Below, one piece after another: positions 1 to 64,000 of a stretch of 64,000 nucleotides of DNA. The notes under the pieces were generated by a model that was not told the origin of the DNA, made no database searches, and was given only the letters and a program-made list of their open reading frames with translations. A program made the translations under genes and the position numbers. The first letter of the stretch is position 1. Every line of letters begins with the position of its first letter. Origin of the DNA: Erysipelotrichaceae bacterium NK3D112 (GTDB lineage Bacteria; Bacillota_I; Bacilli_A; Erysipelotrichales; Erysipelotrichaceae); assembly GCA_000701725.1 (NCBI GenBank), contig JNJQ01000016.1, positions 1 to 64,000 of the forward strand, in the 5' to 3' direction.

Positions 1-50
1 AGTCTCCTTTCATTTGAGTGTAAGCAACTAAGATGATAGGAAAAGACAGG

Positions 51-96
51 ACAGGATGCAAACATACAGGAATGTAGTGGCTGCGTCCTGTTTTTT
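51..96 (+). terminator. terminator-like hairpin
   Basis: A 10-bp stem (ACAGGATGCA at 51-60 with TGCGTCCTGT at 82-91, one G-T pair) is followed by a T run at 91-96. It probably ends a transcript entering from the left edge. The gene it serves lies outside the window. Confidence 0.5.
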
Positions 97-220
97 ATGA
101 TTGAGAAGACATACTACGATCAAGTACAAGTCAGATGACAGCAAAGCCCTCCTGACCGTCGGGGGTCGTTCCATCGGGCAGTCACCGCTGGAGGCGGGCC
201 AGCCCAATTCCACTCCAAGG

Positions 221-253
221 AAAAAACGGCATCTGAATCAATCAGATACCGTT
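221..253 (-). terminator. minus-strand hairpin with T tail
   Basis: On the minus strand AACGG-t-ATCTGA pairs with TCAGAT-g-CCGTT around a 5-base loop, followed by six T residues. It has the form of an intrinsic terminator, but no minus-strand gene lies directly upstream of it. Confidence 0.4.
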
Positions 254-273
254 GATTTTAGCTATTCAGATCC

Positions 274-315
274 GGTCCCCCATGAAGGTCCCCCACGAAT
301 GAAGTCCCCCATGGA
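274..315. repeat. three imperfect GTCCCCCA repeats
   Basis: GGTCCCCCATGAA (274-286), GGTCCCCCACGAA (287-299) and AAGTCCCCCATGGAA (302-316) are near-identical tandem units, with a weaker GAGACCCC at 321-328. Multiple short repeats like this occur at the ends of some insertion sequences as transposase sites. No partner copy is seen elsewhere in the window. Confidence 0.45.
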
Positions 316-328
316 ATTTGGAGACCCC

Positions 329-350
329 AAAAAGCGCTTCGGCGCTTTTT
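329..350 (+). terminator. intrinsic terminator
   Basis: AAAAAGCGC-TTCG-GCGCTTTTT is a perfect hairpin with a UUCG tetraloop and a T run, just upstream of the tRNA-Ala gene. The A run on its left side means it could act in both directions. Confidence 0.65.
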
Positions 351-411
351 GTTATGTCTGCACATATTTTTAATGTCTTTTTTCAAAAACCGTGCTATCC
401 TTATTAGGCAC

Positions 412-487
412 GGGGTCGTAGCTCACCTGGGAGAGCGCATCGCTGGCAGCGATGAGGTAGAGAGTTCGAGTCTCTTCGGCTCCACCA
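412..487 (+). tRNA. tRNA-Ala (GGC)
   Basis: A 76-base cloverleaf with encoded CCA. Acceptor GGGGTCG pairs with CGGCTCC. The anticodon stem CATCG/CGATG closes loop CTGGCAG, giving anticodon GGC. The T arm is GAGAG-TTCGAGT-CTCTT. An extended -10-like TGCTATCCT lies at 393-401 just upstream. Confidence 0.95.
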
Positions 488-573
488 TATACAAAGCAGG
501 ACTGTCATGGTTCTGCTTTTTGTTTTCCGGAATGCATGAAAACAATCTTTTCTTCTTCACAGTATGTATAAGC

Positions 574-582
574 TGATATAAT
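574..582 (+). promoter_or_regulatory. extended -10 promoter
   Basis: TGATATAAT (TGn plus a consensus TATAAT) ends 18 bases before the start codon at 601, predicting a leader of only about 11 bases. The -35 region is weak (TTCACA at 556-561, 15-base spacer). Confidence 0.6.
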
Positions 583-600
583 TCCTGTGGCGGTTTCATT

Positions 601-1263
601 ATGTCCAGAAGAACAATTATCATGACAGATGTTCATGGATGCATCCATGAGTTTGAAAAGCTGCTGAAACTGGTCCGTCTGAATCCGGACGAGGATTCTT
701 TCGTGTTTCTTGGCGATGCCATCGACAGAGGACCGGATGAGTGGGCGGTGGTGGAAAAACTGATCGCCCTGAAATGGGAAATCGGGGATGAGCGCTTCAC
801 ATGGCTGATGGGCAATCATGAGAAGAAGCTTGTCGACAAGCACCGCAAGAAAAAGAAAATGCCGTTCTATGTCAAACATGACATTCTTTACTATCTTCCG
901 GTATTCAGAAGTCTTCCCTTATATGCGGAAAGCGATGAATGCATTTTCGTGCATGCGGGATACAGCGAAAACCCGAAGAAAAACCGCAATACGCTGCTTT
1001 TGGAAGACAGAAGCGTATTAAGAAGAAAACGCCATTACAGCGGCAAGCTTTACATCGCCGGCCATTCGCCGATTGTTGATCCGCTGTATGTGGATCCCTA
1101 CGGAAACATTACAAAAGTGGAAAGCGGGATGGATCTGCCGGAGCATGGCGCCATTTTCATGGATACCGGCTGCTGCAACGGCGGCCGTCTGACTGCGCTT
1201 GTGATCAAGGATCATACCATTCAGCTTTATTCCGTAGCGAGTGAACAGAAGCAGGTTTTCTGA
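601..1263 (+). CDS. calcineurin-like metallophosphoesterase (PPP-type serine/threonine phosphatase family)
   Basis: 220 residues. The metallophosphatase signature is complete: TDVHG (D-x-H-G, residues 9-13), GDAIDRGPD (about 38-46) and GNHE (about 71-74), with later metal-binding histidines in FVHAG (about 116-120) and AGHSP (about 151-155). This family hydrolyses phosphoprotein or dinucleoside-polyphosphate substrates with two metal ions. The real substrate cannot be read from sequence. It is cytosolic, with no signal peptide. There is no good Shine-Dalgarno and an extended -10 lies just upstream, so the mRNA leader is very short. No terminator lies between it and the glucosidase 56 bases downstream, so read-through is possible. 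Confidence 0.85.
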   Translation: MSRRTIIMTDVHGCIHEFEKLLKLVRLNPDEDSFVFLGDAIDRGPDEWAVVEKLIALKWEIGDERFTWLMGNHEKKLVDKHRKKKKMPFYVKHDILYYLPVFRSLPLYAESDECIFVHAGYSENPKKNRNTLLLEDRSVLRRKRHYSGKLYIAGHSPIVDPLYVDPYGNITKVESGMDLPEHGAIFMDTGCCNGGRLTALVIKDHTIQLYSVASEQKQVF

Positions 1264-1307
1264 AACGGCCTGCAGACATATACAGGAACACAAATTTGAA
1301 AAAATGA

Positions 1308-2795
<1,488 letters not shown>

Positions 2796-2826
2796 TTCAG
2801 AATCATTCAGAAAACAGACAAATAAA

Positions 2827-2856
2827 AAAGAGTGCGCTCACCGTGGCGCACTCTTT
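2827..2856. terminator. bidirectional terminator
   Basis: The perfect 11-bp stem AAAGAGTGCGC/GCGCACTCTTT with an 8-base loop lies between two convergent genes (GH1 ending 2795, flavodiiron protein ending 2870). Confidence 0.85.
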
Positions 2857-2869
2857 GAATTAATCCGGA

Positions 2870-4900
2870 TTACTGTTCAGCAGGCTCGAAATCATCTCTG
2901 CCGTGCTTGCATATCGGGCACTGGTAGTCAGCGGGCAGCTCATCGCCTTCAAACGGTTCAAAGTAGCCGCAGATCTTGCAGATGAAGCCCTTTTTCTTTT
3001 CGACTTTGACAGCCGGAACATATTCAAAGTCATCCTTGCCGTGTTTGCATAACGGACATACATAGTCATCCGCCAGCTCGCTTCCCTCGTGGAAGTAGCC
3101 GCAGATCTTACATCTGTAGCCTTCCTTCTGCTCAGGCTCAGGCTGCTTCTTCGGCTTGATGTGGGCATGGTAATACGCATAGGTCGCACTCGGCGCATTG
3201 CTCAATACCTTTGCCTCGGTCACATCGGCGATGAAGAGGGTGGAGACACCCAGATCGATTGTATGGATGACTTCGCATCCGAAGACCGCGTTGGTGTATT
3301 GCGGCAGATAGCGGATGCCGTTGGCAAGTCTGTCATTGTAGGAAACACCCGCGAACTTGTCGGTGTCTCTGCCGGACTGGAAGCCGAAGTGCTTGAAGAG
3401 ATCAAACGGCGCATCCTCAGTCAGCACGGAAATATTGAACTTGCCGCTCTTTTTGATGATGTCGGCGGTGTTGTTCTTGTTGATGACGGAAACAGCGACT
3501 TTCTTGAGATCGCCTTCGGATACCTGGGCGGCGGAATTGATCACGCAGCCGTAATCCTTGCCATCCAGCTGAGAAGTCAGAATTTCCAGACCGTAGCTGA
3601 ATTTGAAGAAGGCGGTCGGATCCACTGAAACTTCCGCTTTGACAAGCGGTGCGGGTGCAGGTGCTGCAGCAGGAGCTTCCGCTTTCTTTTCAAAGAAGGC
3701 AGGATTGATATCCTTTGCGATCGCATCAGCCAATACATCCAGCTGATCCAGTGTTTCCTTCTTCATGGAGGACTTGATGGTGATGGTGTTTTCGATGAAT
3801 TCGGTGCCCGGCAGTTTTGCCAGCATATCCTTCATCAGCTTGCCGCTCATCGGTCCCCAGGAGCCGTTTTCCAGTAAAGCGATCTTACGGTTTTTCAGGC
3901 TGTGGGCAACGATGTCATGAAGCAGGTTCTCCATGGTGACGAAGATGCCCGCGTTGTATGTGGTCGCCGCAAAGACAAGGTGTGAATTGCGGAATGCGCT
4001 GGAAACGATATAGCTTGCCGGAATCACCGATGTGTCAAACATCTCAACCGGAACCCCGCGGTCGGAAAGTTTCGCCGCAAGGATGTTGGCCATGTTTTCC
4101 GTATGTCCGTAGACGCTTGCGTAAGCAAGGCACACACCCTTGATTTCCGGAGTATAGGTGCTCCAGAGATTGTACTTCTCAAGGAAATCGCCGAAGTGCT
4201 TGCGCCATACAAAGCCATGCAGAGGGCAGACATATTTGATATCCAGGGCAGCGGCCTTCTTCAGAACCATCTGCACCTGCATGCCGTATTTGCCGACGAT
4301 GTTTGTATAGTATCTTCTTGCCTCGTCCAGCCAGTCGTGCATGAAGTCAACCTCATCGGCGAAGATGCGGCCGTTGAGGGCTCCGAATGTGCCGAAGGCA
4401 TCGGCTGTGAACAGGATGCCGTCCGTCTTGTCATAGCTCATCATGACTTCGGGCCAGTGAACCATCGGCGCGTTGACGAATGTCAGCTCGTGTTTGCCGG
4501 TGTTCAGCACATCGCCTTCCTTGACCAGATGAATCTTTCCGCTCATGTCATAGTCAAAGAACTGCGCGAGCATCGCCTTGATCTTGTCGCTGCAGACGAT
4601 GGTTGTGTCAGGGTAGCGGTAGATCAGATCTTCAATGGTGGCGGCGTGGTCAGGTTCCATATGGTGGATCACAAGATAGTCCAGTTTTCTGCCGTTGAGG
4701 CCATAGGCCACGTTGTCAAAGAATGTGCGGGCAACCGCTTTGTCGACGGTATCAAAGAGGACCGTCTTTTCATCCAGCATCAGATAGGAGTTGTAGGAAA
4801 CTCCGTCCGGTACGCCATAGACGCCTTCAAAACAGGTCAGTCTGCGATCATCCGCTCCGACCCAGAGCAGATCATCCAGAATCTTTTTCGTGCAATGCAT
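2870..4900 (-). CDS. flavodiiron protein with flavin-reductase and two rubredoxin domains
   Basis: 676 residues with four modules in order. First is a beta-lactamase-fold diiron domain (about 1-250) with ligands H80, E82, D84, H85 in HHMEPDHA. Second is a flavodoxin domain (about 260-400; YASVYGHTENMA is the FMN loop). Third is a flavin-reductase-like FMN domain (about 425-570). Last are two C-terminal rubredoxins, each CKICGY...CPxCKHGxDDFE. This family reduces O2 to water or NO to N2O. The fused rubredoxins and flavin domain would pass electrons from NAD(P)H internally. It is cytosolic oxygen defence for an anaerobe. The start is fixed by ACGGAGG 7 bases upstream. Two rubredoxins in tandem on one such protein are uncommon. 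Confidence 0.93.
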   Translation of the reverse strand: MHCTKKILDDLLWVGADDRRLTCFEGVYGVPDGVSYNSYLMLDEKTVLFDTVDKAVARTFFDNVAYGLNGRKLDYLVIHHMEPDHAATIEDLIYRYPDTTIVCSDKIKAMLAQFFDYDMSGKIHLVKEGDVLNTGKHELTFVNAPMVHWPEVMMSYDKTDGILFTADAFGTFGALNGRIFADEVDFMHDWLDEARRYYTNIVGKYGMQVQMVLKKAAALDIKYVCPLHGFVWRKHFGDFLEKYNLWSTYTPEIKGVCLAYASVYGHTENMANILAAKLSDRGVPVEMFDTSVIPASYIVSSAFRNSHLVFAATTYNAGIFVTMENLLHDIVAHSLKNRKIALLENGSWGPMSGKLMKDMLAKLPGTEFIENTITIKSSMKKETLDQLDVLADAIAKDINPAFFEKKAEAPAAAPAPAPLVKAEVSVDPTAFFKFSYGLEILTSQLDGKDYGCVINSAAQVSEGDLKKVAVSVINKNNTADIIKKSGKFNISVLTEDAPFDLFKHFGFQSGRDTDKFAGVSYNDRLANGIRYLPQYTNAVFGCEVIHTIDLGVSTLFIADVTEAKVLSNAPSATYAYYHAHIKPKKQPEPEQKEGYRCKICGYFHEGSELADDYVCPLCKHGKDDFEYVPAVKVEKKKGFICKICGYFEPFEGDELPADYQCPICKHGRDDFEPAEQ

Positions 4901-5012
4901 GATTAAACCTCCGTGTATTCTGTATATTCAATATTATCTGATTTTCGCCTCTTTGATAATCATCACTGACGTGATTTCATAAAAACTGCACATATGGCGC
5001 AAAAGAATATTC

Positions 5013-5021
5013 TGCTATGAT
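5013..5021 (+). promoter_or_regulatory. extended -10 promoter, leaderless arrangement
   Basis: TGCTATGAT is a good extended -10. The ATG at 5029 begins 7 bases after it, where transcription should start. The earlier in-frame ATG at 5017 lies inside the -10 and is therefore unlikely to be used. Confidence 0.5.
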
Positions 5022-5028
5022 TAAGCCG

Positions 5029-5814
5029 ATGAAAATGAATGCTTATGATTACCTTCATAAATCCCTGGAACGGCTGGAAAAATGGCTGCCTTTTTCCGTG
5101 GATGAAATGATGGAAAATTATATGAGGGGCAGCCGGATCAATGATTATGACATTGAAGAGGATGAGCAGAATCATGTTTACTGCCTGTTTGCCTGGCCGG
5201 AAACAGACAGTGAGAGGATTGTATTGCTTGTCTATGATGAAGAGATGCGCATCATTGCCGATCTTTCCGCGGTCCATTGCAATGTGAATCAGCTGTTATA
5301 TTCAAAGGAACTCTATGATTCGCTTTCCCTTGAGAGCGACTGGATGTATCTCTCGCATTACACATTGTGCGCATCCATGTTTCCCTCGCTTCCTTATCCT
5401 GCCTGTGAAAGCACAGAAAGAACAGAGATGAAAGGGGAAGCGCTGCTGTATTCCAATGCCTATGTGACAAAGGCTTACAGAAGAAACGGCATCTTCGCAT
5501 TCATGGTGAACATGACCCGCGATTTTGTGCTGCGTTTTTCAAAAGGCAGCACCGTTCTGCTTTCGGTGATCTCGCTCGATCCGGATGTGGCGGTCTATGG
5601 ACCGGATGCCGTAAGCACACCGTATCATTACAGTTTTGAAATCGATGAGCCGGTGCGCATGGAAAACTGTGAAGTGATGAAACATCTCGGTTTTGAACCG
5701 CTCAGACTGGAAGAAACACAAGAGGATCCGGAAGCGGACGGAACCAAGCTCTGGTTTGCCATCCGCAAGGAAACCGATGTGATCATTGAAACCGGTCAGT
5801 TCCGCAGTGCTTAA
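5029..5814 (+). CDS. GNAT-like acetyltransferase-type protein, function unknown
   Basis: 261 residues from the ATG at 5029. The segment AYVTKAYRRNGIFAFMVN (about 149-166) resembles the acetyl-CoA loop of GNAT enzymes (Q/RxxGxG/A), but the rest is not a clear match. The first 100 residues are acidic and cytosolic in character. I infer an N-acetyltransferase-like fold and cannot name a substrate. It stands alone, divergent from the flavodiiron gene with 128 bases between them, and is closed by a terminator at 5836. No Shine-Dalgarno is visible. The promoter placement suggests translation from a leaderless message. Confidence 0.55.
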   Translation: MKMNAYDYLHKSLERLEKWLPFSVDEMMENYMRGSRINDYDIEEDEQNHVYCLFAWPETDSERIVLLVYDEEMRIIADLSAVHCNVNQLLYSKELYDSLSLESDWMYLSHYTLCASMFPSLPYPACESTERTEMKGEALLYSNAYVTKAYRRNGIFAFMVNMTRDFVLRFSKGSTVLLSVISLDPDVAVYGPDAVSTPYHYSFEIDEPVRMENCEVMKHLGFEPLRLEETQEDPEADGTKLWFAIRKETDVIIETGQFRSA

Positions 5815-5835
5815 CGGATCCGAAAAAAATAAAAC

Positions 5836-5872
5836 GAAGACCTTAGTTGGAATTAACAGCGAAGGTCTTTTC
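5836..5872 (+). terminator. intrinsic terminator
   Basis: AAGACCTT (5837-5844) pairs with AAGGTCTT (5862-5869) and is followed by a T-rich tract. The -35 box of the next promoter lies inside the loop. Confidence 0.65.
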
Positions 5873-5881
5873 CGTTAAAAT
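5853..5881 (+). promoter_or_regulatory. promoter for the second GH1 gene
   Basis: TTAACA (5853-5858), 17-base spacer, TAAAAT (5876-5881). The elements overlap the preceding terminator hairpin. Leader to the ATG at 5912 is about 23 bases and carries AGGAGG. Confidence 0.65.
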
Positions 5882-5908
5882 AGAAGTATCAATAACAGGA
5901 GGATATAA

Positions 5909-7381
<1,473 letters not shown>

Positions 7382-7403
7382 GTCTGAAACTGATCATTCA
7401 TAA

Positions 7404-7433
7404 GAAGGTGAGGCATGACGCTTCACCTTTTTT
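7404..7433 (+). terminator. intrinsic terminator
   Basis: AAGGTGA pairs with TTCACCTT-type bases around a short loop and is followed by six T residues, just after the GH1 stop codon. Confidence 0.75.
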
Positions 7434-7464
7434 CGCATCAGAAAGGGCAATGGGAATGATCAAA

Positions 7465-7502
7465 AATACAGATTGTATTATTGTATTGAATGAAGTGACA
7501 AT
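7465..7502 (+). promoter_or_regulatory. promoter and candidate operator of the MATE gene
   Basis: TTGTAT (7473-7478), 18-base spacer and GACAAT (7497-7502) form a moderate promoter. The palindrome AATACA-GAT-TGTATT (7465-7479) overlaps the -35 and could be a repressor site. No regulator gene is adjacent. Confidence 0.4.
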
Positions 7503-7519
7503 ATGAAGGGGAGGTGTTT

Positions 7520-8877
7520 ATGGCTGACAGTAAAAAAGGCACAGGCGTGAAGATGACCGAGGGCAATATCACAAAGCTGATTATCCGCTTTGCCATCCCG
7601 CTGCTGTTAGGCAATATATTCCAGCAGCTCTACAACATGGTGGACAGCTGGGTGGTCGGCAATTTCGTTTCCAATGAGGCATTCTCGGCGGTCGGAACGG
7701 TCGGACCGATCATCAATATGCTCATCGGCTTTTTCATGGGACTTTCCAGCGGCGCCTCCGTTGTGATCTCCCAATACTATGGCGCGGGTAAGGATGACAA
7801 GGTTTCCGATACCGTCCATACCGCGATTGTCATGACGATCGCCCTGGCGGTTGTGATTACGGTTCTTGGTCTTGTGATGATGCCGGTGATGCTTGGCATC
7901 ATGAATACGCCATCAGAGGTTTATCCGGTCGCATCTAAATATCTGACCATCTATTTCGGCGGTGTTTCCGGGCTGATGTTCTACAACATCGGCGCCAGCA
8001 TTCTCCAGGCGGTGGGCGATTCCAGACGTCCGTTCTATTTCCTGGCCGCAGCCGCACTCACCAATATCGTGCTCGATCTGGTGTTTGTCATCGTCTTCCA
8101 TATGGGTGTGGAAGGAGTTGCCTATGCGACTGTCATTGCCCAGCTGGCCTCAGCTGTGCTGGTTATGATGACACTGTTTCAAACAGATGCGTGCGTGCGG
8201 ATCAGTCTTTCGAAACTGAAAATGCACTGGGAAATCCTGGCCAGAATCATCCGCGTGGGCATACCTGCAGCACTGCAGATGGCAATCATTTCCTTTTCCA
8301 ATATCTTCGTGCAGTCCTATATCAACCACTTCGGCGCTGACTGCATGTCGGGCTGGACCGCTTATTCCAAGATTGACGCGCTGATGTTATTGCCGATGCA
8401 GTCAATCGGTCTGGCCACCACGACATTTGTCGGCCAGAATATCGGCGTGGGCAGAGTGGACAGGGTTAAACAGGGTGTCAGAACCGGTCTCATGCTGTCG
8501 CTTGCGGCAACCGTGATTCCGATGATTCCGGTTATGATTTTCGCCCCGCAGCTGGTCGCCTTCTTCAATCCGAAAAAGGAAGTGGTCGACTATGGCGTGC
8601 TGATGATCCGCTGGATCTCACCGTTCTATGCCCTGACATGCTCGTCAAACATCCAGTCGGCAGCGCTCAGAGGAAGCGCGACACCAAGGCACCGATGCTG
8701 ATGATGATCTTCTCGTTTGTTATTTTCAGACAGATCTATCTCTTCATCATGGCCAATTTCATTTCCAACACGATCATACCGATCTTCATGGGCTATCCGG
8801 CCGGCTGGCTGGTGTGCACGGTATTGACCGCGATCTATTATCACCGGGCAGATCTTGGCAGGACGGCAGTCAGATAA
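7520..8877 (+). pseudogene. MATE-family multidrug/Na+ exporter, frameshifted near the end
   Basis: The reading frame from ATG 7520 (GGGGAGG 5 bases upstream) encodes a normal MATE protein for about 386 residues, with many membrane helices and the typical opening KLIIRFAIPLLLGNIFQQLYNMVD. At 8675-8680 the DNA reads GGAAGCGCGACACC where an intact gene would read GGAAGC-G-GCGACACC (R-G-S-G-D-T-K-A). Loss of one G ends the frame at 8701. The next frame continues the family sequence (DTKAPMLMMIFSF...) to 8877. Full length would be about 452 residues, the usual size. The last two helices are lost in the truncated product. It is either a true inactivation or a sequencing error. Confidence 0.85.
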
Positions 8878-8890
8878 GATTCGTTTTATT

Positions 8891-8916
8891 AAGGCGGCGG
8901 ACAGCCGTCTTTTTTC
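8891..8916 (+). terminator. intrinsic terminator
   Basis: AAGGCGGC pairs with GCCGTCTT (one G-T pair) around loop GGACA, followed by a T run. Confidence 0.75.
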
Positions 8917-8948
8917 TGTTTTGGCAGATAGGAACGGTATTTGCGGTA

Positions 8949-8957
8949 TGTTATAAT
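8949..8957 (+). promoter_or_regulatory. extended -10 promoter of cdaA
   Basis: TGTTATAAT is a perfect extended -10. It overlaps the in-frame ATG at 8956, so that ATG cannot be the start and translation must begin further downstream. Confidence 0.6.
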
Positions 8958-8985
8958 GAAAAAGTTAAAAAAAGGGGTGATTACT

Positions 8986-10431
8986 CTGTCTGCTTATAAC
9001 CTGAATCTGACATTTGAAAACATCCGTACGATTACGGTCATGTTTGCGGATATATTTATTCTCTGGTTCATTATTTACTATGCTTTGCGGATCATCCGCA
9101 ACAATTCGCGTACGATCCAGATCTTCAAAGGCGTGCTTTTCATCATCGTCATTGACGGTCTGGCAAAATTCTTCGGTCTCAAAACGCTCCAGTATCTGGC
9201 GGATATGTTCCTGAACTGGGGATTCCTCGCGGTCATTCTTGTCTTCCAGCCGGAAATCAGAGCGCTGCTGGAAAGAATGGGCAAATCCAACATGCTTTCA
9301 AGAATCACGACGCTGACCGGCGATGAAAAGGAGAACCTGGTTGATCAGATCGTGACTGCGGTCATGCTGCTGAGCAAAGACCAGACCGGCGCATTGATTT
9401 CCATCGAGCAGGTCCATTCACTAGAGGACTATATCCAGACCGGCACCAGAATGAATTCCGATGTGACGGCGGAACTGCTGACATCGATTTTTGTGACCAC
9501 CACGCCTCTGCATGATGGCGCGGTCATTATCCAGGGTGACAAGATTGCCTGCGCATCCGCTTATTTCCCGCCCACCAATATGGAACTGCCTTCCCGTTAT
9601 GGCGCCCGTCACAGAGCGGCCATCGGCATCAGTGAAATCACCGACGCGGTGACGATCGTTGTTTCCGAGGAGACCGGCAATGTCTCGGTCACCCAGAGCG
9701 GACAGATCTTCCAGGTGGACAGACAGCAGCTGCGTGATTATCTGATGCGTGTCATCTGCGGTGAAGTGACTGAACTGCACAATGATTCCCAGCACCGTGA
9801 ATCAAGCATCATCATCGATGACCGCAAGGCGGAAACCGCCAGACAGCGCACCGGCGTTTTCAGCAAGCTCGCCATCAAGAAGCAGGCGGAACCGGTCAGC
9901 GGCAAGATTGAAGTCGAGGAAGTGAAACCGGCTGAACAGACTGAGCAGGCTGAAGAAAGCACACCGGCTGAACCGGCCGAGCCGACTCCGCAGGTGGATA
10001 TTGAAAGTGAAATCGAGCGGATCCAGAAGGAAGCCGATGCCGAGGCGGAGGCTGCGGAGATGAAACTGCCTCACCGCAGAGTCAGACCCAAGCCAAGCTA
10101 TCCGGACCAGAGCAGACGCATGAGTGAGACTGCTCATGTGCAGGCCGGTACGGAACAGGCCCGTTATGCAAGAGCGCAGGAAAGCGAAGAAAAACCGGCG
10201 CAGCGCAGAATGACACCGGAAGAGGTGGCAGCTGCCCGTGAGGCAAGCCGCAAGCAGTATTCCCGCGTGATCCGCGACGGGGATGATGAAAAATATGACA
10301 CGGCAATGCTGGATATTTCCAAGATTGTCGGTTTCAAAGGCGAACTGAGCAAGACGTTCGAAATGGTTGACCAGCTTTCCGACACGGGAAGCGGTGCCTC
10401 CGCGGATAAGAAAGGAGGAACACGGTCATGA
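8986..10431 (+). CDS. cdaA: diadenylate cyclase CdaA with long acidic C-terminal extension
   Basis: Makes the second messenger c-di-AMP from two ATP at the membrane. Three N-terminal helices (about residues 15-95) precede the DAC domain, which carries both signature motifs: DGA (codon at 9514, about residue 177) and RHR (9607, about 208). Family members are usually about 270-280 residues. Here a charged, Glu/Ala/Pro-rich, apparently disordered tail of about 200 residues follows. AAAGGGGTGA at 8971-8980 points to a CTG start at 8986; GTG at 8977 sits inside that site, and ATG 8956 overlaps the -10. Overlaps cdaR by 4 bases. CdaR is its known regulator. Confidence 0.9.
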   Translation: MSAYNLNLTFENIRTITVMFADIFILWFIIYYALRIIRNNSRTIQIFKGVLFIIVIDGLAKFFGLKTLQYLADMFLNWGFLAVILVFQPEIRALLERMGKSNMLSRITTLTGDEKENLVDQIVTAVMLLSKDQTGALISIEQVHSLEDYIQTGTRMNSDVTAELLTSIFVTTTPLHDGAVIIQGDKIACASAYFPPTNMELPSRYGARHRAAIGISEITDAVTIVVSEETGNVSVTQSGQIFQVDRQQLRDYLMRVICGEVTELHNDSQHRESSIIIDDRKAETARQRTGVFSKLAIKKQAEPVSGKIEVEEVKPAEQTEQAEESTPAEPAEPTPQVDIESEIERIQKEADAEAEAAEMKLPHRRVRPKPSYPDQSRRMSETAHVQAGTEQARYARAQESEEKPAQRRMTPEEVAAAREASRKQYSRVIRDGDDEKYDTAMLDISKIVGFKGELSKTFEMVDQLSDTGSGASADKKGGTRS

Positions 10432-11867
10432 GTGAACAGGAAAAGAAAGATTTTCTGAATGACGATGAAGAGCTCATTTCGGAAAATGAAAACAAAACCG
10501 AACTGGCCAACCGCATTGCGGAACAGTCCAGAAAAATGGCGAACACCTACCAGCATGTCGAGGACGGCGTGCTCAGGGCTGTCCGCTGGTTCTCCACCAT
10601 CATTGACAGACTGCTGTTCAACAACAAGCACGGCAAGCTGGTTGCCTTCATTCTGGCGGTGCTGCTGTATGTTGTGGTCAATTTCAATTCCATGACTTCC
10701 GTCTACACGTCCTCATTGCGCTCAACAAGATCGCTTGAGAATGTGACGGTGACCGCCAAATACAACACGGACACATTCGAGCTTTCCGGCCTGCCGGAAA
10801 CGGCTGATATTTATGTCACGGGCGAAGCGGCCAATGTCATCAACGCGACCAGCGCCGGCGGAACGGTAGTGGCTGATCTTGAAGGCCTGACCGAAGGCGC
10901 CCATGAAGTCAGACTCAGCGGCGAGGGATTCGGCGACAATGTCAAGGTTGTCGTGGATCCGACCGTTGTCAACATTGTCCTGAAAAAGAAGACTACCCAG
11001 CAGTTTGATCTGTCATGGGACTTCATCAACCGCGACAAGATGGAGGCGGTCTACAGTGTCGGCACCCCGGTATTTGAATATACAAAGGTCAATGTCAGAG
11101 CTTCCCGCGACACTCTCGATACCATCGCCTTTGTCAAGGCTTTGATCGATGTCGGCGGCAAGGCGGATGACTTTGAGCAGGATGCCCGTCTGGTTGCCTA
11201 TGACGCAACCGGCGCCCCCGTTAAAGCGGATATCGTTCCGGATACGGTTCATGTGACTGTGCCGGTCACTTCACCCAACAAGACGGTTTCCATCGAAATC
11301 CAGGTTTCCGGTGAGGTGCCTGACGGCAAGGCCATTGCCAATATCACCACCGACCAGCAGACGGTCACCGTTTACGGTTCAGAGACGGTTCTCTCCGGCA
11401 TTGAAAAAGTGGTTGTCACGCTCAACGCATCGACGATCACAAAAGACTCCACGATCTTAAGACCGATCGTGCTGCCGGCCGGCGTCAACAGTTCCAATAT
11501 CAACCAGATCACGATGAACGTGACACTTGGCGATGAGGTCAGCCGGGTGATCGACAATGTGCCGATCAATTACCGCAACAATATCAACAACTACAAGGCA
11601 TCCCAGCCGGACAACAAGACGACCACATCGGTGACTGTCTCCGGCACCAAGGAGAATATTGCGCAGATCAATGTTGAGGATATCAATGTCTATGTTGATA
11701 TGAAGGATGCGCTGCCCGGTCTGCAGGAATTCCAGCTGCTCGTCGATCAGCCTTCCGACAAACTGGTCAGATACTCGCTGAGCGAGTCCACCTACCAGCT
11801 CAACGTGCTTGGTGAAACCAATGCCGACAGCGATGCCTCCGGAGGATCAAACTCCAACGACGGCTGA
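10428..11867 (+). CDS. cdaR: CdaR, YbbR-domain regulator of CdaA
   Basis: 479 residues. A charged cytosolic N-terminus of about 65 residues is followed by one membrane helix (LVAFILAVLLYVVVNF, about 67-83). Several tandem YbbR beta-domains outside the membrane follow (about 90-460). In Bacillota the CdaA-CdaR pair controls c-di-AMP output at the membrane. The 4-base ATGA overlap with cdaA and AAAGGAGG before the ATG indicate coupled translation. The usual third gene, glmM, is absent; a terminator follows. The cytosolic N-terminal stretch is longer than usual and could face the extended CdaA tail (inference). Confidence 0.9.
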   Translation: MSEQEKKDFLNDDEELISENENKTELANRIAEQSRKMANTYQHVEDGVLRAVRWFSTIIDRLLFNNKHGKLVAFILAVLLYVVVNFNSMTSVYTSSLRSTRSLENVTVTAKYNTDTFELSGLPETADIYVTGEAANVINATSAGGTVVADLEGLTEGAHEVRLSGEGFGDNVKVVVDPTVVNIVLKKKTTQQFDLSWDFINRDKMEAVYSVGTPVFEYTKVNVRASRDTLDTIAFVKALIDVGGKADDFEQDARLVAYDATGAPVKADIVPDTVHVTVPVTSPNKTVSIEIQVSGEVPDGKAIANITTDQQTVTVYGSETVLSGIEKVVVTLNASTITKDSTILRPIVLPAGVNSSNINQITMNVTLGDEVSRVIDNVPINYRNNINNYKASQPDNKTTTSVTVSGTKENIAQINVEDINVYVDMKDALPGLQEFQLLVDQPSDKLVRYSLSESTYQLNVLGETNADSDASGGSNSNDG

Positions 11868-11884
11868 TCAGAGGATACATGACT

Positions 11885-11927
11885 GAAGAGGGAAGGACGC
11901 AATTGAAAGCAGCCTTCCTTCTTTTTC
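11885..11927 (+). terminator. intrinsic terminator
   Basis: A 12-bp stem (GAAGAGGGAAGG with CCTTCCTTCTTT) with a 16-base loop and T-rich tail closes the cdaA-cdaR operon. Confidence 0.7.
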
Positions 11928-11956
11928 TTTCAGGCAAAGAAAGTCATTTCAAAACA

Positions 11957-11965
11957 TGCTAAAAT
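11957..11965 (+). promoter_or_regulatory. extended -10 promoter of the two-component operon
   Basis: TGCTAAAAT. The start codon at 11982 is 17 bases on, with GGAG at 11972-11975. The leader is about 10 bases. Confidence 0.6.
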
Positions 11966-11981
11966 GTCAATGGAGAAGCCT

Positions 11982-12641
11982 ATGAAAAAAGTAATTGGAA
12001 TTGTTGAGGACGAAAAGGACCTCAACGAACTGGTGAAGAGATATCTGGAAAAGGAAGGATATGAGGTCCGCTCGTATCTGACCTTTGACGAGGCATCCAT
12101 TCATACCAGTGATGATGATATTCATTTATGGATTCTGGACATCATGCTCGGCAACAAATCAGGCTTTGATCTGATTGAGCAGATCCGTTCCTATGCCCCG
12201 GATGTGCCGGTGATCTTCATGTCTGCCCGTGACAAGGAGTTTGACCGCATCATCGGTCTGGAAAAAGGCAGTGATGATTACATCACCAAGCCTTTCTCGC
12301 CCAAGGAGCTTGTGCTGCGCGTGAACAACATCATCCGGCGCACCTACCGTGAGGAAAACCAGAAGGTGAGCGTGGACGGCTATGAGATAGACGAGGCGCA
12401 GAGAACCGTCTATGAGAACGGTGTGCAGATCGATCTGACAACCAAGGAATTCGATCTTCTGATGATGTTTGTCAACAACCGCGGAACAGCTTTTCCGCGT
12501 GAACAGATCCTGACCAGGGTCTGGGATGAGCATTATTACGGCAGCGACCGCGTGGTCGATGACACCCTGCGCAGACTGCGCAAGAAGATGCCGAATCTTT
12601 CCATCCACACGATCTACGGATTCGGGTACAGGCTCGGCTGA
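11982..12641 (+). CDS. OmpR/PhoB-family response regulator
   Basis: 219 residues from ATG 11982 (upstream ATGs at 11964 and 11970 overlap the promoter). The receiver domain (about 1-115) has acidic pocket VEDEKD, phospho-acceptor D53 in LWILDIML and conserved K103 in TKPFSP. The C-terminal winged helix (about 125-219) has the YEN-TKEFDLL...GYRLG pattern of OmpR proteins. It acts with the kinase that starts on its stop codon. The input is unknown. Proximity to cdaA/cdaR and envelope genes suggests cell-wall stress, but nothing in the sequence proves this. Confidence 0.93.
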   Translation: MKKVIGIVEDEKDLNELVKRYLEKEGYEVRSYLTFDEASIHTSDDDIHLWILDIMLGNKSGFDLIEQIRSYAPDVPVIFMSARDKEFDRIIGLEKGSDDYITKPFSPKELVLRVNNIIRRTYREENQKVSVDGYEIDEAQRTVYENGVQIDLTTKEFDLLMMFVNNRGTAFPREQILTRVWDEHYYGSDRVVDDTLRRLRKKMPNLSIHTIYGFGYRLG

Positions 12642-14038
12642 TGAAACGCATCCGCATGTGGCTGCGGCAGCTGAGTCTGATCCAGCAGCTGCTGACCATT
12701 GTATTTTTATTCATTGTCATTTTTGCGGGCTTTGTTTTAATATTCCTCTCACCGTCCATCGACCGGTTTTCCGAAACAGAGATGTACCGTATTCTGCATA
12801 ACTCGCAGACAACCCTGATCAGCTATATCGAGGAGAATCCCGACAAGGTGCCGCAGCTGGAAACCAACCCGGATGTGGTGGATTTCATTTACCAGCCTTC
12901 CGGCGACCGGGTGATTTCAATCAGCGGCGAAAAGATGGATCAGTTTTTCGTGGAACGCATCCGCACCATGTCACAATCGGGTATTTCCGGCACGGTGGAT
13001 GACAGGATTCAGCTCTACCGGGAAGAATCCGCGGCATCAGAAGAGTATCTGTTCAGTGTCACCCAGCTCAAAACCGGCGATTATCTGGTGTCCGTGCTGA
13101 CCAATGCCTACCGTGTGCAGTTTCAGCAGTCATTGATCAATGGCGTTGTCATGCTCAATCTGCTGTTTGTCAGCGCGCTGTTTGTGTTTCTGATGTTATG
13201 GGTGGGCACCCTGATCATTCCTTTGTCGCAGATCAAAAACTACATTACAAAGATCAAAAACGACGATCCCGGCGCATCGCTGAACATCAGCCGCAATGAC
13301 GAGATCGGTGAGGTCGCCGACGCGCTTGTGGAAATGTCCACGGAACTCGACAGACAGAACAGGGAAAAAGAGGAGATGATCCAGAATATCTCCCACGATC
13401 TGAAAACACCGATCGCGACGATCAAATCCTATGGCGAGGCGATCAAGGACGGCATCTATCCGTATGAGACGCTGGAGAAGTCAGTCGATGTGATCATTGA
13501 GCATGCCTCAAGACTGGAAAAGAAGGTGCACAGCCTGATCGTGCTCAACAAGATGGGCTATCTGCTGGATGATTGCGAGGAAGGGGAAACCCTCAACATG
13601 GCCCATGTCATTGAAATGACACTGCTTTCTTTGAAAGTCATCCGTCCGGAAATCGAATTCATCCGTGACATTGATGAAACGGTGATGTTCCATGGCGAAG
13701 AGGAGCCATGGCGCATCGTGGTTGAAAACCTGATTGACAACGCGCTTCGCTATGCGAAGACCTTCATCCGCATCGGACTTCGCGACGGGGAACTATGGGT
13801 GGTCAATGACGGCGCCAAAATCGATGTGGAGATACAGGAAAAACTGTTCCATCCGTATGAGAAGGGAAATGACGGCAAGTTCGGTCTCGGACTGTCCATT
13901 GTCTACCGCGTGGCAACGACTTACGGCTACCGGGTAAGCGCTGAAAACCTTCCCGAGGGCGTCTGTTTCCGGATTCAGAGAGAGACCTCACGCAGGGAAA
14001 AACCCCGCAAAAAGAAGGAACGGAAGAAGAACAGCTGA
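12641..14038 (+). CDS. membrane sensor histidine kinase
   Basis: 465 residues. Two membrane helices (about 15-37 and 170-195) enclose an extracellular sensor region of about 130 residues. Then come HAMP (about 195-245), HisKA with phospho-accepting H252 in NISHDLKTP, and HATPase with ENLIDNALRYA and GLGLSIVY. The ATG overlaps the regulator's stop by one base, so the two are translated as a pair. The tail is lysine-rich. The sensor domain has no recognised family. Confidence 0.92.
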   Translation: MKRIRMWLRQLSLIQQLLTIVFLFIVIFAGFVLIFLSPSIDRFSETEMYRILHNSQTTLISYIEENPDKVPQLETNPDVVDFIYQPSGDRVISISGEKMDQFFVERIRTMSQSGISGTVDDRIQLYREESAASEEYLFSVTQLKTGDYLVSVLTNAYRVQFQQSLINGVVMLNLLFVSALFVFLMLWVGTLIIPLSQIKNYITKIKNDDPGASLNISRNDEIGEVADALVEMSTELDRQNREKEEMIQNISHDLKTPIATIKSYGEAIKDGIYPYETLEKSVDVIIEHASRLEKKVHSLIVLNKMGYLLDDCEEGETLNMAHVIEMTLLSLKVIRPEIEFIRDIDETVMFHGEEEPWRIVVENLIDNALRYAKTFIRIGLRDGELWVVNDGAKIDVEIQEKLFHPYEKGNDGKFGLGLSIVYRVATTYGYRVSAENLPEGVCFRIQRETSRREKPRKKKERKKNS

Positions 14039-14052
14039 TCATTCTGACACAA

Positions 14053-14084
14053 AAAAGGCAGTCTTTTACGGATTGTCTTTTGTT
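14053..14084 (+). terminator. intrinsic terminator
   Basis: AAGGCAGTC pairs with GATTGTCTT (two G-T pairs) with a 7-base loop and T-rich tail. Confidence 0.6.
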
Positions 14085-14089
14085 TTGGG

Positions 14090-14118
14090 TTGGGCTTGGT
14101 CCATATTTGAAGTAAAAT
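14090..14118 (+). promoter_or_regulatory. promoter, near-leaderless
   Basis: TTGGGC (14090-14095), 17-base spacer, TAAAAT (14113-14118). The ATG at 14129 lies 10 bases after the -10, leaving a leader of about 3 bases and no ribosome site. Confidence 0.6.
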
Positions 14119-14128
14119 ATTAGGCGAT

Positions 14129-14893
14129 ATGAAGAAATTTGAAGAAATCAAAGGCGTGAAAACCGCCTGCAAGGAAGAGGGAAGCGGCAATGATGTGATC
14201 CTGCTCCACGGCTGGGGCCAGAATATGGAGATGATGGATCAGATCTTTGAACATCTCAAGGACCGTTTCCATGTATACAGCCTGGACTTTCCCGGATTCG
14301 GCGAATCGGATGATCCGCCCGAAGCGTGGGGAGTTCCCGATTACCGTGATTTTCTCACGGAATTCATCGAGAAAAACGGCATTGTGAAACCCATCCTCAT
14401 CGGCCATTCCTTCGGCTGCCGGGTGGCGATCCGCTATGCCGCAATGTATCCGGACAATGTCAGAAAGATGTGCCTGACCGGAGCTGCCGGCATCCGTCCC
14501 AAGCACGGACTGGATTATCAGATCCGCACCAAGGCATACAAAGCCGGCAAATGGTTCCTCAAGGCAACCGGACAGAACGAAAAGCTTGAAGAGCTTCAGA
14601 ACCGTTCCGGCTCGGAGGATTACCGCAACGCGAAAGGTGTGATGCGTCCGACCTTTGTCAAAGTGGTCAATGATGATGTCAGCGATATTCTCAAGGACGT
14701 GAAATGTTCCGTTCTGCTGGTTTGGGGCGATCAGGATACCGCCGCGCCTTTATGGATGGGACAGATGATGGAAAAGACGATGCCCGATGCGGGTCTTGCC
14801 ATATTTGAAGGCGATGACCATTGGGCATACTGGCACCAGGCCGCAAGATTCAACGCCGTGCTGGATATTTTCCTGAAGGGAGATGTGAAATGA
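14129..14893 (+). CDS. alpha/beta hydrolase
   Basis: 254 residues. Classic fold with oxyanion motif HGWGQN, nucleophile S94 in GHSFGCR, acid in WGDQDTAAP and histidine in DDHWAYW. It is cytosolic. The substrate is unknown, perhaps an ester or amide. First gene of a three-gene operon with a Mur ligase (4-base overlap) and an Ntn-type asparaginase, so an envelope-precursor role is possible (inference). Confidence 0.85.
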   Translation: MKKFEEIKGVKTACKEEGSGNDVILLHGWGQNMEMMDQIFEHLKDRFHVYSLDFPGFGESDDPPEAWGVPDYRDFLTEFIEKNGIVKPILIGHSFGCRVAIRYAAMYPDNVRKMCLTGAAGIRPKHGLDYQIRTKAYKAGKWFLKATGQNEKLEELQNRSGSEDYRNAKGVMRPTFVKVVNDDVSDILKDVKCSVLLVWGDQDTAAPLWMGQMMEKTMPDAGLAIFEGDDHWAYWHQAARFNAVLDIFLKGDVK

Positions 14894-16458
14894 TTCTGAA
14901 AATACTGCTCGCGTTATTATGCGCGTTCGCGATGGTGATACCGACCAAACACGCGCTGCATATGTTCCAGCAGAACCGCTATGAAACAGGCCGCTATACA
15001 TCATGGATCAAAGACAGCATGCATACAGAGCGCCAGAGCATTCTTGTCCCCGCCGCAGTCTTCATTGTGGGATTTGTGACCGGTATTCTCAAAGGCAATG
15101 CACAGCTGATCGTTCTCTGTGTGCTGGTGGCTGCATGCGGCTGTGTGCAGTTCATGCGCGAAAAAAACAAAAGCTATATCAAGCCGCTGGTATATACGGC
15201 AAGAGTCAAGCGGCAGATCGTCGTCACGGTGATTCTGTCACTGCTGGCAATCGGTCTGATGATCGCTTCAAAGACATATCCCCTGGCACCGGTTATCGCG
15301 ATTGCTCTGCCCTGGGTTCTGATTTATCCGATGGCATGGATCACTTCACCCATGGAGGCTGCGATCAGAAACCGCTACCTCAATGAGGCAAAGCAGATTC
15401 TGGCTGATCACAATGATCTGATCAAAATCGGCATCACCGGCAGCTATGGAAAGACTTCGACCAAGAATATCATGCAGGCGATGATCTCGGAGGCTTACAA
15501 CTCCCTGATGACCCCGGCAAGCTATAACACACCGATGGGCATCACCCGCACGATCCGTGAGATGCTCAAGCCAATCCACAAAGTGTTCATCTGCGAAATG
15601 GGTGCGGACCACGTCGGTGATATCACCGAACTGATGAATTTCATCCATCCTTCAATCGGTGTTGTGACAACCATCGGTCCTCAGCATCTGGCAACCTTCG
15701 GCAGCCAGGAGAACATTATCAAAGAAAAGATGCAGATGGTTGAACTGCTGCCTGCAAACGGCCTCGGCATTCTCAATTACGACAACGAATTCATCCGCTC
15801 CTACCAGGTGAAAAATCCGGTCAAAACCGTGACTTACGGCATCTATTACGAGAATGCGGATTACCGGGCTGTCGATATCACCTATCACAGAAACGGAAGC
15901 CGCTTCACCGTGATCAACAACGGTGAGCGGATTCCTTTCGAAACAAGACTGCTTGGCGAGCACAATATCCAGAATATTCTTTCCGCAATCGCTGCGGCAA
16001 GATACCTTGGCGTTGACTGGAAAGTCATCCAGCGTGCCGTCAAGACAATGAAACAGGTTGAGCACCGTCTTGAAATCAAGACAATCAACGGCAGAAGATT
16101 CATCGACGATGCCTTCAACTCCAATCCTTCCGGAAGCGCGATGGCGCTCAATGTGCTGTCCACCATGCCGCCCAAACGTGTGGTGGTAACACCGGGCATG
16201 ATTGATCTCGGCAAGGCGCAGGATGAAATCAACCGTGAATTCGGCCGCAAGATGAAAGACCGCGCGGATGTGGTCATTCTGGTCGGCAAGACACAGACAA
16301 AGCCGATCTATGACGGTCTTGCGGAAAGCGGATTTGATATGGAGCAGGTGTTCGTCTTTGACACCGTCAAAGAGGCGCTTGCATACGTTTATATGAGCAC
16401 CTCCGGCGAAGACACCATTCTGCTTGAGAATGACCTTCCCGATGCGTTCAGCAGGTAA
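14890..16458 (+). CDS. membrane-anchored MurF-type Mur ligase
   Basis: 522 residues from ATG 14890. The first about 160 residues hold four or five membrane helices. The rest is a Mur ligase. ATP loop GITGSYGKTSTK has K188; CEMGADHVGDI and DDAFNSNP match MurF-type enzymes (usually DAYNANP). Such enzymes join an amino acid or dipeptide to a UDP-MurNAc peptide using ATP. The membrane-fused form occurs in some Bacillota and might be the true MurF or a paralogue. The start overlaps the hydrolase stop by 4 bases. An asparaginase gene follows after 2 bases. Confidence 0.82.
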   Translation: MILKILLALLCAFAMVIPTKHALHMFQQNRYETGRYTSWIKDSMHTERQSILVPAAVFIVGFVTGILKGNAQLIVLCVLVAACGCVQFMREKNKSYIKPLVYTARVKRQIVVTVILSLLAIGLMIASKTYPLAPVIAIALPWVLIYPMAWITSPMEAAIRNRYLNEAKQILADHNDLIKIGITGSYGKTSTKNIMQAMISEAYNSLMTPASYNTPMGITRTIREMLKPIHKVFICEMGADHVGDITELMNFIHPSIGVVTTIGPQHLATFGSQENIIKEKMQMVELLPANGLGILNYDNEFIRSYQVKNPVKTVTYGIYYENADYRAVDITYHRNGSRFTVINNGERIPFETRLLGEHNIQNILSAIAAARYLGVDWKVIQRAVKTMKQVEHRLEIKTINGRRFIDDAFNSNPSGSAMALNVLSTMPPKRVVVTPGMIDLGKAQDEINREFGRKMKDRADVVILVGKTQTKPIYDGLAESGFDMEQVFVFDTVKEALAYVYMSTSGEDTILLENDLPDAFSR

Positions 16459-16460
16459 TT

Positions 16461-17354
16461 ATGACCTGGGCAGCGATCGCGACCTGGAAAATGGGTGCCC
16501 TTGGCGCGAAGATCAGCGCTGACATCCTTGCCAAAGGCGGCAGGGCATCAGATGCGGCTGTGGAAGGCGTTTCGGCAGTGGAGGATGAGCCTCAGTTCCA
16601 CTCCGTCGGCTATGGCGGCAGACCGGACAGAACCGGACATGTGGTGCTGGATGGCGGCTTTATGGACGGCGATACGCTTCATTACGGGGCGGTCGCATCG
16701 ATTGAAGGCTTCCGTTCACCCGTGCGCATTGCCCGCTCCCTGGCACCAAGAGAAGCCAATAACTTCCTTTGCGGAAAAGGGGCTGAGCTCTATGCGGAGA
16801 AAAATGGCTTTGAGAAGCGTGACAATCTGAGTGAAGAGGCCAGAGAGATCTACGAAAAAGAAAGAGACAGACTGAAAAAGCTGTCTGCCTATGACGGCCA
16901 TGACACCGTCTGTTTCCTGACTCTTGATGAAAGCGGCAGTATGTGCGCCGCCGTATCCACATCCGGACTGTTTATGAAAGATCCGGGAAGGGTGGGCGAC
17001 TCTCCGCTTTGCGGCAGCGGCTATTATGCCGATTCCGAAACCGGCGCGGCAGCCGCGACCGGTCTTGGTGAAGAGATCATCAAAGGCTCACTGAGCTTTC
17101 TCGCCGTGTTTTATATGGGTCATGGATACTCCGCTATGGAAGCTGCTCAGAAAGCAGTGGATGAGCTGGATGAAAAACTGCGCAGACGCAATGGCAAAGC
17201 CGAAGCGATGTCATTGATCACCCTTGCAAAAGACGGCTCATGGGGTGTCGGCACCAATGTGGACTTCCCGTTCGCATTTGTCTCTGACACACAGGAGCTG
17301 ACCCTCTTTCTTGCAGCAAAGAAAGACGGAAAGACTGTCATTGAAACGATATGA
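16461..17354 (+). CDS. Ntn-hydrolase asparaginase / isoaspartyl peptidase family
   Basis: 297 residues. The family self-cleaves before a threonine that becomes the N-terminal nucleophile. Here it is T149 in GHDTVCFL, followed by the usual LDESGSMCAAVSTSG and GDSPLCGSGYYAD segments. Members hydrolyse N4-(GlcNAc)-Asn or beta-aspartyl peptides. No signal peptide, so it acts in the cytosol. Third gene of the hydrolase-Mur ligase operon. A beta-aspartyl bond made and cut in envelope or peptide turnover would fit but is inference. Weak ribosome site (AGCAGGT). Confidence 0.85.
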   Translation: MTWAAIATWKMGALGAKISADILAKGGRASDAAVEGVSAVEDEPQFHSVGYGGRPDRTGHVVLDGGFMDGDTLHYGAVASIEGFRSPVRIARSLAPREANNFLCGKGAELYAEKNGFEKRDNLSEEAREIYEKERDRLKKLSAYDGHDTVCFLTLDESGSMCAAVSTSGLFMKDPGRVGDSPLCGSGYYADSETGAAAATGLGEEIIKGSLSFLAVFYMGHGYSAMEAAQKAVDELDEKLRRRNGKAEAMSLITLAKDGSWGVGTNVDFPFAFVSDTQELTLFLAAKKDGKTVIETI

Positions 17355-17355
17355 A

Positions 17356-17396
17356 AAGGTCCGCTGAATGTGATTGATCATCACGCAGCGGACCTT
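17356..17396. terminator. bidirectional terminator
   Basis: Perfect 11-bp stem AAGGTCCGCTG/CAGCGGACCTT between convergent genes. Confidence 0.8.
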
Positions 17397-17410
17397 GATT
17401 ATTTTTACTT

Positions 17411-18649
17411 TCAGGCTTTGAGAGAGCTTGATTTTCTTAAGAAGATGAAGCCGAGCACGAACAGGATGCCGAGTGTCGCAACCGCAACGTTGACGCTGTT
17501 TGTGATTGAAACAGTGAGACCGACCAGGGTGGTTCCCATGAAGGCCGCGCCTTTGCCGCAGATGTCATAGAGACCGAAGTATTCACCTGAGGAATCAGCC
17601 GGAATGATCTGTGCGTAATAGGAGCGGGAGAGCGCCTGGATGGCTCCCTGGAACATGCCGACGATGAATGCCATGACGCCGAACTGCCATAAGACCTTCA
17701 TGAACAGGGCATAGATCGCAACCACGAAGTAGCCGCCGATACATACGGAGATCAGGGTGAGGGAACTGTATTTCTGGGAGAGTTTTCCGAACAGGGTCGC
17801 AAATGCGAAGGCGACAACCTGGGTCAGAAGAAGCACAACCAGCAGGCCCATCTGATCAAGACCGAGCGATGTTCCGATCGCAACCGCCTCATCGATGATG
17901 GTGTAGACACCGTCAATGTAGAAGAAGAAGGCAAGCAGGAACCAGAAGACTTTCTTTTCTTCCTTGAAGAGGTGAGTCAAAGTTCTGCCCAGTCTTCTGA
18001 AGCTTTCGCTGATCGCGTTGGCATCTGTTTCCACATAGTGGTTCTGATGATAGCCTTTGATCAGCGGCAGGGACACACCGAACCACCATAAGGCGACGAT
18101 GATGAAGTCCAGCATGATGGCGATGTTGATCGGGATGATATTCTTTGTGCCGAGGAAGTAGAGCACCAGCGCCGCCAGGAAGGGAATGCAGGAACCGATG
18201 TAGCCCCAGGCGTAGCCCTGTGAGGAGACGAGGTCCATCCGTTCGGGAGTGGTGATATCCGTCAGCATCGAGTCATACAATACGAGGGTCGTCTGATAGC
18301 AGACCTTGGCGACGATATAAGTGACTAGATAGATTCCCCATGTGGGCACGATACCAAGCAATGCGCAGCCGGCCGCACCGACGAGCAGGAAGAACTGGAA
18401 CATCGGCTTCTTGAAGCCGCGGTTGTCCGAGATGGATCCGAAGATCGGCCCCATGAAGGCTGTGCAGATTGTCGCGATGGAAGTCGCGAAGCTCCATTGC
18501 GCAAGATACTGCGCATCAGTAAGGCCGCCCTTGTCAGCCAGGGTATTGAACCAGATCGGAATGATGGTGGAAACCATCATTGTGAAAGCGGAGTTGCCGA
18601 TGTCATAGTAGATCCATGACTTCTCCAGTTTGTTGAAATTTTTAAACAT
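17411..18649 (-). CDS. MFS transporter of the UMF1/Atg22-like family
   Basis: 412 residues with about 12 hydrophobic segments. The opening EKSWIYYDIGNSAFTMM and the spacing of charged loops match the UMF1 branch of the major facilitator superfamily (bacterial Atg22-like), thought to export amino acids or small metabolites. Substrate unknown. AAGGGAGC lies 10 bases before the ATG. It is monocistronic, facing away from the glycerophosphodiesterase gene. Confidence 0.82.
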   Translation of the reverse strand: MFKNFNKLEKSWIYYDIGNSAFTMMVSTIIPIWFNTLADKGGLTDAQYLAQWSFATSIATICTAFMGPIFGSISDNRGFKKPMFQFFLLVGAAGCALLGIVPTWGIYLVTYIVAKVCYQTTLVLYDSMLTDITTPERMDLVSSQGYAWGYIGSCIPFLAALVLYFLGTKNIIPINIAIMLDFIIVALWWFGVSLPLIKGYHQNHYVETDANAISESFRRLGRTLTHLFKEEKKVFWFLLAFFFYIDGVYTIIDEAVAIGTSLGLDQMGLLVVLLLTQVVAFAFATLFGKLSQKYSSLTLISVCIGGYFVVAIYALFMKVLWQFGVMAFIVGMFQGAIQALSRSYYAQIIPADSSGEYFGLYDICGKGAAFMGTTLVGLTVSITNSVNVAVATLGILFVLGFIFLRKSSSLKA

Positions 18650-18696
18650 GATGTGAGTGCTCCCTTATTATTTGTTCAATAAATCTTCTGTATTTC

Positions 18697-18725
18697 ATTT
18701 TACTATCGAATAGAAACTTTTTCAC
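18697..18725 (-). promoter_or_regulatory. promoter of the MFS gene
   Basis: On the minus strand GTGAAA, 17-base spacer, TAAAAT (18697-18702). About 40 bases of leader to the ATG at 18649. Confidence 0.45.
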
Positions 18726-18762
18726 AGAAGAACTGTGAATTTGACAAAAAAGAAAACCTTAT

Positions 18763-18792
18763 TTGGCATTCACCGTGTTTTGGTCATATGAT
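18763..18792 (+). promoter_or_regulatory. promoter of the glycerophosphodiesterase operon
   Basis: TTGGCA (18763-18768), 18-base spacer, TATGAT (18787-18792). The in-frame start at 18788 lies inside the -10, so ATG 18821 is preferred. Confidence 0.6.
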
Positions 18793-18820
18793 TGAAATAC
18801 ACATAGAAAGAAAAAAGAGT

Positions 18821-19564
18821 ATGAAAAAACCATTGGTATGGGGACACAGAGGCGCCAGCGGCTATGCCCCGGAAAATACACTTCCTTCATTTCAGCTTGC
18901 GGCCGATATGAAAGCGGACGGCATTGAACTGGATATCCAGCTGACAAAAGATGATCAGATCGTCGTGATCCATGATGAATGGCTCGATCGTACAAGCGAC
19001 GGCAAGGGGTTTGTGAAAGACTATACCCTCGAAGAGCTGCGCCGCTTTAATTTCAACAAAACCATCGAAGGCTATGCGCATTGCGATATCCCTTTGATGA
19101 GCGAGGTGTTTGAACTGATCGAACCGACGGATCTCACCATCAACATCGAACTGAAAACAAGCATTTTTGATTATGAAGGAATCGAGGAAAAGATTCTTGA
19201 AATGACCCGGAAGTACAACATGGAAAACAGAGTCATCTATTCCTCGTTCAACCACCATTCCATTCTGAGACTGCAGAAACTCAATCCTTCCGCTCCCACC
19301 GCATTCCTGTGCCAGGACGGCCCGATCGGTTTTGCGGCTTATGCGAAACAGTTCGGCGTGGACGCGATTCATCCGTGGTTCGTCAATCTGCGCTTTGAAA
19401 ACTTCATGCAGGAGGCACGCAGGGAAGGTCTTGCGGTCAACACGTGGACAGTCAATGAGCCGGAGTACATCCGCATGTGCACACAGTTCGGCGTCAATGC
19501 CGTGATCACCAATTATCCCGATGTCGCTCAGAGAGTCATTCAGGAGGTCTTGGACAATGCATGA
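18821..19564 (+). CDS. ugpQ: glycerophosphodiester phosphodiesterase
   Basis: 247 residues. Cleaves glycerophosphodiesters to glycerol-3-phosphate and an alcohol. The GDPD catalytic set is visible: H9-R10 in GHRGASG, E36 and D38 in GIELDIQ, and H51 in VIHDEW. No signal peptide, so it is cytosolic. The next gene, a lipase-like hydrolase, overlaps its end by 8 bases, so the pair probably completes breakdown of phospholipid fragments. The symbol is given by family resemblance. Confidence 0.9.
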   Translation: MKKPLVWGHRGASGYAPENTLPSFQLAADMKADGIELDIQLTKDDQIVVIHDEWLDRTSDGKGFVKDYTLEELRRFNFNKTIEGYAHCDIPLMSEVFELIEPTDLTINIELKTSIFDYEGIEEKILEMTRKYNMENRVIYSSFNHHSILRLQKLNPSAPTAFLCQDGPIGFAAYAKQFGVDAIHPWFVNLRFENFMQEARREGLAVNTWTVNEPEYIRMCTQFGVNAVITNYPDVAQRVIQEVLDNA

Positions 19565-20516
19565 ATCCTACCGCAGATTTGCACAGGAGACGCTTCAGCC
19601 CTGGCTTGCGGAACATACAGCAGAAGGATATTTCGAATCAGCTGATCAGCTGAATATCCATTACCATGAGGCCGTCAATCCCGAAGAACAGGCGTCAATC
19701 GTGATTGTGCACGGCTTCTGCGAATTCTTCGGCAAATATCACGAAACCGCATATCGTTTCTATGAGGCGGGCTATTCCGTTTTCTTCCTTGAACTTAGAG
19801 GACACGGCAAGAGCGACCGCAAACGCGAATTCGAGGATCAGCGGGTGATTGTGGATTCCTTTGAGGAATATGTGGATGATATTCATGCGTTCCTGGAAAA
19901 GGTGGTGATTCCGCACAGCCTGACAAAGAAGCTTTTCCTGTTTGCCCACTCCATGGGCGGTGCCGCCGCTGCCATGTATATCGAAAAATATCCCGACGCG
20001 TTCAGATGCGCGGTGTTAAGTTCGCCAATGTTAAAGGTTGATTACGGCGGAATCCCGGATCCGGCCATCGATGCGCTGGCGGTTGCCACAAGAATCGGTG
20101 ATCTTGGCGACCGGTTCGCACCCGGTCAGCATGAATGGAGAGGGGAGGACCTCTTCCTCAAATCATCCTGCATGGACCGCGACCGCTACGATTATCAGTT
20201 TGAGCAGAGAATGCAGGACATCCACTATCAGACATGGGGCGGAACCTGGGCATGGGCAGCCGCTGCGAAGAAAGCGACGGAATCAGCCCTGAACAATGCG
20301 CATTGCGTTGATATCCCCGTATTGATCTGTCAGGCGGGACACGACGGCATGGTGGACAATGAAGGCCAGAATGAATTCCGCAGGCTTTCCAATATGGTGT
20401 ATCTGATCCGCTATGCCGGAGCGGAACATGAACTGTTCAACGCGGATGCGTATACACGCAAAAAGTATTACACCGACGTACTTAACTATTTCAAAATATT
20501 CACACTGGTTGTATAA
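19557..20516 (+). CDS. alpha/beta hydrolase, monoacylglycerol lipase/lysophospholipase-like
   Basis: 319 residues from ATG 19557, with AGGAGG 9 bases upstream inside the preceding gene. Nucleophile S132 in FAHSMGGAAAAMY. Early HGFCEFFGKY and LELRGHGKS are typical of PldB/monoacylglycerol-lipase relatives, with the acid/histidine pair in AGHDGMVD and AEHELF. The 8-base overlap with the glycerophosphodiesterase indicates coupled translation and a shared role in deacylating and dismantling lipids. No signal peptide. Confidence 0.85.
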   Translation: MHESYRRFAQETLQPWLAEHTAEGYFESADQLNIHYHEAVNPEEQASIVIVHGFCEFFGKYHETAYRFYEAGYSVFFLELRGHGKSDRKREFEDQRVIVDSFEEYVDDIHAFLEKVVIPHSLTKKLFLFAHSMGGAAAAMYIEKYPDAFRCAVLSSPMLKVDYGGIPDPAIDALAVATRIGDLGDRFAPGQHEWRGEDLFLKSSCMDRDRYDYQFEQRMQDIHYQTWGGTWAWAAAAKKATESALNNAHCVDIPVLICQAGHDGMVDNEGQNEFRRLSNMVYLIRYAGAEHELFNADAYTRKKYYTDVLNYFKIFTLVV

Positions 20517-20623
20517 TTTTTCCCGGGAGCAGGGTGACAAGCCATCCGGTTCCCGGAACAAACCGGTCTGTCCTCCGGGGATAACCACTTCTTCAAAAGA
20601 ACAAAAAAGTTTGAAAATAGTTG

Positions 20624-20652
20624 TTGCAATCCATAGGGGGCCGTGCTATTAT
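20624..20652 (+). promoter_or_regulatory. strong promoter of the tRNA cluster
   Basis: TTGCAA (20624-20629), 17-base spacer ending in TGC, TATTAT (20647-20652). Drives tRNA-Ser, -Asp and -Gly. Confidence 0.75.
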
Positions 20653-20692
20653 AAGTGAGCGCCGAAAAAGAGTAACGGTGCACTTGGCAGAT

Positions 20693-20783
20693 GAGGAAAT
20701 ACTCAAGAGGCCGAAGAGGTGCCCCTGCTAAGGGCATAGGTCGGGAAACCGGCGCGAGGGTTCAAATCCCTCTTTCCTCGCCA
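20693..20783 (+). tRNA. tRNA-Ser (GCT)
   Basis: 91 bases with encoded CCA and a long variable arm as expected for Ser. Acceptor GAGGAAA/TTTCCTC. Anticodon stem TGCCC/GGGCA with loop CTGCTAA gives anticodon GCT. Confidence 0.93.
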
Positions 20784-20789
20784 TAACAT

Positions 20790-20866
20790 GGTTCTGTGGA
20801 GTAGTGGTTTATCTCGTCTCCCTGTCACGGAGAAGATCGCGAGTTCGAATCTCGTCAGAACCGCCA
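20790..20866 (+). tRNA. tRNA-Asp (GTC)
   Basis: 77 bases with CCA. Acceptor GGTTCTG/CAGAACC. Anticodon loop CTGTCAC gives GTC. Six bases after tRNA-Ser. Confidence 0.95.
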
Positions 20867-20871
20867 TTGAT

Positions 20872-20945
20872 GCGAGTGTAGTTCAATGGTAGAACGCCAC
20901 CTTGCCAAGGTGGACACGGCGGTTCAATTCCGCTCACTCGCTCCA
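20872..20945 (+). tRNA. tRNA-Gly (GCC)
   Basis: 74 bases with CCA and discriminator U. Acceptor GCGAGTG/CACTCGC. Anticodon stem CCACC/GGTGG with loop TTGCCAA gives GCC. Confidence 0.95.
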
Positions 20946-20947
20946 TG

Positions 20948-20972
20948 AAAAATCCGGGAAACCGGATTTTTT
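20948..20972 (+). terminator. terminator of the tRNA cluster
   Basis: AAAATCCGG-GAAA-CCGGATTTT with a further T run: a 9-bp stem with a GNRA loop. Confidence 0.85.
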
Positions 20973-21004
20973 CTTGTTTGTGCAAAGGGACAGATGCCCT
21001 GTGC

Positions 21005-21032
21005 TTGAACCATGCGCGCATTCCTGTATAAT
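21005..21032 (+). promoter_or_regulatory. promoter of the PH-like membrane protein gene
   Basis: TTGAAC (21005-21010), 16-base spacer, TATAAT (21027-21032). The leader to ATG 21048 is about 9 bases. Confidence 0.65.
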
Positions 21033-21047
21033 TCACAGAAGAAGGCC

Positions 21048-21488
21048 ATGAACAGAAAGATTGTGATTAAAAAGGACCGCTCAGTTTTCATCACCGCCGT
21101 ATTGAGCGCGGCGGGTTTTACGCTGCTGGCCGGTCTGTTTCTGATCTTTGCCAAAGACACGGGCGGTGTTTCGAATCCCGCGTTCTGGGTGTTTCTTTTG
21201 ATTGCTTTATTCAGCTGGTATATGAGTGCGGATGCCATGAAGGCAGAGCTTTGTGTCACGGATGAGGGAATTTCATGGAAAGGCATGCTTGGAAAAGAAC
21301 AGTTTGTTCCGATGCGTCAGATCAGACGGATCGGCACACGCAAATCTTTCTTCTTTGTTTATGGGGAAAACAATCACATCCTGACATCCATGGAAGCGGA
21401 TTTAGGCCGCTATGAGGAAGCCTGCGCAATCTTCAGGGATCATGACATCCCTCTGGAAAACAGAGATCCGAAAAAACTGATCAAATAG
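21048..21488 (+). CDS. small membrane protein with PH-like C-terminal domain
   Basis: 146 residues from ATG 21048. The upstream ATG at 21012 lies within the promoter. Two membrane helices (about 14-36 and 45-65) are followed by a soluble domain of about 75 residues. Its pattern (LCVTDEGISWKG...FVPMRQIRRIGTR...FFFVYGENNHIL) resembles bacterial PH domains. Function unknown. Monocistronic, with a terminator shared with the convergent murI. Confidence 0.6.
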   Translation: MNRKIVIKKDRSVFITAVLSAAGFTLLAGLFLIFAKDTGGVSNPAFWVFLLIALFSWYMSADAMKAELCVTDEGISWKGMLGKEQFVPMRQIRRIGTRKSFFFVYGENNHILTSMEADLGRYEEACAIFRDHDIPLENRDPKKLIK

Positions 21489-21516
21489 AAAAGCCCATTC
21501 GTGTGAATGGACTTTT
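21489..21516. terminator. bidirectional terminator
   Basis: A 12-bp stem (AAAAGCCCATTC with GAATGGACTTTT, one mismatch) and loop GTGT between convergent genes. Confidence 0.8.
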
Positions 21517-21518
21517 TG

Positions 21519-22325
21519 TTAAACGGAAACCTGAATGACTTCGCTGCCGAGTTTCTCATTGAGGAAGACTTCGGCATTCTGTCTGAATGCATCCGCGTCA
21601 TCGCTGACATAGAAGCGTCTTTCACTTCCCGGCGTGTCGCTGATCTGTCTGGTTGCCTCAAGACTGTTCTTCAGATTGATGACCGCTTCCTCACTGGAAG
21701 AGACGATCGTGATATCCGGTACAAGACTCTGTACCGCATCGATCAGCAGCGGATAATGGGTGCACCCAAGCACCAGCGTGTCAATTCCGTGCACGGTCAG
21801 CTGATCCAGATATTCCTGAAGAATGGTGGATACGACGATATCCTCTTTTTTGTATCTTCTGTTCTCAACCAGCGGAACCAGAAGAGGGCATGCCAGGGAG
21901 AACACTTCCGCGTCTTTGCGGTAATGGCGGATCCGTCTTGCGTAGGCATCCGAGCGCACCGTCGCGGTGGTTGCCATGATTCCGATCTTTCCGTTTTTAC
22001 TGACAGTTGCCGCTTTCTTTGCGGCAGGATCAATGACTCCGTAAATCGGCATGTCAAATTCCTTGATCAGGGTTTCACGGGCGACGGAATCGGCTGTGTT
22101 GCATGCGATGACAAGACTTTTGAGTTCAAAACCATTGAGGAACGCGACATCGTTGGTGGCGAATTCCTTGATCTGTTTTTCGGATTTTGTTCCATATGGC
22201 AGATGCGCGGTATCCCCGAAATACAGGATGTTCTCATCCGGCATCATTTCCATAATGTGTTTTACGACTGTGAGTCCGCCGGCGCCGGAGTCAAACACTC
22301 CGATATAGGCGTTTTTGTTTTTCAT
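21519..22325 (-). CDS. murI: glutamate racemase
   Basis: 268 residues from ATG 22325. Makes D-glutamate for peptidoglycan. Opening GVFDSGAGGLTV and the two catalytic cysteines C75 (IACNTADS) and C188 (LGCTHYPLL) are all present. The start overlaps the murD stop by 4 bases, so the enzyme making D-Glu is coupled to the enzyme that adds it. Confidence 0.95.
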   Translation of the reverse strand: MKNKNAYIGVFDSGAGGLTVVKHIMEMMPDENILYFGDTAHLPYGTKSEKQIKEFATNDVAFLNGFELKSLVIACNTADSVARETLIKEFDMPIYGVIDPAAKKAATVSKNGKIGIMATTATVRSDAYARRIRHYRKDAEVFSLACPLLVPLVENRRYKKEDIVVSTILQEYLDQLTVHGIDTLVLGCTHYPLLIDAVQSLVPDITIVSSSEEAVINLKNSLEATRQISDTPGSERRFYVSDDADAFRQNAEVFLNEKLGSEVIQVSV

Positions 22326-23659
22326 AATGAATTGACGATCCTCTTGAAATGCTCGCCGCGCTCCTCGAAACATGAATACTGGTCAAAGGAGGAGGTGGTG
22401 GGGGAAAGCAGAATGATATCGCCGCTTTCACTGCACTTCACCGCTTCATTTACCGCTTCATCCAGCGTTGTGACAACGATGGCTTTCTCACCGACGAGGT
22501 CGGTTGCGATTCTGTGACCGGATGCGCCGAAGCCGATGACCTGCTTGACGCAGCCGAGATACTTCTTCATCTCATCCATGGAGAGGCCTTTTTCAAAGCC
22601 GCCGACCAGCAGGATGACACCTTTGTCGAAAGCCTTGAGCGCGGTGATCGTCGCATCTGTATTTGTGCCCTTGGAATCGTTGTAATACTTCACGCCGTTG
22701 AGCTCGCGTACAAACTCGATTCTGTGTTCAACGCCCTTGAAATCATAGATGACCTCACGGATGAGATCGGAAGGGATGCCGATGGCACGGCAGGCGCTGA
22801 CCGCGATCATGATGTTCTGCAGATTGTGCATGCCGGGCAGTCTGATCTTCTTCAGCTCCAGCATCTTTTCGCCGCCGATGACCATCCATTCGCCATCCAG
22901 ATATGCATCGGTATCTTTCTTTTCCAGTGAGAAAGTGAACTTCTTGCAGTGGATGGGATAACGGTCTGTGTATTCCGCGACAACCGGATCATCGCAATTG
23001 AGGATGAAGAGATCATCATCCTTCATGTTTTTATAGATTCTGGTCTTGGAGTAATAGTAATTGTCCAGGCCGCCCATGAAGTCGATATGGTCCGGCGTCA
23101 TGTTGACGATGGTGGCGACTTCAGGTCTTAACTCATCAGAGTCAATCAGCTGCATGTTGCTCAATTCAAGTGAAATATAATGGCCTTCCTCATTGAGCAG
23201 GTTGTTGTTGAGCACAACCTCGGACAGCGGAATGCCGATGTTGCCGCCGACATGCGCCTTGTCGCCATAAGCCTTTTTCAGAATCTCATAGACGAGGGTT
23301 GTCGTCGTTGTCTTTCCGTTGGTGCCTGTGATGCCGATGTAGTGCTGGGGCTTTGCACACTGATAAGCCAGCTCGATTTCGGTGATGACCGGAATGCCTC
23401 TGTCCTTGAAGCGGCGGATGAAAGGCGAAATGGGCGGAACACCCGGATTCTTGATGACAATGTCATAGGGTCTTTCGAAAACGGCGTCGCTCTGGGGCAG
23501 AATCGTCACGCCGATGCTTTCCAGATATTCACGTTCCTTAACTTCCTTCTGTTCGGTAAGTGTGATATCGGTGACACCGATCTCATGAAGCAGTTTAATT
23601 GCCGCAAGACCGCTTCTTGCCAGTCCGATGACCAGTATTTTCCTGTTTCTGAATTCCAT
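22322..23659 (-). CDS. murD: UDP-N-acetylmuramoyl-L-alanine--D-glutamate ligase
   Basis: 445 residues from ATG 23659 (AGGAGG 5 bases upstream). An earlier in-frame ATG at 23689 is less likely. The N-terminal Rossmann-like fold has IGLARSG. The ATP loop GITGTNGKTTT has K116. NMTPDHID and YNDSKGTN are typical MurD motifs. Adds D-Glu to UDP-MurNAc-L-Ala in the cytosol. Lies 26 bases after tetR and ahead of murI on one probable transcript. Confidence 0.95.
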   Translation of the reverse strand: MEFRNRKILVIGLARSGLAAIKLLHEIGVTDITLTEQKEVKEREYLESIGVTILPQSDAVFERPYDIVIKNPGVPPISPFIRRFKDRGIPVITEIELAYQCAKPQHYIGITGTNGKTTTTTLVYEILKKAYGDKAHVGGNIGIPLSEVVLNNNLLNEEGHYISLELSNMQLIDSDELRPEVATIVNMTPDHIDFMGGLDNYYYSKTRIYKNMKDDDLFILNCDDPVVAEYTDRYPIHCKKFTFSLEKKDTDAYLDGEWMVIGGEKMLELKKIRLPGMHNLQNIMIAVSACRAIGIPSDLIREVIYDFKGVEHRIEFVRELNGVKYYNDSKGTNTDATITALKAFDKGVILLVGGFEKGLSMDEMKKYLGCVKQVIGFGASGHRIATDLVGEKAIVVTTLDEAVNEAVKCSESGDIILLSPTTSSFDQYSCFEERGEHFKRIVNSL

Positions 23660-23685
23660 AAATCCTCCTGTCACATCTGTATGTT

Positions 23686-24240
23686 TCACTGACGGGGCAG
23701 ACGCATGATCTGCCCGATCATAAGATTGATCAGTTCATCGATGCCGATCTGAGGATCAGCGAGCCATCTGCGCACGGTGCCGAAAATACCGGAGAGATAA
23801 TACTCCTTCAGCAGCTGCCCCTCATAGCTGTCCTCGTCTTTGAGCTGCACCAGATACATGTTGATATAAGGCCATACCAGTTCCTTGAGACTGCTCACGA
23901 AGGCCGGATCGCCATGATCTGAAAGCAGTGCGCTGGCATAGAGGTTGTTGTTTCTGAGAATCACCAGCATCTCACCGAAATTGTCAACGGCGATGGTGTT
24001 CTGATCAGAACCCGCATTCTCGAGCAGATCGCGGATCTGCCTGAGAAGGGAGGCCTCCTCTTCCTGCAGCAATTGATAGACATCGGTGTAGTAATGATAA
24101 AAGGTCGCCCGGTTGTATCCGGCGCAGTCGGTGATTTCACGCACGGAGATCCGTGATACGGGTTTTTCCATATAGAGTGACCAGAAGGCATCGACTAGCT
24201 TCTTCCGGGTCTGTTCCGTGATGGCGGGCCTTTTATTCAT
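23686..24240 (-). CDS. TetR-family transcriptional regulator
   Basis: 184 residues. The N-terminal helix-turn-helix (ISVREITDCAGYNRATFYHYYTD, about 29-51) is typical. The ligand domain is unassigned but resembles the TetR_C group found beside Pip/ABC-type exporters. Divergent from the large ABC exporter at 24346 and probably its repressor. Its -10 TATAAT ends only 6 bases before the ATG and there is no ribosome site, so the mRNA should be leaderless. murD follows on the same strand with no terminator. Confidence 0.88.
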   Translation of the reverse strand: MNKRPAITEQTRKKLVDAFWSLYMEKPVSRISVREITDCAGYNRATFYHYYTDVYQLLQEEEASLLRQIRDLLENAGSDQNTIAVDNFGEMLVILRNNNLYASALLSDHGDPAFVSSLKELVWPYINMYLVQLKDEDSYEGQLLKEYYLSGIFGTVRRWLADPQIGIDELINLMIGQIMRLPRQ

Positions 24241-24246
24241 AGCGTT

Positions 24247-24275
24247 ATTATAATGCCGCTTGGACGCTTATACAA
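24247..24275 (-). promoter_or_regulatory. tetR promoter (leaderless)
   Basis: Minus strand: TTGTAT (24270-24275), 17-base spacer, TATAAT (24247-24252), then 6 bases to the ATG at 24240. The transcription start should fall on or beside the A of the start codon. Confidence 0.75.
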
Positions 24276-24293
24276 ATGCGACAGTTCATCGGA

Positions 24294-24313
24294 ATCTGTT
24301 CATTGATACAGAT
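24294..24313. promoter_or_regulatory. candidate TetR operator
   Basis: ATCTGT-tcattgat-ACAGAT is a perfect 6-bp inverted repeat. It covers the -35 of the exporter promoter, a typical repressor position. Confidence 0.5.
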
Positions 24314-24331
24314 GAAAACGCCAAGTAAAAT
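24303..24331 (+). promoter_or_regulatory. ABC exporter promoter
   Basis: TTGATA (24303-24308), 17-base spacer, TAAAAT (24326-24331). The ATG at 24346 follows after 14 bases, giving a leader of about 7 bases with no ribosome site. Confidence 0.75.
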
Positions 24332-24345
24332 TGTTATGCACAAAT

Positions 24346-25047
24346 ATGGCATACATCGAATTCTCACATGTTCATAAGGAATACGGCAGCGGCGAATCCC
24401 TGATCAGGGCGCTCGACGACGCTCATTTCATCGTGGAAAAGGGTGAGCTTGCGGTGATTCTGGGTTCATCGGGCGCCGGCAAGACAACCGCGCTCAATAT
24501 CCTTGGCGGAATGGACCGGGCAACCCGCGGCAATATCATCGTGGACGGAAAGGATCTGTCACTTATGAACCGCAAGGAGCTGATCGGCTACCGGCGCCAT
24601 GACATCGGCTTTGTATTCCAGTTTTACAATCTTGTGCCCAATCTGACCGCTCTGGAAAATGTCGAACTGGCCGTGCATGTCTCAAAGCACGCCCTGGATC
24701 CGGCCGAAACTCTGCGCAGGGTGGGACTCGGGGAGAGAATGGGCAATTTTCCCTCCCAGCTTTCCGGCGGTGAGCAGCAGAGAGTCTCCATTGCCAGAGC
24801 CATCGCGAAGAATCCGAAACTTTTATTGTGTGACGAACCGACCGGCGCGCTGGACTATCAGACCGGCAAGCAGGTTCTTCAGATACTTCAGGACACATGC
24901 CGCAAGGACGGCATCACCGTTCTGATCATTACCCATAACTCCGCACTTGCCGATATGGCCGACCGACTGATCCGCTTCAAAAACGGAAAGGTTGTTTCGA
25001 TGAGCATCAACGATCATCCAAAACCGATCGGGGAAATCGAATGGTAA
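24346..25047 (+). CDS. ABC transporter ATP-binding protein (MacB/LolD type)
   Basis: 233 residues. Walker [10 protein letters not shown] (K46), Q-loop in FVFQFYNL, signature LSGGEQQR, Walker [13 protein letters not shown], and H-switch in IITHN. Typical partner of FtsX-type permeases. The permease gene starts 7 bases before its end. Probably repressed by the divergent TetR. Confidence 0.93.
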
Positions 25048-28000
25048 GAAAACGCAATCCATACGTCAGTGATATTATCCGCACCATCCGCCGCTCAAAA
25101 CGCAGATTTCTCTCCATCATGGTGATCTCAATGCTTGGGGTCATGATGTTTTCCGGCCTCAAGGCCGCCTGTGAGGATCTGCGCGTTTCAGCGGATGATT
25201 TTTTTGATGCGCAGAATTTCCACGATCTTTCGGTTGTTTCAACCCTCGGCTTTGACGATGATGATCTTCGTGCATTGCAGGAAATGGATGAAGCCGCGGA
25301 TGTGCAGGGAATCTATACGGAGGATGCGCAGGCCGTATGCAATGACACGGATCTTTCCGTCACCCTGACCACTCTGGGCAACGGCAGAATCAACATTCCC
25401 TATATCCGTGAGGGCGCAATGCCTTCGTCTGATACTGAATGCGCAGTCACCGAACGCTTTGTCAAAGACGCCGGCGCCGCCATCGGCGATGTGATCCGGG
25501 TTGCCGTGAAAGAAACGGATGATGAGGATCAGGAAAGCCGCATCCTTGTGCATGAATATGAGATCAGCGCCATCGTCACGGATGTGCGCAATGTCAACAA
25601 TCCTTTCGGTTCCGTCGCCTACCGCGATGCCGCGATTTCCTCTGACACAATATTCATCCGTGATACCGCCGCCAAAAGCGGTTTATACACACAGATTGAA
25701 ATGCGCATCGAAGGTTCGGATGAACTGTTCTGTTTCTCGGAAGAATATACGGACAGTGTGGAGAATCTGAGAAAGAAGATTGAATTCTCCATCCGCGATG
25801 ACCGTGAAAAGGCGCGTACGGAAAAGATCAAAGAGGAAGCCCGCGAAAAAGTGCGTGAGGAAGAGGAGAAGATCCTTGCCGAACTCAGAGATGCGAAAAA
25901 GAAACTCGATGAGGGCGAACAGGAGATCAAAGACGGTCAGAAGGAACTGGATGAAGGCATGGACCTGTATCAGGAATCCAGACGCACCGCTGAAAAAGCG
26001 CTCGCCGATGCCCAGCGTCTGATCGATGAAAACCGCGCGCTGCTGGACCGCGAAAGCGAAAACTTCAAGAAGACCAAGGCAGATCTTGAAAAACAGATCG
26101 AAGAACTTGAGAAAAACAGAAAACAGCTGCTTGAGGCGAAGGACGGCCTTGCACAGATCGATGACGGCTTAAGACAGCTGGATGAAGGCATCGCGATGCT
26201 TGAGGATGAAAAGGTCGCGCTTTTCATGTCGCTGCTCAAAGAACTGCCTGCGGATACGCCCTTAAGTGAAATTAATGACGGCATCGCGGAGCTGGGCGAT
26301 TTCATGGATCAGCTTGAGGAATACGGTATCGAAATACCTCAGACCACCGTAAAGGAAGCTTCTGAAACGGTTCTTTCCTATCTTGAGGACGCGCAGAAAG
26401 ACCGTGACATTCTTTTCAGCGAACAGACGCTTGCCCTGATTGAAGCCCTGAGACAGCTGGAAGAAGAAACACCTGTATCAGAGAGCGGCACGGATTATGA
26501 AAGCCTTCTGGAAGTCATCACAAAATATGATCCGCTTTCCGCAAAGGAAACATGCGCTGAGTTTGTCGCATCCTATGAGAATGCATGTGAGCGCAGCGAT
26601 GCCATCGCGGAAATGCTTGCGGATGAGCAGGCTCAGCAGATGATCGCCATTCTGAAAATGGCGGATTCCGATGAAGATCTGATGGAAAGCCTGTCCGGCA
26701 TGAAGGATCAGTTTGAACAGATGCCCTCACAGCTGGCTGAAATCGCCGGATGTGAAGAGCCGAAGACAGTATCAGAACTGATTGAGACCTATGAAAAAGC
26801 GCTGGCTGCCCTGCGTGCACAGCGTGATGAACTGATTGAACTGCGCAGATCCATTACCGACGGATTAAGTGAAAACGGCATTGACGAGGAGGGCATTGAT
26901 GATGCGGTTGCGGCCATCGATGACGGCATCAGACAGATCAGAGAAGGCATCGCAAGCGGTGAAAGGCAGATTGCCGATGGATACCGGCAGCTTGAAGAAG
27001 GCCAGGCGCAGCTGAATGCATCCCGGATTGACACTTATTCCCAGCTCAGCGCCGCCCTTGCGGAAATCCTTGACGGCTATGAAAAGCTGCGTGAGGCGCG
27101 GGATGAACTCGAAGAAGGAAAGCAGGAATATAACGAAGGTAAAGAAGAGGCCGAAGAGGAATTTGAAAAGGCCTATAAGACCATTGATGAAATTGACAAG
27201 GCCTCCTGGTATATCCGCGACCGCATGGCGCTGGCAGGCTATGCCAACATCGATTCCGATGCCGGCAGTATCGAGGCGATCGGCACTGTGTTCCCGGCAG
27301 TTTTCCTGGTTGTCGCAATCCTGATCTCACTGACCACCATCACCCGTATGGTGGAGGAGGAGAGAGGACTGATCGGCACCTATAAATCACTTGGCTATAC
27401 AGACGGGGAAATCATGGCCAAATACCTTGTGTATGCGGCATTGGCATGCGTGCTTGGAAGTGTGCTCGGCACCATTCTTGCCTTTGTGGCGCTGCCGATG
27501 TTTATCTTCGTCATATTCGGAATCATGTATCTGCTGCCGCATTACCGGCTTTCCTTTGTGCCTTTGTACGGCATCTGCGGACCGCTGTTATTTATGATCG
27601 CCATTCTTGGCGCGGTGCTGTTTGCGGCAGGCAATGAACTGAGCCAGGCCCCCGCATCTCTGATGCGTCCCAAGGCTCCCAAAGCCGGCTCACGCGTATT
27701 CCTGGAAAAGATCACACCGTTATGGCAGCGGATGAATTTCCTCGACAAGGTCACCGCCCGCAATCTGTTCCGCTATAAAAAGAGAATGCTGATGACACTC
27801 AGCGGCATTGCCGGCTGTATGGCACTGCTTCTGTTCGGCTTTGCGATCGGTGATTCGGTGCGTGATCTTGTGCCCCGCCAGTATGAGCAGACATTCCTTT
27901 ACGATGTGATGGCAGTGGCACAGGACGCGGACCATGAGGAGCTTGACAGAGCAGTCAGAGAACATGCGGATACACAGTCGTATCTGGATCTGATGATCAC

Positions 28001-28856
28001 CAGCGCCCGCATCTCATTTGAGCAGGGCAGACAGGAAACCCTTCAGCTGTTCGTGTTTGATCAGATTGATGAGCTGGAATCCTATGTTCTGCTTCATAAC
28101 CGGAAGAATCCGGAAATCAGGCTGGATGAAAACAGTGTTCTGGTCACCCTGAACGCGTCCAACGTGCTCGGCTTTGAAAAAGGGGATACCGTTCATCTGG
28201 AACTGGCGGATCTTTCCACTGCGGATCTGACGGTCAGTGATCTCTGTGACAATTATCTTGGCAATTATGTGTATATGACCCGCAAGGGCTATGAGAAATA
28301 CTTCCGTGACTATACGGAAAACGGAATGCTCATCAATCTCAAAGAAGGGGCTGACTATGAGGCATATGAAGCGATGATCCGCTCGGTTCCGCATGTGGTC
28401 TCCGCGCTTTCCTCGCAGAAAGTGGGCGATCAGTTTGAGACCGCCTTCATCCTGATCAACGCGGTTGTATACATTGTCATCATCATGTCGGCCGCCCTTG
28501 CATTTGTTGTTCTGTTCACACTCTCCTCCATCAATATTTCCGAAAGGACCAGGGAGATCGCCACCATCAAGGTGCTCGGGTTCTTCGATGGCGAGGTCCA
28601 TACCTATATTGACCGCGAGACACTGATTCTCAGCGCGATCGGCATCGTGCTTGGAATTCCGCTTGGCTGGGCGTTTGCGCAGACCCTCACATCCATTCTG
28701 AATCTGCCTTCCATTTACCTTGCGGTATCGCTGCATCTGAAGAGTTATTTCATCGCGGCAGCCTTATGCGCGGCGTTTGCCTTTGCGGTGAATATCTTCT
28801 CGGACCGCTATCTGGATGTGATTGATCCGGTGGAAGCGCTCAAGAGCGTTGAATAA
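25041..28856 (+). CDS. large FtsX-type ABC permease with extracellular coiled coil
   Basis: 1271 residues. One N-terminal membrane helix (about 15-38), an outer domain, then a charged helical stretch of roughly 450 residues (about 250-710). That stretch has repeated LDEG, I-x-DG and QL-type heptads expected to form a long coiled coil. Two FtsX domains follow: helices at about 750-870 and 920, and the last set at about 1130-1260. The layout matches exporters of the YhgE/Pip-containing FtsX type. Cargo unknown; a lipid, peptide or drug is possible. Codes with the ATPase just upstream (7-base overlap). Confidence 0.88.
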   Translation: MVRKRNPYVSDIIRTIRRSKRRFLSIMVISMLGVMMFSGLKAACEDLRVSADDFFDAQNFHDLSVVSTLGFDDDDLRALQEMDEAADVQGIYTEDAQAVCNDTDLSVTLTTLGNGRINIPYIREGAMPSSDTECAVTERFVKDAGAAIGDVIRVAVKETDDEDQESRILVHEYEISAIVTDVRNVNNPFGSVAYRDAAISSDTIFIRDTAAKSGLYTQIEMRIEGSDELFCFSEEYTDSVENLRKKIEFSIRDDREKARTEKIKEEAREKVREEEEKILAELRDAKKKLDEGEQEIKDGQKELDEGMDLYQESRRTAEKALADAQRLIDENRALLDRESENFKKTKADLEKQIEELEKNRKQLLEAKDGLAQIDDGLRQLDEGIAMLEDEKVALFMSLLKELPADTPLSEINDGIAELGDFMDQLEEYGIEIPQTTVKEASETVLSYLEDAQKDRDILFSEQTLALIEALRQLEEETPVSESGTDYESLLEVITKYDPLSAKETCAEFVASYENACERSDAIAEMLADEQAQQMIAILKMADSDEDLMESLSGMKDQFEQMPSQLAEIAGCEEPKTVSELIETYEKALAALRAQRDELIELRRSITDGLSENGIDEEGIDDAVAAIDDGIRQIREGIASGERQIADGYRQLEEGQAQLNASRIDTYSQLSAALAEILDGYEKLREARDELEEGKQEYNEGKEEAEEEFEKAYKTIDEIDKASWYIRDRMALAGYANIDSDAGSIEAIGTVFPAVFLVVAILISLTTITRMVEEERGLIGTYKSLGYTDGEIMAKYLVYAALACVLGSVLGTILAFVALPMFIFVIFGIMYLLPHYRLSFVPLYGICGPLLFMIAILGAVLFAAGNELSQAPASLMRPKAPKAGSRVFLEKITPLWQRMNFLDKVTARNLFRYKKRMLMTLSGIAGCMALLLFGFAIGDSVRDLVPRQYEQTFLYDVMAVAQDADHEELDRAVREHADTQSYLDLMITSARISFEQGRQETLQLFVFDQIDELESYVLLHNRKNPEIRLDENSVLVTLNASNVLGFEKGDTVHLELADLSTADLTVSDLCDNYLGNYVYMTRKGYEKYFRDYTENGMLINLKEGADYEAYEAMIRSVPHVVSALSSQKVGDQFETAFILINAVVYIVIIMSAALAFVVLFTLSSINISERTREIATIKVLGFFDGEVHTYIDRETLILSAIGIVLGIPLGWAFAQTLTSILNLPSIYLAVSLHLKSYFIAAALCAAFAFAVNIFSDRYLDVIDPVEALKSVE

Positions 28857-28920
28857 GCGGAAAAGAAAGCTTAATAAATTCGAAATTCAACAGAATCCAT
28901 TCTTCACCATGCCTGATTTT

Positions 28921-28929
28921 TGGTATCAT
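28921..28929 (+). promoter_or_regulatory. extended -10 promoter of the esterase/polymerase operon
   Basis: TGGTATCAT. The ATG at 28955 follows after 25 bases. No terminator is seen before 34895, so it may drive seven genes. Confidence 0.5.
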
Positions 28930-28954
28930 TGAATCAGATTGAATGGGGAAACTT

Positions 28955-30271
28955 ATGAAACGATTGGCTGGTTTTATTGCGGCCTTCGCGCTGATTGCAT
29001 TCGGCGCGTACAGAGCCGTCTACACGCTCGGGCTGAAAATGAATCTTGTGATTCTCGCCCTTGGCGCAATATTGCTTTTTATCATGACCTTTTTTACGGG
29101 TCCGGACTGGGAAGACCGTCCCTGGTGGAGCAAAATCCTCCGTGTTCTCGGAATCATCGCAAGCTGCGCGCTGTTTTCCGCAATCATCGGCGGAGCTCTG
29201 TTCCTGATCAATCCGTTAGGCAATGATGAGGGAAAACCGATTGCGGATTTTGACGCCAGAGTCAACATCTGGGGAACCATCCCGGGCAACGATGTTGTCA
29301 ACAAGACCGAATACATGGAAATTGACGGTGAACCGCCGGTACCGGTTGCCGCTGCACGCTTTGAAAAAGCGATCACCGGCAGCGAATACAAGGATGTGCT
29401 CAACATCATTGACACCTATACATACACACACGGCATCCAGGGGGAATATGACTCCATCCTCTACAACGATGAGCCGTTTGTGATTCCCTATATCGCGGAA
29501 GGCAGCGACAGGGCTGTCATCATCATTCCGGGCGGCGGCTATGCGATCCGCTCCAATGAAGGCAAAGATGATGAGGGCTATGAAATTGCCAAAGCACTCA
29601 ATGAACGCGGCATCAGCGCCTTCGTGTTCTGGTACAGGGCAAACCCGTATCCTTATCCGATCGCCGAAATGGATCTGCAAAGAGCAGTCAGATGGGTGAG
29701 AGGCCATGCGTCGGACTACGGATACAAATCCGATCAGATTTCACTGCTGGGCTATGGGGCCGGCGGCAATCTTGCCTGCGAATACATCAATAAGATCATG
29801 GGCACGACAATCCTGCCGGAAAGCTATGGTCAGGACAGTGTCGACGGCGTTTCCGATGAGGTGAACGGGGCGGCGATGATTTATCCGTTCATGAATTACC
29901 GGAAGAATGTTCCGCTGCTGTTTGCCCATTATGATTCCGAAAAAGTGCGCAGCCTGACCGAACGGGAAGCGCTGATTGAGGAAACCGACCTGACAAAGGA
30001 AGTCACCTCAACTGCGGTCAGACAGTTTGTCAGCTACGGCACAAAGGACAAGCTGATTGATCCGCAAAGTGCTATTGATTATATTGCGGCAGCCAGAGCT
30101 GCGGGCTGCGATATCACGGAACAGGCCGTGGATGAAGGCCATTACTACGGTCAGAAAAGCTATCTGAATGAATATCTCTCATGGCTGAACCCGCAGGCTC
30201 AGCCTGAGGAAAGCACACCGGCGGAAGGTGAGGAAGGCGAAGCCTCTGAAGAAAGCTCTGAAGGAGACTGA
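28955..30271 (+). CDS. membrane-anchored alpha/beta hydrolase-fold protein lacking the nucleophile serine
   Basis: 438 residues from ATG 28955. Three membrane helices (about 3-24, 30-48, 60-85) precede a BD-FAE/acetyl-esterase-like domain with oxyanion motif IIPGGGYA. The expected G-x-S-x-G elbow reads G-Y-G-A-G-G (Gly268, codon at 29756), so the catalytic serine is missing. A candidate histidine remains in DEGHYYG. The acidic C-terminal tail (about 30 residues) is Glu/Ser-rich. It may be a pseudo-enzyme or use another residue. First gene of a probable operon with the Y-family polymerase. Confidence 0.75.
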   Translation: MKRLAGFIAAFALIAFGAYRAVYTLGLKMNLVILALGAILLFIMTFFTGPDWEDRPWWSKILRVLGIIASCALFSAIIGGALFLINPLGNDEGKPIADFDARVNIWGTIPGNDVVNKTEYMEIDGEPPVPVAAARFEKAITGSEYKDVLNIIDTYTYTHGIQGEYDSILYNDEPFVIPYIAEGSDRAVIIIPGGGYAIRSNEGKDDEGYEIAKALNERGISAFVFWYRANPYPYPIAEMDLQRAVRWVRGHASDYGYKSDQISLLGYGAGGNLACEYINKIMGTTILPESYGQDSVDGVSDEVNGAAMIYPFMNYRKNVPLLFAHYDSEKVRSLTEREALIEETDLTKEVTSTAVRQFVSYGTKDKLIDPQSAIDYIAAARAAGCDITEQAVDEGHYYGQKSYLNEYLSWLNPQAQPEESTPAEGEEGEASEESSEGD

Positions 30272-30273
30272 GT

Positions 30274-30594
30274 GTGCATCAGAAGGATATCCTATTCGTT
30301 CTGAACAACCTGATAGAAATGCACCCGATGCGCAAGGATGCCTATTACGGGGCACTCAAAACGCTCGGGCTTCTCATCAAAGATGACAGACGCTTCTTTC
30401 AGCTTCCCATCAACGCGGACGCGGAACTGGAAAAACTGGACGGAGCGGATTTTGAAAGATGCGGGGCATTGTTGACGATGCTGCTGAGAGAGGACCACTG
30501 GTTTGAGAATGCCTTTGATGAGCGTCTTGTGCAGGGCTGGCCGCAGAGAATTGTAAAACGGATGATAACTCTTGCCAAAGAGGGAAAGTATTAA
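30274..30594 (+). CDS. small conserved protein, DUF6508-like (tentative)
   Basis: 106 residues with a GTG start; AAGGAG lies 7 bases upstream. The C-terminal ADFERCGALLTMLLREDHWF...RIVKRMITL recalls DUF6508 small proteins, an assignment I hold loosely. No membrane helix. Two bases after the hydrolase and 13 before the OB-fold gene, so co-transcribed. Function unknown. Confidence 0.6.
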   Translation: MHQKDILFVLNNLIEMHPMRKDAYYGALKTLGLLIKDDRRFFQLPINADAELEKLDGADFERCGALLTMLLREDHWFENAFDERLVQGWPQRIVKRMITLAKEGKY

Positions 30595-30607
30595 CGGGGA
30601 AACATCC

Positions 30608-31084
30608 ATGAGTTTAAAAGATTATTTTTCATTTGAATCGATCAGAGACAAAAACGGCGAGGTGATCTGCTATCACATCACCATGATCGGCACCATCGAA
30701 GCGGACGGCATAGCCAGAATGCGCACTGACCTGGGTGAGGGCGGCGACAAGAAGATGGCCTTTGGCAGACTGACGGTCAGAGGTCAGGACAAGAAGATTT
30801 CCGTGCTGACCAGGGAAACAAACAGCCGCATCTGGTACCATTCCTATACAGAAGAGGAAGGCTCCATCGATATCATCAGCTATACCGCCAGAGACTGGCG
30901 CGCGGATGAGGCATATGCGTTCAATGAGGGTGACCGTGTTCTGATCGAAGGCAGGGCATATATCCGTGATAATTCCGTCAATCCGGCAAGACTGCCGGAA
31001 CTGTCTGTCACCGCAACGGGAATGTTCCTGCTTGGCAGAAGAAGACGTCAGAGCTTCAACAGCGGACTGATTCCGCAGAAATAA
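30608..31084 (+). CDS. OB-fold, SSB-like protein
   Basis: 158 residues from ATG 30608. The middle (FGRLTVRG...ISYTARDWRADEAYAFNEGDRVLIEGRAY...ELSVTATGMFLL) follows the strand pattern of single-stranded-DNA-binding OB folds. The N-terminal half is unlike housekeeping SSB and the acidic C-terminal tip of SSB is replaced by a basic RRRRQSF stretch. Lies directly before a Y-family DNA polymerase, so a role in lesion bypass is likely (inference). Confidence 0.65.
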   Translation: MSLKDYFSFESIRDKNGEVICYHITMIGTIEADGIARMRTDLGEGGDKKMAFGRLTVRGQDKKISVLTRETNSRIWYHSYTEEEGSIDIISYTARDWRADEAYAFNEGDRVLIEGRAYIRDNSVNPARLPELSVTATGMFLLGRRRRQSFNSGLIPQK

Positions 31085-31105
31085 AAAAAAGAAACGAAGA
31101 AGTGA

Positions 31106-32602
31106 ATGACAGACCAGCGCACCTACATTGCCATAGACCTCAAGTCATTTTATGCCAGTGTGGAATGTCAGCAGAGGGGAATTGATCCGCTGCTGTCAAA
31201 TCTTGTGGTCGCCGATACCAGCCGGACGGATAAGACAATCTGTCTGGCTGTTTCGCCTGCGCTCAAAGCCTATGGAATTCCCGGCAGAGGCAGACTTTAT
31301 GAAGTGATCCGCAAGGTGCGCGAAATCAATCAGGCCCGCCGTGAGGCCATCCGCTATCAGCCGTTCAGGGGAGCTTCCATCAATGCGAAAGAGCTGGCCG
31401 AGGATCCGTATCTGGAGCTCAGCTATATCGCCGCCGTGCCGCGCATGGCATTGTATATGGAATATTCCTCCAGGGTTTACAGCGTCTATCTGCGCTATAT
31501 CGCTCCCGAAGATATTCATGTTTATTCCATTGATGAAGTGTTCATGGATGTTACATCATATCTGAAAACATACGGACTTTCCGCCCATGAGCTCGCCATC
31601 CGCATGATCCGCGAGGTGCTTGCTCTGACCGGCATCACCGCCACCGCCGGCATCGGTCCCAATATGTACCTTGCCAAGGTTGCGATGGATATCGTCGCAA
31701 AGAAAATGCCCGCCGATGAGGACGGTGTGCGCATTGCCGAATTAAGCGAAATGGATTACAGACGCTATCTCTGGACTCATAAACCATTGCGTGATTTCTG
31801 GCGCGTGGGCAGAGGGATCGGCGCGAAGCTGGAAGCCAACGGCATGTATACGATGGGGGATGTGGCCAGATGCGCGGTTGAGAATGAGGAGCTGCTCTAT
31901 AAGCTGTTCGGCGTCAACGCGGAGTTTCTGATTGACCATGCCTTCGGTTATGAAGATACATTGATTTCCGAAATCAAGGATTATAAACCGGCATCCAACT
32001 CGATCGGCAGCGGCCAGGTACTCATGAGTCCCTATTCCAATGAAAAGGCGAAGATCATCGTCAGGGAAATGACCGACGCGCTGGTGCTGAATCTGGTGGA
32101 CCATCAGCTGGTCAGCGATGCCTTTGTGTTAAGCATCAGCTATGACCGCTCCTCGCTTGCCGACGGGGATTACAGCGGAGAGCTCAAAAAGGATTATTAC
32201 GGACGCGTTGCGCCAAAGGGCGTGCATGGCACCGCCCATATGCCAAGGCGCACCTCCTCTTCGAAAATGGTGATTGACGGGGTATTGAAACTGTACGAAA
32301 AAATCACCGATCCCTCACTGCTGATCAGAAGAATCAACATCACCGCCTGCAATGTTGTGCCTGAGTCAGAGGCGAAGAAGATGGTCGAGTTCAATCAGAT
32401 CAGCCTGTTTGATGATCATGCCAAAGCGGAAGCGGTCAATGAAAAACTCGAAGAAGATCTGAAGAAGGAACACAATGTCCAGCAGGCCATTCTGAAAATC
32501 CAGAAGAAATACGGAAAGAATGCGGTGCTCAAGGGTGTCAGTCTGGAAGAAGGTGCCACCGGACGTGAGCGCAATGAGCAGATCGGAGGACACAAGGCAT
32601 GA
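31106..32602 (+). CDS. Y-family DNA polymerase (UmuC/DinB type)
   Basis: 498 residues. Catalytic motifs IAIDLKSFYASVE (D11, E20) and YSIDEVFMD provide the metal ligands. The little-finger and long C-terminal region match the UmuC-like branch found with YolD in Bacillota. Performs error-prone synthesis past lesions. Overlaps yolD by 4 bases. Weak ribosome site. No LexA-type box was recognised upstream. Confidence 0.92.
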   Translation: MTDQRTYIAIDLKSFYASVECQQRGIDPLLSNLVVADTSRTDKTICLAVSPALKAYGIPGRGRLYEVIRKVREINQARREAIRYQPFRGASINAKELAEDPYLELSYIAAVPRMALYMEYSSRVYSVYLRYIAPEDIHVYSIDEVFMDVTSYLKTYGLSAHELAIRMIREVLALTGITATAGIGPNMYLAKVAMDIVAKKMPADEDGVRIAELSEMDYRRYLWTHKPLRDFWRVGRGIGAKLEANGMYTMGDVARCAVENEELLYKLFGVNAEFLIDHAFGYEDTLISEIKDYKPASNSIGSGQVLMSPYSNEKAKIIVREMTDALVLNLVDHQLVSDAFVLSISYDRSSLADGDYSGELKKDYYGRVAPKGVHGTAHMPRRTSSSKMVIDGVLKLYEKITDPSLLIRRINITACNVVPESEAKKMVEFNQISLFDDHAKAEAVNEKLEEDLKKEHNVQQAILKIQKKYGKNAVLKGVSLEEGATGRERNEQIGGHKA

Positions 32603-33051
32603 ATAAAACCGTGAATCCCGAAATGGAAGCGGCCGCCAAAGAGGCGGAAAGACTTTACGGCGATATTCTGTATATGGAACATCCCGTGTCCGGAAGACAT
32701 CATCCCGCTCCCCGCACATCCAGAGCCGCCCAGTTTTCTCCCTTTGCGGCACTGACCGGGTATGATGATGTGATCCGCGAAACCGCCAGACTGACCGATG
32801 AAAAGCCGGAGCTTTCCGAAGAACAGAAACAGCACCTTGATGAAGTGATTGGCGAAGTGATGAACAGCCCTGAACCGAAACGGGTGATGATCACGTATTT
32901 TGAGTCTGATGAGCGCAAGCAGGGCGGCAGTTTTGCAAGTGTCACAACAACGATCCGCAAAGCGGGCAGCGTGTATCTGGAAACCGCTGAAAGAAAGAAA
33001 ATACCGCTTGAGGATATCATCGATCTCATCGAAGCAAACGATGAACAATAA
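32599..33051 (+). CDS. YolD-like protein
   Basis: 150 residues. RAAQFSPFAALTGYDDVI is the hallmark of YolD-like proteins, which are almost always next to a Y-family polymerase and are thought to act like a UmuD partner. The ATGA overlap with the polymerase gene indicates coupling. Confidence 0.88.
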   Translation: MNKTVNPEMEAAAKEAERLYGDILYMEHPVSGRHHPAPRTSRAAQFSPFAALTGYDDVIRETARLTDEKPELSEEQKQHLDEVIGEVMNSPEPKRVMITYFESDERKQGGSFASVTTTIRKAGSVYLETAERKKIPLEDIIDLIEANDEQ

Positions 33052-33061
33052 GGAGGATCCC

Positions 33062-33589
33062 ATGGAATTTGAAAAACTCATCACGGAAAGAAGAAGTATC
33101 CGTGCCTACAAAGATGAACGGCCTTCCACAGAACTGATTGAAACAATTCTGAAAGAGGCGCAGTCAGCCCCGTCATGGAAGAATTCGCAGACCGCAAGAG
33201 TCTATGCGGCAATCAGCGATGAAATGATTGCGAAAGTGCGTGATAATCTTCCTTCATTCAATCAGAAAAGCTCGCATGGCGCCGCATTGATTGTGACAAC
33301 ATTTGTCAAAGGCGTATCAGGTTTCAGCAACGGACAGCCGGACAATGCGCCGGGTGATTGCTGGGGCGCTTATGATCTCGGTCTGCATGATGCATACCTG
33401 ATCCTTGCCGCAAAGAACCATGGTCTTGACACACTGATCATGGGACTTCGCGATGAGGAAGGACTGAGGGAAGTGCTCGGCATCCCTGAAAACGAGCAGA
33501 TCATGTCCGTGATTGCCATCGGATACAGGGATCAACAACCGCCGTTAAGACCGCGCAAAGAACTGAGCGATGTCACAGTCATCAGATAA
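33062..33589 (+). CDS. nitroreductase-family flavoprotein
   Basis: 175 residues from ATG 33062 (AAGGAGG upstream). FMN-binding RRSIRAYKDERP at the N-terminus, APSWKNSQ, and the C-terminal DTLIMGLRDEEGLREVLGIP match small NAD(P)H-dependent nitroreductases. Substrate unknown, probably quinone or nitro compounds. Ten bases after yolD. Confidence 0.9.
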   Translation: MEFEKLITERRSIRAYKDERPSTELIETILKEAQSAPSWKNSQTARVYAAISDEMIAKVRDNLPSFNQKSSHGAALIVTTFVKGVSGFSNGQPDNAPGDCWGAYDLGLHDAYLILAAKNHGLDTLIMGLRDEEGLREVLGIPENEQIMSVIAIGYRDQQPPLRPRKELSDVTVIR

Positions 33590-33642
33590 AATGAAGAATG
33601 ATCAGCCTTTTGGGGAATAAAAGACTCAGGAGGCTTTTTATT

Positions 33643-34398
33643 ATGAGAAAGACAATCGCAGCCAAAGCCACGCTGGCAGTTTTATTGGCAGCCGCTCTGC
33701 TGGTCATGAATTTCCTTCTGTTTCAGATTTATGTCGGCGCGAAGCTGGATCTGAAAGAGACATACATCGCCGCACACGATATCATGCCCCGCACAAAAAT
33801 ATCGGAGGATGATCTGATTGCCGTGAAGATACCGGAGCGCTATCTGCAGAACCTTGCCTGCAATGACAAATCACGGATCATCGGCAGATACACCGAGATC
33901 CAGGGCATGATTCCGGCCGGCTCCCCGTTTTATGAATCCATGCTTTACGATGAAAGCGAGATTCCCGATCACGCCGGAGCGCAGTTAAGGGAAAACCAGG
34001 TCTCCTTCACCCTGGAAGTGGATGTGACATCGGTTTCCAATATGAGCGCAGGCCAAAGGGCGGACATCTTTGTCACAATCAATCCGCGCTCGGACAATCC
34101 CGTGACCGGATGTCTTCTGCGCAATGTGCGGATCATCGATATCCGCGATCACCGCGGCGTCAGCCTGTCTTCACCGGAAAGCAATCATGTCCCTTACATC
34201 GCGGAGCTGGCGGTGAACAGCGCGCATCTGGAACTGTTAAGCATGGCCAAAACAGCCGGCACCATCCAGCTTTACATGTCCGCGGACTCTTACAACACAG
34301 ACAACGAGGCATATCTGGATGATACTTCGCCGGTGACTGCGTATCTGATCAATCTGCTTCATCCGGTGTCAGATGACACAGAGAGTCCGGCGGACTGA
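33643..34398 (+). CDS. CpaB/RcpC-like SAF-domain protein
   Basis: 251 residues from ATG 33643 (AGGAGG 9 bases upstream). One N-terminal membrane helix (about 8-30), then a SAF domain (YIAAHDIMPRTKISEDDLIAVKIPERY) and a second beta-rich domain, as in CpaB proteins of Flp/Tad pilus systems. No other pilus gene is in the window, so this is an orphan or the rest lies elsewhere. Probably extracellular, membrane-tethered. Confidence 0.75.
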   Translation: MRKTIAAKATLAVLLAAALLVMNFLLFQIYVGAKLDLKETYIAAHDIMPRTKISEDDLIAVKIPERYLQNLACNDKSRIIGRYTEIQGMIPAGSPFYESMLYDESEIPDHAGAQLRENQVSFTLEVDVTSVSNMSAGQRADIFVTINPRSDNPVTGCLLRNVRIIDIRDHRGVSLSSPESNHVPYIAELAVNSAHLELLSMAKTAGTIQLYMSADSYNTDNEAYLDDTSPVTAYLINLLHPVSDDTESPAD

Positions 34399-34406
34399 AA
34401 TTGGCA

Positions 34407-34436
34407 TTGGAAATGTGCCACTGCTTGGGATATAGT
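34407..34436 (+). promoter_or_regulatory. promoter
   Basis: TTGGAA (34407-34412), 18-base spacer, TATAGT (34431-34436) upstream of the gene at 34466. Confidence 0.55.
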
Positions 34437-34465
34437 TATTAAGGTAAGGAAAGAAGGAAATCATT

Positions 34466-34885
34466 ATGACAAGATCAATTGAAAAAGATCCGCGCTGCAC
34501 AACGTATACATATAATGTCAAGGATCTCAGTAAAGAGGAAATGCTGCTGTATGTGGCACAGATTCTCAACGCGGAAGGTATTACAGGCCATGGCGTCATC
34601 CTGACCCAGCCTGAGGAAAACGAAGACTGGCCCGGCACCACCAAGCCGCTGCCGTTCATTCCGAATGCGGAGAGATTCGCAGCTGCTCTGAAAGACATTC
34701 CGATCACATGCGTCACAGCCGTCATGGAATATCAGGGTGAGACAATGATGCTCTCCTACAAGCCGGAAGCACAGCTGATCTCAGTGATTCTGCCGGATGA
34801 ATTCACTCATGACATTGAGGAAATCGAAAAGAATGTCATTCCGGATGCGATTGACATGAATCCGTCTGAAGACATCGGCGAATAA
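34466..34885 (+). CDS. hypothetical cytosolic protein
   Basis: 139 residues, no family recognised. Acidic, no signal or membrane helix. AGAAGGAAAT precedes the ATG. Own promoter and terminator. Predicted mixed alpha/beta by eye. Confidence 0.65.
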   Translation: MTRSIEKDPRCTTYTYNVKDLSKEEMLLYVAQILNAEGITGHGVILTQPEENEDWPGTTKPLPFIPNAERFAAALKDIPITCVTAVMEYQGETMMLSYKPEAQLISVILPDEFTHDIEEIEKNVIPDAIDMNPSEDIGE

Positions 34886-34894
34886 TCTGATCCG

Positions 34895-34919
34895 AATCCC
34901 TGCGCAGGCGGGGATTTTC
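34895..34919 (+). terminator. intrinsic terminator
   Basis: AATCCC pairs with GGGATT around a GC-rich loop, followed by TTT. Confidence 0.5.
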
Positions 34920-34939
34920 AACAGGACATGCAAAATCAT

Positions 34940-34976
34940 AAAAGCCTTAAGAGACCGGTTCACTTAAGGCTTTTAT
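34940..34976. terminator. strong bidirectional terminator
   Basis: Perfect 12-bp stem AAAAGCCTTAAG/CTTAAGGCTTTT with an 11-base loop. Confidence 0.85.
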
Positions 34977-35001
34977 TCGGCTTCGCGCAATGCATATGAA
35001 C

Positions 35002-35031
35002 AAGAAAAAAGTCCCCGTTTCCGGAGACTTT
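35002..35031 (-). terminator. tRNA-His terminator
   Basis: Minus strand: AAAGTCTCCG-GAAA-CGGGGACTTT, a 10-bp stem with GNRA loop, then TTT. Confidence 0.8.
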
Positions 35032-35036
35032 GTGCA

Positions 35037-35114
35037 TGGGGCGACTAGTGGGACTCGAACCCACGAGTGCTGGAGCCACAATCCAGTGTGTTGACCAACT
35101 TCACCATAGCCGCC
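35037..35114 (-). tRNA. tRNA-His (GTG)
   Basis: Minus-strand cloverleaf with encoded CCA. Anticodon stem CTGGA/TCCAG with loop TTGTGGC gives GTG. The extra 5' G (at 35114) pairs with discriminator C, the identity pair of tRNA-His. This tRNA is the likely effector of the his T-box at 47731. Confidence 0.94.
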
Positions 35115-35126
35115 ATGTGCTTATTG

Positions 35127-35155
35127 ATAATAGCATAAAGGAAAAACGAAAACAA
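35127..35155 (-). promoter_or_regulatory. tRNA-His promoter
   Basis: Minus strand: TTGTTT, 17-base spacer ending in TGC, TATTAT (35127-35132). Confidence 0.75.
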
Positions 35156-35209
35156 CAACGAAAAATCAAAGATGAAAAATCTTTCGCAATACGCAATTGC
35201 AAAGGAGTC

Positions 35210-35215
35210 TATAAT
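35210..35215 (+). promoter_or_regulatory. -10 box, leaderless arrangement
   Basis: Consensus TATAAT ends 7 bases before the ATG at 35223. No convincing -35. Confidence 0.5.
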
Positions 35216-35222
35216 AGAACGC

Positions 35223-35921
35223 ATGGTAAAAGTGTTTGAAATCTACGCGGCCGGTAAAACCAGAACGGTGAGTGTTGAATACAAGCGGATCAAAAACATG
35301 TGGATGCGCATGGGGGACAACGGGTCATTGCGGATCAGCTGTTCGCGGTATGTGAGTGACGCACAGATCAGGGAATTCATCCTGAGCCGTGAAAAATGGA
35401 TTCTCAAAGCCGAAGCGGGTGCGCAGCGCAAGGAAGACATCTGTTCCTATGGCGCTGATGGCGCAGATGCCATGTGGCTGGGGAAAAGGCTTCCCGTGCA
35501 TTGTGTCAGATCCGCTTCCGATTATCTGAGCATTGATGAGAACGGACTGACCTATCATCTGCGCAATGATACGGATGAAAACCGCAGAAGGGTTTTCTAC
35601 AATGAGGCCTCAAAGCGGCTTCTTGAAATGATCCGTGAGAGAAGAGGCGCAAATGACCGTGATATCTGCATGGCAAACCGTAAACCGCTGCCGAAGATCA
35701 CAATCAAATTCATGACCAGCCGCTGGGGCAGCTGCACTCCCGCAAAGGCCCATATCTCCATTTCATGCCGGCTGATTCATTTTCCGCCCGTCTGTCTGGA
35801 TTATGTGATGGTTCATGAATATGTGCACATGCTCGAAGGCAGCCATTCCAAACGCTTCTGGAACCTAGTGGAATACTATATGCCGGGCTACAGGGCGGCA
35901 GAAAAGCTTCTGAAGCAATGA
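35223..35921 (+). CDS. YgjP/DUF45-family zinc metallopeptidase
   Basis: 232 residues from ATG 35223; the upstream in-frame start at 35172 precedes the -10. The C-terminal half has MTSRWGSCTP and zinc site HEYVH followed by GSHSKRFW, the YgjP-like signature. The physiological substrate of this family is not established. Cytosolic, monocistronic. No clear terminator follows. Confidence 0.88.
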   Translation: MVKVFEIYAAGKTRTVSVEYKRIKNMWMRMGDNGSLRISCSRYVSDAQIREFILSREKWILKAEAGAQRKEDICSYGADGADAMWLGKRLPVHCVRSASDYLSIDENGLTYHLRNDTDENRRRVFYNEASKRLLEMIRERRGANDRDICMANRKPLPKITIKFMTSRWGSCTPAKAHISISCRLIHFPPVCLDYVMVHEYVHMLEGSHSKRFWNLVEYYMPGYRAAEKLLKQ

Positions 35922-35983
35922 AAGCTCTTTCATAAAAATGACGCGGTTTTCACAATTATCACCGGATGTTCAATGAAATTCTA

Positions 35984-36011
35984 TTGAAGATTTAAGCGTT
36001 TTCGATAAAAT
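35984..36011 (+). promoter_or_regulatory. promoter of the leader ORF / ankyrin / EF-G unit
   Basis: TTGAAG (35984-35989), 16-base spacer, TAAAAT (36006-36011). Transcription should start near 36018, about 220 bases before the ankyrin gene. Confidence 0.65.
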
Positions 36012-36061
36012 GTACTTAGGTAAGATTTCAATCTTGCAGATGAGACTGGAGACTTCATAAT

Positions 36062-36166
36062 ATGCCTGTTGATAGTGGACTTTTAATTGTACTTGCAAAG
36101 GAAACAAACACGGAGGATCGCGGTCTTTTAGGCGGGGTTGATAACAAATCCGAAAGAGTTTTTTAG
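36062..36166 (+). CDS. 34-codon leader ORF, candidate attenuator peptide
   Basis: Encodes MPVDSGLLIVLAKETNTEDR plus 14 more residues ending SERVF, with no known family. GGAG lies 10 bases upstream (36048-36051). Its TAG stop (36164-36166) lies in the first bases of the terminator 5' arm. A ribosome paused at the end of the ORF would mask that arm and allow read-through to the ankyrin and EF-G-like genes. The upstream leader has a small hairpin (GTAAGA 36020-36025 with TCTTGC 36032-36037). The alternative is an independent small protein or an untranslated structured RNA. Confidence 0.5.
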   Translation: MPVDSGLLIVLAKETNTEDRGLLGGVDNKSERVF

Positions 36167-36192
36167 ATGGATATTTCATGTCCATCTTTTTT
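36165..36192 (+). terminator. intrinsic terminator after the leader ORF (attenuator)
   Basis: AGATGGA (36165-36171) pairs perfectly with TCCATCT (36181-36187), followed by five T residues. It separates the leader ORF from the ankyrin gene. Only a weak second promoter (TTGGTC, 19 bases, GATTAT at 36216) lies after it. Confidence 0.85.
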
Positions 36193-36238
36193 GGTCAAAA
36201 AAACTTCATTATCTGATTATCAGTAGGAGGAAAACAGT

Positions 36239-36907
36239 ATGGATCAGACAAATCAGGAATTCTTTGATGCAGCGGCAAGCGGTGATTTTGCCAAGGTTTG
36301 TGCGCAGGTCGCAAAGGGTGCCGACGTCAATGTCGCCAGCGGTGACGGCAGGACAGCTCTGATGAGAAGTGCCAAGCGCGGTTATGAGGATATCGTCAGA
36401 TTCCTTCTCGACAACGGGGCAGACGCAAGAAAGCGTGACAGAAACAACAAGACCGCTCTGATGGGTGCGGCAAAGAAGGGACATGTTGAAATCTGCAGAA
36501 TGCTCGTTCATGCAGGTGCCGACGTCAACTCACACGATAATAAGGGAAGAACAGCCCTGATGAGAGCTGCGCTTCTGGGTGAGAAGGAAGTCGTTGAATA
36601 CCTCGTGTCCAAAGGCGCAGATGTCAATGCGGTCGATGAACAGGGCAGAACTTCCCTGATGGAAGCTGTCAACGGATACAAGACAGATATCATTGAATAT
36701 CTGCTCGCCAACGGCGCTGATATCAACGCGGTTGACCACAAGGGATGCACAGCTCTGATGAGAGCCGCATATATCGGCTATCCGAGCCTTGTCAATCTGC
36801 TGATCGACAACGGTGCGGACAAGACCGTCAAGGACAACAACGCCAACATGGCAATTCATTATGTCCGTAAGGAATGTCTCGCTGATCTTAAAGACATTCT
36901 CAAATAA
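36239..36907 (+). CDS. ankyrin-repeat protein
   Basis: 222 residues made almost wholly of six ankyrin repeats of 33 residues (from about residue 30). Each has the core (T)ALM-x-AA...VV-x-LL-x-x-GAD; the units are unusually uniform. No signal peptide, so it is probably a cytosolic protein-binding scaffold. AGGAGG before the ATG. 23 bases upstream of the EF-G-like gene and under the same attenuator, so a link to ribosomes or translation stress is plausible but unproven. Confidence 0.9.
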   Translation: MDQTNQEFFDAAASGDFAKVCAQVAKGADVNVASGDGRTALMRSAKRGYEDIVRFLLDNGADARKRDRNNKTALMGAAKKGHVEICRMLVHAGADVNSHDNKGRTALMRAALLGEKEVVEYLVSKGADVNAVDEQGRTSLMEAVNGYKTDIIEYLLANGADINAVDHKGCTALMRAAYIGYPSLVNLLIDNGADKTVKDNNANMAIHYVRKECLADLKDILK

Positions 36908-36930
36908 TTCAAGGGAGTGAAAAGAACATT

Positions 36931-39003
36931 ATGAGAGATTATCTTGCAAACGAAGTTAGAAACGTCGTCGTACTCGGCCACTCAGGGGCAGGCAAGAGCA
37001 CCGTCATCGAAGCCTGCCTGTACAAGACAAAACAGATCGATAAATTCGGTAAGAACAATGACGGTACAACCGCACTGAACTTTGATCCGGAAGAAGGCAA
37101 GAGAGGACTCTCCGTCTACTGCCATCTGGCACCGGTTGAATGGAAAGACAGAAAGATCAACTTCATCGATACTCCGGGTTACATGGATTACGAAGGTGAA
37201 GAAGCCACAGGTATCGCTGTCGGTGACAACGCGCTGATCGTCGTCAACGGCAAGGAAGGCATCGAAGCCGGCACTGAAAGAGCATGGAAGCTCGCAGCTG
37301 CGAAGAAAAAGCTGCCCACCATCTTCTTCATCAACAAGATCGATGATGAGCATGCACACTATGACCAGGTTTACCAGGCACTCAGAGACAAGTTCGGCAA
37401 GAGCGTGTTCCTGTTTGAAATGCCGATCATCGAAGGCGGCAAGACCATCGGTTCCGTCAACATTCTGAGAAAGAAGGCCTGGTACTATGACAACCCGACC
37501 CAGCCGCAGGAAGTTCCGGCTGATATGGCTGACGCGGTCGAAGAGCACTATGCGGAAATCGCTGAAGCAATCGCGATGGGCGATGATGAACTCATGGAAA
37601 AATTCTTCGAAGGCGAAGAGTTTGATGAACATGAAATCGCCAAGGGACTCAGAATCGGCGTCAGAGCCGGTGACATCCGTCCTGTTTACTGCGGCAGCGC
37701 AATCAACCAGACCGGTATCGTCAGACTGATGGACCTCATCACTGAATACTTCCCGAGCTATGCCGAAAAAGGCACAATCAAAGCACTCGATGACAAGGAT
37801 GCGGAAGTTTCCCTGGAAACAAACGAGAACGAAACTCTCTCCGCTTTCGTCTTCAAGACAGTGGTCGACCCGTTCGTCGGAAAGATCTCCTATCTCAAGG
37901 TGATGTCCGGTGTCCTCAACAGCGACAGCCAGGTCTATAACGCAAACAAGGATACAAACGAAAAGATCGCTCAGATCTTCGTTATCAACGGCAAGTTCCA
38001 GATCGGTGTCGGCAAGCTGTTCACCGGTGACATCGGCGCTGTTGTCAAGCTCAGCTCCACTGAGACAAACGACACACTCTGCGCCAAGAACAAGCCTGTT
38101 CATTTCCCGAGAATTGAATATCCGGAGCCGATGCTCGGATACGCGATCAAACCGAAGACAAAGGCTGACGAAGACAAGCTGTCCGTCGGTATCCGCAACC
38201 TCATGCAGGAAGACGGAACCATCCGCCTGGACAACAACGCTGAAACACATCAGCAGGTTCTCTACGGACTTGGCGATCAGCACATCGATCTGATCATCTC
38301 CAAGCTCAAGTCAAAGTACAAGGTTGAAGTAGAAACCGAAACTCCGATCGTTCAGTACCGTGAAACAATCCGCGGCAAGGCTGAAGCTCAGGGTAAATAC
38401 AAGAAGCAGAACGGCGGCGCCGGCCAGTATGGTGACGTCTGGGTACGTTTCGAACCGTGTGACAGCGATGACATGGTCTTCGCCGAGGAAGTCTTCGGCG
38501 GTGCTGTTCCGAAGCAGTACTTCCCTCCGACAGAACAGGGTCTGCGTGACTGTATGAACAAGGGTCCTCTGGCCGGATACAAGGTTGTCGGTGTCAAGGC
38601 TACACTGTTCGACGGATCCTACCACCCCGTTGACTCCAAGGAAGTTGCCTTCAAGGAAGCCGCAAGACTTGCTTACAACAAGGCAATGCCTAACGCAAAG
38701 CCCGCTCTGCTTGAGCCGATAGGCAAGGTTACAGTCATCGCTCCGGAAGAATACACCGGAACACTGATGGGGGATATCACAAAGAGACGCGGTCTCATCA
38801 TGGATATGGCTGTCAACGATGAAGGCGACCAGGTTATCAACGCTGAGGTTCCTGTGGCTGAAATGCTCACATACGCAAACGAACTGCGTGCAATGACACA
38901 GGGCAGAGGCAGATATGTCATGGCATTTGACAGATACCAGACCGCTCCGAAGGAAGTTGCGGACAAGGTTATCGCCGAAGCCAAGGCAAGACAGGCTGAA
39001 TAA
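36931..39003 (+). CDS. elongation factor G-like GTPase (EF-G-2 type paralogue)
   Basis: 690 residues. P-loop GHSGAGKST (K22), NKID motif, and all EF-G domains through the C-terminal MTQGRGRYVMAF. Switch II reads DTPGYMD, with Tyr84 where canonical EF-G and EF-Tu have the GTPase-activating histidine; this is typical of the EF-G-like branch, not of housekeeping FusA. Members bind ribosomes but their job is unclear (translocation under stress, recycling, or protection). Shares a transcript with the ankyrin protein. AAGGGAGTG upstream. Confidence 0.9.
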   Translation: MRDYLANEVRNVVVLGHSGAGKSTVIEACLYKTKQIDKFGKNNDGTTALNFDPEEGKRGLSVYCHLAPVEWKDRKINFIDTPGYMDYEGEEATGIAVGDNALIVVNGKEGIEAGTERAWKLAAAKKKLPTIFFINKIDDEHAHYDQVYQALRDKFGKSVFLFEMPIIEGGKTIGSVNILRKKAWYYDNPTQPQEVPADMADAVEEHYAEIAEAIAMGDDELMEKFFEGEEFDEHEIAKGLRIGVRAGDIRPVYCGSAINQTGIVRLMDLITEYFPSYAEKGTIKALDDKDAEVSLETNENETLSAFVFKTVVDPFVGKISYLKVMSGVLNSDSQVYNANKDTNEKIAQIFVINGKFQIGVGKLFTGDIGAVVKLSSTETNDTLCAKNKPVHFPRIEYPEPMLGYAIKPKTKADEDKLSVGIRNLMQEDGTIRLDNNAETHQQVLYGLGDQHIDLIISKLKSKYKVEVETETPIVQYRETIRGKAEAQGKYKKQNGGAGQYGDVWVRFEPCDSDDMVFAEEVFGGAVPKQYFPPTEQGLRDCMNKGPLAGYKVVGVKATLFDGSYHPVDSKEVAFKEAARLAYNKAMPNAKPALLEPIGKVTVIAPEEYTGTLMGDITKRRGLIMDMAVNDEGDQVINAEVPVAEMLTYANELRAMTQGRGRYVMAFDRYQTAPKEVADKVIAEAKARQAE

Positions 39004-39028
39004 GCTGACAAACTGAAAGAGACACATG

Positions 39029-39060
39029 ACAGGGGCTGCCGCAGGGCAGCTCCTGTTGTT
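39029..39060 (+). terminator. intrinsic terminator
   Basis: 12-bp stem ACAGGGGCTGCC/GGCAGCTCCTGT with loop GCAG; the T tract is short. Confidence 0.7.
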
Positions 39061-39087
39061 GCATTTGGAAAAACTCTAGGCTAAAAT
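39059..39087 (+). promoter_or_regulatory. tRNA-Leu promoter
   Basis: TTGCAT (39059-39064), 17-base spacer, TAAAAT (39082-39087). Confidence 0.75.
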
Positions 39088-39103
39088 AAACGGTGCGTGA
39101 TAT

Positions 39104-39190
39104 GCCCGCGTGATGGAATTGGTAGACGTAGGAGACTCAAAATCTCCCGGTGGCGACACCGTGTCGGTTCGAGTCCGACCGCGGGCACCA
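39104..39190 (+). tRNA. tRNA-Leu (CAA)
   Basis: 87 bases with CCA and a long variable arm. Acceptor GCCCGCG/CGCGGGC. Anticodon stem GGAGA/TCTCC with loop CTCAAAA gives CAA. Confidence 0.94.
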
Positions 39191-39201
39191 TAAGCACAAG
39201 G

Positions 39202-39229
39202 AAAAGTCCTCTGTTCAGGGGACTTTTTC
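39202..39229 (+). terminator. intrinsic terminator
   Basis: AAAAGTCCTCTG pairs with CAGGGGACTTTT, then T run. Bases 39230-39340 hold nothing else recognisable. Confidence 0.8.
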
Positions 39230-39343
39230 TCTTATGGAAAACAGATGAACCGCAGAAAAAACGCAAAGATATGATTATGAAAGCAGAACACATGCAAGAA
39301 GTCATATGATTGCGATGATCAGGGGTTCACTATTAATCATTTT

Positions 39344-39352
39344 TGCTATAAT
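39344..39352 (+). promoter_or_regulatory. extended -10 promoter
   Basis: TGCTATAAT; leader of about 20 bases with GACGGAGG before ATG 39380. Confidence 0.65.
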
Positions 39353-39379
39353 GCGTGTGCAATGTGACGGAGGTTTTGT

Positions 39380-39964
39380 ATGAAATATCTGATCGACAGG
39401 AAATGCGGCAACCGTGTATACCGTGTAACTCCCGAAAAGACGCAGTATCTTGATCCGTTCCGGAATGAATGGATTGATTCTGAACTGAGCGCGGACGCAG
39501 CTGAACTCGATGTCCGTCAGGCACAAATGTATGAAAAAGCGCTGCGGATTGCCCATCATGCCCATCAGGGGCAGAAGGACAAAGGCGGCGCCGATTATAT
39601 CAATCATCCCGTCACTGTTTCATCTTTTGCGCAAGGAAACATGGTGTCCGTGATTGCCGCGCTGCTTCATGATGTGGTGGAGGATACCGGAATCACCCTT
39701 GAAGATCTGAAAAACAGCGGCTTTGATGAACAGGTGACTGCCTGTGTGGATGCCGTGACAAGACGCAAAGGCGAGGCGCGCCGGGATTATCTTGCAAGGC
39801 TTTCGCGCAATCCGGATGCGATTTATGTCAAGCTGGCAGATCTGAAGCATAACAGCGATCTTTCCAGAATTCCGGATGCCACACAGAAAGATCTCGACCG
39901 TGTCGCACAGTACAGTCTGGAAACGGAGTATCTGGAACTGATACTCAAAGAGGTGAAGTCATGA
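39380..39964 (+). CDS. HD-domain hydrolase, RelA/SpoT hydrolase-like (Mesh1/SAH type)
   Basis: 194 residues. The HD set HHAHQGQKDKGGADYINHP and ALLHDVVEDTGI matches the (p)ppGpp-hydrolase domain of RelA/SpoT. There is no synthetase, TGS or ACT domain, so it resembles small alarmone hydrolases that remove the 3' pyrophosphate. Another nucleotide substrate is possible. Ends 4 bases into the methyltransferase gene. Confidence 0.8.
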   Translation: MKYLIDRKCGNRVYRVTPEKTQYLDPFRNEWIDSELSADAAELDVRQAQMYEKALRIAHHAHQGQKDKGGADYINHPVTVSSFAQGNMVSVIAALLHDVVEDTGITLEDLKNSGFDEQVTACVDAVTRRKGEARRDYLARLSRNPDAIYVKLADLKHNSDLSRIPDATQKDLDRVAQYSLETEYLELILKEVKS

Positions 39965-41160
39965 GCAGTATTGCAAAGGTTGTGATCAGCGATCAGGGAA
40001 GGGAATTCCTTGAAAAAGGGCAGATGTGGATGTACCGCAACAATCTGCTCGCATCTGATGAAAATATTGAAGACGGCAGTATTGTCCGCATTCTCAGTGA
40101 AGCCGGCGAATTTGTCGCTTCTGGATTCTATTCCGCATGCTCGCATATCATTGTGCGCATACTGAGCAGAAATGAACAGCAGGTCATTGACCGTTCATTC
40201 TTTGAAAACAGATTGAAGGCTGCCTGGGAATTCCGCAAAACCACCAATCCGGACAATCTCTCCAACTGCCGGCTGGTTTTTTCGGAAGCGGATTTTCTGC
40301 CCGGACTGATCGTCGATCTTTACAATGACATCCTGGTCACCCAGATCAGCTGCGCCGGCTTTGAAATGCGCAGACAGATGATCTATGGCCTTCTGCGGGA
40401 AATGCTCGCAAAGGAAGGAATTGAGATTCACGGGATTTATGAGCGCAATGACATTGCCGCAAGACAGAAGGAAGGCCTTGAACAATACAAAGGCTTCTAT
40501 GAACCGACAGATCTCAAACCGCAGACGGTGATCAGTGAAAACGGCCTGAAGCTGAACGTGGATATTGAAAACGGCCAGAAGACAGGCTATTTCCTGGATC
40601 AGAAATCCAACCGTGTGCTCATACGCAATATGGCAAAAGGCAAGAAAGTTCTCGACTGCTTCACGCATACCGGCGGTTTTGCCCTGAACGCGGCATTCGG
40701 AAATGCGGCCCATGTATCGGCGGTGGATGTTTCAGAGACAGCTCTGAAACAGGCTTATGAGAATGCCTGTCTGAACCATCTGGAGGACAGAATGGAATTC
40801 GTGCAGGCGGATGTCTTTGAATATCTCGATGAGCTGACGCCCGGACAGTTTGATCTGATCATCCTGGATCCGCCCGCCTTTACCAAATCACGCCGCACTG
40901 TCATGAAGGCATACAATGGGTATAAACGCATCAACAAACGGGCAATGGAACTGCTTGCGGATGGCGGATATCTTGCGACCTGTTCCTGTTCCCGCTATAT
41001 GGAAACATCGCTGTTTGAGCAGATGCTCAAAGAGGCGGCATCAGAGGCGGGTGTGCTGCTGAAACAGATCAGTGTCACCCAGCAGAACAGCGATCATCCG
41101 ATTCTGTGGAAGAATGAGGAGACATCCTATCTCAAATTCTATATTTTCCAGATTATCTGA
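39961..41160 (+). CDS. RlmI-like class I rRNA (cytosine-C5) methyltransferase
   Basis: 399 residues. N-terminal PUA domain (about 1-75), then an EEHEE-type linker and a SAM-binding Rossmann domain with VLDCFTHTGGFALNAA (motif I) and ILDPPAFTKSRR (motif IV). These are features of RlmI/YccW-type enzymes acting on 23S rRNA. ATGA overlap with the HD hydrolase gene couples the two. Confidence 0.88.
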   Translation: MSSIAKVVISDQGREFLEKGQMWMYRNNLLASDENIEDGSIVRILSEAGEFVASGFYSACSHIIVRILSRNEQQVIDRSFFENRLKAAWEFRKTTNPDNLSNCRLVFSEADFLPGLIVDLYNDILVTQISCAGFEMRRQMIYGLLREMLAKEGIEIHGIYERNDIAARQKEGLEQYKGFYEPTDLKPQTVISENGLKLNVDIENGQKTGYFLDQKSNRVLIRNMAKGKKVLDCFTHTGGFALNAAFGNAAHVSAVDVSETALKQAYENACLNHLEDRMEFVQADVFEYLDELTPGQFDLIILDPPAFTKSRRTVMKAYNGYKRINKRAMELLADGGYLATCSCSRYMETSLFEQMLKEAASEAGVLLKQISVTQQNSDHPILWKNEETSYLKFYIFQII

Positions 41161-41207
41161 ACACTTGAGCAAATCGCTCAATGAAACCGTGCGTTTTTCT
41201 GCATGTA

Positions 41208-41216
41208 TGCTATAAT
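41208..41216 (+). promoter_or_regulatory. extended -10 promoter
   Basis: TGCTATAAT; leader of about 33 bases to ATG 41256. Confidence 0.65.
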
Positions 41217-41255
41217 GTGACGAACCGCGGCAGACGGAGAAAGAAGGTTATGACG

Positions 41256-42443
41256 ATGTACAAGGTTAAAACACTGAACAACATTTCCGAATCATGCAAA
41301 GATGTGCTGAAAGCGGAAGATTATATCGTGGGCGATGATGTATCGAGACCTGACGCGATTTTTGTCAGAGCATCGGACATGCATGGCTATCCTTTCAATA
41401 AAGAGCTGAAATGCATCGGCAGAGCAGGAATCGGCGTCAATACAATCCCGCTGGAGGAATGCAGCGAGAAGGGAATTGTCGTCTTCAACACACCGGGCGG
41501 AAATGCCAACGGTGTCAAGGAGCTGTTCCTGTTTGCGATGTCCATGGCAGGCCGTGATATTTTCAATGCCCTGAAATGGGTTTACACCTACGACGATTCC
41601 GAAGGACCCATTGAAAAGCGCATGGAAAAGATCAAGAAGCAGTTCGCAGGTCCGGAATATGCCGGCAAGACACTCGGTGTCATCGGTACCGGAAATGTCG
41701 GTTCGGCGGTTGCCAATATCGCACTTTCACTCGGCATGAAGGTTTACGGTTATGACCCGTACCTTTCCGTTGATGCCGCATGGCGCATCAGCCGCCATGT
41801 CTTCCGTGTTGATTCACTGGATGATCTGCTCAAATACAGTGATTTCATCACACTTCATGTGCCGCTCAAGGCGGACACACGTCATCTGATCGACAAAGCG
41901 GCGATCGCAAAGATGAAAAACGGCGTGCGCATCATCAACTATGCGCGTGACGCGGTTGTCGATGAGGATGCCATCATTGAAGGCATCAAATCCGGCAAGA
42001 TCGCAAAATTCGTTTCCGACTTCCCGACCAGAAAACTGATTGAGACGGAAAATGTCATCCTGACCCCGCACCTTGGCGGAACCACATATGAATCCGAAGC
42101 CAACTGCGCAAGAATGGCAGCCGTGGAAATCGATGATTATCTGCGCTATGGAAATATCAAGAATTCCGTCAATATGCCGACGGTTGTGCTTGAGCGCAGC
42201 GGCAAGGCGAGAATCTGTCTGATCCATAAGAACCTCCCCGGCGTGCTGGCCGCAATCACCGCGGTTCTTTCCGAGGACGGCATCAACATTGAAAACATGA
42301 CCAACAAGTCACTCGGCGATTATGCTTACTCACTGTTTGATGTCAACTCCGAGGTTGACGAACATAACATCCGCGAACTCAATGAGGTGCGCGGCATGGT
42401 CAGAGTCAGAATCATCAAGTGGGATGAAAAGGGAGCGAAATGA
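41256..42443 (+). CDS. serA: D-2-hydroxyacid dehydrogenase, phosphoglycerate dehydrogenase-like with ACT domain
   Basis: 395 residues from ATG 41256 (AAGAAGG 8 bases before; ATG 41250 is possible). NAD-binding GVIGTGNVG; active-site region with NYARDAVVDEDA and LTPHLGG; C-terminal ACT domain (about 320-395: RICLIHKNLPGVLAAITAVL). Probably oxidises 3-phosphoglycerate for serine synthesis. Followed with a 4-base overlap by a LarA-like gene rather than serC, so another 2-hydroxyacid is also possible. Symbol by resemblance. Confidence 0.8.
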   Translation: MYKVKTLNNISESCKDVLKAEDYIVGDDVSRPDAIFVRASDMHGYPFNKELKCIGRAGIGVNTIPLEECSEKGIVVFNTPGGNANGVKELFLFAMSMAGRDIFNALKWVYTYDDSEGPIEKRMEKIKKQFAGPEYAGKTLGVIGTGNVGSAVANIALSLGMKVYGYDPYLSVDAAWRISRHVFRVDSLDDLLKYSDFITLHVPLKADTRHLIDKAAIAKMKNGVRIINYARDAVVDEDAIIEGIKSGKIAKFVSDFPTRKLIETENVILTPHLGGTTYESEANCARMAAVEIDDYLRYGNIKNSVNMPTVVLERSGKARICLIHKNLPGVLAAITAVLSEDGINIENMTNKSLGDYAYSLFDVNSEVDEHNIRELNEVRGMVRVRIIKWDEKGAK

Positions 42444-43693
42444 TGAAGCTCTCATTCAGACTGGGTCAGCGCACCGAGTCCATTGACATTGAAGACAGCC
42501 GTCTTCTCCATGAACTGCTGCCCTCAAACCTGCCGGAAGGCTGCGATGAGCAGGCGCTCGTCAAAGAAGCGCTGGAAAATCCGGTGGCGTCCGCGAGACT
42601 TAGCGAAATCGTGAAACCGGGCGAAACCGTCGCAATTGTCACAAGCGATATCACAAGACCCTGCCCGAGCTGGAAAATCCTTCCCGCTCTGATCGCTGAG
42701 CTCAACGCTGGCGGTGTGCGCGATGAGGATATCACCGTTTACTTCGCCCTTGGCTCTCACCGTCCGAGCACGGAAGAGGAAATGAAACACCTGGCAGGCG
42801 AAGAGATTTATGCCCGCGTCAGATGTCTTGATTCCGATCCTGATGATACCGTTCATCTTGGCACGACAAAGCGCGGCACACCCGCGGATTATGACCGCAG
42901 AGTCATGGCAGCCGACAGACGCATCTGCATCGGCAATGTGGAATACCATTATTTCGCAGGCTACTCTGGCGGCGCAAAGGCAATGATGCCCGGTGTCTCC
43001 ACCCGTGATGCGATCCAGTTCAACCACCGTCATATGGTCAGGCCGGAATCATGCGCGGGAAAGCTGGAAGGCAATCCTGTCCGTGAGGATATCGAGGAGG
43101 CAGGCGCAATGGCCCGCATCGATTTCATCCTCAACGTTGTGCTTAATACAAAAAAAGAAATCGTCTGTGCTTATGCGGGCGATGTCACAGCAGCCCACCG
43201 CAAGGCATGCGCATTCCTGGATCAGTATTTCAAATGCCCGATCGAAGAGAAGGCGGATATCGTGATCGTTTCCCAGGGCGGTGCCCCCAAGGATCTCAAT
43301 CTTTACCAGACCCAGAAAGCGCTCGACAACGCCAAGCACGCGGTGAAAGAGGGCGGTGCGATTATTCTGCTCGGCTCTTGTGCGGAAGGGTTTGGCGAAA
43401 GCCATTTTACGGACTGGATGACAAAATACCGCAATCCGCATGACATGGTCGAAGAAATTCAGCGCAATTTTATTCTCGGCGCCCACAAGGCTGCCGCGAT
43501 TGCCATGGTCAGAGAGAAGGCTGAGATTTACCTGGTCTCTGATATGGATGAGGAAACAGTCAGACAGACAATTCTCACACCTGCAAAGGATCTGGAAACC
43601 GCCTATGCGCTGGCTTGTGAAGGAAGGGAAAATCCCACCGTGATCGCAATGCCGTACGGCGGCAGCACGCTTCCTGAATATATCGGAAAATGA
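42440..43693 (+). CDS. LarA-like nickel-pincer 2-hydroxyacid racemase/epimerase
   Basis: 417 residues. The four LarA cofactor/catalytic residues fit by position: H107 (GSHRP), H170 and K180 (EYHYFAGYSGGAK) and H196 (NHRHM). LarA numbers are 108/174/184/200, with the same spacing from the second residue on. LarA enzymes use a covalently bound nickel pincer nucleotide on that lysine to epimerise 2-hydroxyacids. Coupled to the dehydrogenase upstream. LarB, LarC and LarE, which build the cofactor, are not in the window. Confidence 0.85.
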   Translation: MMKLSFRLGQRTESIDIEDSRLLHELLPSNLPEGCDEQALVKEALENPVASARLSEIVKPGETVAIVTSDITRPCPSWKILPALIAELNAGGVRDEDITVYFALGSHRPSTEEEMKHLAGEEIYARVRCLDSDPDDTVHLGTTKRGTPADYDRRVMAADRRICIGNVEYHYFAGYSGGAKAMMPGVSTRDAIQFNHRHMVRPESCAGKLEGNPVREDIEEAGAMARIDFILNVVLNTKKEIVCAYAGDVTAAHRKACAFLDQYFKCPIEEKADIVIVSQGGAPKDLNLYQTQKALDNAKHAVKEGGAIILLGSCAEGFGESHFTDWMTKYRNPHDMVEEIQRNFILGAHKAAAIAMVREKAEIYLVSDMDEETVRQTILTPAKDLETAYALACEGRENPTVIAMPYGGSTLPEYIGK

Positions 43694-43704
43694 ATCAGTG
43701 AATG

Positions 43705-43730
43705 ACCGGAGAAATCCGGTTTTCATATTT
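43705..43730 (+). terminator. intrinsic terminator
   Basis: ACCGGA-GAAA-TCCGGT followed by TTTCATATTTTT. Confidence 0.65.
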
Positions 43731-43769
43731 TTGTAGTAGAATGTAAACAATAACGGGAGGAAAGCCAAT

Positions 43770-45086
43770 ATGCCGGCAGTCAGTATTATCATTCCTGTCT
43801 ATAACGCCGAAAAATCCATCGGCAGATGTATTGACAGCATTCTCACACAGGAGTTCGAGGACTTTGAACTGATTCTGATCAATGACGGATCCAAGGACTC
43901 CAGCGGTGAAATCCTGGATGAATATGCGGCGAAGGATGCCAGAGTCCGGGTCATTCACAAACCCAATTCCGGTGTGTCCGCCACCCGCAATCTCGGCCTC
44001 AAAGAAGCAAAGGGAAAATACATCCAGTTCCTTGATGCGGATGACTGGATGACAACGGATTCAACCAAGATTCTTTACCGGGCAATGGAAGAGGATGCCT
44101 GCGACATGGTGGTTGCCGGTTTTTACAGAGTTGTCGGCGAACTGGTCGCCCGCAAAAGCTCGATCGAGACAGACCGTATCCTGACCCTTCAGGAATACAG
44201 CGAGCTGATGATGGACAACCCGGCGGATTATTATTACGGCGTATTATGGAATAAGCTTTACCGGACCGATCTGATCCGTCAGTACAATATCCACATGGAT
44301 GAAAGCCTGAGCTTCTGCGAGGACTTTGTTTTCAATCTGGATTATCTGGTTCATACCGAAAAGATCCGCGCTCTCAATGTGCCGGTCTACTACTATGTCA
44401 AAACCGAAGGCGGACTTGTTTCAAAGAATATGAATCCGGTGCGCCTGGTGCAGATGAAGCTCAGCGTATTCTCTTATTACAGCAAATTCTTCAAAGACGT
44501 TCTGGATGAAAAGCAGTATCAGGCTGACCGCGCCTCCATCGCCGGCTTCCTGGTCGCGGCGGCAGGGGATGACATGGTCGTTCCGATGATGCCGGGCACC
44601 AGAAAACTCGGTGAGGAAACGGTCAGTGTTTCCCTTGAGACAAGAACGGACTCACCGCTGTTAAACACTTATTATGAGCGCAAGCTGTTTGAACGCTATC
44701 TCAATACGATTGCCATGAAATACGATATCTCTTTGCGAGACGCGGTGGTCTGCGCCGTCATTCATGTGAGCGGACGTATCCGTTTTGCAGGAGACATCGC
44801 GGACTTCATGGGAATCAGCCAGCTGAGCGCCATGGGCATTTTTGAAAAACTCCAGCTGAAAAAACTGATCTCTCCGAAATATGCCGAAGGCAGCGATCTG
44901 CCGGTGATGGAAGTGATCAATCCGCATCTGATCAAGGATATCGATCAGGCCTCCGCCGATTACCGTGCACTGATTACCAAGGGCATGAGCGAAGAGGATG
45001 TCGTCCAGCTGAAACGGCTTGCCGGAATCTACGGCAAAAATATCCGGGAAGCACTGAGAGTCAACAGTGAGCCAAAGACAGAATGA
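43770..45086 (+). CDS. family 2 glycosyltransferase fused to a winged-helix-like domain
   Basis: 438 residues. Residues 1-about 270 are a GT2 enzyme: SIIIPVYNAEKSI, LINDGSKDSS and the metal/nucleotide-sugar motif FLDADDW. The last about 130 residues are not glycosyltransferase. RIRFAGDIADFMGISQLSAMGIFEKLQLKKLIS (about 335-370) has the helix-turn-helix plus wing pattern of MarR-type DNA-binding domains, followed by acidic helices. No membrane helix. -10 TAGAAT at 43737-43742; GGGAGG before the ATG. The glycosyltransferase call is firm; the DNA-binding call is by pattern only. Confidence 0.82.
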   Translation: MPAVSIIIPVYNAEKSIGRCIDSILTQEFEDFELILINDGSKDSSGEILDEYAAKDARVRVIHKPNSGVSATRNLGLKEAKGKYIQFLDADDWMTTDSTKILYRAMEEDACDMVVAGFYRVVGELVARKSSIETDRILTLQEYSELMMDNPADYYYGVLWNKLYRTDLIRQYNIHMDESLSFCEDFVFNLDYLVHTEKIRALNVPVYYYVKTEGGLVSKNMNPVRLVQMKLSVFSYYSKFFKDVLDEKQYQADRASIAGFLVAAAGDDMVVPMMPGTRKLGEETVSVSLETRTDSPLLNTYYERKLFERYLNTIAMKYDISLRDAVVCAVIHVSGRIRFAGDIADFMGISQLSAMGIFEKLQLKKLISPKYAEGSDLPVMEVINPHLIKDIDQASADYRALITKGMSEEDVVQLKRLAGIYGKNIREALRVNSEPKTE

Positions 45087-45114
45087 AAAGAAGGTCCGCC
45101 ATGGACCTTCTTTT
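45086..45114. terminator. strong bidirectional terminator
   Basis: Perfect 12-bp stem AAAAGAAGGTCC/GGACCTTCTTTT with loop GCCAT, between convergent genes. Confidence 0.9.
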
Positions 45115-45125
45115 AACAGACAGAC

Positions 45126-45869
45126 TTATGCGTCCTGCATACCGTTCAGCGCTTTGACGGCTTTGAACAGATAAATGTTATAGATGACGGTACTTGCCAT
45201 TCCGAGCACCGATCCGATCACCTGCATCCAGATGGCGAAGATGCCCGCATTGGAAAACAGCGCGGGAATCATCTGCATCAGTGCACTGAGCAGCAGAAGC
45301 GATACGATCATTGCGATGGTGCGCACGGTGCCCGATGATATTCCTGTTTCGCCGTTTTCGGCAAGGAAGCGGTTTGCGCTTTTGACGATAAAGAAAACTG
45401 AGATCGATTCACATACAGCAGATCCCGCGATGCTGAGTTTGCTGAAAAGCAGGGATCTGGGAAATGTTGTAAACGTGAATACGGCAGCGGCGATGTTGCA
45501 GAGCAGGGCAACGAAGAGAATGAATCTGGCATTGTTGAAATTGTCATCCGCACTGCCGGCGATTCTGCATCCTCGCAAAAGCCTGAAGATGGAAAGCACC
45601 GCAAACAGCAGCCCCAGCGGCAGCGCGACAAGGATAAATATCGCGAGCTTTGAACCAAGGGATGAGCCTGGCGTTAATATACCCGCGGGAAGAAGGGTGA
45701 TCAAGGCTGTCAGCATAATCAGAAAAGAGGAAACCGCTTTGAGCACCAGAGCGCCGCGTATGATTTTCATGCCTTTGAAGACATCGGGGTTTTTCATGAA
45801 ATTCTCCTTATCAATGACATCAGGTACGTCCTGGATTATTTTATCATTATTTGCCTCTGACGCCATCAT
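45126..45869 (-). CDS. polytopic membrane protein, unknown function
   Basis: 247 residues from ATG 45869 (GGAGG 5 bases upstream; a second ATG follows at once). An acidic N-terminus of about 35 residues precedes about six hydrophobic helices. No family recognised. Divergent from the SSB gene with about 100 bases between. Confidence 0.7.
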   Translation of the reverse strand: MMASEANNDKIIQDVPDVIDKENFMKNPDVFKGMKIIRGALVLKAVSSFLIMLTALITLLPAGILTPGSSLGSKLAIFILVALPLGLLFAVLSIFRLLRGCRIAGSADDNFNNARFILFVALLCNIAAAVFTFTTFPRSLLFSKLSIAGSAVCESISVFFIVKSANRFLAENGETGISSGTVRTIAMIVSLLLLSALMQMIPALFSNAGIFAIWMQVIGSVLGMASTVIYNIYLFKAVKALNGMQDA

Positions 45870-45973
45870 ACAGACCTCCTCCTGAACCATTCCGTCAGAT
45901 ATTTGTGCGCAGGTAATGAATCCTTAAGGGTAATAAGAATGGTGTACGGCCGAAAAGAGCCGCGGAGGTATTT

Positions 45974-46339
45974 ATGAAAGATCTGAACGAAGTCTGTATC
46001 AGCGGTACCCTTATGCGCGATCCTGTTCTGCGCAGAACCAGAGCCGACCATGACATGTGCACTGTGATGGTTTCCGTGATGAGGCCAGAGCCAAGCAAGG
46101 CCCACGACTATCTGGACGTGATCTGCTGGGAGGAGCTCGCCGCGAAGGTGGCGGATGAGTTCCGCGCAGGCGAAAGAATCCTTTTCAAAGGCAGACTCAG
46201 GAAAAACAACTACACATCAACCGACGGGCAGAAGCGTGTCAGCACCCAGATCATCGCCGATTATGTGCAGCGTCCCGAAGAGCCTGCTTACTATGAAAGC
46301 GCCGATGCCGCAGGCGCTTATGCGGAGAATATGGCATGA
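45974..46339 (+). CDS. single-stranded DNA-binding protein (SSB paralogue)
   Basis: 121 residues. OB-fold SSB pattern: NEVCISGTLMRDPVLR, DYLDVICWEELAAKVADEF and GERILFKGRLRKNNYTSTDG. Shorter than housekeeping SSB and lacking the acidic DDDIPF-like tip that recruits partners, so it is probably an accessory SSB. GGAGG before the ATG. Its stop overlaps the next gene's start by 4 bases. Confidence 0.85.
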   Translation: MKDLNEVCISGTLMRDPVLRRTRADHDMCTVMVSVMRPEPSKAHDYLDVICWEELAAKVADEFRAGERILFKGRLRKNNYTSTDGQKRVSTQIIADYVQRPEEPAYYESADAAGAYAENMA

Positions 46340-47634
46340 ACAGGATGCGGGCCGCACTGGTCTGTTTCACACTGATTCAAAGCACCATCCATCCGCTGCC
46401 AAAACAGGATACCGTCAGCCTGACAGTCATTGTGGAAGGCGAATATCCCGCTGAGAGTGAACTGAGTCTGAAACTCGTTGATCTGAAAGAGGGCACGGAG
46501 CGCGTGGAAACACTGGACTCGGAAACCTGCACCTTTGAGCTTCGCAAGGGCAGGGAATATCTTGCCTGTCTGAAAGACTGTCCGCCCGGTTTCATACCCG
46601 AAGAGGAATTTCTGATCAACAAAGCAGAAAGCACAAAAGATCTGGAAAAAACGTTTCAGCTTAATCCGCTGGAAGTCAGAATCATGCAGTATGACGCCGG
46701 TCCGGAAACATTTCTTGGCGGAGGAGAGCTTGTGCTCAGAGATGAAAGCGATGAGGAGATCTTCGCCTTTGCGCCGGATGAAGAGGGCAGGGTACTTGAT
46801 GAGGAAGGCAATCCTTTCCTGTTTGAGGCAGGCGCCTCCTATATACTGGCCCAGAAGGAAAGCGTGCCGGGATATGAGCGCGGATGCGAACAGCTGATCC
46901 TGATTCCGGAATTCATGGAACATAACGGTGAGCCTCTTACTGTTGAATATGAGCTGGAAAAGCTGTCCGGCGAGGAAGAACAGCCGGATCAGGCACCGCT
47001 GCCGTTCTATGAAATCAGACGCATTGCGCAGCCGCTTTACGGGGAAACAGATCCCTTTCTCAATGAGCCTGAGGAAGAGGAGAGCCTTCCCGAAACACCG
47101 CCGCAGATCACAGCCGTCCCTGTTTCCGTGCAGCCTTCCGCTGTCCGGATCCCCGAAGTGTATCTGAGCAGACCGGCGGATAAGGAAAGCGCGAAAATTG
47201 AAAACCGCATCGAGCGGGCGGGATTTGTTGTCAGGCTCCTGAATGAAGAAGGAAAGCATATCCCGGGAGCCTCCATCGCCGTGCTGGATGAAAACGGCAG
47301 AACCGTTGATCAGTGGCAAAGCAATGATCAGGATCATGTGGTGGAAGGAAGTTCCATCAAAGACGGCAGCACCTATACGGTTCACATGGTGAAACCGGCT
47401 GAAGGTTTCTCCGGCGCCGTCATTGATATCGAGCATACTGTCAAAGCGAAACCCGGCGACAGTCTGCCGGTGATTGAACTCTCTGATGTGCCTGTAAAGA
47501 AACAGAAAGCTCTGCAGAAAACCGAAACCGTGAAGAAAACAGTGAACTACGCCCTTTATGCATGTATCGCTGCTGCGGTATGCATATGCGCCGCTGTTGC
47601 GGCCGTATGTCTGAGCGGCAGACACAAACACTGA
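46336..47634 (+). CDS. SpaA/Cna-B-fold surface protein with C-terminal membrane anchor
   Basis: 432 residues. Weak signal-like N-terminus (RMRAALVCFTLIQS). Three beta-rich SpaA/Cna-B-like domains (about 27-95, 110-195, 293-375) are separated by a Pro/Glu-rich spacer (about 208-265). A C-terminal helix (about 397-427) and RHKH tail complete the protein. No LPxTG motif, so it is membrane-anchored rather than sortase-linked. No pilus sortase nearby. The 4-base overlap with an SSB gene is unexpected for a surface protein. Confidence 0.7.
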   Translation: MNRMRAALVCFTLIQSTIHPLPKQDTVSLTVIVEGEYPAESELSLKLVDLKEGTERVETLDSETCTFELRKGREYLACLKDCPPGFIPEEEFLINKAESTKDLEKTFQLNPLEVRIMQYDAGPETFLGGGELVLRDESDEEIFAFAPDEEGRVLDEEGNPFLFEAGASYILAQKESVPGYERGCEQLILIPEFMEHNGEPLTVEYELEKLSGEEEQPDQAPLPFYEIRRIAQPLYGETDPFLNEPEEEESLPETPPQITAVPVSVQPSAVRIPEVYLSRPADKESAKIENRIERAGFVVRLLNEEGKHIPGASIAVLDENGRTVDQWQSNDQDHVVEGSSIKDGSTYTVHMVKPAEGFSGAVIDIEHTVKAKPGDSLPVIELSDVPVKKQKALQKTETVKKTVNYALYACIAAAVCICAAVAAVCLSGRHKH

Positions 47635-47696
47635 AAATATTTTCATTAACTTGAATGAAAGGCATTTTCAAAGTCTGAAAGAATTCACATTCATGG

Positions 47697-47724
47697 TTGA
47701 CGGAAACAAAACCGATGGTATGAT
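47697..47724 (+). promoter_or_regulatory. his operon promoter
   Basis: TTGACG (47697-47702), 16-base spacer ending TGG, TATGAT (47719-47724): a strong extended promoter. Confidence 0.8.
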
Positions 47725-47730
47725 TGTATC

Positions 47731-47990
47731 AATCAAAAAGGCAAAGACGGGAAAGAGTATACGGTCCCATGTGCACAAGAGAGCTTCCGGATGGTGAAAA
47801 GGAAGCGGTACATGCCCGTGGAAACACATCCCTGAGCCGCATTTCCGAACGGAAACCAGTAGGGAATGACGCGGGTGCGCGTTACAGCACAGAAGTATGT
47901 CAGTACTTCATGAGGCCGTTCTTCGTGAGAAGGCGGTGAAATTGGGTGGAACCACGTTCAGGACGTCCCTTTATGCGGACGTCTTTTGTT
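47731..47990 (+). promoter_or_regulatory. histidine T-box riboswitch with terminator
   Basis: Stem I base GGGA/TCCC (47749-47752, 47829-47832), loop-E AGTA (47756-47759), and helix ACGG..CATGT/ACATG.CCGT. The specifier triplet CAC (47825-47827), after GAAA and before A, is a His codon matched by tRNA-His anticodon GTG. T-box core GGGTGGAACC with ACG (47944-47956). Terminator GACGTCC/GGACGTC (47962-47983) with a T run. Uncharged tRNA-His should stabilise the antiterminator and turn on hisZGDCBHAFIE. The base after TGG is A, which would not pair with discriminator C of the tRNA-His seen here. Confidence 0.92.
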
Positions 47991-48008
47991 ATAAAGGAGG
48001 CAATGGCC

Positions 48009-49112
48009 ATGACACAGATTCAGATTCCCTCGGGGATGCGCGATCTGACCAATGATGCGTGCGTCGCCAAGGATGCGCTCAGAAACCGGATCACCGAGAT
48101 CTATAAATCCTACGGTTACAGACCGGTGGAAACACCGCTGATCGAATTCTATTCAACCTACCAGAACACCTTCACTTCCCTGAAAGAGGAGACCCTGTAC
48201 AAATTCGTTGATGAAAGCGGACAGCTTCTGGTTCTGCGCACGGACATGACACTGCCGATTGCCAGACTCACCGCCGGCAAATACAGCCAGGATGAGTTCC
48301 CGCTGCGATTCTGCTATTGTTCCAATGTTTACAAGGTCAGACAGAGTTTCGCGGGCAAGCGCAATGAGGTCACCGATTGCGGCATTGAGCTGATCGGGCT
48401 GGATGATGCCAGTGATCTGGAAGTGCTCTGCTGTGCCCTGGATGTGATGAATGCCCTTGGCATTGAGGATTACACACTGGAGATCGGTAGCAGCTCTCTC
48501 TTTCGTGACGCATGCGCGCAAAGCGGTCTTGATGCGAAGCAGATCGGAGCGCTGGCCGATTATATCGACCGCAAGGAAATCCCCGCGCTGAACAGTTTCG
48601 TGGACACCCTGAATCTGGATGAGAAGAAGGCTGCCTTCTTCCGAAAGCTTCCGCTTTGCGGCGGCAAAAACGCGCTCACCCTGGCAAAGCAGCTTTGTTT
48701 CTCGGACAGTCTTTCCGAAGAAATCGAAAGCCTGATCAGCCTGAAAAACACCCTTGAGGAGCTAGGCTACAAAGATCATGTGACATTTGATCTTGGCAAA
48801 GTGCCGCATCTGGATTACTATACCGGCATCATCTTTGCAGGCTATGTCAGAGGCATCGGCACAAGCGTGCTCTCCGGCGGACGCTATGACGCGCTATTAA
48901 GCAAGCTCGGACGCGATCTGCCGGCGATCGGCTTCGGCGTCAAGCTGGACTATCTGCTCGACAGTGTTGCCGCAGATGAAACGCCCGTGACAAAACTTTA
49001 TTACCCCCGCGAAAAGGCTGCCGAGGCAATGAAAAAAGCCCGTGAATTGCGCAAAGAGGGACCGGTTGAAATGATCCCCTGGGAAAAGGATACGATGGAG
49101 GTGATCGGATGA
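48009..49112 (+). CDS. hisZ: ATP phosphoribosyltransferase regulatory subunit
   Basis: 367 residues from ATG 48009 (AAAGGAGG 8 bases upstream). HisRS-like catalytic-core fold without the C-terminal anticodon domain; IPSGMRDL, LRTDMTLPIARL and YYTGIIFAGY are diagnostic. Works with the short HisG to form the first enzyme and confers histidine feedback. First gene after the T-box; 4-base overlap with hisG. Confidence 0.93.
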   Translation: MTQIQIPSGMRDLTNDACVAKDALRNRITEIYKSYGYRPVETPLIEFYSTYQNTFTSLKEETLYKFVDESGQLLVLRTDMTLPIARLTAGKYSQDEFPLRFCYCSNVYKVRQSFAGKRNEVTDCGIELIGLDDASDLEVLCCALDVMNALGIEDYTLEIGSSSLFRDACAQSGLDAKQIGALADYIDRKEIPALNSFVDTLNLDEKKAAFFRKLPLCGGKNALTLAKQLCFSDSLSEEIESLISLKNTLEELGYKDHVTFDLGKVPHLDYYTGIIFAGYVRGIGTSVLSGGRYDALLSKLGRDLPAIGFGVKLDYLLDSVAADETPVTKLYYPREKAAEAMKKARELRKEGPVEMIPWEKDTMEVIG

Positions 49113-49750
49113 GCCTGTCAGTCGCACTTACAAAAGGACGCCTGGAAAAAGAGACCGTGGCCATGCTGGAGGCATGCGGCTACGGTACCGAAAGGCTGAA
49201 AAACAAGGGACGCGCGCTGGTGTTCCCTGATACAAAAAAAGACATCCGCTATTTCCTGGTCAAGGCCAATGACTGCATCACCTATGTGGAACACGGTGTC
49301 GCGGACATCGGCGTTGTCGGCAAGGACACCCTCATGGAAGGCGGCAAGGACTATTATGAAATGCTTGATCTGAAGATCGGAAGATGCCGCTTCATCGTGG
49401 CCGGCCTGGCGGGCGCCAATCCGCTGGAAAAAAGCGGCCATATCCGCATCGGCTCCAAATATCCCAATGTCGCTCTGGATTATTTCCACTCCAAAGGCAG
49501 GGATATCGAAGTGATCAAGATCGACGGCTCCGTTGAGCTTGCGCCGGTGCTCGGATTAACGGATGGAATCGTCGATATCATGGAAACCGGGGCGACCTTA
49601 AAGGAAAACGGTCTGGTCGTATACGATACGGCGGCCGAACTCTCCGCCCGCGTGATTGTGAACAAGGCGAGCTTCAAAATGAAGCGTGATGAGATCATGG
49701 AATTCATCAGTGATCTGGAAAGGATGGTGAATCATGCTGAAGAGAATTGA
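49109..49750 (+). CDS. hisG: ATP phosphoribosyltransferase, short form
   Basis: 213 residues, the short form that needs HisZ. SVALTKGRLEKE at the start, GVADIGVVGKDTL and DGIVDIMETGATLKENGL are family signatures. First committed step: ATP plus PRPP to phosphoribosyl-ATP. Overlaps hisZ by 4 and hisD by 17 bases. Confidence 0.95.
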   Translation: MSLSVALTKGRLEKETVAMLEACGYGTERLKNKGRALVFPDTKKDIRYFLVKANDCITYVEHGVADIGVVGKDTLMEGGKDYYEMLDLKIGRCRFIVAGLAGANPLEKSGHIRIGSKYPNVALDYFHSKGRDIEVIKIDGSVELAPVLGLTDGIVDIMETGATLKENGLVVYDTAAELSARVIVNKASFKMKRDEIMEFISDLERMVNHAEEN

Positions 49751-51014
49751 GAAAACCGCGACAAAGCAGCTCAGGGAGTATCTGGACTCACGCAATGCCC
49801 AGATTCCTGAAAACGTGCTGGTATCAGCTTCCCGCATCATTGCGGATGTGCGTGAAAGAGGCGACGCGGCGGTACGTGATTATACGAAGCAGTTCGATGG
49901 CGTTGATCCGGAAAGCTTCCGGGTCAGCGAAGAGGAAATCGATGAGGCAGTCAAAGCCTGCGATCCCTTCTTCAAAGAGTCCATGGAAAAGGCCAAAGCA
50001 AACATCGAATATTTCCATAAAGCACAGATTCAGAACTCCTATATCCTGCAGAAGGAATACGGCATCTTCCTTGGACAAAGGGTGCTTCCTCTGGAAAGCG
50101 TCGGCATCTATGTGCCCGGCGGCAGAGCGCAGTATCCCAGTTCTGTTTTGATGAATGCGATTCCCGCCCATGTGGCGGGAGTGAAGCGGATTGTCATGGT
50201 CACGCCTCCCAACAAAGAGGGCACCATCAATCCCAACATCGCTTTTGCGGCAAGACTTGCCGGTGTCTCTGAGATTTATAAGGTCGGCGGCGCCCAGGCG
50301 GTGGCCGCACTTGCCTATGGCACTGAGTCCATTAAACCGGTCGACAAGATCACGGGTCCGGGCAACATCTATGTCGCAGCGGCCAAGAAACTCGTTTACG
50401 GCAAAGTGGATATCGATATGATCGCCGGTCCGAGCGAAATCCTGGTCATCGCGGATGAAGGCGCTGATCCGGTTTATACAGCGGCGGACCTGCTTTCCCA
50501 GGCGGAACACGATCCGATGGCCAGCGCGGTGCTGCTGACAACCAGTGAAGCGCTTCTGGAAAAGGTCAATGAACAGCTGCGCATCCAGACGGACGCGCTG
50601 CCCAAAAAAGAGATCGTGGAAGCTTCCCTGAGAGATTACGGAACCGCGATTGTATGTGACACGATTGAGGAATGCATTGATTTCTCCAATGCGATCGCAC
50701 CGGAACATCTTGAACTCATGGTCAAAGATCCGATGCCTTATCTGAATCTTGTCCGCAATGCCGGCTCGGTATTCCTTGGCTATTACACCTGTGAATCCAT
50801 CGGTGATTATTTCGGCGGCACCAATCACGTGCTTCCGACTTCCGGCACCGCCCGCTTCTCAAGTGCGCTTGGTGTGGACGCCTTCATCAAGAAGTCTTCC
50901 TTCCTTTACTACACAAAACAGGCGCTGGATGCCTATGGCGATCATATTGTCAGTATGGCGCAGGAGGAACAGCTGCAGGCCCATGCCAATGCGGCAAAGG
51001 TGAGAATGAAATGA
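49734..51014 (+). CDS. hisD: histidinol dehydrogenase
   Basis: 426 residues, standard length. GPGNIYVAAAK, DMIAGPSEILVIAD and the zinc/catalytic GGTNHVLPTSGTARF are clear. Oxidises L-histidinol to histidine with 2 NAD+. Starts inside hisG; 4-base overlap with hisC. Confidence 0.96.
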   Translation: MLKRIEKTATKQLREYLDSRNAQIPENVLVSASRIIADVRERGDAAVRDYTKQFDGVDPESFRVSEEEIDEAVKACDPFFKESMEKAKANIEYFHKAQIQNSYILQKEYGIFLGQRVLPLESVGIYVPGGRAQYPSSVLMNAIPAHVAGVKRIVMVTPPNKEGTINPNIAFAARLAGVSEIYKVGGAQAVAALAYGTESIKPVDKITGPGNIYVAAAKKLVYGKVDIDMIAGPSEILVIADEGADPVYTAADLLSQAEHDPMASAVLLTTSEALLEKVNEQLRIQTDALPKKEIVEASLRDYGTAIVCDTIEECIDFSNAIAPEHLELMVKDPMPYLNLVRNAGSVFLGYYTCESIGDYFGGTNHVLPTSGTARFSSALGVDAFIKKSSFLYYTKQALDAYGDHIVSMAQEEQLQAHANAAKVRMK

Positions 51015-52039
51015 AAGCGATCCAGAGTTATACCGCCGCAAAACAGAGCGGCATCCTGCTCAATGCCAACGAAAACTCCAACGCGCTGGCAGAGAATATC
51101 CGCGAAGAAATTCTCGAAGCGGTGGCTTCCATCGATTTCAACCGCTATCCCGACACGGATGAGACGGAACTGCTGGAAGCCTATGGAAAGCAGATCGGCG
51201 TATCGGCTGAGCAGCTGCTGGCCGGCAATGGCAGCGACCAGATGCTCGGCTATCTGATCGGCACATTTCTCGGCAAAGGCAAAGTGCTCTGCACACTGAG
51301 CCCGGATTTTTCGATGTATGACTATTACGCCAGCGGCTATGAGGCTGAGGTGGTCAAATTCAAAACGGCAGAGGACGGATCATTCAGCGCGGAGGATTTC
51401 ATCGCTTTCGCGAAAGAGAACAACGCGGACATGATTCTGTTCTCCAATCCCAACAATCCCACCGGCTTCTGCATGAATACCGGTGAGATCGCAAAAATCT
51501 GTGCGGGACTGAGTGACATTCCGTGTGTCATTGATGAGGCCTATATGGATTTTGCGGATGAGGAAAGCGCGCTTGGATTAATCGGAAAGTATTCAAATCT
51601 CTATGTGACAAGAACACTTTCCAAAGCTTACGGCATGGCCGGCATCCGGCTTGGTTTCCTGATCTCATCCGTTGAGAATATGAAGCCGCTGAAACGGAAC
51701 TTTGTGCCTTATGCGCTCAACAGTGTCTCCATGAAAATCGCCTGCGTCGTTCTGAAACACGCCGATGTGTTTGAAAAACAGATTGCAGAGATCAAAACAT
51801 GCCGCAATGCGATGTATGATAAACTTGTCAGTCATCAGAGACTGCATATCTATCCGAGCCAGGCGAATTTCCTCTATGGATATTCCGCTGACAAGGAAAG
51901 AATGCTTCAGCTGATGGAGGAAAACAATATCGTAATACGCGATTACAGAGGAACGGATTTCTTCAGAATCACGATCGGCACAGCGGAAGAAAATGAGGCT
52001 GTGCTTGCCGTGCTGAAACAGTTCGGGGAGGAGTTATGA
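51011..52039 (+). CDS. hisC: histidinol-phosphate aminotransferase
   Basis: 342 residues, fold-type I PLP enzyme. PLP lysine in TRTLSKAYGMAGIRLG, NPNNPTGF loop and VIDEAYMDF are all present. Converts imidazole-acetol phosphate to histidinol phosphate. 4-base overlaps on both sides. Confidence 0.94.
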   Translation: MKAIQSYTAAKQSGILLNANENSNALAENIREEILEAVASIDFNRYPDTDETELLEAYGKQIGVSAEQLLAGNGSDQMLGYLIGTFLGKGKVLCTLSPDFSMYDYYASGYEAEVVKFKTAEDGSFSAEDFIAFAKENNADMILFSNPNNPTGFCMNTGEIAKICAGLSDIPCVIDEAYMDFADEESALGLIGKYSNLYVTRTLSKAYGMAGIRLGFLISSVENMKPLKRNFVPYALNSVSMKIACVVLKHADVFEKQIAEIKTCRNAMYDKLVSHQRLHIYPSQANFLYGYSADKERMLQLMEENNIVIRDYRGTDFFRITIGTAEENEAVLAVLKQFGEEL

Positions 52040-52617
52040 GAACAGCAGTCATTGACAGAAGAACAGCTGAAACAGACATCCATTGCGAATTGAATCTCGA
52101 CGGAAAGGGCGATACGCGCATTTCCACCGGGATCGGTTTCTTTGATCATATGATGACCCTGATGGCCTTCCATGGCCGCATGGACCTGGTCCTGAAAGCG
52201 GACGGGGATCTGGATGTGGATGATCATCACACCATCGAGGACTGCGGCATCGTGCTCGGTCAGGCCTTTAAGCAGGCCCTTGGCGAACGCACGGGCATTG
52301 CCCGCTACGGTTCCTTCACACTGCCGATGGATGAATCCCTGGCCAGTGTCAATCTGGATATCAGCGGCCGTCCGTATCTCGTGTTCAATTGTGAATTCAG
52401 CCGTGATTCCATCGGTATGATGGCAACCGAGATGGTGGAGGAGTTCATGCGCGCCTTTGCTTTCAACGCGGGCATCACCCTGCACATCAACCTGCATTAT
52501 GGAAACAACGATCATCATAAGGCGGAAGCGGTCTTCAAGGCGCTTGGCCATGCATTGAACGGGGCCATCGCACAGAACTCCGATGTGCTGATGAGCACGA
52601 AGGGAATGCTGGAATGA
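52036..52617 (+). CDS. hisB: imidazoleglycerol-phosphate dehydratase
   Basis: 193 residues, the single-domain form with no phosphatase module. Metal-binding motifs DHHTIEDCG and NDHHKAEAVFKA are intact. Because the phosphatase half is absent, another enzyme must act on histidinol phosphate. Confidence 0.96.
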   Translation: MRTAVIDRRTAETDIHCELNLDGKGDTRISTGIGFFDHMMTLMAFHGRMDLVLKADGDLDVDDHHTIEDCGIVLGQAFKQALGERTGIARYGSFTLPMDESLASVNLDISGRPYLVFNCEFSRDSIGMMATEMVEEFMRAFAFNAGITLHINLHYGNNDHHKAEAVFKALGHALNGAIAQNSDVLMSTKGMLE

Positions 52618-53222
52618 TCGGCATTATTGACTACGGCATGGGAAATCTGCGCAGCGTGGAAAACGCGCTGAAAAAGCTCGGAATTCCTTCCGTGATCAGC
52701 AGCGATCCCGCCGTTTTGAACACCTGTGAGAAACTGATATTGCCCGGAGTCGGCGCTTTCGGCGACTGCATGGCCAATATCACTTCACGCGGCCTTGATG
52801 TGTTTATCAGACAGTCCGTGAATGAGGGCAAACCGCTGCTGGGAATCTGTTTAGGGATGCAGATGCTGTTTGAGGAAAGCGAGGAAAACGGCCTTACACA
52901 GGGCTTCGGCTTTCTCAAGGGCAGAGTGATCCGCATGGAAACGGATCTTCCGGTTCCCGAGATCGGCTGGAATGAGCTGGAATTCAATCATGAGACAGCA
53001 CTGAGAAGCCTTCTGTCTGAACATCCGTATGTCTATTATGTCCATTCCTACTATGCATCTGATTATGATGATGCGGATCTGATCGGATATTCCATGTATG
53101 GAGAGATCAGAGTGCCCGGTCTTGTGATGAGAAACAATGTGATGGGAACCCAGTTCCATCCCGAAAAAAGCGCGGATGACGGACTGAAGATCCTGGCATA
53201 TTTCGCAAAGGAGTTTTCATGA
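52614..53222 (+). CDS. hisH: imidazole glycerol phosphate synthase, glutaminase subunit
   Basis: 202 residues. Class I amidotransferase triad: Cys in LLGICLGMQML, His and Glu in GTQFHPEKS. Supplies ammonia to HisF. Confidence 0.96.
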   Translation: MIGIIDYGMGNLRSVENALKKLGIPSVISSDPAVLNTCEKLILPGVGAFGDCMANITSRGLDVFIRQSVNEGKPLLGICLGMQMLFEESEENGLTQGFGFLKGRVIRMETDLPVPEIGWNELEFNHETALRSLLSEHPYVYYVHSYYASDYDDADLIGYSMYGEIRVPGLVMRNNVMGTQFHPEKSADDGLKILAYFAKEFS

Positions 53223-53941
53223 TTATACTTCCTGCAATTGATATGATCGCCGGCAAGCCTGTGCGTCTTTATCAGGGTGATTACGCAAAAAGCGAAATCG
53301 TCGCCGCTTCCGTGCTGGAAACCGCCCGCACGTTTGCGGAAAGCGGCGCTTCCTATGTTCATATGGTCGATCTGGATGGCGCCAAAAGCGGCAGCCGCGA
53401 AAATGCGAAACTGATCGCCGAAACCGCTCAAAGCATCACCTCACCGGTGGAAGTGGGCGGCGGCATCCGCACCATGGACGATATCAGCTGGTATCTGGAA
53501 AACGGTGTTTCAAGAGTCATTCTCGGCACAGTCGCGGTGGAAAATGAAGCGCTGCTCAAAGAGGCGCTCTCAAAGTATGGCGAAAAGATAGCCGTCGGCA
53601 TGGACTGCCGCAACGGTTATGTCGCAACCCGCGGATGGCTGGAATCCTCTCAGCTTTACTATCTTGATTTCGCGAAGCATCTTGAAGAGCTCGGCGTGCG
53701 CAATATCATCTTCACCGACATTTCCCGCGACGGCACGCTCAGCGGCCCCAATCTGGAAATGCTCAAGGAGCTTTCAGAACATGTCTCATGCGATATCACC
53801 GCCAGCGGCGGCGTGAAAAACATCGAAGATATCAAAGCCCTGAAAGAGCTCGGCCTTTATGGCGCCATTGCCGGCAAGGCCATCTATACAAAGGATCTTG
53901 ATCTGATTCAGGCGATCCGCGTCTGTCAGGAGGACTCATGA
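53219..53941 (+). CDS. hisA: phosphoribosylformimino-5-aminoimidazole carboxamide ribotide isomerase
   Basis: 240 residues, beta/alpha barrel with [14 protein letters not shown] (catalytic Asp), VGGGIRT phosphate loop and [14 protein letters not shown]. Standard length. 4-base overlaps with hisH and hisF. Confidence 0.96.
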
Positions 53942-54699
53942 TCACAAAACGGATTATTCCCTGTCTGGATGTCAAGGACGGCAAAGTCGTCAAGGGCATC
54001 AATTTCGTGGGACTCAAAGAAGTCGGCGATCCCGCTTCTTTGGCAAAACAGTATTATGAACAGGGTGCGGATGAGCTGGTTTTCCTGGATATCACCGCCA
54101 CCCATGAACACCGTGACACAATGGTCCACATCGTCGAGAAAGTGGCGGAACAGGTCTTCATGCCTTTTACGGTAGGCGGCGGCATCCGCACCACCGATGA
54201 CATCCGCTCCATCTTAAGGGCCGGCGCGGACAAGGTCTCACTCAATTCGGCAGCGGTCAGAAATCCGCAGCTGCTCTCTGACGGCGCCAGGATGTTCGGC
54301 AATCAATGCATTGTTCTTGCGGTTGACGGACGCAGGCGGCAAAGCGGGGATGGCTGGAATGTGGTCATCAACGGTGGCCGCATCGATACCGGCATTGATG
54401 CGATTGAATGGATCAAAGACGGCGTCAACCGCGGCGCGGGAGAAATCCTCTTAACCAGCATGGACGCCGATGGCACCAAGGCCGGCTATGATATTCCGTT
54501 TCTCAAAGCAGTGCGTAACGCGGTCCATGTGCCCGTGATCGCCAGCGGCGGATGCGGCAGCCTTGCCCATTTTGCCCAGGTGTTTGAAGAGGACGCGGCG
54601 GATGCGGCTCTGGCAGCGAGTCTTTTCCACTATGGCGAGCTTACTGTCAAAGAGGTCAAGGAGTATCTGAAAGAGAGAGGAATCCCGGTGCGCTTATGA
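53938..54699 (+). CDS. hisF: imidazole glycerol phosphate synthase, cyclase subunit
   Basis: 253 residues, beta/alpha barrel. [18 protein letters not shown] and [14 protein letters not shown] hold the two catalytic aspartates. Pairs with HisH; its product chain releases AICAR to purine synthesis. Confidence 0.97.
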
Positions 54700-55025
54700 T
54701 TAAAATCGATTTTGAAAAAGGAAACGGACTGGTTCCGTGCATTGTCCAGGACAACACAACCGGACAGGTGCTCATGCTGGCATACATGAATGAGGAAAGC
54801 CTGCAGAAAACGGTTGAGACAAAGCTCGCCACCTATTGGTCGCGCAGCCGCAATGAGCTTTGGGTCAAAGGCGAAACCAGCGGACATTACCAGCATGTGA
54901 AGGAGATTCTGGTCGATTGCGATGAGGATACCATCCTGCTGAAAGTGGATCAGGACACAGCCGCCTGCCACACCGGCAAATACAGCTGTTTCTACCGGAA
55001 TATCGACGGTGAGGAGGTCTTATGA
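54696..55025 (+). CDS. hisI: phosphoribosyl-AMP cyclohydrolase
   Basis: 109 residues, stand-alone His[31 protein letters not shown] and zinc-binding [20 protein letters not shown] are characteristic. Overlaps hisE by 4 bases instead of being fused to it. Confidence 0.96.
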
Positions 55026-55345
55026 ACGAACTTGAAAATCTTTATGCAACAGCCCTGGACAGAAAGGCAAATCCCGAAGAGGGCAGTTATACAACCTATC
55101 TTTATAACAAGGGGCTCGAAAAAATCCTCAAGAAGATCGGCGAGGAGTCAACCGAAGTTGTGGTCGCCTCATTAAGCCAGTCCAATGAGGAGCTCATCGG
55201 GGAAATCAATGATCTGATCTATCATCTGGTTGTGCTGATGGTGGAAAAGGGCATCACACTTGAGGATGTGGAGGCGGAAATGATCCGCCGTTCTGAGAAG
55301 CAGCATAATCTCAAAGCGGAGAGGAAGCCCGTCACGAAAGTGTAA
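55022..55345 (+). CDS. hisE: phosphoribosyl-ATP pyrophosphatase
   Basis: 107 residues, MazG-like all-alpha fold. [13 protein letters not shown] and [13 protein letters not shown] carry the acidic metal-binding residues. Last gene of the his operon; terminator follows. Confidence 0.96.
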
Positions 55346-55354
55346 AAGTACGCA

Positions 55355-55379
55355 TGCAGAGCGCTTTTACGCTTTTTTT
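55355..55379 (+). terminator. his operon terminator
   Basis: AGAGCG pairs with CGCTTT around CTTTTA, with seven T residues. An outer ATGCAGA/TCTGCAT pair flanks it. Confidence 0.7.
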
Positions 55380-55460
55380 CTGCATGAATCAGTGATATCT
55401 TTTTTATAGAGCACTCATTTTTTGTAATGCTTATACGGAGTGCGGCAGGGGGAAATTTGT

Positions 55461-57644
55461 ATGAATCAGAATTATCCGACACAGATTGGAAAATGGGGCG
55501 TTTTTGAGCTGACAATCGAAGGACCCAAAGAGGGCAATCCTTTTACTGAACAATATCTGAACGGTATTTTCTCAAGCAAAAACGAAAGTGTTGTCGTTGA
55601 CGGCTTCTATGACGGCGACGGTATTTACAAGATCCGCTTCATGCCTTCCTATGAAGGAAAGTACACTTTCATTCTGAAAGGATCATTCCTTGAAAAGAGT
55701 CTGTCCGGCGCGTTCTATTCCGTCGCTGCGGAAGAAGGCAACCATGGTCCGGTCAGAACAGTCAACACGCATCATTTCGCCTATGAGGACGGCACACCGT
55801 ACTATCCCGTCGGAACAACCGCCTATGTATGGGCGCTGCAGTCGGATGAGCTGATTGCAAAGACACTGAAGTCTCTGGAAGAAGCACGCTTCAACAAAAT
55901 GCGCTTCTGCATTTTCCCGAAGCACTATGCATTCAACCTGGGCGAGCCGAGATGCTATCCGTATGAGGGAACACCGATGGATTCCTCTGTTCTCAATGAT
56001 GAGAACTTCATGCAGTACAGCGGAAAGTGCGAAGGCAACGACTTCGATTACACACGTTTCAATCCGGAATATTTCCGTCATCTGGAATACTGCATCCAGG
56101 AACTCGGCAAGCGCGGCATTGAGGCAGATCTCATCTGCATGCATCCGTATGACAGATGGGGCTTCTCTGAAATGAGCGCGGAAGAGGATGATCTCTACTG
56201 GAAATACATCATTGCCCGTTTCAGCGCATACCGCAATGTATGGTGGTCACTGGCCAATGAGTATGACCTCATGAAGAAAAAGACAATCGCGGACTGGGAG
56301 CGCTATGCGTCCATTCTGGTTAAGAAGGATGTATACAGACATCTGCGTTCCATTCACAACTGCCGCGTGATGTACAACCACAACCGTCCGTGGATCACAC
56401 ACTGCTCCATCCAGAGAGTTGATCTCTACAAAGGCGCGGAACTGACCGGCGAATTTGCAAAGCAGTTCAACAAACCGGTTGTCATGGATGAGATTGCTTA
56501 TGAAGGCAACATCCAGTACGGCTGGGGCAATATCACTGCCGAAGAAATGGTCAGAAGATTCTGGGAAACAGCTGTCAGAGGCGGCTATCCCGGACATGGC
56601 GAAACATATCTGTCTGAGGACGGCATTCTCTGGTGGTCCCATGGCGGAGAATTCAAGGGCGAAAGCGCAAAGAGAGCCGGCTTCCTTCTCGACATTCTCA
56701 AAGAGGTTCCGGGCAACGGCCTGGTCGAAGCAGAAGGCGAGTGGGATGATGTCTGCGGTGTTCCGGAAAGCGAATGGATGCTGCCGGTAAAGAGCCAGTA
56801 CATTTACTACTACAGCTTCATGCGTCCTTCCTTCCGTCAGTATCACATCGATGATGAGACTGACTTCATCGCTGAAATCATCGACACATGGAATATGACA
56901 GTCCGCAAGGCCGGTATCCATAAAGGTACATTCTGTATTGAACTGCCGGCGAAGCAGTATATCGCTGTCCGTCTGCGCAGACCCACCGAAGAGGATTATC
57001 TGAACCCGGTCGATGAGAAGCCTGAAGAGGAAGAAGTCATCGAAGAGGAATTCACCGCTGAAGATGCCGCATTCGAAGCCCTGGAAACAGTGGATGACGC
57101 ACCTGTTGAAGAAACAGAGGAAGCAGCGGAAACAGAAGAAGATGAAACTCTTGAAGCAATCGAAGAGATTGAAGAGGATGAGCCCGCGTTTCTGATTGAT
57201 GAGGAACCGGAAGAAGCTGCCGAGGAAGAATCTGAAGAAGACACCATGGAAATGCCTGCGGCTGAAGAAGAGGCCGAAGAGGAAGAAGTGAAAGAGGAAG
57301 TCAAGGCACCGTATGTCTATAAGCATGCGGCAGCTGAACACTTCTCCGAGAATGTCGATGAGGACATTCCCGAATACACCGTTCCCGAGGAAGAACATGA
57401 GCTTGTCGAGGAATATCCCGCTGACAATGATGACATGGATCCGGCAGAGGATCTCGATCTTGCCGGTGTTGATCATAACAGCGATGAGGAGCTTCCCGAT
57501 ATCGTCTCAGGCGCAATTGAAAAGGTGTCCTCCTATGATGACAGAACACCTGATCTCGATGAAGACGATGTGCTCGACAATCTGATTGACGAGGCTGAGA
57601 AAACTCTCGACATTCCGATCGTCGGATTTCAGAAAGACAACTGA
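55461..57644 (+). CDS. DUF5060/DUF4038/DUF5605-type glycoside hydrolase with long acidic tail
   Basis: 727 residues from ATG 55461. N-terminal beta-sandwich (DUF5060-like, about 5-90), then a TIM-barrel of the DUF4038/apiosidase-like type (about 95-420). Candidate catalytic glutamates are in SLANEYD and MDEIAYEG. A C-terminal beta domain (DUF5605-like, to about 515) follows. The last about 205 residues are an almost pure Glu/Ala/Asp/Pro stretch, surely disordered. No signal peptide, so probably intracellular, acting on an imported oligosaccharide; substrate unknown. The tail is not part of the family. Confidence 0.8.
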   Translation: MNQNYPTQIGKWGVFELTIEGPKEGNPFTEQYLNGIFSSKNESVVVDGFYDGDGIYKIRFMPSYEGKYTFILKGSFLEKSLSGAFYSVAAEEGNHGPVRTVNTHHFAYEDGTPYYPVGTTAYVWALQSDELIAKTLKSLEEARFNKMRFCIFPKHYAFNLGEPRCYPYEGTPMDSSVLNDENFMQYSGKCEGNDFDYTRFNPEYFRHLEYCIQELGKRGIEADLICMHPYDRWGFSEMSAEEDDLYWKYIIARFSAYRNVWWSLANEYDLMKKKTIADWERYASILVKKDVYRHLRSIHNCRVMYNHNRPWITHCSIQRVDLYKGAELTGEFAKQFNKPVVMDEIAYEGNIQYGWGNITAEEMVRRFWETAVRGGYPGHGETYLSEDGILWWSHGGEFKGESAKRAGFLLDILKEVPGNGLVEAEGEWDDVCGVPESEWMLPVKSQYIYYYSFMRPSFRQYHIDDETDFIAEIIDTWNMTVRKAGIHKGTFCIELPAKQYIAVRLRRPTEEDYLNPVDEKPEEEEVIEEEFTAEDAAFEALETVDDAPVEETEEAAETEEDETLEAIEEIEEDEPAFLIDEEPEEAAEEESEEDTMEMPAAEEEAEEEEVKEEVKAPYVYKHAAAEHFSENVDEDIPEYTVPEEEHELVEEYPADNDDMDPAEDLDLAGVDHNSDEELPDIVSGAIEKVSSYDDRTPDLDEDDVLDNLIDEAEKTLDIPIVGFQKDN

Positions 57645-58513
57645 GTGAGTGAAGCCGGATGAATTTCCGGCTTTTTGTTTCGCGTGCCGGGCACCGGATT
57701 GCGGATGCGCCGGATCAGGGTGATCAGCTCGGAAGAGGTCTGCCGTATGGTTTCCATGGATTCCTTCAGCTGCGCAAGCTCACGGTCCTGTGCATAAGCG
57801 GCGATGTAGCGGAACGAATAGGATGATGTGTCAATGCCATAGTATGACGATACCGTGCAGGCGACGCTCTCAGCCTCGATTTCCCGCCGGACACGTTCAC
57901 TGCGCATGGAGGAACGGTTGTCTCTGTGAAGCAGGGCATGGGCGATTTCATGCAGAAGCGTTTTGACCGTCTGCGCCTCGGACATGCCGGGATTAATGAC
58001 AATCTCCTCATCCAGAACACTGTAGAACCCGTTGACGCCCTCACGGGTTTTTTCAAAACGAACGCGGACCGGGGAAGCCAGCTTCAGAGCTTCAATGAAA
58101 AGGGGATAATCGTCCACCTGATCCTGCAGATTCTCACACAGATTGACCGGTACAGGATCGCCATAAGTCTGCGAAATGTCAAACACAGAAGCGACGCGGA
58201 AGCCGTCAATCTGGTATGTGTTTTCCTCCTCATCCTTTTCGATCACTTTCCGTTTGACGGGTGCGATGATGCGGATTGCTTTTTCACCTTTGCGCACCTG
58301 CCTGTGAAACTCCGTATTCCAGATGCGGTAACCCGCCACCATGCTCGCTTCCGGTTTCTGCATGTAAATCAGCAGGCAGTTGTTCACGCTGTAGGAATGG
58401 AATTTTGACAGCACCCGCAGATAATTTCTCCACGCATCCGTGCTGTACACTTCCCTGACACCTGTCTCAAGGCGCTCAAGAATTTCCTGAATCTGAATGT
58501 CTTGTCTGTTCAT
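57629..58513 (-). CDS. ArdC-like antirestriction/zinc-peptidase protein
   Basis: 294 residues. The N-terminal ArdC-type ssDNA-binding domain (about 5-115: NYLRVLSKFHSYSVNNCLLIYMQ...AGYRIWNTEFHRQVRKGEKAI) is followed by a zinc-peptidase domain with HEIAH (H188, E189, H192) and a downstream Glu in EIEAESVA. Such proteins protect incoming conjugative DNA and normally sit on plasmids or ICEs. No other transfer gene is present here. GGAGG 6 bases before ATG. Its 3' end overlaps the convergent gene by 16 bases, so the last about 15 residues may be a late addition. Confidence 0.85.
   Translation of the reverse strand: MNRQDIQIQEILERLETGVREVYSTDAWRNYLRVLSKFHSYSVNNCLLIYMQKPEASMVAGYRIWNTEFHRQVRKGEKAIRIIAPVKRKVIEKDEEENTYQIDGFRVASVFDISQTYGDPVPVNLCENLQDQVDDYPLFIEALKLASPVRVRFEKTREGVNGFYSVLDEEIVINPGMSEAQTVKTLLHEIAHALLHRDNRSSMRSERVRREIEAESVACTVSSYYGIDTSSYSFRYIAAYAQDRELAQLKESMETIRQTSSELITLIRRIRNPVPGTRNKKPEIHPASLTQLSF
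57652..57676 (+). terminator. intrinsic terminator inside the opposite gene
   Basis: AAGCCGGA/TCCGGCTT with loop TGAATT and T run. It lies within the last codons of the minus-strand ArdC-like gene. Confidence 0.8.
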
Positions 58514-58604
58514 CGGTTACCTCCGCATGTAATATTCAGACAAAGCGGGGATAATCTTCACACCTTCCATGCGGATCTGCTGATTTTTCATTTTTCATCA
58601 GACA

Positions 58605-58613
58605 TGCTATAAT
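58605..58613 (+). promoter_or_regulatory. extended -10 promoter
   Basis: TGCTATAAT; leader of about 18 bases with GGGAGG before ATG 58638. Confidence 0.65.
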
Positions 58614-58637
58614 GCAGAAGATCCATGGGAGGTATAT

Positions 58638-58895
58638 ATGGAACAGCTTGAATTCAAATTTGATACACAGCTTCTGATCGACGGTCATGATCTGGATGAA
58701 GATGTGATCTTTGATTATATTGTCGAACATTTCAAGGGTGACTCCCTTCTTGTCGTGGGTGATGACACCCTGATCAAGATTCACTTCCACACCAATGAGC
58801 CGTGGCAGATTCTCGAATACGGACAGTCCATCGGCGACATCTATGATGTGGTTGTGGAAAACATGCAGAGACAGCAGGAAGGTCTGCAGGGTTAA
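58638..58895 (+). CDS. free-standing FakA/DAK C-terminal-type domain protein
   Basis: 85 residues. LEFKFDTQLLIDG-LDEDVIFDYIVEHFKGDSLLVVGDDTLIKIHFHTNEPWQILEYGQSIGDIYDVVVENM follows the core of the DAK-phosphatase-like domain of FakA (fatty-acid kinase), which is normally the C-terminal third of a roughly 550-residue protein. The kinase part is missing and no coding remnant flanks it, so it appears to be a genuine small protein with its own promoter and terminator. May bind the FakB lipid carrier or intact FakA (inference). Confidence 0.75.
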   Translation: MEQLEFKFDTQLLIDGHDLDEDVIFDYIVEHFKGDSLLVVGDDTLIKIHFHTNEPWQILEYGQSIGDIYDVVVENMQRQQEGLQG

Positions 58896-58898
58896 TTG

Positions 58899-58946
58899 AA
58901 AAGACCGATGCCGATGATTCAGATCATCACGCATCAGTCTTTTTTC
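58899..58946 (+). terminator. intrinsic terminator
   Basis: AAAGAC-c-GATGC pairs with GCATC-a-GTCTTT and is followed by T residues; an inner GATGAT/ATCATC also pairs. Confidence 0.65.
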
Positions 58947-58976
58947 TTCAAATCCAGACGCATTTCATCGGAAGAA

Positions 58977-59006
58977 ATGACAGAGATATGCGGTTAAGGG
59001 TACAAT
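58977..59006 (+). promoter_or_regulatory. promoter of the phosphatase-glucosidase operon
   Basis: ATGACA (58977-58982), 18-base spacer, TACAAT (59001-59006). Confidence 0.6.
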
Positions 59007-59030
59007 ACTGTCGTGAAAAAGGAGATCATC

Positions 59031-60389
59031 ATGAACAGAAAAATAACTATTCTGCTGGCGGGGGTGTGCATGCTGCTGGGTGCGTGTGGGGCGCCTGGAG
59101 CTGATGAGGCGGCACAACCTGCTGAGACAATGCCTGCGGAAACCGAAGAAACAGCAGAGGCACAGGGGGAAACAGAAGCCGGTGTTCCTGTATCGACAGA
59201 AGATTACACACTGAAAGAGGTTGTCGTTCTCAGCCGGCACAATATTCGCTCCCCTCTGACAGGCGGCGGTTCAGTGCTCGACACATCAACCGATCATGAA
59301 TGGTTTGCCTGGACATCCAATGCCTCTGAGCTCTCATTGCGCGGAGGAGCCCTTGAAACAATGATGGGCCAGTACTTCCGCAAATGGCTGGAGGCGGAAG
59401 GGCTGATGGAGGAAAACGAAATGCCTTCGGAAGAAGCTGTTCGCTTCTATGCCAATGCCAAGCAGCGGACCATCGCAACCGCCAACTATTTCAGCAGCGG
59501 TTTCCTGCCCGTCGCTGATGTGAATATCGAATACCATGCCGAATATGACAAAATGGATCCCGTGTTCAATCCGGTGCTGACCTTTATGAGCGATTCGTAC
59601 GCAAAGGCAGCGGAGGAGGGCATGCATGAATATGACGATGAGATCGCGGCACTTGCGCCTTCCTATGAGCTGCTCAAGGAAGTCATTGATTATGAACAGT
59701 CCAAAGGATGTCAGAGCGGATCATGCCCCGTCTTCAGCACAAGCGATTCGGTTTTCACGCTTGAGCAGGGCAAAGAGCCTTCCGTAAAAGGAACACTCAA
59801 AACAGCATGTTCGCTCGCCGATGCGCTTGTTCTGCAATATTATGAGGAGCCGGACAAGGTGAAAGCCGGGTTCGGAAAAGATCTTTCTTCCGAAGACTGG
59901 GAAAGCATTTCATTAATCAAGGATGTGTACAGTGAAGTGCTCTTTGGCAGCAAGCTGATCGCGGTGAATGCGGCCAATCCGCTGCTCAGGGAAATCCAGA
60001 CAGAGCTGAATACGGAAGGAAGAAAGTTCACTTTCCTTTGCGGGCATGATTCCAATGTCCTCTCAGTTCTCGCAGCCCTTGGCGTTGATCATTACGAGCT
60101 GCCGCAGGCAATTGAAAAGCAGACGCCGATCGGCTGCAAACTTCTTTTTGAAAAATGGGTGAATGCGGCCAATGAGGAATTCGTCAGGGTCAGACTTGTC
60201 TATGAAAGTCCTGAACAGCTGCGCTCGATGTCCATGGTGACACCTGACACACCGCCCTGTTCCTATGATCTGACACTGAGTGACATCGAACGCAATGAGG
60301 ACGGTCTCTACCGTTTTGCGGATGTCATGAAGCGTTTTGATGAAACCATCGCAGCCTATGATCAGCTGAAAGCGGATTACGCTGAGTGA
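59031..60389 (+). CDS. lipoprotein histidine acid phosphatase (phytase/glucose-1-phosphatase-like)
   Basis: 452 residues from ATG 59031 (AAGGAG upstream). Lipoprotein signal peptide with lipobox LLGAC (Cys about 19), then an acidic linker, then the histidine-phosphatase domain with SRHNIRSP (RHxxRxP, with Asn where Gly is usual) and the proton-donor motif GHDSN. It is anchored outside the cell and removes phosphate from sugar phosphates or inositol phosphates. Same operon as the GH1 gene that follows. Confidence 0.87.
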   Translation: MNRKITILLAGVCMLLGACGAPGADEAAQPAETMPAETEETAEAQGETEAGVPVSTEDYTLKEVVVLSRHNIRSPLTGGGSVLDTSTDHEWFAWTSNASELSLRGGALETMMGQYFRKWLEAEGLMEENEMPSEEAVRFYANAKQRTIATANYFSSGFLPVADVNIEYHAEYDKMDPVFNPVLTFMSDSYAKAAEEGMHEYDDEIAALAPSYELLKEVIDYEQSKGCQSGSCPVFSTSDSVFTLEQGKEPSVKGTLKTACSLADALVLQYYEEPDKVKAGFGKDLSSEDWESISLIKDVYSEVLFGSKLIAVNAANPLLREIQTELNTEGRKFTFLCGHDSNVLSVLAALGVDHYELPQAIEKQTPIGCKLLFEKWVNAANEEFVRVRLVYESPEQLRSMSMVTPDTPPCSYDLTLSDIERNEDGLYRFADVMKRFDETIAAYDQLKADYAE

Positions 60390-60412
60390 TACAGAAATAC
60401 CTGGAGGTGAAT

Positions 60413-61780
60413 ATGGCACAGAAATTCTTTTGGGGAAACTCCGTTTCAAGCATGCAGACAGAAGGAGGCTGGAACGAAGGCGGTAAATCTCTGTCCGTTT
60501 ACGATATCGTGGAACCGGGCGAAAACCGCAGCGACTGGCACTTCGCAAATGACAACTACCATCATTACACCGAAGATTTTGATCTGATGAAGGATCTCGG
60601 CATGAATATGTACCGCTTCCAGATTTCCTGGTCAAGAGTCGTCAAAGACGGTGACGGAGAATTCAATGAGGAGGGCATCGCTTATTATGACCGCTTCATC
60701 GATGAGCTGATCGCGCGGGACATCACCCCGATGATCTGCCTGTATCATTTTGATATGCCGCTGCATCTGGCTGAAGAGTACAACGGCTTTGTGTCAAAGA
60801 AGACCGCGGAAGCCTTTGTGCGCTATGGCAAAAAGATGATCGACTGCTTCGCACACAAGGTGAAATACTGGATCACCTTCAATGAGCAGAATCTGTATTC
60901 CATGCCCATGGCATTCCGGATTGCCGGCTACAGGCACGGGGATCAGACGATTGACGAGCTGTATCAGATCACATCCAATGTGATGATTTCCCATGCCCGT
61001 ATCTGCAATTATCTCCATGAGCACTCCGATGCGAAGATCGGCGGAATGATTGCTTATTCAGAGGTTTATCCTGCCACATGCAGACCGGAAGATATCCTGG
61101 CCGCGAGAAAGTGGGATGAATTCATCAACTTCAATCTGCTTGACGCATTCGCAAAGGGACATTTCTCTCATGAATGGCTCCACTATATCAAGGTGAAGGG
61201 AATTGACGCGGGGCTTACGGAAGAGGAGCTTGCGGATCTTGCCGCCCATAAAGAGGACTATCTCTGCTTCTCTTATTACGCTTCCAATACCATCAATTCT
61301 CTGAAGATTGAACCAGGCGCATATGTCAATGAGTATCTGGTCCAGGGTGCCCAGAACAATCCGTATATCAAGGCGACCGAATGGAACTGGCAGATTGATC
61401 CGCTCGGATTCCGCGATGTGATGAACAAGATGTATCAGCGCTATGGCCTGCCTGTATTCCCGATTGAAAACGGCATCGGTGTGCAGGAGGAATGGGACGG
61501 CGTCCATGAGATTGAGGATGATTACCGCATTGAATATCACCGCAATCATATCAAAGCGATGTTTGATGCCATGCATGAGGACGGCGTTGAGATTCTCGGC
61601 TATCTCGGCTGGGGTCTGATTGACATCCTTTCCTCACAGGGTGATATGAGAAAACGCTATGGCGTGGTATTCGTCAACCGCACCAATCATGATCTGCGCG
61701 ATATGAAGCGCGTTCCGAAGAAGTCATATCACTGGCTGAAAAAGGTGATCGCTTCCAACGGTCAGGATCTGTCCGACTGA
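60413..61780 (+). CDS. family GH1 beta-glucosidase / 6-phospho-beta-glucosidase
   Basis: 455 residues from ATG 60413 (TGGAGGTGA upstream). Acid/base E158 in TFNEQN, nucleophile E352 in PIENGIG. The C-terminal QGDMRKRYGVVFVN and VPKKSYHWLKKVI keep the Lys and Tyr of the phosphate pocket, so a 6-phospho substrate is likely. More distant from the other two GH1 genes. Co-transcribed with an extracellular phosphatase, an unusual partner. Confidence 0.9.
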   Translation: MAQKFFWGNSVSSMQTEGGWNEGGKSLSVYDIVEPGENRSDWHFANDNYHHYTEDFDLMKDLGMNMYRFQISWSRVVKDGDGEFNEEGIAYYDRFIDELIARDITPMICLYHFDMPLHLAEEYNGFVSKKTAEAFVRYGKKMIDCFAHKVKYWITFNEQNLYSMPMAFRIAGYRHGDQTIDELYQITSNVMISHARICNYLHEHSDAKIGGMIAYSEVYPATCRPEDILAARKWDEFINFNLLDAFAKGHFSHEWLHYIKVKGIDAGLTEEELADLAAHKEDYLCFSYYASNTINSLKIEPGAYVNEYLVQGAQNNPYIKATEWNWQIDPLGFRDVMNKMYQRYGLPVFPIENGIGVQEEWDGVHEIEDDYRIEYHRNHIKAMFDAMHEDGVEILGYLGWGLIDILSSQGDMRKRYGVVFVNRTNHDLRDMKRVPKKSYHWLKKVIASNGQDLSD

Positions 61781-61796
61781 AACATTCATAACTGAA

Positions 61797-61843
61797 AAAA
61801 GTCTTCCCCGTTCCATATCCGGAACAAACGGGAAGACTTTTTA
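61797..61843. terminator. bidirectional terminator
   Basis: AAGTCTTCC(c)CGTT pairs with AACGGGAAGACTT (one bulged C), flanked by A and T runs, between convergent genes. Confidence 0.85.
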
Positions 61844-61849
61844 AATTAC

Positions 61850-62836
61850 TTATTTTTCGTCAGCGGTGAAGAAGATGCCCGCGTTCTTTCTGGCTTCGGT
61901 CTGCACCTTTGTAACCGCTATGGATCTGTCGAGCATTTCCATGCAGAAGGCGTAGTCATCCGTGTTGATGGCTTTGATGAAAGCTTCAAATTCGGGAATC
62001 ATGCGCTTATCCGTAAAGCCGTCATCATATTCCTCGACGGTGCCGTCATTGAGTTCAAGCGTCACCTTGCCGACAAGGTTGGGGGAGGCTTCTGAACGGA
62101 TGATGCCGTCGGTTCCCTGGATCAGTCCGCCCCGCATGCCTTTGGAGTCCTTGGCTGCGGTGCATACGGCAATGAAACCGTCATACTGCAGGATCAGAGT
62201 TCCGGAGGTATCAATGTTCCGCTCGATGTTGGGAAAGTATTGGCAGCTTTCAGGCTTTCCGAAGAGGCCCATGATGTAGTGGATGTTGTAAAGGTTCAGA
62301 TCCATCAGCGCGCCGCCCGCCTTGGCCGGATCAAAGGCCGGAAGAACCTCGCCTGCGCGGAATGCGTTGTAGCGGCTTGAGTACTGGCTGTACTGGCTCT
62401 GGGCGATTTTGACGGTGCCGATGCGCGGCAGCCATTCGCGGATTTTCTGATAATTGCCAAGATACAGCGTGGTGATCGCTTCAAAGAGGAAACATCTGTT
62501 TTCTTCCGCGATCTGTTTCAGCGACAGCGCTTCCTCAATGTTGGAGACCATCGTTTTTTCAACGATGACATTGAGCTTTCTTTCCAGCGCTTTTTTGCAG
62601 TAGTCATAGTGCATGAAATTGGGCACCGCGACATAGACGGTGTCAATGTCATAAGCACAGAAGGTTTCAAAATCCGATGTGACATTTTCAATGCCGAACT
62701 GTGCGCCGGTCAGCTTTGCGTCTTCCAGCGAGCGCGGGGTGGATAACATGGCTTTGAGTTCGAGGCCTTCCATCTGAGCCAGGAAGGGGAGGAAGTTTTT
62801 GACGATACCTCCGGATCCGATGATTCCGAGTTTCAT
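61850..62836 (-). CDS. Gfo/Idh/MocA-family NAD(P)-dependent oxidoreductase
   Basis: 328 residues. N-terminal Rossmann domain GIIGSGGIVKNFL; the usual EKP motif reads EKTM, so the conserved proline is replaced. C-terminal domain with GGALMDLNLYNIHY. Acts on a sugar or inositol derivative of unknown identity. Leader of about 88 bases with an imperfect hairpin (AGGTCT 62889-62894 with AGACCT 62912-62917). Confidence 0.87.
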   Translation of the reverse strand: MKLGIIGSGGIVKNFLPFLAQMEGLELKAMLSTPRSLEDAKLTGAQFGIENVTSDFETFCAYDIDTVYVAVPNFMHYDYCKKALERKLNVIVEKTMVSNIEEALSLKQIAEENRCFLFEAITTLYLGNYQKIREWLPRIGTVKIAQSQYSQYSSRYNAFRAGEVLPAFDPAKAGGALMDLNLYNIHYIMGLFGKPESCQYFPNIERNIDTSGTLILQYDGFIAVCTAAKDSKGMRGGLIQGTDGIIRSEASPNLVGKVTLELNDGTVEEYDDGFTDKRMIPEFEAFIKAINTDDYAFCMEMLDRSIAVTKVQTEARKNAGIFFTADEK

Positions 62837-62931
62837 TTTGTAATTGTCCTTTCTGGGTCTTTTGCAATTGCTGAGCAGATGATGAATGAGGTCTCATTGT
62901 CCGCTCAGACAAGACCTGCTGCGGTATGTTC

Positions 62932-62961
62932 ATTATAATCTTGGAAATGTTCATCTGTCAC
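62932..62961 (-). promoter_or_regulatory. promoter of the oxidoreductase gene
   Basis: Minus strand: GTGACA (62956-62961), 18-base spacer, TATAAT (62932-62937). Confidence 0.65.
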
Positions 62962-63002
62962 GTGCCCGCTGTTCATGCGTGCGGTTTTGGAAAATGTGCA
63001 GA

Positions 63003-63032
63003 TAAAAACGCATACCGTGATACAGTATGCGT
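63003..63032 (-). terminator. terminator of the GltD-like gene
   Basis: Minus strand: ACGCATAC pairs with GTATGCGT and is followed by TTTTATC. Confidence 0.75.
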
Positions 63033-63042
63033 CTGTTTGTTC

Positions 63043-64000
63043 TTATTTGTTGCTGAGATATTCGTCGATGCCTTTGGCTGCCGCTTTGCCGGCTCCCATT
63101 GCCAGGATGACAGTGGCTGCGCCGGTTACCGCATCACCGCCTGCGAAGACGCCGGGCTTGGATGTCTGGCCGTTTGCTTCATCGGCGACGATGCACTTTC
63201 TGCGGTTGATATCAAGACCTTCGGTGGTGGAGGAGATCAGCGGGTTGGGGGAAGTTCCCAGCGACATAATCACCGCGTCGCACTCAATATAGAATTCGGA
63301 GCCTTCCACCGGAACGGGGGATCTTCTGCCTGAAGCATCCGGTTCGCCGAGTTCCATTCTGATGCATGTGATGCCTTTGACCCAGCCGTTTTCATCGGCA
63401 TGGATTTCAACCGGATTGGTAAGCAGATCGAAGATGATGCCTTCCTGCTTGGCATGTTCGACTTCCTCTTTTCTTGCCGGCAGTTCAGCTTCGCTTCTTC
63501 TGTAGACGATATGAACTTCCGCGCCAAGACGGAGAGCGGTTCTCGCCGCGTCCATTGCCACGTTGCCGCCGCCGACAACGACTGCTTTCTTCGCACGCAT
63601 GATCGGGGTTCTGGAATCCTCACGGAATGCCTTCATCAGGTTGGAGCGGGTCAGGTATTCATTGGCGCTGAAGACGCCCATGGCCTGTTCGCCCGGAATA
63701 TTCATGAAGCGGGGCAGACCGGCGCCGCTGCCGATGAAGACGGCATCGAAGCCCTCATCCTTCATCAGACCGTCAACGGTAACGGATTTGCCGATGACGA
63801 CATCGGTTTCAATCTTCACGCCGAGCGCTTTGACATTTTCGATTTCTTTTTCGACAACCGCGTCCTTGGGCAGACGGAATTCGGGAATACCGTAGACCAG
63901 AACACCGCCGGCTTTGTGGAGAGCTTCGAAGATGGTGACATCATAGCCCATTCTGGCCAGATCGCCCGCACAGGTCAGACCTGCCGGACCGGAACCGATG
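63043..64000 (-). CDS. glutamate synthase small-subunit-like FAD/NAD(P)-binding oxidoreductase (5' end outside window)
   Basis: At least 319 residues; the frame is still open at 64000, where GSGPAGLTCAGDLARMGYDV marks the FAD-binding loop. Second dinucleotide loop VVGGGNVAMDAART, then YRRSEAELPARKEE, and C-terminal GVFAGGDAVTGAATVILAMGAGKAAAKGIDEYL: all typical of GltD/NfnB/GltA-type subunits that move electrons from NAD(P)H. Whether it is GltD or the NfnB subunit depends on the missing upstream gene. Confidence 0.88.
   Translation of the reverse strand, partial: IGSGPAGLTCAGDLARMGYDVTIFEALHKAGGVLVYGIPEFRLPKDAVVEKEIENVKALGVKIETDVVIGKSVTVDGLMKDEGFDAVFIGSGAGLPRFMNIPGEQAMGVFSANEYLTRSNLMKAFREDSRTPIMRAKKAVVVGGGNVAMDAARTALRLGAEVHIVYRRSEAELPARKEEVEHAKQEGIIFDLLTNPVEIHADENGWVKGITCIRMELGEPDASGRRSPVPVEGSEFYIECDAVIMSLGTSPNPLISSTTEGLDINRRKCIVADEANGQTSKPGVFAGGDAVTGAATVILAMGAGKAAAKGIDEYLSNK

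Follow-up and report, generated by a model that had tools for sequence, protein, structure and literature searches.

An ankyrin-repeat protein gene and an EF-G2-type translational GTPase gene of an Erysipelotrichaceae rumen genome are preceded by a promoter, a 34-codon open reading frame (ORF) and an intrinsic terminator. The locus lies within the 64-kb stretch of DNA that was analysed, here called the window, and its features are as follows.

35984-36011, + strand: sigma-70-type promoter TTGAAG-16-TAAAAT, 9 of 12 positions matched; hexamers kept in 29 same-genus leaders
35991-36004, + strand: cre-like (CcpA-type) sequence TTTAAGCGTTTTCG, degenerate, with 2 mismatches; at chance level in the window
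36028-36037, + strand: 5' arm of the outer leader helix, UCAAUCUUGC; predicted partner 36132-36141
36042-36050, + strand: Shine-Dalgarno (SD) arm of the leader hairpin, GAGACUGGA; predicted partners in the distal ORF 36118-36119 and 36121-36127
36048-36051, + strand: SD sequence GGAG of the leader ORF
36062-36166, + strand: leader ORF of 34 codons, reading MPVDSGLLIVLAKETNTEDRGLLGGVDNKSERVF*; its TAG stop (36164-36166) overlaps the terminator stem
36118-36141, + strand: distal ORF segment, predicted 3' arms of the SD-sequestering hairpin; holds the genus-conserved CTTTT-GGCGGGG ('LFGG')
36159-36164, + strand: T6 run ending at the stop codon, candidate RNA polymerase pause element
36165-36192, + strand: intrinsic terminator, stem 36165-36187 (10 pairs) followed by a T-run
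36225-36230, + strand: SD sequence AGGAGG of the ankyrin gene
36239-36907, + strand: ankyrin-repeat protein gene, 222 aa, followed by EF-G2 in nearly all loci (see below)
36931-39003, + strand: EF-G2-type translational GTPase gene, 690 aa (NF009381/PRK12740); switch II DTPGY, not DTPGH

The promoter, the GGAG site, the 34-codon ORF, the stop-overlapping terminator and both genes all lie where a preliminary description of this DNA had placed them. The window holds 6 promoter-like sites where 3.9 are expected, so that the promoter at 35984-36011 would not stand out by itself; its hexamers, however, are shared by the 29 congeners. The SD match of the leader ORF in the window's genus is of four bases only. 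The second base of the leader ORF's TAG is also the first base of the terminator stem. The interval 36193-36238, which separates the terminator from the ankyrin gene, holds no promoter-like site. An Rfam search of the leader returned no known RNA family, and a search of the 64-kb window found no second site with the same architecture.

Spread, identity and promoters of the ankyrin-EF-G2 pair

The source genome lies near a rumen metagenome-assembled genome, and its named relatives include Lactimicrobium massiliense, Bulleidia extructa and Holdemania. Within the Erysipelotrichaceae the ankyrin gene is present in 239 of 273 genomes and in 56 of 60 genera, and searches of the order and of 296 sampled genomes of the class gave matches to it in this family only. 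The EF-G2 gene lies directly after it in 200 of 201 loci, the single exception (L130) being cut by a contig end. Judged by this gene order, the ankyrin partner is an obligate neighbour of EF-G2 and not a chance one. In a sister family of the same order EF-G2 occurs by itself, with neither the ankyrin gene nor an evident leader ORF. A literature search found no paper on an ankyrin-EF-G pair in Erysipelotrichaceae, and the product of this ever-present neighbour, so far uncharacterised, is a candidate accessory factor in translation.

By sequence, EF-G2 is a GTPase of the PRK12740 subfamily, scoring 854.8 bits against NF009381 (cut-off 583), and its hydrolysis of GTP is putative. Against the Bacteroides EF-G2 model NF058620 it scores 566.3 bits, below the cut-off of 1000. 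The switch II sequence is DTPGY in all 47 of the EF-G2 G domains recovered and DTPGH in the genome's canonical EF-G, which is a separate gene (C6:118246-120297); a weaker match just downstream of the latter, at 120417, is read as EF-Tu. In ribosome-protection genes of the tet(M) type, too, a short leader ORF and terminators come before the coding sequence of an EF-G relative. The window's EF-G2 differs from these in that it fails the cut-off for such proteins (303.9 bits against NCBIfam NF012153, cut-off 775), and it was rejected as a tetracycline ribosome-protection protein; the cre-like promoters of its relatives point instead to carbon control.

These promoters were scanned with the cre consensus TGNAANCGNWNNCA. 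Sites with at most one mismatch are present in 67 of 112 leaders of other genera, where 3.1 are expected; in the sister family 15 of 18 EF-G2 promoters have one (0.4 expected), and 10 of 54 leaders of the window's own genus do (1.3 expected). At equivalent promoters in most other genera the cre-like sites are perfect or have one mismatch. In Bacteroides, EF-G2 rises 238-fold under carbon limitation (PMC6989115), and by analogy the predicted cre-like sites suggest that the operon is under carbon-starvation control as well. The Bacteroides system (fusA2; PMC6989115, PMC10294740) is alike in having a second EF-G-like gene besides the canonical fusA and a catabolite-linked control, here predicted from the cre-like sites of relatives; it differs in being controlled by the activator BT4338, and the available parts of these two reports mention neither an ankyrin partner nor a leader ORF. 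It is a reasonable inference from this analogy that the operon is probably a low-carbon translation module.

Stop codon position and peptide sequence across the family

Leaders were taken from the sequence upstream of the ankyrin gene at about 200 loci by a single rule, the best terminator together with an SD-preceded ORF ending nearby; this gave 163 distinct leaders, 158 of which start with ATG. The position of the stop was expressed as d, the last base of the stop codon minus the first base of the stem, with expectations from shuffled ORF interiors. The stop lies on the base of the stem (d of 0 to 2) in 83 of the 158 ATG-started leaders, compared with 5.8 expected, and in 52 of 96 divergent representatives. 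It falls between d -11 and +14 nt in 150 of the 158 (24 expected), a figure somewhat inflated by choice because the best candidate ORF, by SD strength and nearness, was taken for each leader; the difference between 83 and 5.8 is too large for this selection to matter to the stem-base count. In many of the exceptions the stop lies about ten bases further on, in the loop (d about +11), or three codons earlier (d about -8), and all three stop codons are used among the leaders. A minority deviates: the ORF of L006 runs past the terminator, and three Holdemania loci (L095-L097) are without a recognisable leader.

The general layout of an attenuator, with promoter, SD, start codon and short ORF, terminator and regulated gene, is present at the locus and conserved in relatives. 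The preliminary description had looked to related genomes for conservation of the leader, and this holds in part: conservation across the family extends to the ORF, the place of its stop and the terminator, whereas the peptides are unrelated between genera even though the stop geometry is retained. This free peptide bears on the reading of the ORF as a small-protein gene that carries its own terminator and acts in trans, the operon being expressed by read-through or from another promoter. Terminators close to a stop codon should be tolerated in Bacillota, to judge from PMC13323073, which would allow such a gene; the peptide, however, is not conserved, no promoter-like site follows the terminator, and overlapping terminators are rare at ordinary genes of the window, where only 1 of 20 genes with a terminator has its stop as close to the stem. 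We consider the small-protein reading highly improbable.

Within the genus, the peptides of most leaders carry [LVI]F[GA]G at a set distance of nine codons from the stop, and Phe is the final residue in 66 of 86. A motif at so fixed a distance and a recurrent final residue would suit a nascent-peptide or antibiotic stall near the end of the ORF, which would hold the ribosome on the terminator arm and induce a ribosome-protection-like EF-G paralogue. Several observations argue against a stall of this kind. Both motif and peptide are absent from other genera that keep the geometry, and in 37 close leader pairs substitutions are spread almost evenly over the three codon positions (204:234:228), with a weak synonymous excess. 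The window's motif shares bases with the predicted distal arms of the SD hairpin, and its final Phe codon lies in the T-run, so that both features have explanations at the level of RNA or DNA; EF-G2, moreover, is not a Tet protection protein. An arrest-peptide leader of the ErmCL, TnaC or MsrDL type was accordingly rejected, the motif being confined to the genus and the substitutions even over codon positions, and inspection of the leader peptides revealed no run of codons for one amino acid, as would mark an amino-acid-sensing leader. Drug or stress stalling is in our judgement unlikely and, since the peptide is free, the least supported of the candidate signals, the others being coupling or polymerase speed and release or recycling. 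The resistance-type induction by ribosome-targeting drugs proposed in the preliminary description is thus disfavoured by the free peptide, by the EF-G2 score below the Tet cut-off and by the cre-like promoters in relatives.

The stretch just before the stem is enriched in T. TTTT occurs within the last 16 nt before the stem in 75 of the 96 divergent leaders (23 expected), and the strict NusG pause motif TTNTTT in 16 of the 96 (5.2 expected); the run is a candidate polymerase pause element. Programmed frameshifting at this run, where some leaders read one frame on, was rejected, as the read-through frames are not conserved. The same T-runs would serve a sensor of polymerase speed resembling that of pyrBI, in which a shortage of nucleotides under starvation would hold RNA polymerase back at the T-run long enough for the ribosome to draw level, and the operon would be read. 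Predicted cre-like promoter control, which fits starvation, speaks for a sensor of this kind, as does the Bacteroides EF-G2, reportedly active without GTP (PMC10294740). Strict NusG motifs are nevertheless found in a minority of leaders, and the T-run may simply prevent extension of the stem; we regard this sensor as rather unlikely.

Folding of the leader RNA

Folding and arm-swap tests were carried out across the family in place of tests on a single genus with fixed windows, which were ambiguous. The leaders fold better than their own shuffles, with a mean z of -1.32 over 150 leaders and -1.24 over the 96 representatives; the leader of the window has a predicted minimum free energy of -38 kcal/mol (z -2.42). 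The SD of the leader ORF is predicted to pair with the distal half of that ORF more than in shuffles (0.478 versus 0.225, p 7e-8) and avoids the proximal half, while the ankyrin gene's own SD avoids both halves. When the SD and distal arms of 95 divergent leaders were exchanged, the predicted pairing weakened from -13.84 kcal/mol for own arms to -10.56 kcal/mol (sd 0.27) for swapped ones, and the native pair was in the best tenth of swaps for 37 of the 95. As swapping weakens the pairing, each leader's arms appear matched to one another, which amounts to covariation-like evidence.

An unusually folded leader (z about -1.3) might be expected if an ORF-dependent hairpin acted as antiterminator or anti-antiterminator, in the manner of trp or vmlR. 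The 5' arm of the terminator, however, shows less predicted pairing with the sequence ahead of it in the real leaders than after shuffling (mean z -0.62 over 150 leaders and -0.60 over the 96 representatives), so that an antiterminator hairpin is not supported; the fold seems to spare this arm. No upstream competitor for the arm was found, the attenuator of the trp and vmlR type was rejected, and competing hairpins seem to us very unlikely.

A ribosome at the stop codon as the proposed switch

Taken together, these comparisons point to a transcription attenuator that would work by ribosome occlusion, independently of the peptide sequence, a reading to which we assign a probability of roughly 0.7. 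It draws on the comparative evidence of the conserved ORF, the stop-on-stem geometry, the SD-distal pairing, the lack of a predicted antiterminator and the obligate ankyrin-EF-G2 pair. Occlusion is favoured over an arrest peptide or a vmlR-type switch because the SD pairs with its own distal ORF, the peptide is free and no antiterminator is predicted. In Escherichia coli, as long as translation is not uncoupled, ribosomes suppress a terminator a few bases past a stop codon almost completely, and a ribosome shields about 10 bases beyond its A site (PMC4824070). Nearly every leader stop lies within this reach of the stem, and a ribosome there should therefore block the terminator whatever it had translated; that it would do so in these leaders is carried over from the E. 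coli result. The preliminary description had proposed that a ribosome at the end of the ORF covers AGATGGA and so blocks the terminator, and the family-wide conservation of ORF, stop and terminator strengthens this proposal.

In the occlusion model, transcription would start near 36018, and a ribosome loading early on the leader ORF would trail RNA polymerase. On reaching the last codons or the stop (36164-36166) it would cover the first half of the terminator stem and block the hairpin, and the ankyrin and EF-G2 genes would be transcribed; with no ribosome at the end of the ORF, the terminator would fold and transcription would stop near 36192. The newly made distal half of the ORF would meanwhile pair with the ORF's own SD and close it to further ribosomes. 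As the SD would be free early and closed once the distal half is made, we infer that the outcome would be set mainly by the first ribosome.

The Bacillota are classed among organisms with runaway transcription, their polymerase moving ahead of the ribosomes (PMC13323073), and terminators placed in the first ~100 nt of an ORF function normally in E. coli (PMC4824070). For these two reasons, polymerase pausing, for which the T-run is a candidate, or ribosome lingering would have to be part of the device. The leader may be a one-ribosome gate that reads either the pace of the ribosome with the polymerase or its lingering at the stop. A gate of the first kind, a one-shot gate set by a pioneer ribosome, would report through read-through that a ribosome had loaded promptly and kept pace with RNA polymerase, whatever the peptide; we hold this version tentatively, as a possibility. 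If it is true, the cell would sense its translation state to switch on a starvation EF-G2 as an alternative translocase. The second kind would be slow release or recycling, in which the terminating ribosome would stay longer on the stop if release factors or EF-G and RRF ran short and would so induce an EF-G paralogue that relieves the shortage. Slow release shares the geometry of the occlusion model and specifies the signal only. It would account for the stop codon itself being pinned to the stem base, and EF-G acts in recycling, a mitochondrial EF-G2 being recycling-specific (PMC8203779); on the other side, a minority of leaders have the stop elsewhere, at d about +11 in the loop or, three codons upstream, at about -8, and the use of all three stop codons singles out no one release factor. 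We regard slow release as doubtful. Generally slowed ribosomes could even raise termination, by analogy with fusidic acid, which in vitro made termination more frequent where a terminator followed a gene by 7 bp (PMC4824070).

The occlusion model resembles E. coli pyrBI and stop-proximal terminators (PMC4824070), where a ribosome close behind the polymerase prevents terminator folding whatever the peptide; timing in pyrBI depends on polymerase pause sites, for which the T-run before the stem is a candidate counterpart. It differs in that the pyrBI terminator lies inside the leader ORF, whereas here the ORF ends on the stem base, the SD is predicted to be sequestered by the distal half of the ORF, and the targets are ankyrin and EF-G2 genes. 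Leaders of vmlR, other ARE-ABCF genes and hflXr (PMC9226507, PMC6310831) similarly use an upstream ORF and an intrinsic terminator to control a ribosome-acting factor, and the vmlR peptide is largely free in sequence; vmlR, however, has antiterminator and anti-antiterminator hairpins and a three-codon ORF, while no antiterminator is predicted here and the ORF extends across the leader as far as the terminator. The leader would thus be distinguished by a conserved stop position with a free peptide, a self-sequestered SD, no predicted antiterminator and an ankyrin-EF-G2 target.

If the occlusion model is correct, the Erysipelotrichaceae, a family of gut and rumen bacteria, have a family-wide attenuator that conserves only where the ribosome stops and not what it translates. 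Such an attenuator in Bacillota, whose polymerase is believed to run ahead of the ribosomes, would offer a direct test of locally created coupling. It would also tie an EF-G2-type factor to a sensor of ribosome state and, in relatives, likely to carbon catabolite control, and the analogy suggests convergence with the starvation EF-G2 of Bacteroides.

Leaders with a displaced ORF end and the Holdemania loci

The end of the leader ORF is displaced by one base in loci L006, L009 and L076; in L006 the frame runs beyond the terminator, and in L009 and L076 the stop lies within the terminator loop. Holdemania (L095, L096 and L097) retains both the ankyrin and EF-G2 genes; neither leader ORF nor terminator is recognisable at these three loci, where the upstream sequence is GC-rich and gave no match in an Rfam search.

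The ankyrin gene and two RNA features

EF-G2 adjoins the ankyrin gene (36239-36907 in the window) in 200 of 201 loci, and the ankyrin protein is a candidate partner of EF-G2 or the ribosome. The window also contains:

39104-39187, +, tRNA gene that follows immediately after EF-G2
47735-47973, +, T-box leader (RF00230, 115 bits)

Possible catabolite control in the sister family

In the sister family of the same order (L209-L226), EF-G2 is encoded without an ankyrin gene or evident leader, and strong cre-like sites (≤1 mismatch) are present at 15 of these 18 loci. Since such sites occur there with no evident leader, the sequence comparison suggests that catabolite control of EF-G2 predates the leader.
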